A stretch of 64,000 nucleotides of DNA, taken from Miscanthus floridulus (Eukaryota > Streptophyta > Magnoliopsida > Poales > Poaceae). The notes beneath the pieces are model-generated. The model had not been told where the DNA came from. It saw only the letters and a program-made list of their open reading frames with translations, and made no database searches. Shown here piece by piece: positions 1-64,000 of this stretch. The translations under genes were made by a program, and so were the position numbers. Position 1 is the stretch's first letter. Every line of letters starts with the position of its first letter. Location of the stretch: assembly GCF_019320115.1 (NCBI RefSeq), contig NC_089591.1:55800078-55864077 (forward strand). The letters run 5' to 3'.

Positions 1-1119
1 GGATGCTACGACAGCAGCGAGGACCGAAGCCTGAGCCCCAACTTGCCAGGACCTTAGGCCTTTGGCCAAGACATCCTCAACACCGCTTTCCCAGCACGGT
101 ACCAACCACCGACCAACATCCCAAAATACTCTGGGGAAACAAACCCCGAACTGTAGCTCGAGGATTATCGACTTGCTTGCCAAGCTGGTGGAGCAAATAA
201 TGACAATTTTATTATCCGCAACCTTCCATTGTTCCTGGCTGATTCAGCGTGAACATGGTTAGAACACCTTCCTCCCAATAGAATCCAAAGTTGGGTGGAC
301 CTAAAAGAGATCTTCATGGGAATCTTCTAGGGCACATACACATGTCCTGGGAACCCATGGGATCTCAAAAACTACCGATAGAAGGCCAGGGAAACCCTTC
401 ATGGGTACATCTAGCGCTTCTCCCGGTAGTGTAATGAGCTGCCCAACGTCGCCGACGCCAATGTCATAGGAGCTTTCCTATCTAGGATCACCTATGAGTC
501 CCTGGTCCATAAGCTAGGATGTAAGGACCTGTGAACCACCAAAGAGCTCCTCGACATCGCCACCAGCCACACCTTAGGTGAGGAGGAAGTCAGAGCGATC
601 TTCGACCACCTCAAGGGCAAGGCAAAATGGGACGAGGACGTCGGCGAAGGCGGCTCCAACCATCCCAACAAGAAGAACAAGCAGCGGCACGAGGGGTCGC
701 TCATGGCCTCCGTCGACCGCAAAGGGGGTCAGAAGCTCACCGAGGGTACCCCGGACCACTTTGAGAAGTTGCTCGAAGGGCCATGCCCAAACCATGCCTT
801 CCCCATCAAGCATCTATATAAGGATTGTGGCATCATGAAGTGGTTCTTATCCAGAGGCTCCAACAAGGGGGAGCATAAGAAGGACCCCAAGCCAGCCATG
901 GACGGCACTGAGGGGAAGGATGACATATTTCTAACACTGGATGGTTGCCTCATGATCTTCGAAGGGTCGGTGGCCTACGACTCCAAGCACTGCCAGAAGC
1001 TTGTGCGTCGTGAGGTCTATACGGCCGAGCCAGCCATGCCTTTTTTTCTCCGATGGTCGGAGTCTGCCATAACCTTTGATGAGACCAACCACCCAGAAAG
1101 CATCTCACAGCCAGGATGA
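1..1119 (+). pseudogene. Tat-1 gag remnant
   Basis: Broken gag. At about 235-620 all three frames contain short stretches resembling the capsid (Retrotrans_gag) domain, for example DLKEIF and GTYTCPGNPWDL, separated by stops and frameshifts. The cleanest part is 703-1119, which holds the lineage's atypical C/H motif (CPNHAFPIKHLYKDC) followed by a basic linker. In an intact element this protein would form the virus-like particle and package RNA. It cannot be translated as one protein here. The N-terminus is outside the window. Confidence 0.7.
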
Positions 1120-1128
1120 TATCCGCTC

Positions 1129-1737
1129 ATGGTTGACCCGATCATCGACATGAAGTGGCTCACCAAGGTACTGATGGATGGAGGCAGCGGCCTCAACATC
1201 ATATACGCTAAAGCGCTCGATGCCATGGGCATCGACCGAGCACGCGTCTGGCTGACCGGGGCGCCTTTCCATGGCATCATGTCTGAAAAGCAGGTTGTGC
1301 CACTCGGGTAGATTGATTTGCCCATCACCTTCGAGGATCCATCCAATTATAGGACAACGACCCTTACCTTCGAGGTGGTCAGGTTCCATGGAACCTACCA
1401 CGCCATCCTAGGACGTCCATGCTATGCGAAGTTCATGGCCATCCCAAACTACACCTATCTAAATCTAAAGATGCTAGGTCCATGCAGGGTCATCACCATC
1501 GGCACCTACTTCCAGCGTGCCTACGAGTGCGAGGTCGAGTGCTACAAACATGCCACAACAATCGTCACCTCCAAAGAGCTTGCAGCCATCAGGAAGGATG
1601 TCATCGAAGAAGCACCCAACCCCAAGCGGTGGGCTAGGTCTTTTGAGCCTATGGAGGGCGCCAAGGAGGTCCTCAAAGACCCCAGTGGCTCCAAGGGCAA
1701 AGTGATGCGCATTGGCACCATGCTTTCCTCTGAATAG
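1129..1737 (+). pseudogene. Tat-1 aspartic protease region
   Basis: Contains the retropepsin active-site segment as LMDGGSGLNIIY near 1174-1206; the DGGS form is usual in the Tat lineage instead of DTG/DSG. The flap/core segment HAILGRPCYAKF follows at about 1399. Two in-frame TAG codons (1309-1311 and 1735-1737) interrupt the reading frame, both where relatives carry Gln. The protease would release gag and pol proteins. The frame continues directly into the reverse transcriptase. Confidence 0.75.
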
Positions 1738-1743
1738 GAAAGC

Positions 1744-3050
1744 GTGCTCGTCGACTTCCTCCACGCCAACAGAGACATCTTTACGTGGAAACCCTCAGAC
1801 ATGCCAGGCATTCTAAGAGAAGTCACCGAGCACGCCTTGAAGATTAGGCCAGGCTCCAAGCCAGTGAAGCAGTGCCTACATCACTTCGATGAGGAGAAGC
1901 GTAGGGCCATTGGTGATGAAATCGCAAAGCTTTTGGCGGTCGGGTTTATCAACGAAGTATACCACCTCAAGTGGTTGGCCAATCCCGTTCTTGTACAAAA
2001 AAGAGTGGGAAATGGAGAATGTGTGTTGACTACATGGGTCCCAACAAAGCATGTCCAAAGGATCCATTTCCTTAGGGTGTGAAACCCTTTGCTTCCTTGA
2101 TACATACTCCGGGTACCATCAAATCACGATGAAAGAGTCTAACCAGCTCGCGACATTTTTCATCACCCTATTTAGAGCGTTCTGCTATGTCACAATGCCA
2201 TTCGGTCTGAAAAACACGGGGGGCTACGTACCAGCATTGCATGCTCAAGTGTTTCAGGGATCTCACCAGACGAATCATTGAGGCCTGCATGGATGACATT
2301 GTGGTTAAATCCAAATGGGCTGACTAGGTCGTAGCTGACCTAGAGCAGACCTTTGCAAAACTCTGAGCAAATGACATCAAGCTCAACCCCAAGAAGTGTG
2401 TTTTCGGGGTCCCAAGGGGTATGCTGCTGGGTTGTATCATTTTTGAGCATGGCATCAAAGCCAACCTAGAGAAGATCTCGGCCATCACAAGGATGGGCAC
2501 GATTTAGAACATAAAGGGGGTACAACGAGTTACAGGGTGCCTCGCCATGCTCAGCCGCTTTATCTTGCACCTCGACGAATGAGGTCTCCCCTCTATCGGC
2601 TCCTAAAGAAGGCCAACTATTTCGAATGGACGCCCGAGGCCCAGGAGTCACTTGACATGGTCAAGCAGCTTCTAACGAAGGCCCCGATCCTGGTCCCCCA
2701 GACCAACGGGGAACCACTTCTGCTCTACATCATAGCCACCACACAAGTGGTCAGCACTACCCTGGTGGTAGAGCAAGAAGAAGAGGGACACACCCTCAAA
2801 GTGCAATGTCCTGTGTACTTCATTAGCGAGGTCTTGTCCGATCCCAAGACCCGCTACCCCCAAATCCATAAACTCCTATACGCCGTCCACATCGCTAAGA
2901 GGAAGTTACGTCACTACTTTGAGTCACATCCAGTGATGGTCGTGATGTCCTTCTCTCTCAGTAAGGTCGTCCAAAACAGGGATGCCATGGGAAGAATCAC
3001 CAAGTGGGCACTCGAGCTAATGGGTCAAGGCATTTCGTATGCCCCCTGAA
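1744..3050 (+). pseudogene. Tat-1 reverse transcriptase and first RNase H
   Basis: The RT N-terminus carries FTWKPSDMPGI and the fingers segment KPVKQ...FDEEKRRAI (1780-1920). Frames then shift near 2030-2080. YSGYHQI and the palm segment around MPFGLKN follow (2100-2210), and the catalytic segment reads CMDDIVVKS (about 2287), so the usual YVDD is altered. The connection and RNase H part is open from 2537 to 3048 and includes YFEWTPEAQ, YFISEVLSDPKTRYPQ and a KWALEL-type end. At least three frameshifts or stops make it non-functional. Confidence 0.8.
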
Positions 3051-3560
3051 TGGCCATCAAGTCCCAAGTGCTAGCTGATTTTGTTGCAGAATGGACTGAG
3101 ATCCAAATGCCACCAGCAGCCGTTGACAAAAGAGTACTAGACGATGTACTTCGATGGATCGCTGATGAAGAAAGGTGCCAATGCAGGGTTGGTCTTCATT
3201 TTTCCCCTCGGGGTATGGATGAGGTACATGGTTTGCATCCATTTCCCCTCCTCTAACAATGTGGCCGAGTATGAGGCACTCATCAATGGCCTACGCATCG
3301 CCATCAAGCTGGGTATCCGATGGCTTGATGTCCGGGGCAACTCCCAGCTAGTCATCAACCAAGTTATGAAAGAATCAAGTTGCCACAACGCTAAGATGGC
3401 TACATATTGCTAAGAAGTCCACCAGCTGGAGGACAAGTTCGATGGTCTCAAGTTCAATCACATCCCAAGGCGTCTCAACGAGGCGGCCAACGCACTAGCA
3501 AAAATGGCATCTAGTCGAGAGCTAGTGCTGATTGGCGTCTTCACCAGCGATTAGTACAAG
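3051..3560 (+). pseudogene. Tat-1 additional RNase H (aRNH)
   Basis: A second RNase H-like domain separates the ordinary RNase H from the integrase. The open part (3144-3413) begins MYFDGSLMKKGANAGLV, with the first catalytic Asp in FDGS, followed by NNVAEYEALINGL (catalytic Glu) and NSQLVINQV. The end (3415-3545) includes the tail segment EAANALAKMAS. This archaeal/plant-type RNase H duplication is diagnostic of the Tat lineage. A TAA at 3411-3413 and a TAG near 3552 break the frame. Confidence 0.8.
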
Positions 3561-3709
3561 CCCTCAGTCCACTATGAGGAGCCAAAACAGACCAGTGGTG
3601 GGCCGCTTGCCCTAGGCTCGGGGGCTAACCAGCCGTCAACTCCATCTGACCCCGAAGTCATGGAGCTTGATGAGGATCTAGCGATAGAGCCTGACTCTCT
3701 GGCTGACTA

Positions 3710-4480
3710 GAGGACACATTACCTCGACTACCTCCTCTGTAAAGCACTACCGATGGACAAAACAGAGGCTCGGTAGCTCACGCATCGTGCCAAGTCCTTT
3801 GTCCTTATTGAGGATGAGCTCTATAGGTGAAGCCACATCGGGATCCTGCAGCGCTACATCCTCATCGAATGAGGGAAGCAGTTGTTGACTGATATCCATG
3901 GTGGGGTCTGTGGGCACCATGCCATGCCTAGGACGCTGGTCAGAAATGCATTCTGATAGGGCTTCTACTGGCCGACCGCAGTAGCTAATGCTAAACAGAT
4001 GGTGCGCACCTATGAAGGGTGTCAATACTACGCTCGGCAGACCCACCTACTGGCCCAAGCACTCCAAATGATCCCTATCACATGGCCATTCATGGTCTGG
4101 GGGCTTGATCTAGTCGGACCTCTCAAGAGGGCGCCCAGGGTCTACACACACTAGCTTGTCACCATAGACAAGTTTACAAAGTGGGTAGAGGCTCGATCGA
4201 TCTCCGTGATCAAGTCCAAGCAAGCCATGCTGTTCTTCCTTGACATCGTCCATCGCTTTGGAGTCCTAAACTCCAATATCACAAACAACAGCACGTAGTT
4301 CAAAAATAAATTCCTTCGATTCTATGATGAATACCACATCCGCATCGATTGGGCCACTATGGCGCACCCCTGCACAAACGGCTAGGTCGAGTGTGAAAAT
4401 GACATAGTCCTATAAGGCCTCAAACCTAGAATGTTCAACCGATTGAACAAGTTTAGCGGACAATGGGTCACGGAGCCATT
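3710..4480 (+). pseudogene. Tat-1 integrase
   Basis: The zinc-binding HHCC part is recognisable as DIHGGVCGHHAMPRTLV...YEGCQYY (3893-4030). The catalytic core begins VWGLDLVGPLKRAP (4096, first Asp present) and continues to TNG-stop-VECEND (about 4375), where the Gln of the usual NGQ is a TAG. At least seven nonsense codons are present, mostly TAG. The C-terminal domain is not seen; sequence after 4480 changes to non-coding repeat. Confidence 0.78.
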
Positions 4481-4640
4481 GAGGTAACTTTACCAAACCC
4501 CACTTTACTCTTCCAGTGCATGAACATTCATTCATCCATTCTCATACATCCAAGCACTGCATATGTAATTATTGCATCACAATGCTTCGCGTCGTGTCAT
4601 GAAGCGATAGTCGTCTCATTCGATATGAGCGGTGACCGAC

Positions 4641-5565
4641 CGAGGTTCGAAGGCTAGCCCACGAAGGGCTCAAGGCCACCTCATGTCAAACAGAGCTAGA
4701 GAAGAAAACACAGATGAGCCCTAATAGCCTTTGCCCGACCCACTCAGAAGCGGACAGGGTCATCTCAACCTTCTTTTTTGATCCTAACCTCGAGCCATGC
4801 CCACAAAATCTCCATCGAGGAGAGGCCAATGGGCCACCTAAGTTGGTCTCTGAAATGACTCAGGCATCTACCGAGAGGTAGGTTAAGGAGCAGTGGAATG
4901 CCATATGAGAGCTATACTGACCCTATCATGAACAACGGATGTAGATTCCACTTGGACATACCCGTTAGCGAGCTCGCTGAGTGCGACACTCGAGCCATCG
5001 AGGCAAGTGTCGTTAGCTCAACCCCTCCAGTTGTAGAAACCGTGGACAGGGTGATGCATAAAACATGGCCAACCCCTACCGAGCCTAATAGGGCTCAGGG
5101 GCTTAAGCCGCCTAACCCCAACTTGAGAATCCGAAAGGCCGAGGTTCGAAGGCCGGTCTGTGAAGGGCTCGAGGCCGCCTCGCATCAAAAAGAGCCAGGG
5201 GAGAAAACACAGATGAGCCCTAGAGGCCTTTGCCCGACTGCTCAAAAGTGGACAGGGTCATCTCGACCTTCTCATTCGATCCTAACATTGAGCCAAGCCC
5301 ACAGAATCTCCATCGAGGGGAGGCCAGTGGGCCACCTGAGTCAGTCTCCGGAATGAATTGGGCATATGCTGGGAGGTGGGTTAAGGAGCAGTGGAATACC
5401 ACATGAGGGCTATGCTAACCCCATCACAAACAACAGACCCAGATTCCACTCAAACATGCCCATTGGCAAGCTCATCGAGCGTGTCACTCGAGCCATTGAG
5501 GCAAGTGATGTTAGCTCAACTCCTCCGATTCCAGAAACCATGGATGGGGTGACGATCACAAAGAT
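4641..5565 (+). repeat. 499-bp tandem repeat in the Tat-1 3' region
   Basis: The block starting CGAGGTTCGAAGG at 4641 starts again at 5140, giving a period of 499 bp. The first unit is complete and the second runs to about 5565. Copies are clearly alike over their length, with scattered substitutions and small indels. Each unit can be read as a short open frame, but the frame is not shared by all copies and no domain is recognisable. A reverse-oriented relative lies at 57950-58760 inside Tat-3. Confidence 0.85.
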
Positions 5566-5652
5566 GAGCTGACCCTTGACCAGACCCCTACAAAGCGTGG
5601 GGGCTCGAGGAAAGTTAGACTCACAAGGAGACCGAATGCGCGATCGTAGAAC
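5558..5652 (+). repeat. 95-bp block, copy A
   Basis: This block, from ACAAAGATGAG to GTAGAAC, recurs at 17001-17095 just before the 3' LTR. The two copies flank the antisense gene of Tat-1. No coding signal is seen in it. Confidence 0.75.
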
Positions 5653-6007
5653 GATGGCTTAGATCCTAGGTAGGCAGTACGTACAAAAACTAAGAATAAC
5701 GTTTCTAAAACAAGAAACGCTTTCTCCTACTAGTTTCGCTATCATCTCCTCAATCTTTAGTGAAACCTAACCCCAGAAATGACAAGGGGTTGGGTCTCAC
5801 TCAGGGGCTAATAAGGGTATATACATACTCTTTCTGAAACAGTCATCGCACTCGACCCTTTCTCATGATTGAAACCTAGAGGCAAGGTTTATGGAAACGA
5901 ACGACTGATAAGGCTGGTCAGACTGCAAGAAACCTACGCCCTAGCAGCTACGGCACTCTTGTTTACTAGCATGACTAGAGTTTCCTGCCCACACCTCGAA
6001 CTCTATG
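5653..6007. other. Tat-1 non-coding spacer
   Basis: No gene or clear motif is seen. It joins directly to the sequence at 12394 once the inserted copia element and one copy of its target duplication are removed. Confidence 0.6.
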
Positions 6008-6012
6008 GTCTT
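6008..6012. repeat. Target-site duplication GTCTT, left copy
   Basis: GTCTT at 6008-6012 is repeated exactly at 12389-12393 on the far side of the inserted element. This proves a complete LTR-to-LTR insertion. Confidence 0.93.
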
Positions 6013-7420
6013 TGTAGGGAACCATGACGCCGAAGTGGGGGGTGAATTAGGCAACTTAAAATTCTAACTCTAAACTATGGCCTCTTTTACCACCCTTAGC
6101 AAAACCTATGCAAAAGATAAACTATCTAAATGTGCAACTATAGTTTTGCTAGTGTGTTGCTATCTCTATCGCAAAAATAGTAATACAAACAATGTAAATG
6201 CAGAAGCTAAAGAGCAAGGTAAAGATATGTAAACTCCCATCGATGACTCTGGTATTTTTACCGAGGTATCGAGAAGCGCGCAAGCTTCCCCCTAGTCCTC
6301 ATTGGAGCCCCTCGCAAGGGCCAAGCTCCTGGTCGGGTAACTATGTGGATAGCCTCAGGCCTTCCCCACATGCAAGTGGGTCTCCGATGTGCCTTCCGGC
6401 AAGCCTCTCCCGGATGCTCCCTGCTGTCTTCACTATCAAGCTTCCGGCTAAAACGCCGCGGGCCTTGTTCCCTCCAGTACACGGTGGCGATCACACCACA
6501 AACGCGGTTGGTGTGATCTCATAAGACTACAAGGCCCTCCAATGTACAACAATGGTGCGTGCAAGCACATAGTGATAAGAGGTATGCAAACCTCACTAAA
6601 CACTAGGCCTAAACCTAGAGCAAGCGCATAAGCGGTGCTCTAATCAACCTAAGCACTTCGCAAAGCATCTACGCTAATCACCTAATGAATCACTAAGCAC
6701 TATGCAAGTGGAGATCACTAAAATGGTGTATCAACACCCTTAATATGTTTCCTCAGCTCCACACACTTCAAATGGCCGGTTTGGGGGTCTATCTATAAGC
6801 CTCACTGAGAAAGTAGCCATTGGGGACAAAATCCTGCTTTTCTGCTACTGACCGGACGCTGATCATGTCCTAACCAGACGTGTTCGGTCGTCCCGACTGT
6901 TAGAGCTACGATCAACTAATCGGACACTGCCAGCGTCCGGTCACATGCCACCAGACACGTCCGGCCGCAATTTCACCGCTCTGGAACCTTTCTGTACTCG
7001 ATCGGACCCTGTAGTTCTATGTCCGATCGTTTTGCCGCCAGCGTCCGGTCCAGCGTCTAGTCGCTGCTGCTGATGCCTATTTGCTAAGCCTCTTGATCGG
7101 AGCGTTCGGTCACTTTCTGCCAGCGTCCGGTCCAGCGTCCGATCACCTCTGTGAGCTCGTTTCTTTATGATCTTGCGTTCGGCTTGGTTCCTATCTTCAT
7201 GCTTGGACTTTGCTTGATATCTTGGATCTTCTCTTATGCTTCTAAGGTCTTGCTTAAGGTGTTGATGATCGGATCATCATGTCGTCTTTGTCCAAGTCAC
7301 GTTTTGCACCCTATTGAACTACAAAATAATCACTTGCAAATTCATTAGTCCAATTTGGTTGTGTTGGTCATCAAACACCAAAATCCAAAGTAAATAGGCC
7401 TAGGGTCCATTTTCCTTACA
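6013..7420 (-). repeat. 3' LTR of the gag-only copia element
   Basis: Begins TGTAAGG (minus, at 7420) and ends CCTACA (at 6013), so it has the TG...CA ends of LTRs. It is preceded on the minus strand by a polypurine tract. It contains several copies of GCGTCCGGTC (plus strand reading) around 6900-7145. Confidence 0.9.
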
Positions 7421-7438
7421 ATCTCCCCCTTTTTGGTG
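7421..7438 (-). other. Polypurine tract of the gag-only copia element
   Basis: On the minus strand the sequence directly before the 3' LTR is AAAAAGGGGGAGAT. This is the RNase H-resistant primer for plus-strand DNA synthesis. Confidence 0.85.
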
Positions 7439-8761
7439 ATTGATGAGAACACGACCAAGGTAAGCAAATAATACAAATTTACAATTTTAAAAGCTATCTA
7501 TTTGCTAGGATGCAATGCAAGGGGCAAGGTTATATGATGCTAAAAGATACTACTTGTAAGACTAAAAGATACTACGTAAAAACTTATCTTGCCCTTGTAA
7601 ATGTCCCCATGTGGTATTATGGATTTAAGCCTTGCTTCCTACAAATTCTCCCCATTACATAGACTAATCAATAATCCACTATCCTCTCTTTCTTGGACCA
7701 TTACCACTTGTAAATTATTATAGTCTAGCTTTTGGTTCTACAAAGTAATGCCTGCTTTTGGTCCTCTAAATTTTCCCCCTTTGGAATCAAACACCGAAAA
7801 GGAAGACATTAGTAGCACAAGGGAGGGTCAAACTTTGTGATCCTTTGTGAGTAGAGTGGAATGGGTCACAAAATTTGACTCTCACATTATATAGATTAAG
7901 CTCCCCCTAACTATATGCATACATATGGTAGAAGGCAAGCCATATGCATAATTGGCAAATTATTGCTCAAGGGAATTTAATCTATATAATGCATGGAGAA
8001 AGCATATAAATATCAAAATGAAATCAACAAGATGATATCGGTTTAGAAATACCACATGTGGAAACCCATTTGATTTCTACCACTTGCAATAAGTGGTGGA
8101 TATTTGAAGTATGATGCTTTACTCCGGGGACTCCATTTTCCTTGCAATGAGACTACTACACACATGATAAGCTTGAAAAATTGTTAGTCTCAAGGCATCC
8201 AACTTGTAGAGTAACCTTTCTCTAAATTTGTGCACACAAGTATGGAATACTTGTAGGAAACGTGCACATTGATTTTAGAATAAAAAATACCACTTGAAAG
8301 ATGACATCACATGAATGTGAGAGTCATTTTCGAAGGCGATATTCGAGAGAAATTATCTACAATTTGGACTTTGACACATATTAGATGAACAATCAAAAGA
8401 CAAGCTATGTGCCGTGCTCCTAAACAATTTTAAACCATGCAGGATTGCTCCAAGGAATAAGAAAGAAACTGAGCAAGCCTACCATAAGATATACCTAGTG
8501 TATACATGACAAAAGATATAAGCATGCAAATGCAAACCTAGGCATGAAGAGTTACTAGATGCTTAAAGATGCTACTTGTAGGAGATTAAATCTAGTACCA
8601 TTTGAAGCAAATTGAATATAGTTACCTAACATGGGAAGGGGAATTTGGGTCCATAGTATTCACTAACCCACTTGGCAATGATTTTGTCCATCATGATGCA
8701 TCCCATGAAATGCATCCATACTTTGCCAAGTCTCCAAATTCTCCAAAGTCCATTGGACTTC
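7439..8761 (-). other. Non-coding internal region where pol would be expected
   Basis: AT-rich and without long frames on either strand. No reverse transcriptase, integrase or RNase H motif is seen. In SIRE-like elements pol (about 4 kb) starts right after the sequence that ends gag here, so the enzyme genes appear to be deleted or replaced. Confidence 0.65.
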
Positions 8762-10918
8762 TCACTTTCCTTTCAGGATCCAAACCTTCTTGGTGCTCTT
8801 CATGTTGGAAATGATTTCCTTTAGCACCCAAAAGTGTTTGACCCCATTGTTGGCTTGCTTGTTCACCTTGATGGCCACCACCTTGTCATTTTTCTTCTTC
8901 TTTAAGAGATAAGGTGTGGAGGCTTTCTTGTCCACCTTGTTGGTGTAGGTGTTGGAGAGCTTGCTTGTTTGCTTCTTCTCTTTCTTCTTTGCTCCTCCCC
9001 CATTCTTCACCTTGCACTCATAGGACTTGTGACCTTCCTTGTGGCATACATAGCAAACCACGGTTTGTCCTTCATCAAGCTTCTTCACTCCCTTGATGGT
9101 GTTATCTTGATGAAGTTGGGCTTGCTTCGCCTTGCCTTTCGCTTGAGTCAAGTCCTTGGTGAGGTGAGCTACTTCTTGTTTGAGTTGCTCATTCTCCTTT
9201 GCAACCTCTTGTGTGCATGTATCTACAACAACTTTTTCAACGCAAACTTGGTTACACAAAGATGAGTCTAAACATAAATCATTACAAGAAGTTGAGGCAT
9301 CCTTTTTAGACATATTAAAGATAGAACTTTTCTTTTTAGATGCCTTGGTGGAGGTTGTACTAACGGCTTCAAGATTGGCAACTTTATTAGTTAGCTCATC
9401 ATAATGTTTGCACATGGTTTCTATTTTAGCAAGCAAACTTTTATAAGCATCTTGTGAGCTAGCCAACTTATCTTTTAGTTTTTCATTTTTCTTTACAAGT
9501 TGCTCATCATTGATTGTGCATGCATTTGTTATTGCACTAGCCTCAAGTTGCTCAATTTTAGTAGATAGTTCAATATTGAGATTAGCAAAGTTCTCATATT
9601 GTTCAAGCAAAGTTTTATATGCTTCTTGTGAACTATCTAGCTTTTCTTTTAATTTTCCAAGCTTCTTTTGTTGACTAGTGCAAACTTTAGCATAATTATG
9701 ATTTTGTTGCACAATTTCATCATAAGAAGGCAATTCATCATCACTATCACTCTCACTAGAGGATGAGCTTTTGTTACCTCGTGCCATAAGGCACATATGA
9801 GAAGAGCTTGATGATGAGTGCTTGCACCCTCATCTCTTGTGATGGTGTTCTTCTTCACTTGAAGAATCATCCCATGACCTTATTGATGTGAGGGCTTGGT
9901 TCTTGCATGCCTTCTTCTTTGTCTTAGGTGCGGGCTTGTTTGGACAAACTTCCACAAAGTGCCCCAACTCGCCACATCTATAGCATCCTCTCTTTCTTTG
10001 CTTATTTCTTTGATTGGTGAAAATGAGATCTTTGATTTGGATGGGCACACCCTTGATATTGAGCCTTTGGATCATCTTTTCCACCTTGTTGATTAGTTTG
10101 ATTGATTCTTCATCAAGGTCAGAGGTGGAGGAGGAAGATTGATCATCTTCACTTGAATCATCATCATCATCATCATCGTCCTCATCTTCTTCTTCATCTT
10201 CACTTGAGGAGCTTAAGCTTGAGCTTGTCTCAACTTGCTTGCCCTTCATCTTCTTTTTCTCGCTACATGCGAGAGCTTTGCCTTTGCTCGATGAAGAGGC
10301 TTCGTCTTGACCCATCTTATGTGACATTTCAAATGCCACTATCTTGCCAATGACTATGCCCAGGGTCATGGTGCTCAGGTTCTCCATGTTGTGAAGGATG
10401 GTGATGATGCTTGCATATTTCTTTTGTGGTAGCATGGAGATGATCTTCCTCATGATGTCCGCATCATCTAGCTTTGTTAATCCTATTGAATGGAGCTCAT
10501 TGATAATTAGATTTAAATGAGAATACATATCACGAACAAGCTCATCATCATTCATTATAAAGGAATCATAATTTTATTTAGCTAGACAATGTTTTTGCTC
10601 ATGGACATTAGATGTGCCATCATGGAGCTCTTGAAGTTTTAACCAAATTTTATGAGTCGTATTTAAAGTGAACACTTGGTTAAACACATCCGTGCTAAAT
10701 GATTCAAACAAGCAATTTTTAGCTCTAGCATTGTAATGCATTTCCTTTTCTTCACCCTTTGTGGGTTTATCGGGATTCTTAATTTGTTTCATTCCGTCAC
10801 GAGTGACTCTCCAAACACCCAAATCAACCACCTCAAGGTGGCAAGCCATTCTAGCTTTATAATAGGAGAAGTTAGTGCCGTCAAAGTGTGGAGGCCTAGA
10901 GGTATCCATCCCAACCAC
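8762..10918 (-). pseudogene. gag of the SIRE-like element, two nonsense codons
   Basis: One reading frame of 719 codons on the minus strand, broken only by TAA at 10576-10574 and TGA at 9832-9830; the three parts are in phase. The order is: N-terminal copia gag domain (PPHFDGTNF, VWRVTRDG, WLKLQELHDGTSNV), capsid-like part (LVRDMYSHLN, ISMLPQKKY), an acidic Asp/Ser/Glu-rich stretch coded by GAT repeats (about 10190-10090), a first CCHC knuckle (CYRCGELGHFVEVC), a long coiled coil rich in Lys/Glu/Gln, a second knuckle (CYVCHKEGHKSYEC, about 9055), and a basic C-terminus. The frame ends where protease would start in a full element. Gag packages RNA into particles, so a near-intact gag in a pol-less element suggests selection for gag or packaging in trans. 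Confidence 0.85.
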
Positions 10919-10974
10919 TCTAAATAGCGTCGGCTCAACGACGGTTAAGCCAAAGGTCTAAATTGAGCCAACCG

Positions 10975-10986
10975 GCTCTGATATCA
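10975..10986 (-). other. Primer-binding site (initiator Met-tRNA)
   Basis: The minus strand reads TGATATCAGAGC three bases after the 5' LTR, one base from the TGGTATCAGAGC complementary to the 3' end of initiator Met-tRNA. It fixes the element's orientation. Confidence 0.88.
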
Positions 10987-10988
10987 CC

Positions 10989-12388
10989 TATAGGGAACCA
11001 TGACGCCTAAGAGGGGGGGGGGTGAATTAGGCAACTTAAAATTCTAACTCTAAACTATGGCCTTTTTTACCACCCTTAGCAAAACCTATGCAAAAGATTA
11101 ACTATCTAAATGTGCAACTACGGTTTTGCTAGTGTGTTGCTATCTCTACCACAAAAATAGTAATACAAACAATATAAATGCGGAAGCTAAAGAGCAAGGT
11201 AGAGATATGCAAACTCCCATCGACGACTCTGGTATTTTTACCGAGGTATCGAGAAGCACGTAAGATCCCACCTAGTCCTCGTTGGAGCCCCTCGTAAGGG
11301 CCAAGCTCCCGGTCGGGTAACTCCATTGATAGCCTCGATCCTTCCCCATGCGCAAGTGTGTCTCTGACATGCCTTCCGGTAAGCCTCTCCCAGATGCTCC
11401 CTGCCATCTTCACTATTAAGCTTCTGGCTAAAACGTCATGGGCCTTGTTCCCTCCAGTACACAGTGGCGGCCACACCACAAATGTGGTTGGTGTGATCTT
11501 GCAAGACAACAAGGCCCTCTGATGTACAACAATGGTGCGTGCAAGCACCGAGTGGTAAGAGGTATGCAAACCTCACTAAACACTAGGCCTAAACCTAGAG
11601 CAAGCGCATAAGCTGTGGTCTAATCAACCTAAGCAATTCGAAAAGCACCTACGCTAATCACCTAATGAATCACTAAGCACTATGCAAGTGGAGATCACTA
11701 AAATGGTATATCAACACCCTTGATATGTTTCCTTAGCTCCACACACTTCAAATGGCTGGTTGGGGGGTATATTTATAAGCCCCACTAAGATAGTAGCCGT
11801 TGGGGACAAAATCCCGCTTTTCTGCTATTGACCGAACACTGATCATGTCCTGACCAGACGCGTCCAGTCGTCCCAACCTTTAGAGCTACGATCAACTGAT
11901 CCGACGCTGCCAGCATCCGGTCACATGCCACTGGACGTGTCCGGTCGCAATTTTGCCGCTCTGGAACCTTTCTGTACTCGATCAGACATTGTAGTTCTGA
12001 GTCCAGTCGTTTTGTCACCAACGTCCGATCACTGCTGCTGATGCCTATTTGCTGAGCCTCTTGATCGGAGCATCCGGTCACTTTCCACCAGCGTCCGATC
12101 CAGGGTCCGATCACCTTTGTGAGCTCATTTCTTTGTGATCTTGCATCCGGCTTGGTTCCTATCTTCGTGCTTGGACTTTGCTTGATATCTTGGATCTTCT
12201 CTTATGCTTCTAAGGTATTTCTTAAGGTGTTGATGATTAGATCATCATGTCGCCTTCGTCCAAGTCATGTTTTGCACCCTATTGAACTACAAAATAATCA
12301 CTTGCAAATTCATTAGTCCAATTTGGTTGTGTTGGTCATCAAACACCAAAATCCAAAGTAAATGGGCCTAGTGTCCATTTTCCTTATA
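10989..12388 (-). repeat. 5' LTR of the gag-only copia element
   Basis: Pairs with 6013-7420 over its whole length. Its last bases on the minus strand (CCTATA) are a decayed CCTACA end. The related copy at 41707-43237 is a solo LTR. Confidence 0.9.
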
Positions 12389-12393
12389 GTCTT
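12389..12393. repeat. Target-site duplication GTCTT, right copy
   Basis: Exact match to 6008-6012. Confidence 0.93.
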
Positions 12394-14498
12394 AACAATA
12401 GGAAGGGTCGGAACGCATTAACCCCTTTTTACACATAAAAAGGGAGAAAGAACAGATTTGATCAAACGAAACAAAATGACAAGCTTGTTTAAACAAGACA
12501 GAAGGGTTGGAACTTGTTCGCTTATTACAAAAATGACTGCCTGACCTATTTAACTAACTATCCCCTCTAAGGAAGAACTATGCCTTCTATCCTGTCTGCC
12601 AGGTCCTACGAAAGGGGAGCCACCGATGTTTCCATCTCCTCAAACTCGTGGACTTCATAACCGAGCATGTAGTCGTGGCTCATTGCCTCTAGATCAATGT
12701 TGTCCCCATAATCAGAATGAGCAATCACAAAGGACCGATTGACTCTAGCGTGAAGGGCATTCCTCTCGAGCTAGCGCACCCAAGCTGTGATCTCGATGGC
12801 CTGAGCCACGAGTGAGCTAGTCCCCTTTGACCACACCACTTCAAGGTCATCGCAGACCACTTCGAGGGTGGTGCTTAGGATACCGAGCTCGTCACTCTCC
12901 ACCTAAAGATTTTTCCTAACCTTGGCGACATCCACAGCCAGCCTAACAGAAGCGCTCTTGGACTCTAGCTTCTGGGTCAACTCTCTTTCAAGCTCGGCCT
13001 GGAGGGAGCCGACCCTCTGCTGCGCATCGTCGCGCTCTCGATAGGCCTGGTCTTGCTCTCAGAATGCCTGGTCATGCTCCTCATGAGCCACATCGCATTC
13101 TGAGTAGAGCCTCTCCGTAGTTTGGATCAGCTCATTCCGCTCCTTGCGCAGTCGAGCGACCGCTATGACATCTAGGCTCACCCTTTTCTCTAGGGCTACG
13201 AGCTTCTCCTCGGCCCCTAGCTTTAGATCCCTTTCTTTCTCATGCTTGCCAAGAAGGTCAAGGATCCGCTGGCGGGTTTTAGTGTCCTTGTCGAGCAACT
13301 CATCCTGCTCCTTCCTGACCCTAGTGGCTTCTTTGTCATCCTTCCGTGACCTCACCGATAGGGCCTCGAATGCCTTCTTGGCTTTGTCAGCATCTTGATA
13401 GGCCTCGGCCACCCACGATAGAAGACTGGCCACCTCCTCGATGAAGGGAGTTAGCTCGACCACCCTCCGCTGAGCGACAATGAGCTGAGCTATCACCTCC
13501 CCGTGTAGCTATGCCTCTTCGACTAGGCGGTCCTAGGCTTCCTTCTGTTGATGAAGGAACCAAGATTTCCCCCGGTTATGAGCTATAAGGGACTATAAGG
13601 AGACGATGGTCAGGATACAAAAAGTATATAGAGTAAGAAAAGGACAAGAAATAGGACCAAGCAATACTCGACCGGAGGGAACAACGACATTGCGCAATGC
13701 GCCCATGGCGTGGTCCAGGGCCTCGAGCACGGACGTGATCCCTACATCGAGGCTCTACCGCTCCATGCTCTCTGTGGTGTTGCTAAGGGTAAAAAGCGTC
13801 AACACTAGATCCTGTGGATCCACCCACTAGAGCAGGGGCTCGCCCTGCATGGGCGAGCCACCACCCCCCGATGTCAGGGTTAGGGACGACTCCCCGCCGG
13901 CCCCAAGCACCACTGACCCCTCTCATCATAACGTCCCCATAGGGATGCCCCCTACGATGATGGAAGGGGTCAGCAGTGCAGACATGGACCTCTCTCCCAG
14001 CACCATGACTCCTAGGGACCCCTCGGCAGCATCCCCCTCTGTCCTGCCTGCCCTAAGCGCCGTCGCTTGGGCCACCGATGGCTCGGGTCACGCCAATGCT
14101 TCAGGCAACGCTACTGTTGCACCCAACTATGACCCATCTATCATGGCCACCGCCACCTCTGCCTACATCAGTAGGGTCATGACCGATTGTGTCACGCCTA
14201 CCATGGTCGGTGCCATGAGCGTGGTCGATGGCACCGTCTGTGCCGCCATCGGTAGCGGTATCATAGCCGTCACCAACTGCTCTATGACCTCCGAAGGCAC
14301 CCCTTGAATACCCATGTCTGCCTGTCCCACCAAGGGCATAGGTGCCACCATGGATGGTGCCTTACTAGCCAGTGATGCGGTCATACTGGTGCCGCTCCCA
14401 CCAAAATAGGCGTGACACTAGCCGATGGCCGCCGCGCTGATTGGAGGGCGATGCTTTTCTTCGACACCAGCACTAGAGGATTTCAGGGCCTGTCGATG

Positions 14499-14573
14499 CT
14501 GCAGGTGACGAAAAACATAAGTCACGATGAAATCTGACTAAAACAAGAAAAAACAGAGGAATTGATAACTCAC
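14499..14573 (-). other. Predicted intron in the Tat-1 antisense gene
   Basis: On the minus strand it starts AAG|GTGAGT, contains a T-rich tract, and ends CACCTGCAG|C. Both sites fit plant consensus well. Confidence 0.6.
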
Positions 14574-14988
14574 CTTAGCACCATCGAGCGACAGACGCGT
14601 TTGGGGATGAAACCCCCAACCCTTGCTCTGGCTCATTGAAACAAGGTCATTTCGAGCCCACCCCTGCTCCTAGGCAGAGGGGCTCGCCCCTAGCAGCTCC
14701 TGAGGCACATTGGCAGAATGCCCCACTCCCCTTGGCGCTTGGGGCACGACGGTGGAGCCGCCCACCTCTGCCGGCACCTCTAGCGCGAAGGCAGAGCCGC
14801 CCACCTCTATTGGCTCCACGGATAGGCCAACGATATGGCCCATCTATGTCGGCTCCCTAGACGTGCCCTTCCCTCCATCACATGGGAAGGCTCCCGATGC
14901 CTATAGGGATGAACCGACGCCTATTAGCGCAACCTCGTTCTCTAGGTTGTCCCACTCGATATCGTCAGCTACCTCCATCACCTCACCA

Positions 14989-15028
14989 TCATCATCATCA
15001 TCATAATCATAATCATCATCATCATTGT
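14989..15028. repeat. ATC/GAT microsatellite
   Basis: Imperfect run of ATC/ATA triplets. On the minus strand it codes the Asp/Tyr-rich acidic stretch of the antisense gene product. Confidence 0.8.
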
Positions 15029-16360
15029 TAGTGTCCTCCCCTTGTTCCCATGCCCGCAACTTCCATAGCTTCTTCCTCTTCTTGTCCTCCTTTGCCTTCC
15101 TCAGCCGCTCGCCCTTGGTGTGATTCACCACCCTCATGGTCGAATCCCTCGGCAGCAGCACCGGGTGATTCATCGGGATGAGGTCCCTCAGTTGATCTCG
15201 CCCCTCTCAAAGTTAGTCTCATGGGGTCAGAAAATCAATTGAAGAGAAGGCAAGAGAAATGGAAACTTACAAAGACAATGTAGCCTAGCTCCAGGCGCAT
15301 CAGAGGATGCCCCGACACTGGGTAGATGAAGTCGAGGGTGGCACCCATGTCATCTCGCAAAGGATTCATCACCTCCTTGATGCGATGCGCGATCTCAGAG
15401 TTGGGGAGCGTTCCCTCGGCGAGCGCCATTCCATTGAACGATGCCATAGGCGCCATCACGTATAGCGAGAGCGTGCACGTCATCAACGGCACCACCCTCC
15501 TCACATGATAAGCCCTGATGACGCTTGACCCTTTTAGGTCATACTCCTTTAGGATGTGGATGGCGGCGATGTGGTCTTGGATTTTCTTCTTGTCCTTCTC
15601 CAGGACGCCCCACTTCCTCCACTACTCTAGGGCCTCTTCGATCAGGCGCTCGGTGAACTCTGGCAGAAGGGTAGCGGCGTCATTCTTATGGTAGAACCAC
15701 TACGAGTGCCACCCCTTGTTGGACGTTGAGAGCCGCATGGATGGGTACTCACCGATCCGATTGTTCCAAAGTTGGATGTCGGCGCACCCCATTGGCATGT
15801 GTAGCTCCTACCTGCCACCCTTTTCCCTCTTCTTCTAGAGGCTAATGGTGAAGAAATACCTCCTTAAGTCAAAGTGGGGGCTGATCCCTAGGAATCCTTG
15901 GCACAGTGCGACGAATGCCGCCATGTGCTGGATCCTGTTGGGATTGAGATGTTGTAGCTCGATCTTGTAGAAGTGCAGTAGCCCCCGAAGGAATTTATGG
16001 GTGGGGGTCATGAGCCCACGCTCATGGAAGTGGGTGAACGACACCACATAGCCATTGGGCGGTGACAGTGAATCATCATCGCCAGGCAGCAACCACTCCT
16101 CGGCCAAGGTCCACACACGGAGAAGACCACGATGGACGAGGCCCTCCATGCGCTAGGAGGTGTTGTTGGAACGGCACCATGGATCCATTGGAGGTGGGGC
16201 AGATGGATGCGAGCTCAACAGTGGCATAGGAGCAGAGGCTACGGATCTAGGGCTCCAATGGTGGACTAGAAAGCACGGCAGATCTGAAATGGCGATGGTA
16301 GAGAAACAAAGAAGGTAAGGTTGCGGTTTTGGTGTGCAGGGATATCAAGGGGAAGGCCAC

Positions 16361-16368
16361 TATTTATA
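16361..16368 (-). promoter_or_regulatory. TATA box for the Tat-1 antisense gene
   Basis: The minus strand reads TATAAATA about 175 bases upstream of the ATG at 16188. The position fits a promoter with a 5' UTR of about 140 nt. It would be independent of the LTR, whose transcription runs the other way. Confidence 0.5.
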
Positions 16369-16389
16369 AGGCAGAGCGGGATGAGAAGG

Positions 16390-17000
16390 TGAACCATCTG
16401 CCTAGATTCATGCGCCTACTGCGCCATGACATGACACCTCCCTTTGAAGATTGTGCGCATGCAATCTCTAGCCGTGCCCTCAAAGGACAAGCTGGATAAT
16501 GATTCGCCCAATCGATAAGTCAAGAACCATCACAGGTAAGGAGGGATATAGAGCTAAAAACGCCCCTACGACCCATTCAGGCCCAAGAGTTCGAAGGCCA
16601 ACTCATCAACGGGTTCACAGCCGCTCCGGGGCACCCTAAGAGCGAGGGGTGCAAAGGGATGGGCCCGCTAGTGGCTACTACCCAAGCGCCTAAGCACCAC
16701 AGGCATCCCAGCCCATGTTCGAGTCTTGGCCAGATACGATCCATAGTTTTTCCTCAAAGAAAGACAGAGAGCCCTCGAGACTGGTTGAACAGACCTAAGA
16801 ACTATATGGATTGACCGCTGAGAATCTAGAGTAGGTCACCAGCTGACCCAAGCTAGACCCCCTGCGAATAGGATGCTGGGGCCCCACTCGGATTAGCCTA
16901 TCAATAGCTCACCGAGCACCATGATTTATCCATAGAGGAAAATCATGGCACGGCATAGCCCCTCCGTATTTATCGAAAAAACGCTTGAGAGAAAACTATA
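16390..17000. other. Tat-1 spacer upstream of the antisense gene
   Basis: No coding frame or motif is supported. It continues into the 95-bp block and then the polypurine tract. Confidence 0.5.
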
Positions 17001-17095
17001 ACAAAGATGAGCCGACCCTCGACCGGACCCCTACTATGGGCGAGAGCTTGAGGAAAGTTGGACTCGCAAGGAGACCGAATACGCGGTCATAGAAC
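17001..17095 (+). repeat. 95-bp block, copy B
   Basis: Second copy of the block at 5558-5652, differing mainly by transitions. It lies between the antisense-gene promoter and the polypurine tract of Tat-1. Confidence 0.75.
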
Positions 17096-17295
17096 AACAG
17101 ACCCCCATAGGGGTTGGAATCAGGAAAGACTGTTTTTGACCCACCAAATCTCATGGCTATACCCCCGAGGGGTCCGACCATGATGAAAGATAATCACCGT
17201 CCCTAGGACATGCCGTGGGCGACAAAGGAAGGCCAAGACCCTTAGAGTACTCCCTTTCGAAAAAGCCTCTGAAGGAGTTTTCTAGTCCTCCGTAG

Positions 17296-17308
17296 GCTCG
17301 GGGGCTGC
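17296..17308 (+). other. Polypurine tract of Tat-1
   Basis: GCTCGGGGGCTGC directly precedes the LTR start. A G-rich CTCGGGGGCT element before TGTCGGG is typical of Tat elements; the same signal precedes the Tat-3 LTR on the minus strand. Confidence 0.8.
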
Positions 17309-17421
17309 TGTCGGGGACTAATACTAGGGTACCCGAAGAGGAGAAGCTAATGGTCATCAATATTGATTCATTCGAGCAGTCAAGAGCATGACTATAGCTC
17401 CAACCAACCCCTAGGTGCGCG

Positions 17422-17620
17422 GGCTCTACCTCGCCTGACCTCTAGGGGAGGGTTTCGCCTCGCATGACCCCAAAGTTGCGGGCTCTGCCTCGCCCAACCC
17501 CAAGGTCATAGGCTCTGCCTCGCCCAACCCTGAGGCCATGGGCTCTATCTCACCTGACCCTTGGGTTTGCGCTCTACCTCGCTCGACCCCTTGGGTGCAG
17601 GCTCTGCCTCGCCCGACGGG
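17422..17620 (+). repeat. 30-bp minisatellite inside the Tat-1 LTR
   Basis: About seven units beginning GGCTCTGCCTCGCCC at 17422, 17452, 17481, 17511, 17541, 17570 and 17600. Units vary mostly by transitions. It lies upstream of the LTR TATA box, where enhancer repeats often occur, but no function is shown. Confidence 0.85.
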
Positions 17621-18055
17621 GACCCATACCGCCGCCAACCACTCTAGGTCTAAGTGTATAGGCCTAGGTCAAAGCTCTGACACCAGGAAAGAGACTAGCA
17701 CACCTCAATGTAACCCGTGTCCATGATGGGCCATATCTGAGGGTTCACATTAAGAACAGCATCGAGCATGCCGGTGCTATTCTGCCTAACCCTCGTACGA
17801 ATGATGATAGGCACATCAGTTCACCACGATGACCACAAGGATAGGATGGAACACGATGACCGGCAGACGACGCCTGCACATGGCACCAGTGATGGATAGG
17901 GCCACAATGTGGAGCTATCCCTATTGACATCTACAGGATCGGTGTAACCTGCATGAAGAAGATGAAGGACCCTAGCAATCCTGAAGGCCTTCTTCTCTCT
18001 CTCTCTCTCTCGTTCTTCTCTTTTCCTCCGCTGTAACCCGTGCTTTCTCTTGGCC

Positions 18056-18063
18056 TATAAAAG
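18056..18063 (+). promoter_or_regulatory. TATA box of the Tat-1 LTR promoter
   Basis: TATAAAAG follows GGCC and lies about 360 bases before the LTR end, a normal U3/R position. Confidence 0.65.
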
Positions 18064-18439
18064 GGAAAGCAGGGCGTCCCATGAAGGGGGAATTCAATCC
18101 GATCCGAACAGATCGACCCATCGAGACCCGATCTAGATCAACACAAGAGCACTACATGAGCACACGGCTGAGCAGCGACCGAGCTCTCAACACCCATTCA
18201 CTCCTTTCACCAGAGACTTGGGATCATTTTCCTCTCTTGCCTATTTGTAACCCCTACTACAAACTTTCAGTGCTAGTAACACGAGCAGCAACAATGAATT
18301 GGATGTAGGGACTTTCTACCCAAACCATTATAAACCTCATGTCCTTTAAGCACACCATCCGAGCCAGACGTACAATACTAGAAATTTACTCATCGGTGGT
18401 AACTCGAAACACCGATAGCTATACATTGCTATTTTGTTG

Positions 18440-19130
18440 TCGAACCTAGATCAGTTGGATCACATACTCCTGAAGAGGATCGTGCGTTCCAAGATGCTGA
18501 TGCTACGTTCAAGGGTCAATATTACGCGTGCTAGGAGACTCCATAGTAGATGCATATGTGACTCTGCAAACTGGTAAAGAGATGTGGGATGCACTTGAGG
18601 CCAAATATGGAGTGTCTGATGCTGGTAGTGAGTTGTATGTCATGGAATAGTTTCATGACTATAAGATGGTTGATGACTGTTCTATGGTTGAACAATCTCA
18701 TGGGATACAAACACTATCAAAAGAACTCGAGAATTTTGGTACGGTGTTGCCAGATAAGTTTATGGCAGGTTACATTATTGCTAAGCTGTCATAGGGTTGG
18801 ACAGACTTTGCCACTTCTCTAAAACATAAGAGACAAGAGTTTGGCATTGCCGACCTCATTGGCTCTTTAGATGTTGAAGAGAAGGTGAGAGCTAAGGATG
18901 TCCGTGGCAAGAAAATTGTTGAGGGAAGTTCTAGTGCCCATGTGGTGCAAAAAAATCCTCAAAACTCCCATAAGAAGAAATTCAAGCAAGAGCTCAAACA
19001 AAAGAACACTACACCTTTTACGAAGAAGAAGAAGAACTGGGAAAAGAGAATTTGCTTTAGTTGTGGCAAGCCCAGACATTATGCAAGGGGCTTGTGAGGA
19101 GAGCAAGTGGAAGCCCAAAAAGAAATCTTT
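18440..19130 (+). pseudogene. Copia gag (UBN2 type), truncated
   Basis: The frame from about 18535 reads DAYVTLQTGKEMWDALEAKYG, then LSKELENFGTVLPDKF and a Lys-rich tail. It ends in a zinc knuckle with altered spacing (CFSCGKPRHYARG). In-frame TAG codons occur in the ME-stop-FHDY and KLS-stop-GWTD segments, where Gln is usual. Its 5' part is replaced by the Tat-1 LTR. Confidence 0.75.
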
Positions 19131-19289
19131 AAACATGGTTGAGGTTGATGGAGGAACATCAAGGTCTGGTAATTTATTACCTACGGTAGAAGTTCCTCCT
19201 TATTGATGGAGAATGGAGCACGTGCGGCTGTTCATGGTGTTGGTACGGTCGATTTGAAGCTTACTTCAAGAAAGACTATGCAACTAAAG

Positions 19290-20046
19290 AACATGTAGCA
19301 TGTCCCTTCAATAAGGAAGAATTTAATTAGTGGTTCATTGCTGTGTCAAGATGGCTATAAACTTGTGTTTGAATCTAATAAGCACATACTTTCTAAGTAT
19401 GGAACCTTTGTGGGTAAAGGCTATGAAAGCGGAGGCTTGTTTCGCTTGTCCTTAACTGATACATGTGTTAAGTCCGTGAACAATGTGAGCTGTGATATTG
19501 AATCTAATGTTTGGTATTCATGTCTTTGTCATATAAACTTTGGTTGCATGAATCGCTTAACTGGTTTGAATTTAATCCCAAAATTTGATTTGGTCAAAGG
19601 TTTTAAATGCCATGTATGTGTGCAATCGAAGCAACCTCGCAAGCCTCACAAGGCTGCTGAGGTGAGGGACTTGGCACCATTAGAACTAATCTATTCTGAT
19701 TTGTGTGAAATGAATGGCGAGTTGACCAAAGGTGGCAAAAGATATTTCATGACGTTTATAGATGATTGCACTAGATTTTACTATGTGTATCAGTTAAAAT
19801 CAAAGGATGAAGCATTGGATTATTTTAAGATCTATAAAGCTGAGGTAGAAAACCAACTTAAGAATTAAACGATTGTGGTTTGATCGTAGGGGAGAATATT
19901 TTTCAAATGAGTTTTCTGAGTTTTGCATGGAGCATGGTATTATTCATGAGAGGACACCGCCGTACTCACCACAATCTAATGGGATTGCCGAGAGAAAGAA
20001 CCACTCTAATTTAATTAATTGAGTTGGTTAACATCATGTTAGAGAT
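19290..20046 (+). pseudogene. Copia pre-integrase and integrase, N-terminal half
   Basis: An open stretch at 19338-19868 carries the GAG_pre-integrase zinc-binding segment (CHINFGCMNRL...KCHVCVQSKQ) and the start of the catalytic core (LELIYSDLCEMNG, YFMTFIDDCTRFYYVY). After a frameshift near 19865 the second-Asp region reads [14 protein letters not shown], then [23 protein letters not shown] with the catalytic Glu. The gene is cut at 20046 by the Tekay element and resumes at 35378 with IAGQSKEWWGEA. Confidence 0.8.
20042..20046. repeat. Target-site duplication GAGAT (left) of the Tekay element
   Basis: GAGAT before the 5' LTR pairs with AAGAT at 35378-35382, a 4 of 5 match. The copia frame across the site (LEIAG) supports GAGAT as the original. 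Confidence 0.8.
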
Positions 20047-23000
20047 TGTAACACCTCAGGTGTTAGCCTTACATAACTTGACTTGCATAACATGAGCATG
20101 ATCATAAAGCATTCATATATAAGCTTGACACTTGAAACATTGGATTGCAACATCTGCAACGTTTGCTTATTATCGCATGTTTCTTAAACATATGCAACTT
20201 TTCTCGTTATTTCATGTCTCCATGTGTCTAGGCATATGATCATGAGTGGACACATGTACTTGGTGGATGTGAGTCACACAAACATGTAGCCACACCTAGG
20301 GTAGCAAATAGAACCTTGCTTAGGGTTACATTTCATGAACCAACACTTAAGCTTTCTTGTGATTACACTAACTAGCTTAATGAGTGACTACTACATGAAA
20401 TGATTGTGTGACCTTGCAAATAGCTTAAACATGTTTAGAGTATCATTATGAACAACTTTGATATTCATGGTTAGGGGTAAAAAGGTCATTAAGCCATGCT
20501 TTGATGTGTATCATCATTTAAAAGTGACATGTTTGACCAAAGTTGAACTAGGTGTTAGAGACCTTGCATGGAGGAGATCACTAAAGCAAAGTTGTAATGT
20601 TTGACATAAGGAACAACTTTTATTTTTGGGTCTTTGACTGATTTAGCTCCTAACATGCTTGAATTGGTCCCACAAAAATAAGAAGAATCAACAATTCAAC
20701 ACTTAAGAAATTTTGCTAAGTCCTGGTTCACTGACGTGCTGACAGCCGACCTTTGGGACGATATAACTTGAGTTTGGTTGGGAATTAGCATGAGCTTGTT
20801 GAACAAGAATGGAAGCTGGTACATTAAGCTACAATTTTTGTTTTGACGGTGTGTGCTAATACTCCACGGATTAGCAGTTAAATGGACGGGAAAACACGCT
20901 GTCAGGCTTCTTCGCGGGCTCTGAACTTACTGAATCGGGCAATTCAGTGGCCGACCGCCTTCAGGCCATGGCCGCCGCGTGGAGGAGAAATGGCCGTGCG
21001 TCGCCTCTGCTCTGCCCCGCCAGGCCACATCGGGCCAGTACGCGCCTTCATCACCCCCGCACTCGCCCGCATCGCCCTACGCTTCCCATTTCGCTTTTCT
21101 GGCTCCTCCTTCCTCGCCGCAGCAGCAGCCGAGCACCTCCTCGCTCCGCCGTCGCCATAGCCTGCGTAGGCTCGCGACGAGCCATCCATTCTTCACCATA
21201 GCAGCACCACTAGCTCCCCAGCAACCTACTACCTCCTCCCGTGTCTACTGGTAGCGCTTGGTAAGCCACCGTAACACGTGCGAGCTCACCGGAGCTCCGC
21301 CGCTAGCCCCATCTCCGTGGCCACGTCGCCACCATCCACCCCAGGCTACAATAGGGCGCTAGTTAGCTCTGCCGCAGCTCAGTGATGCTCGGCATAGTGC
21401 TCGATCGAGCCACCATAGCCTCCACCAGCGTAGCGCCGTCGTCCAACACCACCGATCCGCCATGGCTGCTGTCGTCGTCACTAGAGTCGATGTTAGGGCC
21501 GGGCAAGTAGTGCAAACGATGCGCCTCGTCGAGTAGAACGTCTGGTGAAGATGTCACCGCCGGCGAACTCGCCACCGTCGAGTTCTAGCTACACCCATAG
21601 AGTAGCGCCGCCGGCTCTGTTTTGTCTCACTGGCCGGTGGGGTCAACTGACCAGTGGGTCCCGTGTGTCAGCGACTCCATGTATTAAAGCCAGTTCATTT
21701 TTGAATGCAGATTTCATATGTTTTGTAATTTTTGTATCTTCAGTTTGGTAGCTTCAAAAATTGTGAAATAAATTTGGTAGTGCTCCTTAGGAAGTGTAGT
21801 ATTTAGGAAAAATATGTTCTTGGCATTTACAGTAGAAATTTTTGGAGATTTAAATAGGGATTTGAAATGTACTTTTGAATGCATTCAAATTTGTTTATTT
21901 TATATCTAGGGTTCCTGTGCTCCAAAAATTATGAAATTTTTGTGGTAAGCTAGTAATAGCATATATGAACTCTGGTAAAAATTTGAGGACCAGTGCATGT
22001 GTAGATTTGTAGTTATAGATTTTTCTTTTATGAATGGTTAATCCTTGTGTAAATTTTCATAAATTATTTATAAATCCAAAATTCATGAAAATTTTTGGAG
22101 GTAATCCTAGTAGTATATGGATGCTAAGAAAAATAGTAAATCTATTGCTTGACACTTTTCAATAGGGTTTTCCATTTATGCTATTTCAAGCCTTGCTGAC
22201 TTATCATTTTTGTATAGGATGTTCTACTAGGTAAAATGACATGAAATTTTTATAGTAGTCCTTTGATAGCATTAGTAAGGCACTGTAAAGTTTTGAGAAT
22301 TTATGAAGTACCTCTGATATATGTTTATTATTTAACCTAAATATCTCAGTAAAATAATAAAGGCATTTAAAGAAATAGTTTGGGCTTCACCATTATATTA
22401 TCTTAAATGTATTTGGTATGCTTAAACTGTTGGAAGATTTTATGTTGTCAAATTTTGAATGATTACATGAATTAGAAGTATTGTTACTTGGTATTGCATA
22501 TTGAATAGTTTCCGGATAGGTTCTGGAGTTTGATGAGTTACATGTTGAAAATGATGTGTACTATAAAAATGGTTAATAACAAAGTTGTAGAGAATTTGAT
22601 AAGCTTTCCAGAAAGTCTAGGATCACTATATTTGGATTAGTAGAACTCCAATTATGAGTAAAACAAGTAACTACTGTTTTGTGGCATAGTCGATGCATTG
22701 TAGAAGTAGTTAATTAATAATCGAGGAGAGATATGCACCTACTCAATAAACATGATGCACTTGTTAACATATATGCATTCGTAATACTTATGCTACATTC
22801 ATGCATCTTGGATTGGAGGAAGAGATCACGTTGCTGGAATTCGAAGAAGCAGAGGAAGGGGACCAACAGGAGAATCCACAAGCCACAGCTCCCGAAGGCG
22901 TGGAGCAGATCCCTGAGGAGCTTCCAGAGTGTCCTGACCACCGCCCCACTTCCTTTCTACGAGGCAAGCCCCAGAGCATTCTAAGTCTCCCAGTAATTTA

Positions 23001-24460
23001 CAACTGTTTACTTAAGTACTTATGATTGATGCATTAGGTTATAAGAGTTGAATGGAACCACTTGATGCATGTACATTCCTTGTCCAAATATTACACCTTT
23101 AACCGGTATAGGTCTAGGATCGAATATATGCTTAGCTATGCTTAGACCGGTAGAAGTTGGGTGATATCTTGTCACCTACGAGATATAGGTGGATACCGAA
23201 GCATGGTTGGCTATATCTGCTATCGTGGAACAGAACCATGAGGTAAAAGTAAATCAAGACCGGACGGGAGGTCGATAGAGAAGCAACAAGACATGGAGGT
23301 CTTGGGTGTGGATCTATCCCCGTCTATGTCGATCAAGGACCGTACCATTGTTGGAACTTCTGACAAGATTGAACGCATGCCTCTCACTTAGCTGGCCGGA
23401 TAACTCATTCCGACCGCGAAGCTGAGTAATTCAACTTAGGCCGGGACTCATTCTGTTGTGCGCTCCTTCCGGGGAACGATCAGACTAAGCCCAAGGGTAG
23501 GCTTGGCCTGAGCATCCTGGCATCTAGTGTTCCAGATTGTGCAGCATGGTACGGACCCACGAAATGTGTACCTGAGTTGTACCAAAGGTGACCTAAGGCT
23601 ATCATGGTTGGTAGACCTGGGTTTGTGTTAGGAATAAATTCCCAGCTGGTTGAAATTGATTCGAATCGCCGTCTCTCCCGGATAGTGAGAAACTTGACTA
23701 GCTCCAACATCGTAGTAACTGTGTTATGAAACATGATGGTTTGGATGAATATGGAATTACAATACCTACTATGGTTACTATTGTATGCTTCTAAATGATA
23801 TACCACATGTTTGGCACAGGATAGTTTGCTAACCTAGAAATGGATAGTTATAATTAACCTGGTAAAGACTTTATAACTATACCATGATTCAATTACTTTT
23901 ATGCAAAAATGTTGTCAAGTTACGTCCACTTATACAGCCTTGCATAATCCTTGGAGTCATTTTATTTCTGGTTCATGACGGGTAAGTCTAGCTGAGTACC
24001 TTCTCGTACTCAGTGTTTATTTTCCCATTGTTGCAGATGGCACTGTGTATCATGGTTATTGCAAGAGTTGCTTCTATCCCACCATGGATGAGGAGTAAGC
24101 CTTGGGCAGGCTTCTTTATTAATTCCTATCCTTGCTTTTGTGGACCATGATCTTATTTGGCACTGTATCAAACTATGTTGGAACTTTATTTTTGAACTTA
24201 TTTGCTTCCGCTTTATTTATCAAACTCAGTTTGTAATAACTTTTATTCATACTCTAATGACAAAATGTATCTGTGAACTTTATGTAATATGTGGCATGTA
24301 TGTTGAATCCTATACGATCTTGGTTGTTGTAAATCGTTTATCGAGACCCGTCGTGGTACTCGATGGACTACCAGGTTTATATGAGTTCAAGTATGACAGT
24401 GCGACCGCTTGTGGGCTACCATTGTACTTGTACTCTTATAAATTGGTCGATTCTACGACA
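20047..24460 (+). repeat. 5' LTR of Tekay-1 (4414 bp)
   Basis: Starts TGTAACACCTCAGG and ends TTCTACGACA. It has an AT-rich first kilobase, a GC-rich block (about 20880-21680) with open but unrecognised frames, a long AT-rich stretch, and a 3' part with a perfect 8-bp hairpin (23992-24013). It matches 30964-35377 in length and sequence. The GC-rich block resembles a 5'-leader or captured host DNA, but no domain is visible. Confidence 0.93.
23992..24013 (+). other. Conserved 8-bp stem-loop in the Tekay-1 5' LTR
   Basis: CTGAGTAC and GTACTCAG pair perfectly around a 6-base loop (CTTCTC). The same stem with the same loop is at 34908-34929 in the 3' LTR. With a different loop (ATTCGA) it is at 63478-63499 in the diverged Tekay-2 LTR. 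Confidence 0.7.
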
Positions 24461-24462
24461 GC

Positions 24463-24474
24463 TGGTATCAGAGC
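24463..24474 (+). other. Primer-binding site of Tekay-1
   Basis: TGGTATCAGAGC, a perfect complement to the 3' end of initiator Met-tRNA, two bases after the LTR. Confidence 0.95.
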
Positions 24475-24742
24475 AAGATTCAACGTTAATTGTCACAAGT
24501 GTATTTAAAACAAAAGTTTTTGTTTTCCAAAAACCCTTCTCTAGCAACTAATAGTTATATAATAGGTATTTGAAATCTAAAGTGTGCCAATGATCACTTT
24601 CCTTATGCCCAAATTAAGGACTATTAGGTGGCTATTTAAGTACTAACATGGGGGTTTTTACTTCGTCGTCCATACGATGTGCTATTATATGGATGCCATT
24701 CACTTGAGTGGTAATGTATGGATCAAATGCCTCTACGCCAAG

Positions 24743-24748
24743 GTAAGA
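24743..24748 (+). promoter_or_regulatory. Candidate 5' splice donor upstream of ORF0 and gag
   Basis: CCAAG|GTAAGA is a near-consensus plant donor about 270 bases after the primer-binding site. Two acceptors lie downstream, each directly before an ATG: TGCAG|ATGGC (exon at 25230) and TCGCAG|ATGATG (exon at 26509). Splicing is a prediction. Confidence 0.45.
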
Positions 24749-25229
24749 TGAGGAGTGTATGACCGTAAGATGTGAGCGTGCAGTCGGGGAGAGTTAGCTT
24801 TGGTACGGCTATGTATGCATGCCTGCATGCGTATATGGTACATATTTAATTATGGGTTTAAATTATTGTCGGGTAGATTGATACGGATGTATATGTATGG
24901 ATATACATATATGGAAGTATTTACAAGTACATTCTGCATATTTCATTCTGGGTTTAGGGCTGAGATAAAATTTTATACAGGTACACTAACAACGAAACGT
25001 GTAGCTCGACTAGTTACGCCATTTATGAGAGAACATATGTATGCCACCGTGTCTACCGTTAGAAACAAATTTTTCCTAAGTTTGTGAGGACGTACGGAAT
25101 GAGCATGCATCATGATAATTATCATTCACATAATTACATTGTTCCTCCCCTTATAAAATTCTTACTTGGTTATGTAACTCTTATCCATTATGGCATTGTC
25201 TCACCAAAGGGTACATGTTAATGGTGCAG

Positions 25230-26153
25230 ATGGCACGCACCAAGCAGACTGCTCGCAAGTCCACCGGAGGCAGAGCTCCCAGCCGTCAGCTTGCTCCACA
25301 TACCCATCAACGTCACATGTTCCTTGGAGAGTTTGGGATGCCTACACTCTTATGGAGAGTGCTCAGCTATGTAGGCTATCCTGATGGAATGGAACCCCGC
25401 TACTTCTGGGCGAATGAGCAGTTGGGAGAAGGTCTCTTAGTTACTGTGGAGGCCGTTGTTCATCCCCGAGGTGATGATTCTGAGTGGACAGGCTGGTGTT
25501 ATGAGCCAACTGGCAGGACTGCTGAAGAAGCAGCTGGCAGGGCAGCCTTTGGGATCCTGAGGGATATCATGGATCATTTTCCTCAGGAGCTGGCAGCCGC
25601 TTTGGTTGGAGTTTTTCCGAGGGGTAACCCCTCCACTAACTCATGGCAGTAGGCAAGAGGAAGATCTTTGGAGATTGGTGCAGTAGAAGGGCAGAACAAC
25701 GATAACCCTTCCATGAGTGCCATGTTCGCAGTGATGAGAGTGTTAGATGGAGTAGAAGGTAGCCTCAGACGTGTGTCTGGTGCTCTTGGTCATGCCCACG
25801 AGGACCGATGTTAGCTTCAGAGGGAGCATGATGCCGAGATTGAGAGGCTCACTGAAGAGATGACTCGATTAACTCACCAAAGGAATGCGGCCTAGACCAG
25901 GGAAGATGTTCTGAGAGCTCAATAGTTCGAGCTAGGGTAGTAGCTGGTCAGTGCGGAAGAATACAACGATCACCTACATGAAGAGGTTCATCTACTGAAC
26001 AACTAGCTCCACCCTTATGTCCCACCTGGAGCCACAGAAATGGATCTAGAAGGGGACGAGGAAGAAGAAGAAGTAGAGCCTGAAGAAGAAGTGGAGCCTG
26101 AGGAAGGAGATGATCCTACGTCTGACCTCGATAGTGATCATGATGAGGATTAG
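25230..26153 (+). pseudogene. ORF0 of Tekay-1: histone H3-tail mimic fused to a non-histone protein
   Basis: From the ATG at 25230 the product reads M-ARTKQTARKSTGG-RAP-S-RQLA. It matches the H3 N-terminus at residues 1-21 except K14R, R17S and K18R; K4, R8, K9 and S10 are kept. The rest is not histone: there is no H3 globular domain. Residues 29-121 include FLGEFGMP, RVLSYVGYPDGMEPRYF and WTGWCYEPTGRTAEEAAGRAAFGIL, a beta-then-helix pattern I cannot assign. Residues 196-221 are a likely coiled coil and 271-307 are very acidic. The first in-frame stop is TAG 25650; six more TAGs follow (25812, 25893, 25923, 25938, 25941, 26004) before the terminal TAG 26151-26153. The ATG at 25230 is preferred over 25215 because it places the tail exactly at the N-terminus and follows a TGCAG acceptor. 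It lies between the primer-binding site and gag. Confidence 0.75.
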
Positions 26154-26508
26154 ATCGCTTAGCACTTAATGGAAGGTCTAATGTATCACCTTTATTCATG
26201 TAATGGACCTGTAGTTCGAGTTTGGCATTAGTGACCCGACTATCATGTAATGTTGATTATCGCACGTTTGGTTGAACATCAATGCAATTCCAGTCCTTTG
26301 TCGGTAATCATGATTTAAATTTGCATGCGTTATGAGCGCGATAAGTGGTCTAATTGGGGATGTCATGTTGCGAGAATGAAGTGTTATGCCTTTGTTTTTA
26401 TTGTGATTTTGAGAATTTTCTCTAGTAATTTCAGTTTGGCATGAGTACCTAATTCATCTGTAATCTCTTGGCATCAACCAATAATCGCTTATTATTGCAA
26501 CTTCGCAG
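26154..26508 (+). other. ORF0-gag intergenic region ending in a splice acceptor
   Basis: No long frame. It is AT-rich and ends in CTTATTATTGCAACTTCGCAG just before the gag ATG, which looks like a plant 3' splice site. Confidence 0.5.
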
Positions 26509-27560
26509 ATGATGCGCACCCATGCTGGAGCTAGTGGCAGCTAGGATGGCAACCATGATGACTTGCCACCCCCACCGCCGCCGTCTGCTCAGGAGTTCTT
26601 TACCCAGTTCCTAGGGAGCCAAAGGACAATGGAGAAAGCTTTGCGCCTTATCGCACAAAACACTGCTCGTGGCCACCCACATCAACCAGGGGCCAAGCCA
26701 AATCAGCACAGTACATTCAAGGAGTTTCTAGATACGAAGCCTTCAATCTTCAAGGTGGCTGAGGAACCACTGTAGGCCGATGAGTGGCCGAATACCATTG
26801 AGCAGAAATTCCGTCTGCTGAGGGTCACAGAGCATCTAAAAGCAGAGTATGCTTCTCATCAATTGCAAGGACCAATAGGGATCTGGTGGACACATTTCCT
26901 ATCGTCCTTGCCTACTAATGCGCGAGTTACCTGGGAACAGTTCAAGCTGGCTTTTAGGGGACACCATATTCCCCCGGGCCTGATGCGCATGAAAGCAGCT
27001 GAATTTATGAGGCTCACTCAAGGAACAAAGTCACTCACTGAATATATGCACGCATTCAACAACCTATCAAGATATGCTCCAAGTTTTGTGGATACTGAAG
27101 AGAAAAAGATAGAGAGTTTCAAGCGAGGTTTGGGTACTAAACTGATGAAGACTATGGCCAATTCTAGGTGTGCCACATACAATGAGTTTATTAGTGATGC
27201 CTTGACCCAAGAGAACCACAACAACATGCATGCAGTTGCCAAGGGTCGCAAGAGGGCATATGAGGCCGGTGCATCCGAATCTTTCCAGTCGAAAGCGCCT
27301 ATCACAACTAGGCCACAATTCTGTCCACCTACACCCAAGTTTAGGCCTCCACCACCGAAAACTCAGAATAATAGGCCACAAAAACCATTCCATAAGGTGT
27401 TCACTATTGCCCTACCAAAAGGAAATGGCAATCAGGACAGCTCCACCAGATTCAGAAGTAATCAACCATGTTTCAACTACAACCAACTAGGTCATTGGTC
27501 CAAGGAGTGCCCCACCCCAAGAAGAATAGCAACCAGAATTAGAACAATCAGAGACAGGTG
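26509..27560 (+). pseudogene. gag of Tekay-1
   Basis: ATGATGCGC at 26509 starts right after a splice-acceptor-like CGCAG. The N-terminus has a Pro run (PPPPPP) and FTQFLGSQR. The capsid (Retrotrans_gag) part follows: WWTHFLSSLPTNARVTW, FKLAFRGHHIPP, FMRLTQGTKSLTEYMHAFNNL. A basic, Pro-rich linker leads to a zinc knuckle in which the second Cys is Tyr (CFNYNQLGHWSKEC). In-frame TAG stops are at 26542 and 26773. A 1-bp deletion near 27518 shifts the end out of the pol frame. Gag of an intact relative would form the particle; this one cannot. Confidence 0.85.
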
Positions 27561-30500
27561 AATGCCAGGGCACGTCAGGGACAAGTGCATTATACCGTTG
27601 TGGAGGAAGTGCCCACCAGAGAAGTTGTCACGGCTGGTATGTTTTTCGTCAACAAGCATCCCGCTGTTGTTTTATTTGATTCGGGAGCTTCTCATTCATT
27701 TATGAGTCAAGCATTTACATCTAGACATGATTAAGAAATAATTGAAGTAAGCAAAGGGGGTTTTAACATAAGTTCAGTAGGGGGAACTGTTATTACCAAA
27801 AAGATAGTCAAAAATGTGCTCATCTCTATACAAGGGAGGGAGTACACAACAGATTTGATAATATTGCTGGGGTTATCAATAAGTGTAATCTTAGGCATGA
27901 ATTGGATGAAGGATCATGGTGTTCTTATTGACACTAGCACCCATACTGTTATGTTGAGAGAACCCACGGGAGGGAATGCTTTTCTAGTACCACTCTCCCG
28001 TGATTTCAAACCCCAACATTTAGCCTGTGCTATCCAAACCACCACAATATGTGATATCCCCATGGTTTGTGAGTTTCTAGATGTATTTCCTGAGGAATTA
28101 CCAGGTCTACCACCAGATAGGGACATGGAATTTAAGATCGAATTAGTGCCAGGTACCGCACCCATATCCAGAAGGCCCTATAGAATGCCACCCAATGAGT
28201 TAGCAGAACTTAAGGTTCAATTGCAGGATCTGTTGGACAAGGGTCTTATCCAACCTAGCTCATCTCTATGGGGATGTCCAGCCTTATTTGTGAAAAAGAA
28301 GGATAAGTCACTGAGAATGTGTGTAGATTACAGACCACTCAATGTTGTGACCATCAAGAACAAATATCTGTTGCCCCGCATCGACATCTTGTTCAATCAG
28401 CTAGCGAAGGCAAAGGTATTCTCCAAAATTGACTTGAGATCAGGCTACCATCAGATAAAGATCAGATCAGAGGATATACCTAAAACTGCTTTCTCTACTA
28501 GGTACGGCTTATATGAGTATTTGGTTATGTCTTTTGGATTAACAAATGCTCCCGCCTACTTCATGTACCTGATGAACTCGGTATTCATGCCTGAACTTGA
28601 CAAGTTCGTGGTCGTGTTTATCGATGATATATTGATTTATTCAGAAAATGAGTTAGATCATGAAGAGCATCTGAGAATTGTCTTATCCAGACTGAGGGAG
28701 CATAAGCTATATGCCAATTTTAGCAAATGTGAATTTTGGTTGAGCAAAGTACCTTTCTTAGGTCACATTTTATCAAGAGATGGAATCTCAGTAGACCCAT
28801 CAAAAGTACAAGAGGTCATGGATTGGAAAGCCCCAACTTCGATTCATGAAGTTCGGAGTTTTCTAGGGTTAGCGGGATATTATCGTCGTTTCATTCCAGA
28901 TTTCTCAAAGATAACTAAGCCTATGACCAGACTACTTCAGAAAGATGAGAAGTACAAATGGACACCAAAATGTGAAACAGCTTTTCACACCCTCAGAACT
29001 TTGTTGACTACAGCACCTGTGCTAGCACAACCAGACATTGAAAAACCTTTTGATGTATTTTGTGATGCCTCGGGAATAGGTTTAGGATGTGTGCTTATGC
29101 AAGAAGGAAGAGTAACTGCATATGCTTCTCGGCAATTGAGAAAACATGAAGTCAACTACCCTACACATGATTTGGAACTTGCAGCCATTGTCCATGCATT
29201 AAAGATATGGAGACATTACTTGTTGGGCAATGTATGTCATATCTATACTAACCACAAAAGCCTCAAGTATATTTTTACCCAGCCAGAGCTGAACATGAGA
29301 CAACGAAGATGGTTAGAATTAATTAAGGACTACAATTTAGAAGTGCATTACCATCCAGGTAAAGCTAATGTAGTAGCTGATGCACTCAGTCGGAAGTCTC
29401 ATTGCAACACTGTAGAAGCATTGTTGGAAGATGGATTCAACTTGTTACATCCTGTTGTACTACACAATATCACGATCAGTTGTTCACTTGAGAGCAAAAT
29501 CATAGAGCTATAGCAGACAGATGTAGAAATAAGGCACATCAAGAGAAAAATGCAAGAGCAAGAAACCAAACATTTTAGATTGGACGAAAGAGGTGTAGTA
29601 TGGTTTGAGGACCGACTAGTGGTACCAAAAGACCGTGAGCTAAGGAATCAAATTCTAGATAAAGCTCACTTGTCCAAATTGTCCATCCATCCGGGTAGTA
29701 GTAAAATGTATCAAGATTTAAGAACCCGTTTTTGGTGGACTAAGATGAAGAAAGAGATCGCAGCCTATGTTGCTAGGTGTGATAATTGTAGTAGAGTGAA
29801 AGCCGTTCATATGAAAACTGCTGGATTACTTCAGCCATTGCCTATTCCAGGATGGAAATGGGAGGAAATCAGTATAGACTTTATCACAGGCCTTCCAATG
29901 ATGCCACAAGGTCATGATTCAATATGGGTAATTGTTGATCGTCTCACCAAGTCAGCACATTTTGTACCAGTTCACACGACATATCACGTGGGCAAATACT
30001 CTGAGTTATATGTTTCCCAGATCATGAGATTGCATGGAGTACCCAGGACTATAATCTCAGATCGAGGACCACAATTCATAGCTCATTTCTGGGAGCACTT
30101 ACACCAGGCTTTGGGGACCAAGCTAATCAGAAGTTCGGCATATCATCCACAAACTTCAGGACAGACAGAGCGAGTGAACCAAATCCTAGAAGATTTACTT
30201 AGAGCTTGTGTAATATCTTCAAAAGGTTCATGGGAGAAGTGGTTACCTTTAGCTAAATTCTCCTATAACAATAGTTATCAAGCAAGTATCAAGATGGCTC
30301 CATTTGAAGCCTTGTATGGTAGAAAATGTAGAACTCCCTTGAATTAGATTGAGCCAGGTGAAAGGAGATACTTTGGTATTGATTTTGTCAATGAAGCTGA
30401 AGAGCAAGTACGTATCATCCAACAACATATGAAGGCAGCTCAATCAAGACAAAAGAGTTATGTCGACAGAAGAAAAAGACCACTAACTTTTGAAATAGGT

Positions 30501-30920
30501 GACTATGTATACTTGAGAGTATCACCCATGAAAGGTGTGAAAAGATTTGGGATGAAAAAGAAGCTTTCACCAAGATATGTAGGGCCATACAAAATTGTGG
30601 AACAAAAAGGAAATGTTGCATATAAGTTACAACTTCCACCAGAAATGAGTGCAATATTTGATGTGTTCCATGTTTCTCAGCTAAAGAAATGTCTTCGAGT
30701 ACCTGAAGAAGCTATTGCACCCACCAACGTGTAGCTTCAATTGGATTTGACCTATGAAGAAAAGCTAATTTGAGTATTAGAGGAGATGGAGAGAGTAACA
30801 CAGAGTAAGATTATTAAGTTCTATAAGGTGGTGTGGAACAATCATAGTGAACAAGATGCTACGTGGGAAAGAGAGGATTATCTGCGAGAAGTTTATCCCG
30901 CCTTTTTCCAAGAATGGTAG
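27561..30920 (+). pseudogene. pol of Tekay-1: protease, RT, RNase H, integrase, chromodomain
   Basis: Protease: VVLFDSGASHSFMS (27669 on), then a TAA. RT, open 27816-29513: [17 protein letters not shown]-type segment, [26 protein letters not shown] and the catalytic FIDDILIYS (about 28618). RNase [34 protein letters not shown], and [10 protein letters not shown] where the usual TDHKSL has lost its catalytic Asp. Integrase (29550-30347): HHCC zinc finger (HLSKLSIHPG...CDNC) and the DDE residues in SIDFI, SDRGPQF and QTERVN. The C-terminus ends in VSQLKKC and a chromodomain (about 30746-30915: LEEMERVT, VVWNNHSEQDATWE). Stops at 29511, 30346, 30732 (TAG) and 30771 (TGA) break the frame. The final TAG is 30918-30920. 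Confidence 0.9.
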
Positions 30921-30950
30921 GTCTTGTAAATCTCAGGACGAGATTTTTAT

Positions 30951-30963
30951 AAGGGGGAGGGGT
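30951..30963 (+). other. Polypurine tract of Tekay-1
   Basis: AAGGGGGAGGGGT lies directly before the 3' LTR start TGTAACACC. Confidence 0.88.
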
Positions 30964-33900
30964 TGTAACACCTCGGGTGTTAGCCTTACATAACTTGACT
31001 TGCATAACATGAGCATGATCATAAAGCATTCATATATAAGCTTGACACTTGAAACATTGGATTGCAACATCTGCAACGTTTGCTTATTATCGCATGTTTC
31101 TTAAACATATGCAACTTTTCTCGTTATTTCATGTCTCCATGTGTCTAGGCATATGATCATGAGTGGACACATGTACTTGGTGGATGTGAGTCACACAAAC
31201 ATGTAGCCACACCTAGGGTAGCAAATAGAACCTTGCTTAGGGTTACATTTCATGAACCAACACTTAAGCTTTCTTGTGATTACACTAACTAGCTCAATGA
31301 GTGACTACTACATGAAATGATTGTGTGACCTTGCAAATAGCTCAAACATGTTTAGAGTATCATTATGAACAACTTTGATATTCATGGTTAGGGTTAAAAA
31401 GGTCATTAAGCCATGCTTTGATGTGTATCATCATTTAAAAGTGACATGTTTGACCAAAGTTGAACTAGGTGTTAGAGACCTTGCATGGAGGAGATCACTA
31501 AAGCAAAGTTGTAGTGTTTGACATAAGGAACAACTTTTATTTTTGGGTCTTTGACTGATTTAGCTCCTAACATGCTTGAATTGGTCCCACAAAAATCAGA
31601 AGAATCAACAATTCAACACTTAAGAAATTTTGCTAAGTCCTGGTTCACTGACGTGCTGACAGCCGACCTTTGGGACGATATAACTCGAGTTTGGTTGGGA
31701 ATTAGCACGAGTTCATTGAACAAGAATGGAAGCTGGTACATTAAGCTACAATTTTGGTTTTGACGGTGTGCGCTAATACTCCATGGATTAGCAGTTAAAT
31801 GGACGGGAAAACACGCTGTCAGGCTTCTTCACAGGCTCTGAACTTACTAAATCGGGCGATTCAGTGGTCGACTGCCTTCAGGCCATGGCCGCCACATGGA
31901 GGAGAAATGGCCGCGCGTCGCCTCTGCTCTGCCTCGCCAGGCCACGTCGGGCCAGTACACTCCTTCATCACCCCCGCACTTGCCCGCATCACCCTGCGCT
32001 TCCCATTTCGCTTTTCTGGCTCCTCCTTCCTCGCCACAGCAGCAGCCGAGCGCCTCCTTGCTCCGCCGTCGCCATAGCCTACGCAGGCTCGCGACGAGCC
32101 ATCCACTCTTCACCGCAGTAGCACCACTAGCTCCCTAGCAACCTACTACCTCCTCCCGTGTCCGTTGGTAGCACTTGGTAAGCCACCGTAACGCGTGCGA
32201 GCTCGCCAGAGCTCCACCGCTAGCCCCGTCTCCGTGGCCACGTCGCCACTGTCCACCCTAGGCCGCAATAGGGTGCTAGTTAGCTCCGCCGTAGCTTAGT
32301 GATGCTCGGTGTAGCGCTCGATTGAGCCACCATAGCCTCTATCGGCGTAGCACCGTCGTCCAGCACCACCGATCCACCATGGCCGCCATCGTCGTCACTA
32401 GAGTCGATGTTAGGGCCGAGCAAGTAGTGCAAACGATGCGCCTCGTCGAGTAGAACGTCTGGTGAAGATGTCACCGCCGGCGAACTCGCCGCCGTCGAGT
32501 TCTAGCCGTGCCCGTAGAGTAGCACCGTCGGCTCTGTTTTGTCGCACTAACCGATGGGGTCAACTGACCAGTGGGTCCCGCGTGTCAGCGACTCCGTGTA
32601 TTAAAGCCAGTTCATTTTTGAATGCAGATTTCATATGTTTTGTAATTTTTGTATCTTTAGTTTGGTAGCTTCAAAAATTGTGAAATAAATTTGGTAGTGC
32701 TCCTTAGGAAGTGTAGTATTTAGGAAAAATATGTTCTTGGCATTTACAGTAGAAATTTTTGGAGATTTAAATAGGGATTTGAAATGTGCTTTTGAATGCA
32801 TTCAAATTTGTTTATTTTATATCTAGGGTTCCTTTGCTCCAAAAATTATAAAATTTTTGTGGTAAGCTAGTCTTAGTATATATGAACTCTGGTAAAAATT
32901 TGAGGACCAGTGCATGTGTAGATTTGTAGTTATAGATTTTTCTTTTATGAATGGTTAATCCTTGTGTAAATTTTCATAAATTATTTATAAATCCAAAATT
33001 CATGAAACGTTTTGGAGGTAATCCTAGTAGTATATGGATGCTAAGAAAAATAGGAAATCTGTTGCTTGACACTTTTCAATAGGGTTTTCCATTTATGCTA
33101 TTTCAAGCCTTGCTGACTTATCATTTTTGTTTAGGATGTTCTACTGGGTAAAATGACATGAAATTTTTATAGTAGTCCTTTGATAGTATTAGTAAGGCAC
33201 TGTAAATGTTTGAGAATTTATGAAGTACTCTGATATATGTTTATTATTTAACCTAAATATCTCAGTAAAATAATAAAGGCATTTAAATAAATAGTTTGGG
33301 CTTCACCATTATATTATCTTAAATGTATTTGGTATGCTTAAACTGTTGGTAGATTTTATGTTGTCAAATTTTGAATGATTACATGAATTAGAAGTATTGT
33401 TACTTGGTATTGCATATTGAATAGTTTCCGGATAGGTTCTGGAGTTTGATGGATTGCATGTTGAAAATGATGTGTACTATAAAAATGGTTAATAACAAAG
33501 TTGTAGAGAATTTGATAAGCTTTCCAGAAAGTCCAGGATCACTGTATTTGGATTAGTAGAACTCCAATTATGAGTAAAACAAGTAACTACTATTTTGTGG
33601 CATAGTCGATGCATTGTAGAAGTAGTTAATTAATAATCGAGAAGAGATATGCACCTACTCAATAAACATGATGTACTTGTTAACATATATGCATTCGTAA
33701 TACTTATGCCACATTCATGCATCTAGGATTGGAGGAAGAGATCACGTTGCTGGAATTCGAAGAAGCAGAGGAAGGGGACCAACAGGAGAATCCGCAAGCC
33801 GTAGCTCCCGAAGGTGTGGAGCAGATCCCTAAGGAGCTTCCAGAGTGTCCTAACCACCGCCCCACTTCCTTTCTGTGAGGCAAGCCCTGGAGCATTCTAA

Positions 33901-35377
33901 GTCTCCCAGTAATTTACAACTGTTTACTTAAGTACTTATGATTGATGCATTAGGTTATAAGAGTTGAATGGAACCACTTGATGCATGTACATTCCTTGTC
34001 CAGATATTACACCTTTTACTGGTATAGGTCCAGGATTGAATATATGCTTAGCTATGCTTAGACCGGTAGAAGTCGGGTGATATCTTGTCACCTGCGAGAT
34101 ATAGGTGGATACCGAAGCACGGTTGGCTATATCTGCTATCGTGGAACAGAACCATAAGGTAAAAGTAAATCAAGACCGGACGGGAGATCGATAGAGAAGC
34201 AACAAGACATGGAGGTCTTGGGTGTGGATCTATCCCCGTCTGTGTCGATCAAGGACCGTATCGTTGTTGGAACTTCTGACAAGATTAAATGCATGCCTCT
34301 CACTTAGCTGGCCGGATAACTCGTTCCGACCATGAAGCCAAGTAATTCAACTCAGGCCGGGACCCGTTCTGTTGTGCGCTCCTTCTAGGGAACGATTAGA
34401 CTGAGCCCAAGGGCAGGCTTGGCCTGAGCATCCTGGCATCTGGTGTTCCAGATTGTGCGGCGTGGTACAGACCCACGAAATGTGTACCTGAGTTGTACCA
34501 AAGGTGACCTAAGGCTATCGTGGCTGGTAGACCTAGGTTTGTGTTAGGAATAAATTCCCAGCTGGTTGAAATCGATTCGAATCGCCGTCTCTCCCGGATA
34601 GTGAGAAACTTGACTAGCTCCAACATCGTAGTAACTGTGTTATGAAACATGATGGTTCAGATGAATATGGAATTACAATACCTGCTATGGTTACTATTGT
34701 ATGCTTCTAAATGATATACCACATGTTTGGCATAGGATAGTTTGCTAACCTAGAAATGGATAGTTATAATTAACCTGGTAAAGACTTTGTAACTGTACCA
34801 TGATTCAATTGCTTTTATGCAAAAATGTTGTCAAGTTACGTCCACTTATACAGCCTTGCATAATCCTTGGAGTTATTTTATTTCTGGTTCATGACGGGTA
34901 AGTCTAGCTGAGTACCTTCTCGTACTCAGGGTTTATTTTCCCATTGTTGTAGACGGCACTGTGTATCATGGTTATTGCAAGAGTTGCTTCTATCCCGCCG
35001 TGGATGAGGAGTAAGCCTTGGGCAGGCTTCTTTATTAATTCCTATCCTTGCTTTTGTGGACCGTGATCTTATTTGGCACTGTATCAAACTATGTTGGAAA
35101 CTTTATTTTTGAACTTATTTGCTTCCGCTTTATTTATCAAACTTGGTTTGTAATAACTTTTATTCATACTCTGATGACGAAATGTATCTGTAAACTTTAT
35201 GTAATATGTGGCATGTATGTTGAATCCTGTACGCTCTTGGTTGTTGTAAATCGTTTATCGAGACCCGTCGTGGTACTCGACGAACTATCGGGTTTATATG
35301 GGTTCAAGTATGACAGTGCGACCGCTTGCGGGCTGCCATTGTACTTGTACTCTTATAAATTGGTCGGTTCTGCCACA
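30964..35377 (+). repeat. 3' LTR of Tekay-1 (4414 bp)
   Basis: Starts TGTAACACCTCGGG and ends TTCTGCCACA. I count 3 differences from the 5' LTR in the first ~400 bases but about 16 in ~205 bases of the GC-rich block (from 31798), nearly all transitions at CG or CHG sites. Confidence 0.93.
34908..34929 (+). other. Conserved stem-loop in the Tekay-1 3' LTR
   Basis: Same CTGAGTAC/GTACTCAG stem as at 23992-24013. Confidence 0.7.
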
Positions 35378-35382
35378 AAGAT
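35378..35382. repeat. Target-site duplication AAGAT (right) of the Tekay element
   Basis: Right copy of 20042-20046 with one G-to-A change. Confidence 0.8.
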
Positions 35383-35722
35383 TGCGGGACAATCTAAGGA
35401 ATGGTGGGGGGAGGCAATTTTGACAGTGTGTCATATCCTGAATAGGGTGCCTACAAAGAACAAAGAAATTACACTATTCAAGGAATGGGAGAAGAAGAGA
35501 TTCAATCTTTCTTACCTGCGAACATGGGGTTATTTGGCAAAAGTGAATGTGCCAATTAATAAAAAGGGAAAGCTTGGACAAAAACCGTTGATTGTGTCTT
35601 TCTCAGTTATGCTATTCACAGTGTGGATTATAAATTTTTAATAACAAATTCTAGAGTGCTTGATGTGAATGTTGGTACTGTTGTGGAATCTAGATATGCT
35701 ATATTTTTTAGAATGAATTTCC
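35383..35722 (+). pseudogene. Copia integrase, C-terminal half
   Basis: Continues the integrase cut at 20046: GQSKEWWGEAILTVCHILNRVP, then LSYLRTWGYLAKVNVPINKKGKLG. A frameshift near 35590 follows, and weak frames lead towards the reverse transcriptase. Confidence 0.8.
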
Positions 35723-37463
35723 TATGAAAAATACACCTGGCACTTCTAGTCATGAATCTATTTTATTCCCTAAGACGCATGAACTAGTAATACACACTGA
35801 TGTTGAAACCCAAGCGGAAAATCCAGAGGAGGATAACACTATAGTCACTCGAAAGAGTAAGAGACGGAGGACTGCAAAGTTCTTTGGTGAAGACTATATT
35901 ATTTATCTTGTGGATGGCACTCCTAAAACCATAGAAGAGGCATATTCATCTCTTGATGCTGACTTATAGAAGGAAGTTATTCAGAGCGAGATGGACTCTA
36001 TTATGTCTAATGGAACTTGTGAGGTTGTTGATCGTCCTTACGGATGCAAACCTATGGGATGTAAATGGGTGTTCAAGAAAAAGATTAGACCTGATGGTAC
36101 AATTGAGAAGTACAAGGCGACGCTTGTGGCTAAGGGTTATACCCAGAAAGAAGGCGAAGATTATTTCGATACTTATTTACTAGTTGCCCGTCTTACGACT
36201 ATACGAGTGTTACTTTCCTTAGCTGCCTCGTATGGTCTTCTCGTTCATCAGATGGACATTAAGACAAATTTCTTGAATGGAGAGCTTGAGGAAGAGATCT
36301 ATATGGATTGACCAGATGGATTTGTAGCAAATGGTCAAGAGGGAAAAGTGTGTAAATTATTGAAATCTTTGTATGTCCTAAAGCAAGCACCTAAATAGTG
36401 ACACGAGAAGTTGGACAAAACTTTGACATCAGCCGACTTTGCTATGAACAAAGCTGATAAATGTGTTTATTATCGGTATGGTGGGGGAGACAGTGTGATC
36501 TTGTGCTTATATGTTGATGATATACTAATTTTTAGAAATGATATTAATGTGATTGTGGAAGTGAAAGGATTTTTATCGAGTAACTTTGAAATGAAAGATT
36601 TGGAAGAAGTTGATGTTATTCTTAACATAAAGCTGCTCAGAGATGGAAATGGTGGGGTAACACTTTTGCAATCCCATTATGTGGCAAAGGTGTTGAGTCG
36701 CTTTGGATACAGTGATTGCACACCTGTTTCAACTCCTTATAACCCAAGTGTGCTATTAAGGAAAAATCGTAGAATAGCATGGGATCAATTAAGATATTCT
36801 CAAATAATTGGCTCACTTATGTATTTAGGTTGTGCAACGAGGCCTGATATCTCGTTTGTTGTGAGCAAACTTAGCCGATTTGTTTCAAACCCTAGAGATA
36901 ATCATTGGTGTGCTCTTAAAAGGGTATTGCACTATCTAAAAGAGACTGTGAGCTATAACATTCACTATATCGGGTATCCAAGGGTACTAGAGGGTTATTG
37001 TGATGCAAATTAGATATCTGATGCTGATGAGATTTATGCCACAGGTGGATATGTATTCTCACTTGGAGGTGGCGTTGTTTCATAGAAGTCTTGTAAGCAG
37101 ACTGTCTTAACGAGGTCAACAATGGAAGCATAACTCACAACATTAGATACCACCACTGTTGAGGCCGAGTGGCTTCGTGGACTCCTTATGGATTTACCGG
37201 TGGTTGAAAAACCAATACCAGCTATTTCCATGAACTGTTATAATCAGACAGTGATAATCAAAGTGAACAGTTTTAAGGATAACATGAAGTCTACAAGGCA
37301 TGTGAAGAGGCAGTTAAAATCTATCAGAAAACTGAGAAACTCCAGATTAATAGCGTTGGACTATGTCCATACATCTAAGAATCTAGCAGATCAATTTACA
37401 AAGGGTCTGTCACATAATGTGATAGATGGTGCATCGAGGGAGATGGCCTTGAGACCCATGTGA
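35723..37463 (+). pseudogene. Copia reverse transcriptase and RNase H
   Basis: A linker with a basic KSKRRRTAKFFGEDY segment leads to RT: MGCKWVFKKKIRPDGTIEKYKATLVAKGY (about 36055), VHQMDIKTNFLNGELEEEIYM, LKSLYVLKQAPK, and catalytic YVDDIL (36510). The RNase H part has YSQIIGSLMYLGCATRPDIS, LKRVLHYLKETV, VEAEWLRGL and NLADQFTKGL. Stops at 36309 (TGA), 36396, 37012, 37083 and 37129 (TAG) interrupt it. The order integrase before RT identifies Ty1/copia. Confidence 0.87.
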
Positions 37464-37988
37464 AGTCATTCCATAGTGGTAGCCTGTCCTATGTGATCAG
37501 AGATCTCGTGAAGTAGATGGTGAAATAAGTTAGTGGTTGATTGATGGAGAAATCCTTTGAAATAATGTCCATATCGTTTGAGATGCAAATTTCTGCTATA
37601 CTGTATGGCAGGATGGTATAAACCTTAATGTGATTCGAGTGGCTGATTTAAGCAGAGATGTTGGCCTACATGACATCTTAGAAGAAACACACCTATATGA
37701 GTTCGACTGCTGGTCACAGTATATAAGATATGAGTAATCTCTAGATACTCATGAAAGGCCCGAGGATTTGACTTATAAGCTCCAACCAGAAGGAATGCTT
37801 TAGGCAGCCTTGTATCAGTAAAGGACTTTGGTAAAACGTATTTCACACAAAATTGTCAATTTAAGACATATTCCATTGTTCAGTCGTGAAGAAGTGTAAC
37901 CTCTGTTCTAGGTAGATGTTGAACTTAATTGTCTCCACCGAAAAACTGTATAATAAACATCAGTGGAACTAAGAGCATTTTCCTATGT
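37464..37988 (+). other. Copia 3' untranslated region
   Basis: No gene is seen between the end of RNase H and the probable LTR start. Confidence 0.5.
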
Positions 37989-38825
37989 CTTGGAATTTGG
38001 TGGGGTTTTTTGGGTTTAATTGGGTTTGTCTAATTTATTCAGCAATTAAATCAAAGAAATTCCAAGATTAAAGTTAATGTTGGTGTAATTTGTTGGATGC
38101 TTTATGCAGTGTAACTTACGGTTTGATGAGGGTTGATAAGAGGTTAAGTGCATGATGACCATTGTGTGTTGGTTGGTCAAGATTTAGTGGTTCATGGTGT
38201 CATAGTGGTTTCCGTTACTGGTAACAAACAATTCATTTGTCGATTTCACAAGTTACTTGTAACAGACAATAACATGATGGCTACTCACTCTTCATGCGCC
38301 TAGCTCTTCAACTTCATCTTCCTTTGTTGCTGTATAAAAGGGGCACTTCTTTTGTTCGTGAGAGAAGATAACACATAGCTAGAACACCGCCACGCTGCTA
38401 TCTGCTATTTCCGTCCCGGTTCCTGCGCGCACAAGAATAGGGAGAGCAGGCCTCCGAAACCGGCGCCGTTCACGAGTTCATCTGCTCGGGTGAAGACCGG
38501 CAATCATGTTTTTGGGAGCGTCTTCACGCGACTGCTCGTTCGTTCGTTCTTCTTTCTGCTACTTCTTGATGACTTGGGGCGATCGGCACTGCAACATTAC
38601 TGCACGACATCGAGCGGAACGACTGCATCGACAACCGCTATGTCAACTAGCGTCGGCTCCGGTGCCGCTGGGTATGTTGTTGCAACCCGTCCTTTGTTAT
38701 ATATGATTAGAATCATGATGATTAATATCATGTACATGTTTATTGCACATGTCTGATGTCATAAACATGTTATTTATAATTTTCTAAATTAAACTGCTAC
38801 GGAATTTGCCTAAATTTCTAAGCCA
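37989..38825 (+). repeat. Probable 3' LTR of the copia element
   Basis: Begins near TCTTGGAATTTGGTGGGG, probably a decayed TGTTGGAATTT start. It contains a TATAAAAGGG box at 38333-38342 and a GC-rich leader, and may end AAATTTCTAAGCCA. The partner LTR is outside the window, so both ends are estimates. Confidence 0.5.
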
Positions 38826-39497
38826 AAACTTTGCGATGGAATCTATAGAATCACCCAGCTGTGTGTCGAAAATATTAGAAACGATACACCACAGCTGTTG
38901 GGCCACGTTCTGGATCATTCTTTTAGTACCATATCTGCTGTCGAATCGAATAGTGCTGGACCATGACCTCCGACTTCACATGTCGGCCAAAAATGGAAGC
39001 CGTATGAGGCCACGCGCACCACGGGCTCCAGTAGGATGCACCAAAACAATTTGGATGTCAACTTCTCATTTTAAATTATATCTTATCACCGTAACGGATG
39101 ATCGCATATTTATATTAAGTAATAGATATGGCGTGTGGTAATATCTTTGCAGAATGTTCTTCCTCTGACTATCATGCTTATGATTTGCTTAGTAACCAAC
39201 AATTTTTTTTATAGAAACATCAATGAGAAAATTCTAACACGGACTTGTATTATGCCAGAACTATACATGGAAATGTAAGCGGAATAATTTATACTAGTAA
39301 TTTAGAAGACTGATTCTTACAAACAGCGACATGGATGTACTAATCCAATTTTGCACACCATCACAGTGCGTTCGGCACACGTATCATGGACACAAATCAC
39401 CGTCTATGGATTTTTTTATTTCCTGTCGTATCGGTATCACTATCAATAATAGTAGTATATAATCCACCAGCTTTGACGCAGTACGGAGCTACGCCTC
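38826..39497. other. Intergenic region, nothing recognised
   Basis: AT-rich sequence downstream of the P450 pseudogene. Short frames have no recognisable domains. Confidence 0.5.
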
Positions 39498-41091
39498 CTA
39501 CGCGCATAGTTTCGGTTCTAGGAGGAGCTTCTCCTTCCGGTGCACCACCAGCCCGAACTCCTCGGACATGTCAATGTCGCGCGCCGCCTTACCCGCCGTC
39601 ATCTCCCAGTCGAAGCGGTGCACGAGGTTCGCCAGCATCACCTAGACGGCGGCCATCCCGAAGTTGATCCCGGGGCACTGCCTGCGCCCGGCGCTGAACG
39701 GCAGGAACTGGAAATCGGTGCCCCTGAAGCCCACGTCCGCCGCGCTGCCGCCGTCGAGAAACCTCTCCGGGACGAACTCCTCCGCGTCCTCCCAGAACCG
39801 CGCGTCCCTGGCGACGGCCCAGACGTTGATGAGGACGCGCACGCCGGCCGGAACCACGAGCCCGTCGATGGTGCACTGGGTCATCGAGAGGTGCGGCGCC
39901 AGCAGCGGCGTCACGGTGCGTAGCCGGAGCGACTCCTTTATGACAGCTCTCAGGTAGGCCATGTTGTGCAGGTCGGTCTCTCTGACGATTTCTTGTCGTC
40001 CCTGCTGGTGCTGGGGCAGGCTGCTCCTCACCTCGGCCTGTAGTTTCTTCATCACGTGTGGCCTCTGAATGAGCTCAATGATGGTGTATTCGAGTAGCGA
40101 AGCTGCTGTGTCTACGCCGCCGAAAAAGACGTCCTGCATGTTCATCGCGAATTCGTGATGATGTGTATCTACTAATTAAAATTGTAGATTCTTAAAAGTA
40201 TCAACAACTTCTTGTGCGAAACATCAGGATCAGATCAGATGAACTTATAAGTAGGATAGCTTTCATCGACTCTCTGGTGAGGCCGTACTCGTGTTCGAGA
40301 TATGTATGAAGTCCTGGTCCTCGTCCTTCAGATCACTCGCCGACGCCGCTGCCATCGGCTCGTACATGCTCTCACAGTCGTCGATGAGCCCGTCCTGGAG
40401 CTCGTCCCACCTCTTCCTCAGTCTCTCGGACTTGGCGCGGACCACCTTGCTGAGAACGCCGAAGCGAGCCAGGAACGGGAAGAACTCCTCGACGTTGAAG
40501 CCTCCCAAGAGGGGCGACGTGTCGGCGATGAGCTCCCGCAACAGCTTGCTCCGGATCCGGCCGGATGACTTGCCCATGACGGCGCGGCACGCCAGATCAT
40601 TCGTGAACGAGCCCAGCAGCTCGCCCACGTCCACCGCCGCGCCAGCAGCGGCCGCCTCGGCGATCCGAGCCATCACCATGCTCACCTACCCAAGCACACG
40701 TCACAGAGTTATTGTCGTTTGCACACACACACACACCAGGGCACAGCCTACCTCTTCCTCGCGGGCGTGGCGGAACGACTGCACCCTTCTGACGGTGAGC
40801 AGGTGGGTGGTGACGAGCTTCCTGGCCTTCCGCCGTGCTTCGTGGCGAGGTTCCGGAGGAACACGTGAGGCAGCTTAGCCGATGAGGTGCAGGTGCCCGA
40901 AGACAGGCAGCGCCGGAGGCGAAGGCGGCAGAGGTATGGTCGTCGACGTCTTCGTCTAGCTGCTGCCTCTTCCTCGCTCTCTTGGTAGTCACCGAGTAGC
41001 GTACGAGCAAGAGCAACAGAGGGAGGAGCAGCAGGAACCATGCTCGTGGAGCCATCAGCTCGCGCATGAACTGATGCAGTAGGTTTGCCAT
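39498..41091 (-). pseudogene. CYP71-type cytochrome P450 pseudogene
   Basis: Minus strand, ATG at 41091. An N-terminal ER anchor (FLLLLPLLLLLVRY) and the Pro-rich hinge (LPPSPPALPVFGHLHLIG) are followed by a one-base insertion, KLPHVFLRNLATKHGG, and a deletion of roughly 90 residues before KLVTTHLLTVRRVQSF. A CA-repeat stretch (about 40690-40755) separates REEE from VSMVMARIAEAA; it could be read as a small GT-AG intron. After DFIHI a second small deletion shifts the frame; EHEYGLTRESMKAIL is then readable in another frame and the usual CYP71 intron follows. Exon 2 (from about 40133) keeps the I-helix (FFGGVDTAAS), the K-helix (KESLRL) and the haem loop (FLPFSAGRRQCPG). A TAG replaces a codon after GMAAV (39644). 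Such enzymes oxidise specialised metabolites, but the substrate cannot be told from this sequence. Confidence 0.88.
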
Positions 41092-41701
41092 GGCAATGGG
41101 ATGATACGTACTCTCAGTTTGTGGAGTTAGGTGGATTAGAGACCGAATGATAAAGTTCGGCACTTTAATGGTTACTGGTAGCCTTTGACTTTTGTAGTTT
41201 CCACACACGTGCAGGCTGGCTTTGTACCGAAAGGACACGATCGCATGAACCAATGTCAATGAAAAACTTCTATTCTTCGTTTGGAACTAATAATTAGGCA
41301 TAGAGTAATTTAGCTAGTATTGTTGTTTATGGTATAATTATTGTTACCCATATAATGGAGGTACTTATATTTTCATTTTTACTATAGGGAAGCGGGTTGA
41401 TGAGCGTGCTATAAGTTAGAGAGTAGAAATATAGCGTAGTGATCTATAGAATCAATTTCATCCCCCACACTATAAATTTGAGATAGACTTACATCTGAAC
41501 TTATGAAAGTTGTGGAATATCAAATTCTAAACCAAATAGCCTAATATATTAAGTAGATTCCCATTCCTCCAAAATCAAAGATCCAAACAGCCCCTAAATT
41601 AAATTGAACCTTGCTCAACCACATCCACATGTACATAACCAACATATCCTCTCATATTCAGTTATCTGTTCTCTACCATTTGGTTCACACCTATCCACTC
41701 A
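41092..41701. other. Upstream region of the P450 pseudogene
   Basis: AT-rich. The phrase CAAACAGCCCCTAAA (near 41584) and the mirrored GTTTGGAAC (near 41279) hint at a small DNA transposon, but no matching terminal repeats could be fixed by eye. Confidence 0.4.
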
Positions 41702-41706
41702 TAGCC
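41702..41706. repeat. Target-site duplication TAGCC, left copy
   Basis: Exact match to 43238-43242. Confidence 0.9.
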
Positions 41707-43237
41707 GGTAAGGAAAATAGACCCTAGGCCCATTTACTTTGGATTTTGGTGTTTGATGACCAACACAATCAAATTGGACTAATGAATTTGCAAGTAATTG
41801 TTTTGTAGTTCAATATGGTGCAAGACGTGACTTGGACGAAGGCGACATGATGATTCCACGATCAACACCATAAGCAAGATCCTAGAAGCACAAGAGAAGA
41901 CCCAAGATATCAAGCATAGTCCAAGCACGAAGATGGAAACTAAGCCGGACGCAAGATCGCGAAAAAACAAGCTCGACAGAGGTGACCGGACGCGGTCCTT
42001 ATAGGGACCGAACGTGTCCGATCAGTTGCTCAGCAACAGCAGGCGTCAGCAGCTGTGACCGGACGCTGAGCGAAGCAGTGACCGGACGCACCGATGACAC
42101 TGTTCTTCGTCATGGCAATGTTTTCAGCGCGACCGGACGCAGCGGCACTAGACGACCGGACGCACAAAGTACAACGTCCGATTGAGTCTAGAGAGGTTCC
42201 AGAGCGGCGCCAGCGCGACCGGACGCGTCCAATCGAGTGAGACCGGACTCAGCCCAGAGTCCGATCAACGAGCGCGCTCTAACGGTCGGAACGACCGGAT
42301 GCATCCGGTCAGGACAACAGCAGCGTGCGGTCAGTAGCAGAAAGCTAGGTTTCGTCCTCAACGGCTACTTTCTCCATGGGGCTTATAAATAGACCATCTA
42401 ACTGGCCATTTGAGATGTGGAGAGTTGAGAAAACATACAAATGGTGTTGATACACCATTTTAGTGATCTTCACTTACATAGTGCTTAGTGATTCATTAGG
42501 TGATTAGCGAAGGTGCTTTGCAAAGTGCTTAGGTTGATTAGACCTCTGCTTATGCGCTTGCTCTAGGTTTAGGCCTACTGTTTAGTGAGGTTTGCACACC
42601 TCTTACCACTCGGTGCTTGCGCGCACCATTGTTGTACATCGGAGGGGCTTGTAGTCTTACGAGATCACACCAACCGCGTTTGTGGTGTGGCCGCCACCGT
42701 GTACCGAAGGGAACAAGGCCCGTGGCATTTCGGCTGGAAGCTTGATAGTAAAGATGGCGGGGAGCATCCGGGAGAGGCTTGACAGAAGGCACGTCGGTGA
42801 CCCACTTGCGTGTGGAGAAGGCCTGAGGCTATCCATAGAGTTATCCGATCGGGGGCTTGGCCCTTGCGAGGGGATGCAACGAGGACTAGGAGGAAGCTTA
42901 TGCACTTCTCGATACCTTGGTAAAAATACCGGAGTCGTCAACGGGAGTTTGCATATCTCTACCTTACTCTTTAGCTTCCACATTTACATTGTAATCTTGA
43001 TGTGTGCTTTACTTTCCTAGCTTAGTGATAGGCTAGTTGATAGGATTGGAACCTAAGTTGCATAACTCCTTTTGCGGTAGAGATAACAACACACCTAGCA
43101 AAACCGTAGTTGCACATTTAGATAGTTTATCTTTTGCATAGGTTTTGCGAAGGATAGAAAAAGAGGCCATAGTTTAGAGTTAGAGTTTTAAGTTGCCTAA
43201 TCCACCCCCCCCCTTTTAGGCATCACGATCCCTTTCA
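41707..43237 (+). mobile_element. Solo LTR of the SIRE-like copia family
   Basis: A 1531-bp relative of the LTRs at 6013-7420 and 10989-12388, in plus orientation (starts GGTAAGGAAAATAGACCC, ends CCTTTCA). It is flanked by the perfect duplication TAGCC, with no internal region. This is the product expected from recombination between the two LTRs of one insertion. It holds six perfect copies of GACCGGACGC (41984, 42057, 42080, 42131, 42154, 42217). Confidence 0.92.
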
Positions 43238-43242
43238 TAGCC
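43238..43242. repeat. Target-site duplication TAGCC, right copy
   Basis: Exact match to 41702-41706. Confidence 0.9.
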
Positions 43243-43353
43243 CGAGCCTCTTTTTTGGACCGAACCAAAAAATATATGTCCACGATCGTCCCATTGTGTA
43301 TAAACTTCTTCAAATGTCTGTACAAGAAAGTTAAATTGCACATACGAGGTACT

Positions 43354-43358
43354 CATTC
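43354..43358. repeat. Target-site duplication CATTC (left) of Tat-2
   Basis: Pairs with CATTA at 51846-51850, a 4 of 5 match. Confidence 0.75.
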
Positions 43359-43840
43359 TATCGGATTGTTTTGCTCCAGCAATATCTAGCAACGTGATCG
43401 CGTAGACAGAATCGGATGGTAGCACACGAGACATAGAGATTTATACTGGTTCGGGGCGTGGTACACGCTAATCCCTGGTCCAGTGGTGCGGCTGCTCTTG
43501 TATTCGTATGCTCAATTACAGGGGTTGTTGCTCCTAACTACGAGTAGATTGGAATGATGAAGGTTGGATCCCGTGCCTGAGGTCCCAACCCTCCTTTATA
43601 TAGGTAGGAGAGGTAGGGATACAGAGAGGGCGGTCCGGCTAATAGATTATGTTCCTAGTTTGTTACAACAGATTGATCCTAGCTATCGTCCAGCTACGCC
43701 CGTCTCAGTTTGCCTTGATCTCCACGTTGGTCGACAGCGTCAGCCCTTATGGGCCTTCTCCTTGACGGTTACCGAGTCGATAGCTTGGTTGTAATCAGAT
43801 ATACGGGCGGTGCAGGTACACTTGGCCCATATCTCTAACA
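43359..43840 (-). repeat. 3' LTR of Tat-2
   Basis: On the minus strand starts TGTTAGAGATATGGG after a polypurine tract and ends AATCCGATA. It is the same length (482 bp) as 51364-51845. Confidence 0.9.
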
Positions 43841-43850
43841 GTAGTCCCCG

Positions 43851-45170
43851 TAGGACTTAATGATAAGCTAGCATGTAGGTTAAAGCCCTTGGGACGTCAT
43901 AGTCTCCCCTGTAAGTTCTGCGTACTGTGAGCACATAGTGAGCATCTTCGGGTGCCAAAGTATTTGAACAGCAAAATTGGATATTCCCAAGTATTGGGGA
44001 GCCAGTATGTTGCCGTTCGAGTACAAAGAGCATTTCTCGGGTAGCGAGAATCTTCTTCAAGCATCGAGTGTGGCGGTGGTACACCGTACATCAAGGGACA
44101 TTGCGCCCTGGTAGCTGTAAGTGCCTGGCTCAGATGGTTCACACCATATCGGGAAACATAGTTTCCTGGGTGTAGCCTTAGGACGTTGTTAACGTCTCGT
44201 TCGGGTGGTGTACTCGATAACCGAAAGTGTAGCTTCTAGATCATCATAGATGCCAAGTTAGGGTAGAAATACCGTTGTACTCGAGAAGTTGGTTCCCGAT
44301 GTATTTTGGCGTATAGATAGTGGTTGCGCATCATTAAGTCCTAGCCGTAAAACAATAATGAGGATGGGGTAGGTGCACCTCCATCGTCTGTGCGTCACTA
44401 AGCCAGATGATTTTTAGGGTGACCTGTTGCAGGTCGCTTGGTATCTCGAGCACTAAGGAAGTCATGTTTTCCTTTGAGGCCCATTAAGCGACGCGATACA
44501 AATTGTCGTGAGCTGCATCAGTGAACGAGGAGGACGTTGTCCTGGAGCCCTAAGGCCAATGCGACATTGTCCTGGTGTGGGAGCTACTGAGGGCGAGTAG
44601 CGAACACGTGGGCAGCTATCGGCAGTTGCATGTGTTACTCTTTGAGCTGATAACGGGTAGAACGAGTGAACGTCCACTTCACTGAAAGGAAGCGGCAGGA
44701 CAAAGCCAGACCAGTGAGGGCATGTCATAAAACTCTTTTTCCAAATTCTAGGAGCTCGTACTTTGGTTACAGCCATGGGCCAACTAGTTTTCTAGTTTCC
44801 CCCAAAGAGGCGCACATCCGCTGAAATAAGATACTTCGAGCTCGTTCGGGTATTGAGAGATTTACATGACATTGAGTGTCAAAGGTTTTAGAGTCATACT
44901 GGTGACCCTCATGAATATCCCCTGACTCTAGAGGGGTAGGGTCGATAGCGAATGTAGCACTACCACTTACACCAGCTGAGGGGTGAGCCAGGTCGAGTAC
45001 TCGATCTGAGTGTCAGACCACTCGCCTGCGCCGGCTTGGGTGAGTGTATTAAAAGCGGACTACTACGATCCGTGGATGAGTTTGCTTACCAGAAAGCCAA
45101 GGCATTGGTGTTTGCGGCTCATTTTCCCATGCACAAGCGTGTGTAGTTGGTATGCCATCCTTACGCCAGT
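43851..45170. other. Tat-2 spacer between polypurine tract and antisense gene
   Basis: No recognisable gene. It is the likely upstream region of the plus-strand antisense gene. Confidence 0.5.
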
Positions 45171-45177
45171 TCCTGCT

Positions 45178-45185
45178 TATATAAA
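45178..45185 (+). promoter_or_regulatory. TATA box for the Tat-2 antisense gene
   Basis: TATATAAA, 110 bases upstream of the ATG at 45295 and followed by a pyrimidine-rich leader. The position fits a plant promoter. Confidence 0.5.
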
Positions 45186-45294
45186 GAAGGGGGAGGCATA
45201 AATGGGCATAATTTTATCTACACATTGTTGAGCTTACCTCCCTTTCTTTTAATTCTTGGTCTTCCTCTGCCTCTATCCCTTTAGATCCAATCTG

Positions 45295-46230
45295 ATGGAG
45301 AGCATAGAGAGCTCGAGAATGGAGGTTTCTAGACGGGCGGCATGCGAGCGCTATCCACCCATCCATCTTGCTTTCGCTGGGTAAGTCTTTGGACCGACCC
45401 AAATCGGGCAAACTTGGGGCTTTGTGCTTGTTCTCACTGGGTTCTCCTCCAGGCTTCCTGGGCTTAATGACACGAGTCCTCCCAAATCGCCGGGTAGTGC
45501 TGTGGCGGTAGAAGCCATAGCCTCACCAGCGGTCGCGATGGCCGAGGATGAAGCGAGCCATGTTCGAGCGTAGTTGGAGGCCATACAAGAAGCGACAGCT
45601 GGATCAGAGCGGGAGGTGGCCTATGTCACGGTGTCTCATGTTGAGGCCTAGGTGCTTGTTCTTGGTGAGTTCTTGGTGAGATTTCCCTATCCATCCTTAT
45701 GAAGATGTCTCGCTTTGATGAGCGATTGCTTTGATTATGCTTCCTAGTCATCCAAGAACAACTAGCCTCTGCCCAAAGAAAGGTGGCGAGGCTTCATGAT
45801 GCCAATGTTGTTGTGGCCAGGCAAGTGATGGAGGCAGAGCGCGACAGTGATGCTGATGTGGTTGATTCTTTCGCCATGGCGGTTAGAGCAGGTCAATTTC
45901 GGGACCGTCATGCTGCCTTGCTGGAGCCGTGCAGCGGTGTTATTGACGTGCTCTCCCTAGTGGGGGTGAGCGTAGAGGAGCGCCTCGGCAACATCCTGAG
46001 GCGGTTCAGAGAAGTGGTTCATCACGTGGTTTGTCGTGGAGCCATGTTGGCATTGGCGGTCGCTATACTCTGGAGCGGCGAGGACCTTCGCGACATGCAA
46101 CTAGGTTTTCGCCAATGGAAAGGCCCAATGATGTAGGTGCACTAGCCATGGAGTTTAGGGGCATGGTAGGCGCCATTGCCAAATATGAGAGAGTAGAGGA
46201 TGTAATCCGGTCTGCTCCCCATGATGTGTA
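45295..46230 (+). pseudogene. Antisense spliced gene of Tat-2 (coiled-coil part only)
   Basis: Runs opposite to gag-pol. Exon 1 starts MESIESSRMEVSRRAACERY (45295-45380). Two GT-AG introns are predicted: 45381-45452 (CTGG|GTAAGT...CTCCTCCAG) and 45665-45747 (TTG|GTGAGT...TTCCTAG). The last exon gives IQEQLASAQRKVARLHDANV, then VSVEERLGNILRRFREVV and EFRGMVGAIAKYERVEDVI, and ends PHDV-TAA at 46228-46230. It resembles the coiled-coil end of the Tat-1 antisense gene in position and style. The PF04195-like N-terminal domain is absent, so this is a shortened version. An in-frame TAG (near 45650) and a TAG at 46134 damage it. Confidence 0.6.
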
Positions 46231-46239
46231 AACTGCATT

Positions 46240-46580
46240 GGCCTTGGAATAAAGACTTTTGCACTTTATAGTTTGTGTTCTCTTAAGTAATGGCCTAGTG
46301 ACTCATGTAATGTTAGTTGTAGCCCCCGGATCACCATAATAGGTTAGCATAATGTATCATGGTGATTAACTGGAGACCCCAACATGACTCGCCCGAATGT
46401 CGTATACTCTTGGAATTTTTTTGATCGGGTAGCCCCCGAGTGCCTCGGTAGATCAGTTTGATCTATTAGGGTGCTTAGCTTAAGCCGAGGGACATACTGA
46501 TTATCTTTTTTACCAGAGCCTACTATCTTTATTATGGGTTGGTGGTCACACTGCCTGTTAATTAGGCCCTAGCATAGGGC
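46240..46580. other. Tat-2 junction between integrase and antisense gene
   Basis: Tail-to-tail spacer, no gene seen. It would hold the 3' ends of both convergent transcripts. Confidence 0.5.
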
Positions 46581-46589
46581 TGCATTTTA

Positions 46590-47950
46590 CATGTAGGACC
46601 GTTGCAACAAGTCGATGTTCCAAGCATTCGTGTAGACTTGACCATTCATGATTGCCAGCTTGTACGTTCCCAACTTTAGCACTTCGGCCATAATAAATGG
46701 TCCTTCCCAAGGAAGTGTGAACTTGTTTTTCCCCTTGGTTATCTACACTCAACATAGAACTAGATCACCTTTCATGAAGTTTAGTGGCCGAACGTGCTTG
46801 CTGTGGTACTTGCGTAGCTATTGCTGATATCTTGTGGAGTGGATGAGTGTCGTCCCATAGTGCTCATCGACTCTATCAAGGGAATCATGTAAGGCTTCCT
46901 CTGCTGTTTCCTCATCATAGGCACAAATGTGAGGAGTGGCATAGCCAATCTCCTCGGGTAGTACCACGTTCGTGCCGTAGATAAGAAAGAATAGAGTGAA
47001 CCCCGTTGGCCTAGTAGGAGTGGTCTATAGGCCCCACAGGACTAGATGAAGCTCCATGACCCATCTACCCTCGAACTTTTTCGGTTGCCTAAAGATTCAG
47101 GGTTTAAGGCCTCGGAGGATGCAAACATTCACCCTTTCCACCTGACCGTTGGTCTGGGGTGGGCCACTATAGCCCATCTTACGTTGATTTATTGTTCATC
47201 ACAGAAGTTGACAAATGCGCTCCCCATGAACTGGGTGCCATTGTCAGTAATGATCATATTCATGACCCCATACCGGTTTATAATTTCCAATTTCCTTGAT
47301 GAACTCGACTGCCGCCTTTGAGCTAGCTATAGGTACAGACTTGGCCTCGATCCACTTGGTGAACTTGTCGATCATGACAAATAAGTGGTTGAAGCCCCCA
47401 GAGGCAGGTGGGAGTTTCCCGACAAGATTGGGTCCCCAGACAGCGAAGGGCCATGTGATTGGGATCGTTTGGAGTTCTTGAGAGGGGACGTGTTTTTGCT
47501 TGGCAAAATACTAACATCCCTCACAAGCCCTTATGATGTATTGTGCGTCCTTAACCATGGTGGGCCAATAGAACCCTTATCGAAAGGCCTTACCCACCAA
47601 GGTGTTTGGAGCTGCATGGTGGCCACAAGCCCCCAAGTGTATATCTTGCAAGAGTTTTTTCTTGTCCTCTGTGGGTATGCACCATTGCAAGATTCCGCTC
47701 ATGCTTTTATGATGGATTTTGTCATCCCTCATAACGTAGGACTTAGCTCTTCTACGTACTCGATCGGCTTCGTCCCTATTGATAGGGAGGATGCCGTGTC
47801 ACAGATAGTCGATGAGTTCCTACGCCCAGTCTAGGTTAGAGCCTATGGCCTTGGCGATGGTGAGTACGCTTGGCTCAGGGAGAGGTTGAGTTTCAATTTC
47901 TGAGCGTGCCAAGGGTTTTGTGAGCTCATCGAGGAACACGTCGCCTGGGG
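46590..47950 (-). pseudogene. Tat-2 integrase
   Basis: Read on the minus strand. The zinc finger is at about 47665-47500 (HLGACGHHAAPNTLV...CEGC) with TAA and TAG stops inside. The core start reads VWGPNLVGKLP (about 47440), so the first catalytic Asp is Asn. TKWIEAKSVPI follows. The C-terminal domain (46745-46600) is clear: LPWEGPFIMAEVLKLGTYKLA and AWNIDLLQR. The protein is not functional. Confidence 0.78.
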
Positions 47951-47957
47951 GCATGTC

Positions 47958-48335
47958 TCAGGTCAAGCTGATTTTGGTGAGGCTATTAGCCTCTTCGTTG
48001 TCCCTTTGATGGATGTGGCGTAGCTCGAGTCTATCAAACTTTGCCTCAAGTTTTCTCACCTCAGCGTAATAGGCTTCCATCTTGTGGTCATAGCACACTG
48101 AGGCTTTCATTACTTGCCCGATGACAAGTTCAGAGTCTCCTAAGGCGACAAGTCTTCTGACTCCAAGGGTGACTATGGTTTGCAGCCCATGAAGCATAGC
48201 CTCACACTCTACTATGTTATTGGTAGCACCCTCAAAATTTAAACAGAATATGTACCTCATTTGGTTCCTGCTAGGGGAGACCAAGACAACTCCCGCCCCT
48301 GCTCCATGTAACATCAAAGAGCTATCGAAGTACAT
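47958..48335 (-). pseudogene. Tat-2 additional RNase H
   Basis: Open from MYFDSSLMLHGAGAGVVLV to EEANSLTKISL. Key segments are FDSS (first Asp), ECEAMLHGL (Glu), GDSELVIGQV (Asp) and the RHIHQRDNEEAN tail. It supports Tat assignment of the element. Confidence 0.82.
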
Positions 48336-48399
48336 GCTCTAATACTCCAGTTCGGCTACAGCCGGTTCAACAAGTGCTTTTGTCCATTCGGCAACAATG

Positions 48400-49690
48400 T
48401 CCGCCAGAGCCTAGGATTTTATGGACGTACGTGGCACATATGTGATGTCATACACCTTAAGTTCTAGGGCCCATTTGGCTATTCGTCCGTTCACATCCCG
48501 ATTGTTGATGATCTCCCCTAGCGGAAAGGAGGTGACCACGGTAATTGGGTGCACATCGAAGTAGTGAACCAGCTTCTTCTTTACCATGTACACCCCATAG
48601 AGTATCTTTTGGATGTGCAGGTAGCGAGTTTTGCTCTTGGCTAGTATTTGACTAAGGAAGTATACCGATCGCTGGATGGTCTGAATGTGGCCCTCTTCCT
48701 TTCTCTCTACAACTATAGCCATGCTGACCACCTAGGTGGTAGCTGCGACGTACAGGAGTAGAGGTGCCACCAGAACAGGGGGTTTGGTGAGGAAGTCCTT
48801 GATATCATCGAAAGTTTTTTGAGCCTCTGGGTCCATCGCTAGTCTAGCATTTTTCATAAGAGTTTGTAGAGAGGGAGTCCCTTCTTGCCTAGTCTAGAGA
48901 TAATCTGGCTTAGGGAAGCCAGACATCCATGCACTTCTAGGCATCTCTTAATGCTCGAGGAGGTCCCATATTGAGGATGGCTTTGACCTTCATGGGATTG
49001 GTCTTAATCCCGCGAGCCGATATGATGTAACCGAGCAGTTTGCTGGATGGTACCCCAAAGGTACACTTTTCTAGGTTGAGCTTGATCTTGAACTTTTAGA
49101 GGTTATCAAAGGTTTTCGAGAGATCTTGAATAAGGTTTCCAGCTCTTGATGATTTCACAACGATGTCATCGACGTAAGCTTCGGTGGTTCTACCGATTTG
49201 CTCATGGAGGCAGTGCTTCATGCAGCGCTGGTAGGTAGCCCCCATGTTCTTCAACCTAAATGGCATGGTGACATTATACCCCAATCAGGGTGATGAACGA
49301 AGTAGCTAGTTGGTCGGACTCTTTCATCCGGATCTGATGATAACTGAAGTAAGCGTTGAGGAAATAGAGAAGTTCTGATCCTGCTGTGGAGTCAATGATC
49401 TGATCTATACGGGGTAAGGGGTAAGGATCCTTCGGGCACGCCTTGTTAAGGCTAGTATAGTCAACACACATTCTTCACTTGTTCTTCTTGGGAACCAGGA
49501 TAGGGTTTATGAGCCAGTCTGGATGCAGAACCTCCCTGATGAAGCCCACATCAAGGAGCTTGGCTATTTCTTCCTCTATAGCCTTGCATCTTTCATCGTC
49601 AAACTTTCTTAAGCGCTGCTTAACCGGCTTGGCGTCGGCCTCGATTCTCAGGGAATGCTCGATGATTTCCCTTGGGATTCTTAGCATGTC
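48400..49690 (-). pseudogene. Tat-2 reverse transcriptase and RNase H
   Basis: RT: KPVKQRLRKFDDERCKAIEEE (49620), MCVDYTSLNKACPKDPYPLPR (49471), YHQIRMKESDQLATSFIT, MPFRLKNMGATYQRCM and catalytic YVDDIVVKS (about 49165). RNase H (48731-48411): VERKEEGHIQTIQ, YFLSQILAKSKTRY, NGRIAKWALEL. Frames change near 49280 and 48960, so it is broken. The catalytic Asp pair is intact. Confidence 0.87.
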
Positions 49691-49869
49691 TAAGGGTTTC
49701 TAGGCGAATATGTCCCGACTGTCAATCAAGAATTTGATGAGTTCGTCCTATTGTGCCTAGTTTAGGCTCCTCCTGATGTTCGTGGTCTTGCTTGGGTCAG
49801 TTTTCTCCAAGCGGACCTTCCTCGAATCTTCCTTGGGCGTGAATGATGGGGCCACGGTTGGCTCCAAGG

Positions 49870-50420
49870 CCGTGAACTAGGCTGGTGACAGCCTCTTTTC
49901 TTCGAGAGGTAAAGATTGGACATCGAGACACGGCGGCACTAGCGTCGGAGCCCCCGAGTCCTGTATTTGCATGAGGACATAGTCCAGCTCGCGCTGCGCT
50001 GGATCCAAGTTTTGGACCGCATTCTTGATAGCCAACAGATCGCACTGATAGGCATTTTGAAGATCTTTAGAGATTGTGATGATACCATTATGACCCCTCA
50101 TCTTCATCTTTAGGTACGCATAGTGGGGCACAACCATGAATTTAATGAAACACGGTATGCCGAGGATGGCGTGATACGTGTCCTAAAAATCCACAACCTC
50201 AAAGGAGAGTATCTCCTGGCAAAAGTTTGCCGCCTCACCGAACGTAACCCGTAGATCTATGATGCTGAGAGGCATCACCTATCTCCCTTGTACTATCCCA
50301 GTGATCGGGCCCTTTGGCGGGCGCAGTTTGTCCATATCGATCTTTAGTCTTTTGAAAGTGTTCCAATATATCAGATTGGAATGACTCCCTCCATCCATGA
50401 AGATCTTAGTGACACGGATA
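49870..50420 (-). pseudogene. Tat-2 protease
   Basis: On the minus strand IFMDGGSHSNLIYWNTF (about 50395) carries the Tat-type DGGS active site; HAILGIPCFIKFM and YAYLKMKMRGHNG follow. An in-frame TAG after VQGR (near 50280) and one in the VVDF segment (near 50185) interrupt it. Confidence 0.78.
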
Positions 50421-50559
50421 GTTCCAAGGACTGCGTTGATGACCAGAGAGAACCTGTCGACGTCTACCGAGTGTTTGGGTTAGTCACTCTTGTCGAAAGT
50501 GATCGGGTGCTCTGACCAGGGTAGCCGAGTCGGTGCCGTGGGTACCGCGACGTGAGCCT

Positions 50560-51300
50560 CTCGAACAGTAGGTGTAAGTCCCAAATTCGATCAGGTCCCA
50601 GTATGGGCGTGAATGGTCATCACTCATTTGAGGGTTTGTTTCGAGTGTCCCTTACGCCGCCGATTGTCTCCTCGAGGGGTGCTCCGTGCAAGAGTCACCG
50701 CAGCGGTCGTCGCACGGTGCATCTTACAATCTTTGGCGAGATGACCTACTAGGTATCCATGGTTTTGACACGGAAGGTTCATGGCTTAGCCAAGATTTAC
50801 CCAATAACTCGGCTGTTGGCTTCGCTTGACGCTCAGCCAATTAGTTCCGTGACTTCTCTTTGCTATCTGGGGTGTCCCGGCCCTGTTAGGGTTGATCGTG
50901 GGTGCCGAGAAGAGTTCCCAGGGGCGTGCCATTGCAATGCTCTTGAGCCCGTCAAAGAATCCAGTCAAGGCAGCGTCCAGCGATGGTGATAGTAGTGTAT
51001 CATCTGGTAGATGTGATTCCCACCAGATCGTGCATGTGGTGTTGAGGAGGTACTTGTAATAGAATTGAGAAAAACTAGACCGGACGTAGTGACTTACGTG
51101 ATGTGCTAACTGGAGCGGTCCTGCGGTGATCGCGTCCTCGAGCCTGTCGAGGTAGAGCTGATTGGGCGATGATGACATCGAGGCAGGAGCACGAGCCTTG
51201 AGGTTGCCATGCCGTGGAACTCTCGATCGCGCGGGCATGGCGGCGTCGTGATCGTCCTTCTTCGATCGCCTCTTGACCACGCCCTAGCTCGACCTGCAGA
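50560..51300 (-). pseudogene. Tat-2 gag, internally shortened
   Basis: An N-terminal basic segment (MVKRRSKKDDHDAAMPARS) and LYLDRLEDAITAGPLQLAHHV are seen from 51280. Near 50790-50740 the lineage's C/H motif appears (CQNHGYLVGHLAKDC). The capsid core expected between them (several hundred residues) is missing, so gag has a large internal deletion. Confidence 0.6.
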
Positions 51301-51363
51301 GAATAGCCATCCGAAACACAAAAACAAATCTGAACGCGAAAGGACCCTACCCGACTCGTCAAC

Positions 51364-51845
51364 TATCGGATTGTTTTGCTTCGGTAATATCCAGCAACGT
51401 GATCACATAGACGAAATCAGATGGTAGCACAAGAGACACAGAGATTTAGATTGGTTCGGGGCGTGGTACACGCTAATCCCTACTCTAGTGGTGCGGCTAC
51501 TCTTGTATTCGTATGCTCAATTACAGGGGTTGTTGCTCCTAGTTACGAGAAGATTGGAATGATGAAGGTTGGAACCTGTGCCCGAGGTCCCTACCCTCTT
51601 TTATATAGGCAGGAGAGAGAGGGTTACAGAGAGGGCGATCGGGCTAGCAGATTGTGTTCCTAGTTTGTTATAACAAATTGATCCTAGCTATCGTCTAGAT
51701 ACACCTATCTTGGTTTGCCTTGATCTCTACGTTGGTCGATAGCGTCAGCCCTTGCGGGCCTTCTCCTTGATGGTTACCGGGCCAATAGCTTGGTGGTAAT
51801 CAGATATATGGGCGGTGCAGGTACCCCTGGCCCATATCTTTGACA
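51364..51845 (-). repeat. 5' LTR of Tat-2
   Basis: On the minus strand starts TGTCAAAGATATGGG and ends AATCCGATA. Several tens of differences from 43359-43840 indicate an old insertion. Confidence 0.9.
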
Positions 51846-51850
51846 CATTA
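51846..51850. repeat. Target-site duplication CATTA (right) of Tat-2
   Basis: Pairs with 43354-43358, one mismatch. Confidence 0.75.
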
Positions 51851-52104
51851 CATCCCAATTTATAAGTCATTTCAAGAATCTTGGAGAGTCAAAGGATCTC
51901 AAGTTTGAACAAATTTATATGATACGATAATAATATTTTTGATACCAACTAAGTATTATTAGATTCTTCATTAATTATATTTTTATAGTAAACCTATTTG
52001 ATGTTATAAATCTTTGTAATTTTCTCTATAATTTTGGTCAAATTTAAGATGTTTTGATTCTCCAAGATTCTTAGAATGACTTATAATTTGGAACGGAGAG
52101 AGTA

Positions 52105-52336
52105 TATATCATTTTTTAAGAAAGTTTGTCCAAGCGGGAAAAAAAGCAAATTAGACATAAAGTAGAAACATTAATTTTTTGGGATATTTGTCATTTCTTA
52201 GTACGTACTGTACTGTATTAAAACATTGGTCTATGTTGCAAATTTTGAAATGAAAGATGCTCTACTAATGACATGATAGTACTATTTAATAAGGGTATGT
52301 TTGGTCATTTCATATTTGTGGTTTATAATGCTTCTT
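52105..52336. other. Intergenic region, nothing recognised
   Basis: AT-rich sequence after the MITE; no gene or repeat ends seen. Confidence 0.5.
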
Positions 52337-52337
52337 T

Positions 52338-52520
52338 GTGCTAGTGCTACTCAAATTGGACCCCAAGGGACGAGCATGTGGGAAGAAAAATCCTTCGCGC
52401 CCCTTGTTCACCTTTTAAATTAGACTGAATCTAACTGGGCCCAAGTGTGCTCAAGAGGAACAAGAGTCGAGCTAGTGCTACTCAAATTGGACCCCAAGTG
52501 ACGAGCATGTGCATGTATCA
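52338..52520 (+). repeat. Short tandem duplication
   Basis: The segment GCTAGTGCTACTCAAATTGG (from 52338) recurs about 134 bases later (from 52472) with its following ~25 bases. A third copy lies at about 53722. Confidence 0.75.
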
Positions 52521-52838
52521 TCAAAAAAAAATCTCTTTATGCACCTGGTGCTCCTATGGACGGAGTCATTTTGCATTGTACGCGACAAAATAATTAGTTC
52601 ACCAGGTTTACTTCCTTGTGGACAGTTTGAAAAATCGGACTGGCCAATAAGCGATTTATAGGATCACAATATAATGTACTCCGTATAGTATATGACAGAT
52701 TTGATTGAATCCTTACAAAATTTGAACAGAAGCTTGTTAAAAAACAAAAGCGTACGCTATGCCTCAAATTAATTTGATTGTCACGGAGTATCTCACGTGA
52801 GCTGGTAGGCTTAAGTGCTTTAATCTTTGGTAATGCTA
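52411..52838 (+). repeat. 420-bp direct repeat, copy A
   Basis: Runs from CCTTTTAAATTAGAC to TTTAATCTTTGG and recurs at 53664-54078. Copies differ by point changes and short indels. Confidence 0.85.
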
Positions 52839-53663
52839 CGGCATAGGCGTCCATCCCGTGACCCGCACCCAGACGCCTACATTGTGCGGCACCGCTCGCC
52901 CGCATCTCTGCTAACTCTCGCTCCCCTCGTTTCCTCCTCCCCATCCTTATCCCTTCCGCGCTCGCACCCTGCCCCACCTCGACGTGCGGCCATGGCTGCC
53001 TCTCTGGTCGGCGGCGGCGCCCCAACCCACCCGGCGTCCTCCTCCCCTACCCCGGTGGCGCCCCTCCCCCAACCCTGGCATCCTCACCCACCGGGAGCGC
53101 CTAACGCCCGCAGATCCGGTGGCCCTCTCCCCCACCCTAGCGAGATCCATGGAGAATGATCTAGATCCATGGAGATGGCGTGGGTGGTGTTTCAAGGAGT
53201 GGACGGCTCTCCCCCAACCCACGCGCAGTGCCCTCCCCACCCCCGGCGGTGCCCTCTCTCACCCCGGCGACCAAGCTCCCCCTCCCTAGCGGCCATGACG
53301 CTCCTCGCCTCCCGTCCCCCATCGTCACTACCGAGCCAAGCCCGGTACTGGTGGCGCTGGTCCTCGCGCGCAGCCTCTCGCCACCGTCTCTGACCCCGAC
53401 GACTAGGATCTACCGGTCCAGCCTTCTCCTCCTCTATGTTGCATATGTATGTTTCAAGTGTTTAAGACGTTTCAAATGTATGTTGCAATTGTTTTATATG
53501 GATGTTGCAAAAGTAGATCGGAGGATGTTGTACATGTTGCAAGTGTTTCAGAGGCATATTGTAAGCATTTGTTTAAAATGTTTCATCTGTTTATAGACGT
53601 ATGTTGCAATCGTTATCACACATACGTTGCATATATTTTCATATATATGTTACCACAGTTCAC
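52839..53663 (+). repeat. GC-rich interspersed repeat between the two copies
   Basis: The 5' two-thirds is GC-rich with frames full of Pro, Ser and Arg but no domain. The 3' third carries degenerate repeats of ATGTTGCAA/GTGTTTCA type. The whole looks like a dispersed grass repeat inserted in the duplicated sequence; its class is uncertain. Confidence 0.45.
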
Positions 53664-54078
53664 CTTTTTAATTGGACAGAATCTAACTGGGCCTAAGTGA
53701 GCTCAAGAGGGACAAGAGTCGAGCTTGTGCAACTCAAATTGGACCCCAAGTGTCGAGCTTGTGCATGTATGCATCAATTTTTCCTCTTTATGCACCCGGT
53801 GCTCCTATGGACGGAGTCATTTTGCATTGTAGGCGACAAAATAATTAGTTCACCAGGTTTACTTTCTTGTGGACAGTTTGAAAAACCGGACTGATGACAA
53901 GATTTGTAGGATCAGAATATAATGTATAGTATACGACAGATTTGTATAGAATACTTACGAAATTTTTGAACAGAAGCTTGTTAAAAAAAACAAAAACGTA
54001 CACTATGCCTCAAATGAATTTGATTGTCACGGAGTATCTCACGTGACGTGGTAGGCTTAAGTGCTTTAATCTTTGTGG
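53664..54078 (+). repeat. 420-bp direct repeat, copy B
   Basis: Second copy of 52411-52838. It ends about 370 bases before the TATA box of the LORELEI-like gene, so it may form part of its upstream region. Confidence 0.85.
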
Positions 54079-54445
54079 ATTCTCCACATTTTCTTGTGAA
54101 GCATCCCAAGAGCTTACTTGGTCAGGATGTATCATCTAGTTAGTATCCTTTTTATAACTCAGCTAAAACATGAAGGAGCTAGCTGCTCTAGTAGTTTTTT
54201 CTTTGCCGTTCGTGTGCTTTCTTCTTCTTCTTCTAATCGAAGAACGCAACTGCTAAGTTGAGCCATTTCCTACATTAGAAACCCTTGAGAACAACCAGTT
54301 TGACCCGGTCTTGCTGCAAGACAAGCCTTCCAATAATTTGCTCAACGCTATCCCGGCCCATGCTCTCTCGAAATAAGGAGGTCCACACAGGCTCAAACCA
54401 CACGCGCGTATGGTCAGCTCGCCATGCATATCGTCGTGAACCTGC

Positions 54446-54452
54446 TATAAAA
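54446..54452 (+). promoter_or_regulatory. TATA box of the LORELEI-like gene
   Basis: TATAAAA, 187 bases upstream of the ATG at 54633. A transcription start near 54480 would give a 5' UTR of about 150 nt. Confidence 0.55.
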
Positions 54453-54632
54453 GGCAGGTCCTCAACAAGTACCATCTCTTCGCCAATTTGCAGGCGGGTG
54501 GTGGTCGGCGTCTCGCTATCCACCGCCGCTCCAATTTCTCCTCGATCATCTTCTGCTCCCCCCGCAAAAGGAGCAGAGAAATCTAACCCATTTCTGCGGC
54601 TCGTGGCGGAAGATCCAGGAGATCCGAGCGAG

Positions 54633-55308
54633 ATGGGTCGTCCCACCGGCTCTGCCGCCATCCTCTTCTGCTGCATCGGCGTCGTCGTCGCATTGTTGTC
54701 GTCCATGGTCGTCGTCGGGTCCGCCGCCCCGGAGGAAACAACCCCCAAGTTTATCTCAAGTACTGTTGCTCACCGTGGAAATTTAACCCATTTTGAGCCT
54801 AGTGCGTGAGCTGACTTGTCGCTCCCTTTTTTTTCTCTGATTCTCGCCTTCAGTGGGCGCTCTTGAGTGCTCCGATAACATAGCGAAGACAACGCCATCG
54901 CGCAAGCTGGGCGCGGTTGAAGGCAACGGTACGTGTCTCTAAACCAAACGCAGCTTGATTCTTCCGCGTCACGTGTGCCAATGGAGCCAAATTGATCTGA
55001 GCCACACGCGTCGACGATGGTCGGCGCGTGCGGATTGCGATGGTGCAGGGGTGTGTCCCGTGCGGTTCGACCACGCGCGCGGGATCAGCGCGGTGGCCGG
55101 CAACTGCAGGGACCGGCCGGTGCCGTCGGCGGAGCGGTGCTGCGGGGCGTTGAAGACCTTCGCGTGCCCCTACAGCGAGCTCATCAACGACAACGACCAC
55201 AACGGGTGCGCCAGCGACATGTTCTACCAGATCATCGTCCGCGGCAGGCTGCGGCCGGGCCTCTTCTCGCAGCTGTGCGTCGAAGGCCCGCTGGGCCTCC
55301 AGTGCTGA
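54633..55308 (+). CDS. LLG: LORELEI-like (LLG) secreted protein, three exons
   Basis: Predicted exons are 54633-54759, 54854-54928 and 55049-55308, giving 153 residues with no internal stop. Residues 1-31 are a signal peptide (ILFCCIGVVVALLSSMVVVGSA). Residues 70-153 are the LLG cysteine domain: VCPVRFDHARG, GNCRD, CCGALKTFACPY, DHNGCASDMFY, LRPGLFSQLC and GLQC. All eight cysteines of the family are present. LLG proteins are GPI-anchored co-receptors that work with FERONIA-type kinases in RALF peptide sensing, fertilisation and immunity. Oddly, the protein stops right after the eighth cysteine and has no hydrophobic GPI-attachment tail, so it may be secreted rather than anchored. Phases join cleanly at both introns; the first donor (CAA|GTACTG) is the weakest. 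It is the only intact-looking host gene in the window. Confidence 0.85.
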
Positions 55309-56069
55309 TCAAGTGCGTGCGGCCTGCTGGCGGCTGCGTGCGGCGTGCCCGACCCACCGGCCGGTATATATCTGGGTAATTAATTACCCAAGATAAGGCG
55401 ATGCCCGGCACGTCGACTCCGTGCCATTGATTTGATGCATGTGTGCGGTTTTAATTTGTAAATCGGAGGATTCAAAAAAAAGATTGTAAATCGGAGTCGA
55501 TCGATACTAAGGGACGCTCTGTATCATTTTTCCCTTGTAATGTAATTGCACATGTATTTTGTTGTACACAAAAGAAAAACCTTAGAATATAGGAGGATGC
55601 TTCTCATTGGAAAAAAAAACTGTTGTTTGGAGACTGTATCATTTTTCATGAGCTTGGGTAGACAAAATTAGCGCTGCGTTGGCCTCTATTTTCGAATTGA
55701 ACCTGAAATCGCCAAATCGGTGCTCATAGGATCATACTAGATACATCAAACATCAGATTGGAGCACAAAACCAAACTTATTTCTGTTAAAGATCAATTGG
55801 AGCAGCAAGAAATTAAATCAGACGAGAAAAAACAATTGAATGGCAGCAGACACACACATCTCAGTGTCGCAAATCAAAGGATGCTGAATTTAACGCCACG
55901 CTCTCAACTCCCAAGATGCGATCAGTGTAGGCTCAACAATATCCGATGCAGTCTCCTGGGCGTGTCAGCTGCACGAGCTCGGAGCTCCACGCCGCATATA
56001 AACTACACGCCTTCATGCAACATCACCAGCATGGGTCGCATCTGTCTGACATAGCGTCGGTACAGAAAG
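55309..56069. other. 3' flank of the LORELEI-like gene
   Basis: Likely 3' UTR for the first few hundred bases (TGTAATGTAATTGCACATG near 55536). An isolated ATATAAACTACACG at about 55997 looks like a TATA box but leads straight into the Tat-3 LTR. No gene is supported. Confidence 0.45.
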
Positions 56070-57287
56070 TGATCAACACATAAATATTTATAGTTTTGTT
56101 GTACGTTATAATCGGAGGTGACCTAGCATTCAATGATACATGATTTATACTGGTTCAGGCAACGTGTCCTACGTCCAGTTGGAGTCGGTCGGTGACTTTA
56201 TTCCTGAGCCCAGGTGCTCGAAGTTTGCTGTGGGGTTACAAACGGAAACGAGAAAGATGTGGGGTATAAGAGGTCCGGTCGGACTCTGATCTGAAGGACC
56301 GAGAGTGACGGGAGCTCCGCTATGTGCTAAGTGTTTGAGCGTGTGCTCGAAGTTTGAAACTAGCGGTTCTCCTGTTGTGTTTGTTGTTCAAGTTGTTGTG
56401 TCCTGATCGATCTATCTGTTGGGAGAGAGCGTATCCCTTTTTATAGATGAAGGAGACGCCTTACAAGAGAGAGAGAGTGTACGTATGCTAAGTTTTGTTG
56501 CCCACGCCGTCGGGTACAAGATGATTGTAGGCGGTCATAACACTGTTAATGTCAGATGCAGGTGGAAGGTTGCGTCGTCTTCTTCTGGTATGGCAGATGT
56601 CAGTGCCTGCCATACTGTTGATGCTCAGAGGCATACAAGGAGTTTTAATGTGCTTGCCTGGTATGGTAAATGCCGGCGCCCACAATACTGTTGATGTTCA
56701 GAGGCATGTGGGGGGAGCCTTTACCGTGTTTGTCTGGTATGAGAGTTCATGGCGCGCCACAATACTGTAGGGAAAATTTCGGAGCCTACAACACTGCTTG
56801 GGAAGGTCACAGGGTACTGTCCTGCAGGTATACAGGGTACGGTCCATTGTATTGCAGTTTGACTTATGTGTTGTGCCTTACTTTCTCCGTTCGTTTCCTG
56901 GTCCTTACCGAGCGGGCGTCCCCGGTCGGTTGGTCCTAGTCGGCTCTGATTGCGCCAGTTGGAGAGGAGCTGTGAGCAGGGGTTCGGCGTATCTCCGATC
57001 GGAGACACGGGTCAGAGTCGGAAGTGATGTTTGGTTAGGTCTGCCGGCCAGAGAGGCTGTCCGGAGACAGGCTGGAGTCCGAAGCGAGCGTTGTTCTTCT
57101 TCTGGCCGAAGAAGCGGGCGCCGTTCCTCCTCGACCAGGCCTTCCGGTTTAAGATTTGGATCGTCCTTCCGGCCAATCATTTAGGTTTTTGGGTCAACCC
57201 AGGAATTGTGTGTCATTTGCAACGTGCTGGACCGAGCTTTTGTTGGTAACCTGGTCCTTGAGGGACCCTGGGTTTATGAACCCGACA
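56070..57287 (-). repeat. 3' LTR of Tat-3
   Basis: On the minus strand it starts TGTCGGGTTCATAAACCC directly after a G-rich polypurine tract and ends GTTGATCA. Length is about 1218 bp. The left end is inferred from the TG/CA rule only. Confidence 0.7.
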
Positions 57288-57290
57288 GGA

Positions 57291-57535
57291 GCCCCCGAGC
57301 CTCCGGACGATTCAGGTAGAGTCATCTGGGAGATTTTTGTCTAGACGGCGGGTGCACGCGAGCGCACCCGCGAGTGTAGCCCGCGAGCCTCCGGGCGATT
57401 CTTGTAGAATCGTCTGGGAGGTTTTTTTTGTGTTTGTCGACGGGGGAAGTGGTGTACGCGAGCACACCCGCGAGTGTAGCCCCCGAGCCCCCGGGTGATT
57501 CGGGCAGAATCGCCTCGGGGTTTTTGCCGGTGGGC
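57291..57535. repeat. 88-100-bp tandem repeat beside the Tat-3 LTR
   Basis: Three units beginning GCCCCCGAGCCTCCGG at 57291, 57379 and 57479, the last partial. Units include a polypurine-tract-like GGCTCGGGGGC on the minus strand. Confidence 0.8.
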
Positions 57536-57604
57536 ATAGTTTTTCTTTTTTCGGTTTTTGACCTGTCGTTTCTGGGAGCATGGTCCCAGGCGTTTGGTCG
57601 TGGT

Positions 57605-57935
57605 CGAGGGATCGAGCGAGACGTCGGAGTCACGAATACAGATGTCTGGCGCGCCGAGGGATCAGACGAGACAGACTCGCGGATCCAGGCGTCGGGCGTG
57701 CCGGGGGGTCAGGCGAGTCGGAGTCGTGGATCCAGGTGTTGGGCGCGTTGAGAAATCAGGCGAGTCGAAGTTGCGGATCCAGGCATCGGGCGCGCCGTGG
57801 GATCGGACAAGACAGACTCATGGATCCAGACGTCGGATGTGCCGAGGGATCGAGTGAGTCAGAGTCATGGATCCAGGCGTTTGGGTGCGCCAGGGGATCG
57901 GGTGAGTCAGAGTCATGGACCTAGGCGCAGCCGAG
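57605..57935. repeat. 47-bp minisatellite, about seven units
   Basis: Units begin near 57606, 57653, 57701, 57747, 57794, 57842 and 57890 with a CCGAGGGATCGAGCGAG-like core and a GGATCCAGGCGTCGGGCGCG end. A period of 47-48 is not a multiple of three, so it is not a coding repeat. Confidence 0.85.
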
Positions 57936-57949
57936 GCGTTTTGGGTGTC

Positions 57950-58760
57950 TTGAGCCCCTGAGCCCCATTGGGCTTAGTAGGTGTCGGTTGAGTTCTGTGC
58001 GTTACCCAGTCTGTGGTTTCTCACAACTAGAGGGGCTGAGCTAACGTCGCTTGCCTTGATGGTTCGAGTGACGCGATCGGTGAGCTCGCTAACGGGTACG
58101 TTCGAGTGAAGTTCGGGTCCATCGTTCGTGACAGGGTCGACATAGCCCTCATGTGGCACTCCATTGCTTCTTAACCTACAACCCTGTAGATGCCTGGATC
58201 GTTCCGGAGACTGACCCGAGTGGCCCGCTGGCCTCCCCTCGATGGAGATTCTATGGGTTTAGCGAGGTTTGGATCGAATGAGAAGGTTGAGATGACCCTG
58301 TCTGCTTTGAGGCAGACTGGGCGAGGGCCGCTCAGGGCTTATCTATGTTTTCTCCCCTGACTCTATTTGATACGAGGCGGCGTCGAGCCCTTCGTGGGCC
58401 AGTCTTCGAACCCCGGTCGGTCGTTGCTCATGTTGAATGAGGCAATTGCCGCTTCGTGACGCAACACGGAGCGTTGTGATGCATTTGACTGCATATGCAA
58501 TTCTTTGGATGTATGGAATAAATGAATGCATACATGGATGAATGAATGTTTATATAAAGAAATAGTGGGGGTTGGTAACGTTACCTTGATGCCTCGAGTG
58601 ACGGGGTTTGAAGAGCTTCAATCGAAAATGTCTGACCGGGATCCATGCTCATCGTTTGTGATAGAGTCAGCATGGCCCACATGGGGCATCCCTTTGCTCC
58701 TTACCTATCCCTTGGTGTTTTTCTGAGCCGTTCAATTGACTCAGGAAGCCCGATGGTCTC
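57950..58760 (-). repeat. 499-bp-type repeat units in Tat-3
   Basis: The reverse complement of 57950-58420 matches the Tat-1 tandem unit (4641-5139), including the GGTTCGAAG start and the CACTCGAACC segment. A second, partial unit lies at 58566-58760. Confidence 0.8.
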
Positions 58761-59359
58761 TCCTAGGTGGAGATCCCATAGTTGGGCCTTTCCATGTCCC
58801 GCCTGGGAAGGCGGAGGGCCACCTACGGGTGGTGGCGCTTTGTTTCTCGCGCCCGGTCGTGCAGTAGTGGTGGGCCATACCTATACCACGTCATGTCTGA
58901 CCAGGCGTCTTTTCATCGAGCAGGGTGCGTCCCATCGTATCCCATCCGCATTGAATGGGGGAAGAGAGAGGATTTTTTACCCCCATCATTTTGCCTTTCC
59001 CCGATCGCCGCGCGTTTCCTAACTGGTGTGCCTCTTTCTTTAAGTTGGGTAAGGGAGAGGGCTTTCGCCCTGTTCATTCACCCATTCCTCATCTGCCATC
59101 TCTTCTCTTTCTTCCTTCTCGCCAAGAGCATCTGAGTGCCACGGCGGTTCCTAGGAGAGAAAAGGGGAGAGCAAGGGAGAGGAGAAAACTAACAGATCCA
59201 TTCGCGAACCTAGAGCAAAATGTTGAGCTAGAGGTCATCCATTGTGAGGGAGTTGGTGCTGGTTGCCTTCGCCAAGAAGGGGTTTCTGCCGCTGAAGGAG
59301 GTGGCGCACTAGAGGGCTCCTAGGAGGGAGGATTTCCCGCAACCTCGGGCCGATGAGGT
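58761..59359 (+). pseudogene. Start of the Tat-3 antisense gene, cut by Tekay-2
   Basis: The plus strand has a pyrimidine-rich leader (59085-59130) and then frames whose end reads FPATSGR...EV at 59330-59359. This resembles the segment before the PF04195-like domain in related antisense genes. The Tekay-2 LTR starts at 59360 exactly there. No full exon can be defined. Confidence 0.4.
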
Positions 59360-62300
59360 TGTTATAACACCCCAGGTGTTTGCCACCAGTTAAGCAATGG
59401 GTTTGAGCTCAAACATGGCATATTAAGTAATGATGAAGATGTCAAGGTCAAACCTATGGAAATGAGCCCCAACCTAAACTTGGATATTGCACCCTTGCTT
59501 TACATATAGGCCCTTTTCAAGATATATGCTTGGGTGGTGTTATTGGAATATCTTCATGAGTCTCACATCAATACCCATCTATATTGGTCCATGGAAAAGT
59601 TTTGTGAAGTTTGGAATCAAGAAGTCACATGAAATGACGAGTTATGTCCTTGCTTGAATTATTTTATAAAGTGAATAGAATTCTCGATCATCAACCAAAC
59701 CTTGCAACCTTACCAAAATGACTCTAGATGAACTCTACAACAAAAGTCATGAAATGTTCATGTTGGGCAAATGCCAAGAAAATGCTCCAATGGATCAAAA
59801 AGGATAATTTAAGCTTCATCGTGATCCTACTTTGGTCAAAGTAGAATAGTAGGATCTATACCAGTTTTGAGGTTGGACCTTAAATGAAAGTTGTAGTCCA
59901 TATCATGTAGAACAAATTTTGTTTTTGGACTAAGAGCTAGATCAGCTTGGAAGTAAGTCAAATCAAGGTCACAAGATTGAATTTGCTGTTGTTTTCAGCA
60001 CTTAGAAATATTCTAAGTCTAGAGTTTCGCTAAGCAACGACGTTGGCATTCCGTGTTCTCCAAAATTCGTTAAGCAACTTGAGTTGGTCCAAAAATAAAA
60101 GTTGAAGGTTATATTATGGAGAAGAGCATGCAAAAAGTTGCACTGAGTTTGACCGAGTTTTGACTTCCGAAAGTGAATTTCCGTGACCGTTATCAAGTCG
60201 CTGACACTGACAGTTTGTGGCTTAATTACCCGCTGTTGAAGAGCTCTAATGACCATGCGGCCTTAATAAAAGTTGGAGAGTAATCAGAGTTGAGCAAACT
60301 TCATTTTTGGCCCACTATCTGATTCGGCCTAGAGATGGCCCAAATCTGCTCCCACCTTGCCCACCGCGACGCTCACCACGTGTTTGACGCTTTGCCGACG
60401 TGGTCTTCTTGCATGGACGCCGCGCGCCCTCTCCCTTGCCGCGTGCCCTCGCCTCCCTGTGGTCGCCTCGCTGCTTCTCCGTGCGCGCTAGGTCATTATG
60501 GATGACCAGGCTCACTCTCTCCCTTGCACCCTCGCCTCGCTGTTGCTCGCGAACGCGGGCAGCCATGGCCACCATGGCCGAGCTTGGCCTCGCCGCGTCC
60601 TCGCTGCTCAGCCCTTCCTCTTTCCAAGCAGTCAGTGTCATCATATTCCTCTCACCACGCCACCCCTCCCGCACTCCCCCGTCGACCATGCCACACCCCG
60701 CAGCATTGGTGCCGCCTGCCGCCGTCGCCCAGGCCGCCGGCGTGCGTGGCCAGGCCACGTTGGGCCTTCGCGGAGCAAGCTGCGGCCACCTACGTGGGTG
60801 CACCAACCTCCTGGTGCTTCCCCACCTTTCCCCCGCCATCGCCGGCCCTTCTCCGGCCGCCACCGGCCGATTCCCCAGCGTCCTCTGTTCAAATTCGCGT
60901 CAGGGACCTCGTACAGCAATTCGAAGAAGAGCAGGGGCCTTTCTGCAGCAACTGTGACTCATGTGAATAGTGTCGTAAGGACTGGTTTGTAATTGTTTTG
61001 CAAGAACTTTGGAAATTCATAGTAAATCGTAGAAAATTCGTAAAATAGTAAATGAGGACTTTTTGGAATTCTTGTGAAATTGTCTATGCAGTGGATCTAT
61101 AATATGGCATGTTTTAGTTTAAATATTTTACGGTAAAAATAGATTTGTGTAGTAAGGTTGTAATGCTAGTTGAATTTGTTATTTTCCATAACTACAGATC
61201 TAGGGCTCCAAATGAAGTGAAATTTTTGTGGCATGCTACTCATGTGATAGTTGATGTATGGTAAAAATTTCATGAGTATTGGGTGAAGTATGAGTGAGTT
61301 ATTGGTTTATCTTTCTCTCACATGATTTCTTGCTTTAGCAACTTGTCTTTTTCATAGAGGTTGCTATACATATTCAAATGGACTGAAATTTGTACAGTAG
61401 ACTATTGATAGGATATGTGAGCCACTGTAATTTTTGTAGAATTTATTGTATACTTTTGGTATATGTTCATTAAGTCACCTTGTTATCTAAAATAAATTAA
61501 GAAATGCATTAAAAGAATTTATTTGGTCATGGACACTAGGTTTTTTGGTGTTCTTTAGTCATGTGTGAAATGTTGGTATAGTTGGTTTTGCCCAATTATG
61601 AATTTGCAACATAAGTTAATAATTATTTTCTTGCCGATGTGGTTTATGGACAGATATGGGAACTTAGCAAAGTTCTTCATGATAAGGTGCTTTGTTGTGA
61701 AACTTGTTTATACAAAAGTTGTAGATAATTTATGTATCTAACTGCTGTTAAAATTTGGTATCATTTGGCTGAGTAGTGTTTGAGTTACAACTGTTTAAAG
61801 TTAGCATACAGGATTTGTTGCTCTCTGTTTTGTATGAACCGGTTTCTGTAAAGGTATAATTTCAACCTACTTAACTTGGGAATTATGCTGTTATGGTTAT
61901 AGATGAAATGTATATAATTTCATAAGCTTTCTAAAATGCCTTCTTGCAAGTCATTTGGATTTGTGTAACTCCAGTTATAGCTAAATCTTGTAGCTGCTGT
62001 TTGCATGTCCAGAAATTGGTAGATTCCAATTATAGTGTTTGCTTGTATATTGTTAAGTGTGACTTATGCCTTGAATGATGACTGAGTTAGAGCACCTGAG
62101 ATCTTAGGAAACTTATGTCATGCTTGGTGTTGTCGTCTTCTTTGCCATCTTAGCATGATTGATTGTGTGATGTTTAAGTTAAGCATCGCAAAGTACTTAA
62201 GTGTGTTAGTGTAAACTATGCTTGTCTTGCTTGCTATTTTGTGATGCGTCTCATGGTACTATTCTTCATATTTATGCACTTGCATATTGCATCTCATCTA

Positions 62301-63933
62301 GGCACGCTAGATGAATCACGTGAAGGATGAGATGTTGGAGCCAAACCCGAAGACAGTGTTTAATGGATCTATCCCAAAGATGAAAGGACTAAGCGAATGC
62401 TAGGACCTAAGACGTCACTAGGATGGTGCAAGCTAACTGAACTGACTTGTGACGGATCACAGGCAAGCCCCGGAGCATTCTAGGTCTCCTACTTTATAAA
62501 AGCAATTCTTTCTATATATGAGTTATATATTGTTGCATTAAGTTATAGGAGTTGATTGAAACCGTTGATGCATTTAGTATTATCCTTGCTTACCTTATTA
62601 CCTTATTACCCTATTAGGTCGGGATCGAATAACTACTTAGGCTTGCTTAGACCGGTAGCGATCGGTGATATCCGATCACCTACATTTATAGGTGGTTACT
62701 GGAAGAATTTAGCTATGGAAAGAATGATATCCTGGAATTAACCATGTGTGATGGATAATTGGAGACCGGATGGAAAAGTTGGAGGCAACCAAACAGGGTT
62801 CTAGGGTGCTGTTAGTTTCCGTCTGTGTCGATTAAGGACCGTCTGTTGTTGGGCCTCGAGTCATGTTGAACGCATGCCTTACATTTAGCTGGCCAGATAA
62901 AGTACCTTCCGACCACGAAGCTGGGAGATTATTCGAGCCGAGTAGATTGCCCGCAGCGCACTGTGCCGGAGCAGGTGTGGTAGGACACGGGGGCGAGATG
63001 ATAAGACCAAAGTGCAGTTGGTCGGCCCCCGGGTACATGTGGTTCCTAGCAAACTCAAGATTCCTGGATAGTTGACTCATTGATCAATATCTCACTTTAG
63101 CGGGTGAGTGAGGTTTGTGTAAGGAATAAATCACCAGCTGGTTAGGAATCAATTCGAATCGCCATCGCTCCTGGATAGTGAGCACTTGACTCGAGTTACG
63201 GCATCGTAGTAATTATTATGGAATAATGATGGTTATCTGGATGGTATGGGATATGCTAAATCTAAATTGGTAATTGGATGTTATTGGTTAATCAAGTGAT
63301 TGCTATAGTATAGGTGCTTACCTAGATGGATAGGTCATAATAAAGATGATGCAAAGTACTTAAAATGGTTTCTTCATGATAGCTTATGCTTTTCGCAAAT
63401 GAGTCAGCTAGCCCACTAAAGAAAGTCTTGCATATCCTTGGTGTCGCTTTATTTTAGTTTAAGACGGGTAAGTCTGGCTGAGTACATTCGAGTACTCAGG
63501 GTTTATCCCACCTTGTTGCAGGTGATGTTCTCGACCTGTTGATGATGGTGGCTAACCGCCAGTGGGCTCGGTGATTCTATACTTACTTCTCATCTACATG
63601 CTCTTGTTGGATGATATCACTTATGCTAGCAATATATTTGGAACTTATATTAATGTAATCATTTGAAAGCTATGTTGTTTTCACTAAGCGGTTTTGAAAC
63701 CCAAACTGGTACTTTTATTTGTGAACCCATTTATAATATTATTTCTGCTGCAACCCTGTGTATGTGATGTGTATTTACTTAATCACGTGATCTTGGTTGT
63801 GATGTTGATTTACCGAGGTCTTTCGGGACACTCGGCAGACTACCGGGTTTATATGAGTGAAAGTATGGGTGTGTCAACGTTTTAGCGGGGACAACCGTAC
63901 TTGATCTTGTATAAATTGGACGGTTCTATCACA
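59360..63933 (+). repeat. 5' LTR of Tekay-2 (about 4574 bp)
   Basis: Starts TGTTATAACACCCCAGG after GAGGT (the probable left target copy) and ends TTCTATCACA just before a primer-binding site. It has the same plan as the Tekay-1 LTR: AT-rich start, GC-rich block (60360-60960), long AT-rich part, and a conserved 3' part (AGGCAAGCCCCGGAGCATTC at 62461, hairpin at 63478). It is clearly diverged from Tekay-1. The body of the element lies outside the window. Confidence 0.88.
63478..63499 (+). other. Conserved stem-loop in the Tekay-2 LTR
   Basis: CTGAGTAC, loop ATTCGA, GTACTCAG; the same stem as in both Tekay-1 LTRs but a different loop. Confidence 0.7.
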
Positions 63934-63934
63934 G

Positions 63935-63947
63935 TTGGTATCAAAGC
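63935..63947 (+). other. Primer-binding site of Tekay-2
   Basis: TTGGTATCAAAGC, one base from the Met-tRNA complement, right after the LTR. It shows that the LTR is a 5' LTR of an element running out of the window. Confidence 0.85.
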
Positions 63948-64000
63948 GAGATTAAGCATAATACTATCAGGTACATAGTTTTAAAAGCCAAGTTTTGGTT

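Follow-up and report, generated by a model that had tools for sequence, protein, structure and literature searches.

How does a reading frame lodged in a grass retrotransposon come to begin with the N-terminal tail of histone H3, and what might the element gain from it? The question is raised by a 64,000-nucleotide stretch of Miscanthus floridulus DNA (the window), in which a frame upstream of gag, here termed ORF0, starts at position 25230 with the peptide MARTKQTARKSTGGRAPSRQLA. This agrees with H3 at 19 of 22 residues, the sole changes being K14R, R17S and K18R. An earlier note on this DNA had described an H3-like N-terminus running from the initiator methionine, and three lines of evidence agree with it: the translation, the best PDB match of ORF0, which is the H3 tail (E 1e-5, residues 1-23), and a tblastn search of the window with H3, in which the ORF0 site was recovered with E 1e-7 and the second-best site with E 3.4.

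The chromovirus and its ORF0

The frame belongs to an LTR element spanning 20047-35377, with the following parts:

20047..24460, + strand: 5' LTR, TG...CA, about 4.4 kb, ends read, 95.6% identical to the 3' LTR over 4416 alignment columns
24463..24474, + strand: primer binding site TGGTATCAGAGC, from the sequence as printed
24475..25229, + strand: leader before ORF0, ending in a 3' splice-site-like GGTGCAG at the ORF0 ATG
25230..25295, + strand: ORF0 codons 1-22, H3-tail-like (translation, PDB match, tblastn)
25338..25577, + strand: dsRBD-fold domain, alpha-beta-beta-beta-alpha (residues 37-116 of copy L012, same numbering; AF2, Foldseek, VIA-align)
25650..26006, + strand: stretch with seven in-frame TAG stops, which break the window copy
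25701..26009, + strand: coiled-coil helix (residues 158-260 of copy L012, projected from AF2)
26040..26150, + strand: acidic C-terminal tail of ORF0 (translation)
26509..27561, + strand: gag region, broken in the window copy (Pfam Retrotrans_gag in 26983-27561)
27897..29513, + strand: reverse transcriptase and RNase H (Pfam RVT_1, RT_RNaseH)
29550..30347, + strand: integrase (Pfam H2C2 zinc binding above its cutoff; core below cutoff, E 1.7e-4)
30774..30917, + strand: piece of a chromodomain following a stop, at the C-terminal end of the integrase (Pfam Chromo, below cutoff with E 1.8e-4)
30964..35377, + strand: 3' LTR (LTR-LTR alignment, ends read)

The element is flanked by an imperfect 5-bp target-site duplication, with GAGAT before the 5' LTR and AAGAT at the 3' LTR, and its primer binding site is of what we take to be the initiator tRNA-Met type. 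With its LTRs, the gag-RT-RNaseH-integrase order and a chromodomain at the integrase C-terminus, it is a chromovirus of the Ty3/gypsy class, Tekay-like. The best PDB match of the chromodomain piece is 2m2l (E 2.9e-5), followed by the Clr4, MPP8 and CBX chromodomains. ORF0 lies in sense orientation between the 5' LTR and gag, the place of the extra 5' ORFs of grass chromoviruses. Directly beyond the 3' LTR, at 35174-37013, there is a broken Ty1/copia polyprotein (RVT_2 clear, SH3_retrovirus weak), and the chromovirus thus appears to be inserted in an older copia element. Farther along the window are a cytochrome P450 fragment (39642-40145, - strand, Pfam p450 E 1.3e-50) and a segment (62461-62923) about 70% identical to the LTR stretch 22962-23424, perhaps a related-LTR remnant.

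The interval 25230..26153 had been read as an open frame. In the window copy it is interrupted by seven in-frame TAGs (25650 to 26004) upstream of the terminal TAG at 26151, and this copy consequently reads 140 residues only. The architecture described in the same note, a non-histone domain, a coiled coil and an acidic tail, is indeed found behind the H3-like stretch, both in the translation and in the AF2 model of L012. H3 similarity ends near residue 22-27, and what follows is a dsRBD-like domain; no histone-fold domain is found after the ORF0 tail. This domain has the alpha-beta-beta-beta-alpha arrangement of the dsRBD fold (AF2 on L012, Foldseek, VIA-align), with DRB7.2 and DCL4 dsRBD2 ranking first in structural comparisons, near-tied with other dsRBDs. 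A Pfam search of ORF0 reported no dsRBD model. In dsRBDs, KKxAK-type lysines at helix 2 contact RNA; by eye, such lysines are absent from GRTAEEAAGRAA, GRTLAEGAEGAA, GRTPKEGAGKAA and other copies. We therefore claim the fold and not RNA binding, and do not favor canonical dsRNA binding by ORF0.

Copies, variants and architectures of the family

Confinement of the tail to this single copy, an outcome that the earlier note had named as fatal to its reading, is not what the genome presents, as there are thousands of tail sites genome-wide. In the assembly searched (2.68 Gb, 2420 contigs, about 19 of them large), a DNA pattern encoding M-A-R-T-K-x-T-x-R-K and then a serine-like codon matches at 3151 sites (1622 + 1529), among which about 40 may be H3 gene starts and for which the sites listed come from one contig; the same pattern reversed occurs nowhere in the genome (0 + 0). 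A genome search with the first 140 residues of ORF0 gave at least 150 scored relatives, the best of 8782 first-look candidates, and of the 20 closest copies fetched, 8 can be read from the tail onward for 300 aa or more.

The tail variants comprise A (that of the window), A2, A3 (L or Q after K4), A4 (V), D (MARTKQTARKSTGGRAPRRPLA), R/L (MARTKRTARKSAGG), B/V (MARTKMTPRKSTGPKGVPRHQL) and an RKR type (MARTKQTPRKRT...) that carries a different acidic body. About four architectures share the tail. One combines it with the dsRBD, coiled coil and acidic segments; tail, coiled coil and acid alone occur in two forms, one of the P0026 type and the other of the B and P0036 type; and the RKR-type architecture was read over just 108-117 codons. 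Apart from the tail, the first three of these architectures also have homologous coiled coils, family A matching P0026 at 50-52% identity (E ~1e-24), B with E ~1e-12 and P0036 with E 5e-8. Though the coiled coils are related, the gag of family B shares no more than about 35% identity with that of the window (three loci), indicating that the tail families are deeply split. The ORFs at L084, L085 and L086 open with MARTK(Q/L)T(P/A)RKR and go on to a body that is basic at first and then very acidic; in L084 and L085 the ATG is immediately preceded by TAG. The resemblance of this type to the others goes no farther than the H3 1-9 core, and it may stem from an independent capture or be a relative that has evolved fast.

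Database searches yielded 42 proteins, 40 with the whole of ORF0 and 2 with tail-free P0011. The tail is included in 14 of them; the other 28 start inside or show none and are presumably cut at contig ends or at internal start codons, being uninformative on the tail. P0034, P0035 and P0037-P0040 are coiled-coil relatives with a similar acidic end and no visible tail, whose N-termini may be cut. No ORF0 relative was found in the plasmid search or among 68 pattern stretches in viral contigs; residues 60-193 of P0036, used as a query, matched only themselves, and an NCBIfam search gave no family above cutoff.

Exon correspondence and constraint of the tail

The earlier note held capture from a host gene to be likelier than convergence. 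Our results support capture and sharpen it to the 24-codon first coding exon of intron-bearing H3 genes. In a genome search with H3 (150 scored of 3861 candidates), the 97 matches listed include full-length intronless genes and split genes, the latter in pieces of about residues 1-25, 21-53, 49-82 and 79-136. The starts of ten genes were read, three of them intronless and seven split; in each of the split ones the boundary of the first coding exon seems to fall behind codon 24 (AAG|GT), close to where the H3 likeness of ORF0 ceases. Directly before the ATG the split genes have CAG, the triplet that also precedes ORF0 (L089, L090), TAG (L087, L088), GAG (L093) or CTC (L091, L092); we take these genes to be of the H3.3 type and their AGs to be used acceptors. 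ORF0 likewise has AG directly before its ATG in 20/20 copies of A, 23/24 of A2, 3/4 of A3 and 2/2 of A4, and in family B an AGT stands there in 29/30.

The codons were also said to resemble those of an H3 gene. This stands for family A, whose tail matches L089 and L090 at 55 of 66 nt, with 13 of 18 shared-residue codons identical, as against 51-54/66 nt for the other five split genes and 48-51/66 nt and 7-9/18 codons for the three intronless ones. Elsewhere the likeness is slight: L093 is the nearest H3 gene both of D (53/66) and of A2 (54/66), and the closest match of A3, at 50, is to an intronless gene (46-49 for the others). Over 66 bases such codon likeness to intron-bearing genes is suggestive and not proof. 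Chance or convergence is ruled out by the H3 E-values, the family size and the exon edge. An H3 pseudogene adjoining the element can also be set aside, as the whole-protein matches listed pass from the tail, or from the residues at its start, to the non-histone body with no change of frame. The probable source of the tail is a host H3 gene, namely its first coding exon, and selection has probably retained the tail since.

Selection was gauged by Nei-Gojobori counts on 20 copies of A, 24 of A2, 4 of A3, 2 of A4 and 1 of D. Between A and D, the latter being one sequence picked through a tail pattern that fixes eight residues, tail codons 2-13 have pN 0.012 and pS 0.50, compared with 0.48 and 0.86 in the linker and 0.34 and 0.73 in the dsRBD. 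At the 13 tail positions free of that pattern, identity to D is 217/260 for A and 243/309 for A2, against 0.54 in the dsRBD. The tail gives pN 0.038 and pS 0.415 for A2-D, and 0.119 and 0.35 for A-A3 (net 0.020 and 0.21); net values for A or A2 versus D over codons 2-13 are pN 0.000-0.005 and pS 0.39-0.47. Pairs with A4 have pN/pS ratios ranging from 0.30 to 0.57 over codons 2-22 and from 0.33 to 0.90 over codons 2-13, the upper value being the net ratio of A3-A4 (8 pairs), with the other A4 pairs at 0.33-0.38. For A-A2, net pN/pS over codons 2-22 is 0.36 in the tail and 0.18 in the dsRBD, and hence the tail is not the tightest part of ORF0 in every comparison. These counts point to mostly purifying selection between families, with tail amino acids kept while synonymous sites change. 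Neutral decay of the tail, which the earlier note had set against its reading, does occur inside old copies (A2 internally, pN/pS 1.2). It is the between-family numbers that carry the argument, since the lysine codons AAG and AAA suffer little from C-to-T or G-to-A decay, and lysine retention in dead copies is weak evidence. A functionless H3 stretch, left over passively from the capture, would accommodate the near-neutral decay within A2 and the A3-A4 ratio of 0.90; we consider this highly improbable in view of the net values of A or A2 versus D and of the survival of the tail in architectures lacking the dsRBD.

Individual residues differ in their retention. Among 80 copies from searches and L081, 81 in all, none lacks K4, K9 or S10, and R2 is present in 74, T3 in 59 and R8 in 73. 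In the 86 copies fetched, which include six picked by a pattern that itself demands K4 and K9, K9 is present in all and S10 in 83, the three exceptions being of the RKR type. The 14 database proteins with the tail all keep K9 and S10, and 11 keep K4; R replaces K4 in P0011, P0042 and P0024, with K9-S10 kept in all three, making K9 better supported than K4 as a target. The tail of P0011 reads ARRRLTAHKS, yet K4 is found in 24/24 of the A2 copies drawn with it. These three K4R relatives separate the two candidate targets. Families A and A2 have R for K14 in 43/44 copies and R or H for K18 in 44/44, and family B has A for T3 in 18/30.

The same substitutions bear on mimicry of the Snail type (SNAG), whereby the free N-terminus would plug the catalytic site of LSD1-like H3K4 demethylases or bind PHD fingers. 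The principle is known from animal SNAG proteins, and most families do carry A1-R2-T3-K4 at the very N-terminus; replacement of K4 in 3/14 database proteins that keep K9, and of T3 in most family B copies, nevertheless makes it improbable. A role as a nuclear-import signal, with H3-carrying importins taking ORF0, and perhaps bound RNA or Gag, to the nucleus, is unlikely too, if less so. H3 tails bind importins, and the substitutions at K14 and K18 in A and A2 keep basic residues; proteins of the grass Tekay 5' extra ORFs are moreover predicted to be nuclear (PMC11728184). Any basic stretch would do for import, yet both the sequence and its N-terminal position are kept, with K9 invariant in the 86 copies and the 14 proteins while neighboring positions change.

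Candidate roles and relation to known systems

That so abundant an element has the H3 tail at the start of its ORF0 suggests that the protein interferes with or exploits the chromatin silencing machinery. The earlier note had proposed decoying or recruiting of K4/K9 writers or readers, which we would now narrow. Our best explanation, to which we give somewhat less than an even chance, is that a captured H3 exon, a dsRBD-fold domain, a coiled coil and an acidic segment together make a silencing antagonist. ORF0 would have acquired codons 1 to about 22 of the 24 in an H3.3-type first coding exon, along with a 3' splice site at the ATG, fused in front of a protein with dsRBD-fold, coiled-coil and acidic-tail parts. 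Translation would be from a spliced RNA with its acceptor at the ATG, as the unspliced leader holds many upstream ATGs (32 in the 769 nt between the 5' LTR and ORF0). From the ORF0 stop to the presumed gag ATG at 26509, itself directly preceded by GCAG, there are 355 nt with 15 ATGs, and alternative splicing to ORF0 or gag would be a natural reading.

The coiled coil would then multimerize the free H3-like N-terminus, which would occupy nuclear binders of the unmodified or methylated H3 tail. The chief targets would be K9 writers and readers, presumably those of the SUVH/KYP, CMT2/3 and SHH1 types. The degenerate dsRBD might engage the Dicer-partner (DRB/DCL) complex by protein contact, and tail and dsRBD together could weaken the silencing to which the element is subject, both RNA-directed and through H3K9me2/CHG. 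In its specific two-armed form the proposal is more doubtful: the exon-captured tail, itself K9-methylated, would titrate SUVH/CMT/SHH1-type proteins, and the coiled coil-linked degenerate dsRBD would disturb Dicer complexes through mimicry of DRB/DCL contacts. The N-terminal alanine of ORF0 might be acetylated, unlike that of H3, which counts against mimicry.

CHG context depends on H3K9me2. Over the first 118-180 ORF0 codons, CAG has become TAG in 7/90 cells of family B, 8/96 of A2 and 1/80 of A, and CAA has become TAA in 0/120 cells of B, A2 having no CAA column for comparison. Decay is not restricted to CAG sites, as A2 has TGG to TAG in 5/96 cells and CGA to TGA in 4/24. The ORF0 stops in old copies appear to fit CHG decay, as circumstantial evidence.

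Alternatively, the tail could be an adaptor for integration or replication, which, methylated or read in the manner of H3, would tie the particle or integrase to H3K9me readers and thereby to heterochromatin. The chromodomain at the integrase end and the fit of such a tail to H3 readers would be in keeping with this; we regard it as quite unlikely, since the chromodomains of seed-plant chromoviruses are reported (PMC6317226) to lack the H3K9me-binding aromatic cage. For the same reason we do not favor the element's chromodomain reading its own ORF0 tail.

The silencing antagonist that we prefer has several partial precedents. Steinbauerova et al. (Genetica 139:1543) reportedly noted in 2011 that part of the 5' extra ORFs of grass Tekay/Del chromoviruses are partially similar to a histone H3 gene. 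ORF0 shares this partial similarity, as well as the sense orientation, the position between 5' LTR and gag and the grass-type chromovirus host; the exon boundary, acceptor-like start, constraint and several architectures come from the present analysis. In a 2024 sunflower study, a DRBM-like fold and modulation of RNA silencing are proposed for the Tekay 5'aORF proteins of maize and sorghum (PMC11728184). ORF0 is like these in lineage, position and DRBM-like fold, and unlike that account, as given there, in that its dsRBD is nearest DRB7.2/DCL4 dsRBD2 (near-tied with others) and misses the RNA-contact lysines. The word 'histone' is absent from the main text both of PMC11728184 and of Vicient and Casacuberta 2020. 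In limited literature searches, neither the exon origin nor selection on the tail, the acceptor-like start or the degenerate dsRBD was found to have been described before. Given the H3 similarity said to have been seen in 2011 and the DRBM-like fold of 2024, the H3-like ORF0 counts as an already known type; what is new, within the limited literature searched, is the evidence on origin, constraint and architecture.

Influenza NS1 and the Snail/SNAG proteins are histone-tail mimics, and ORF0 is comparable in that a short H3-like peptide at the end of a protein could occupy H3 readers or writers. It differs in having about 22 residues, a true H3 N-terminus, an exon-like origin and a retrotransposon as its carrier. 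Likewise, the VANC proteins of Arabidopsis VANDAL transposons are anti-silencing proteins, and ORF0 too is an additional protein of a mobile element that may act against silencing by the host. VANC resides on a DNA transposon and has a reported effect; protection from silencing by Vandal aORFs is noted in PMC11728184.

The exon correspondence, if borne out, would illustrate clearly how an exon can be captured along with its splice site. Should the tail indeed be read as H3, this abundant lineage would encode a mimic, acting in trans, of the very substrate on which its own silencing pathway works. This would help explain the spread of such families despite CHG/H3K9me2 silencing, and the writers and readers of K9 in plants could be probed with a naturally occurring peptide.
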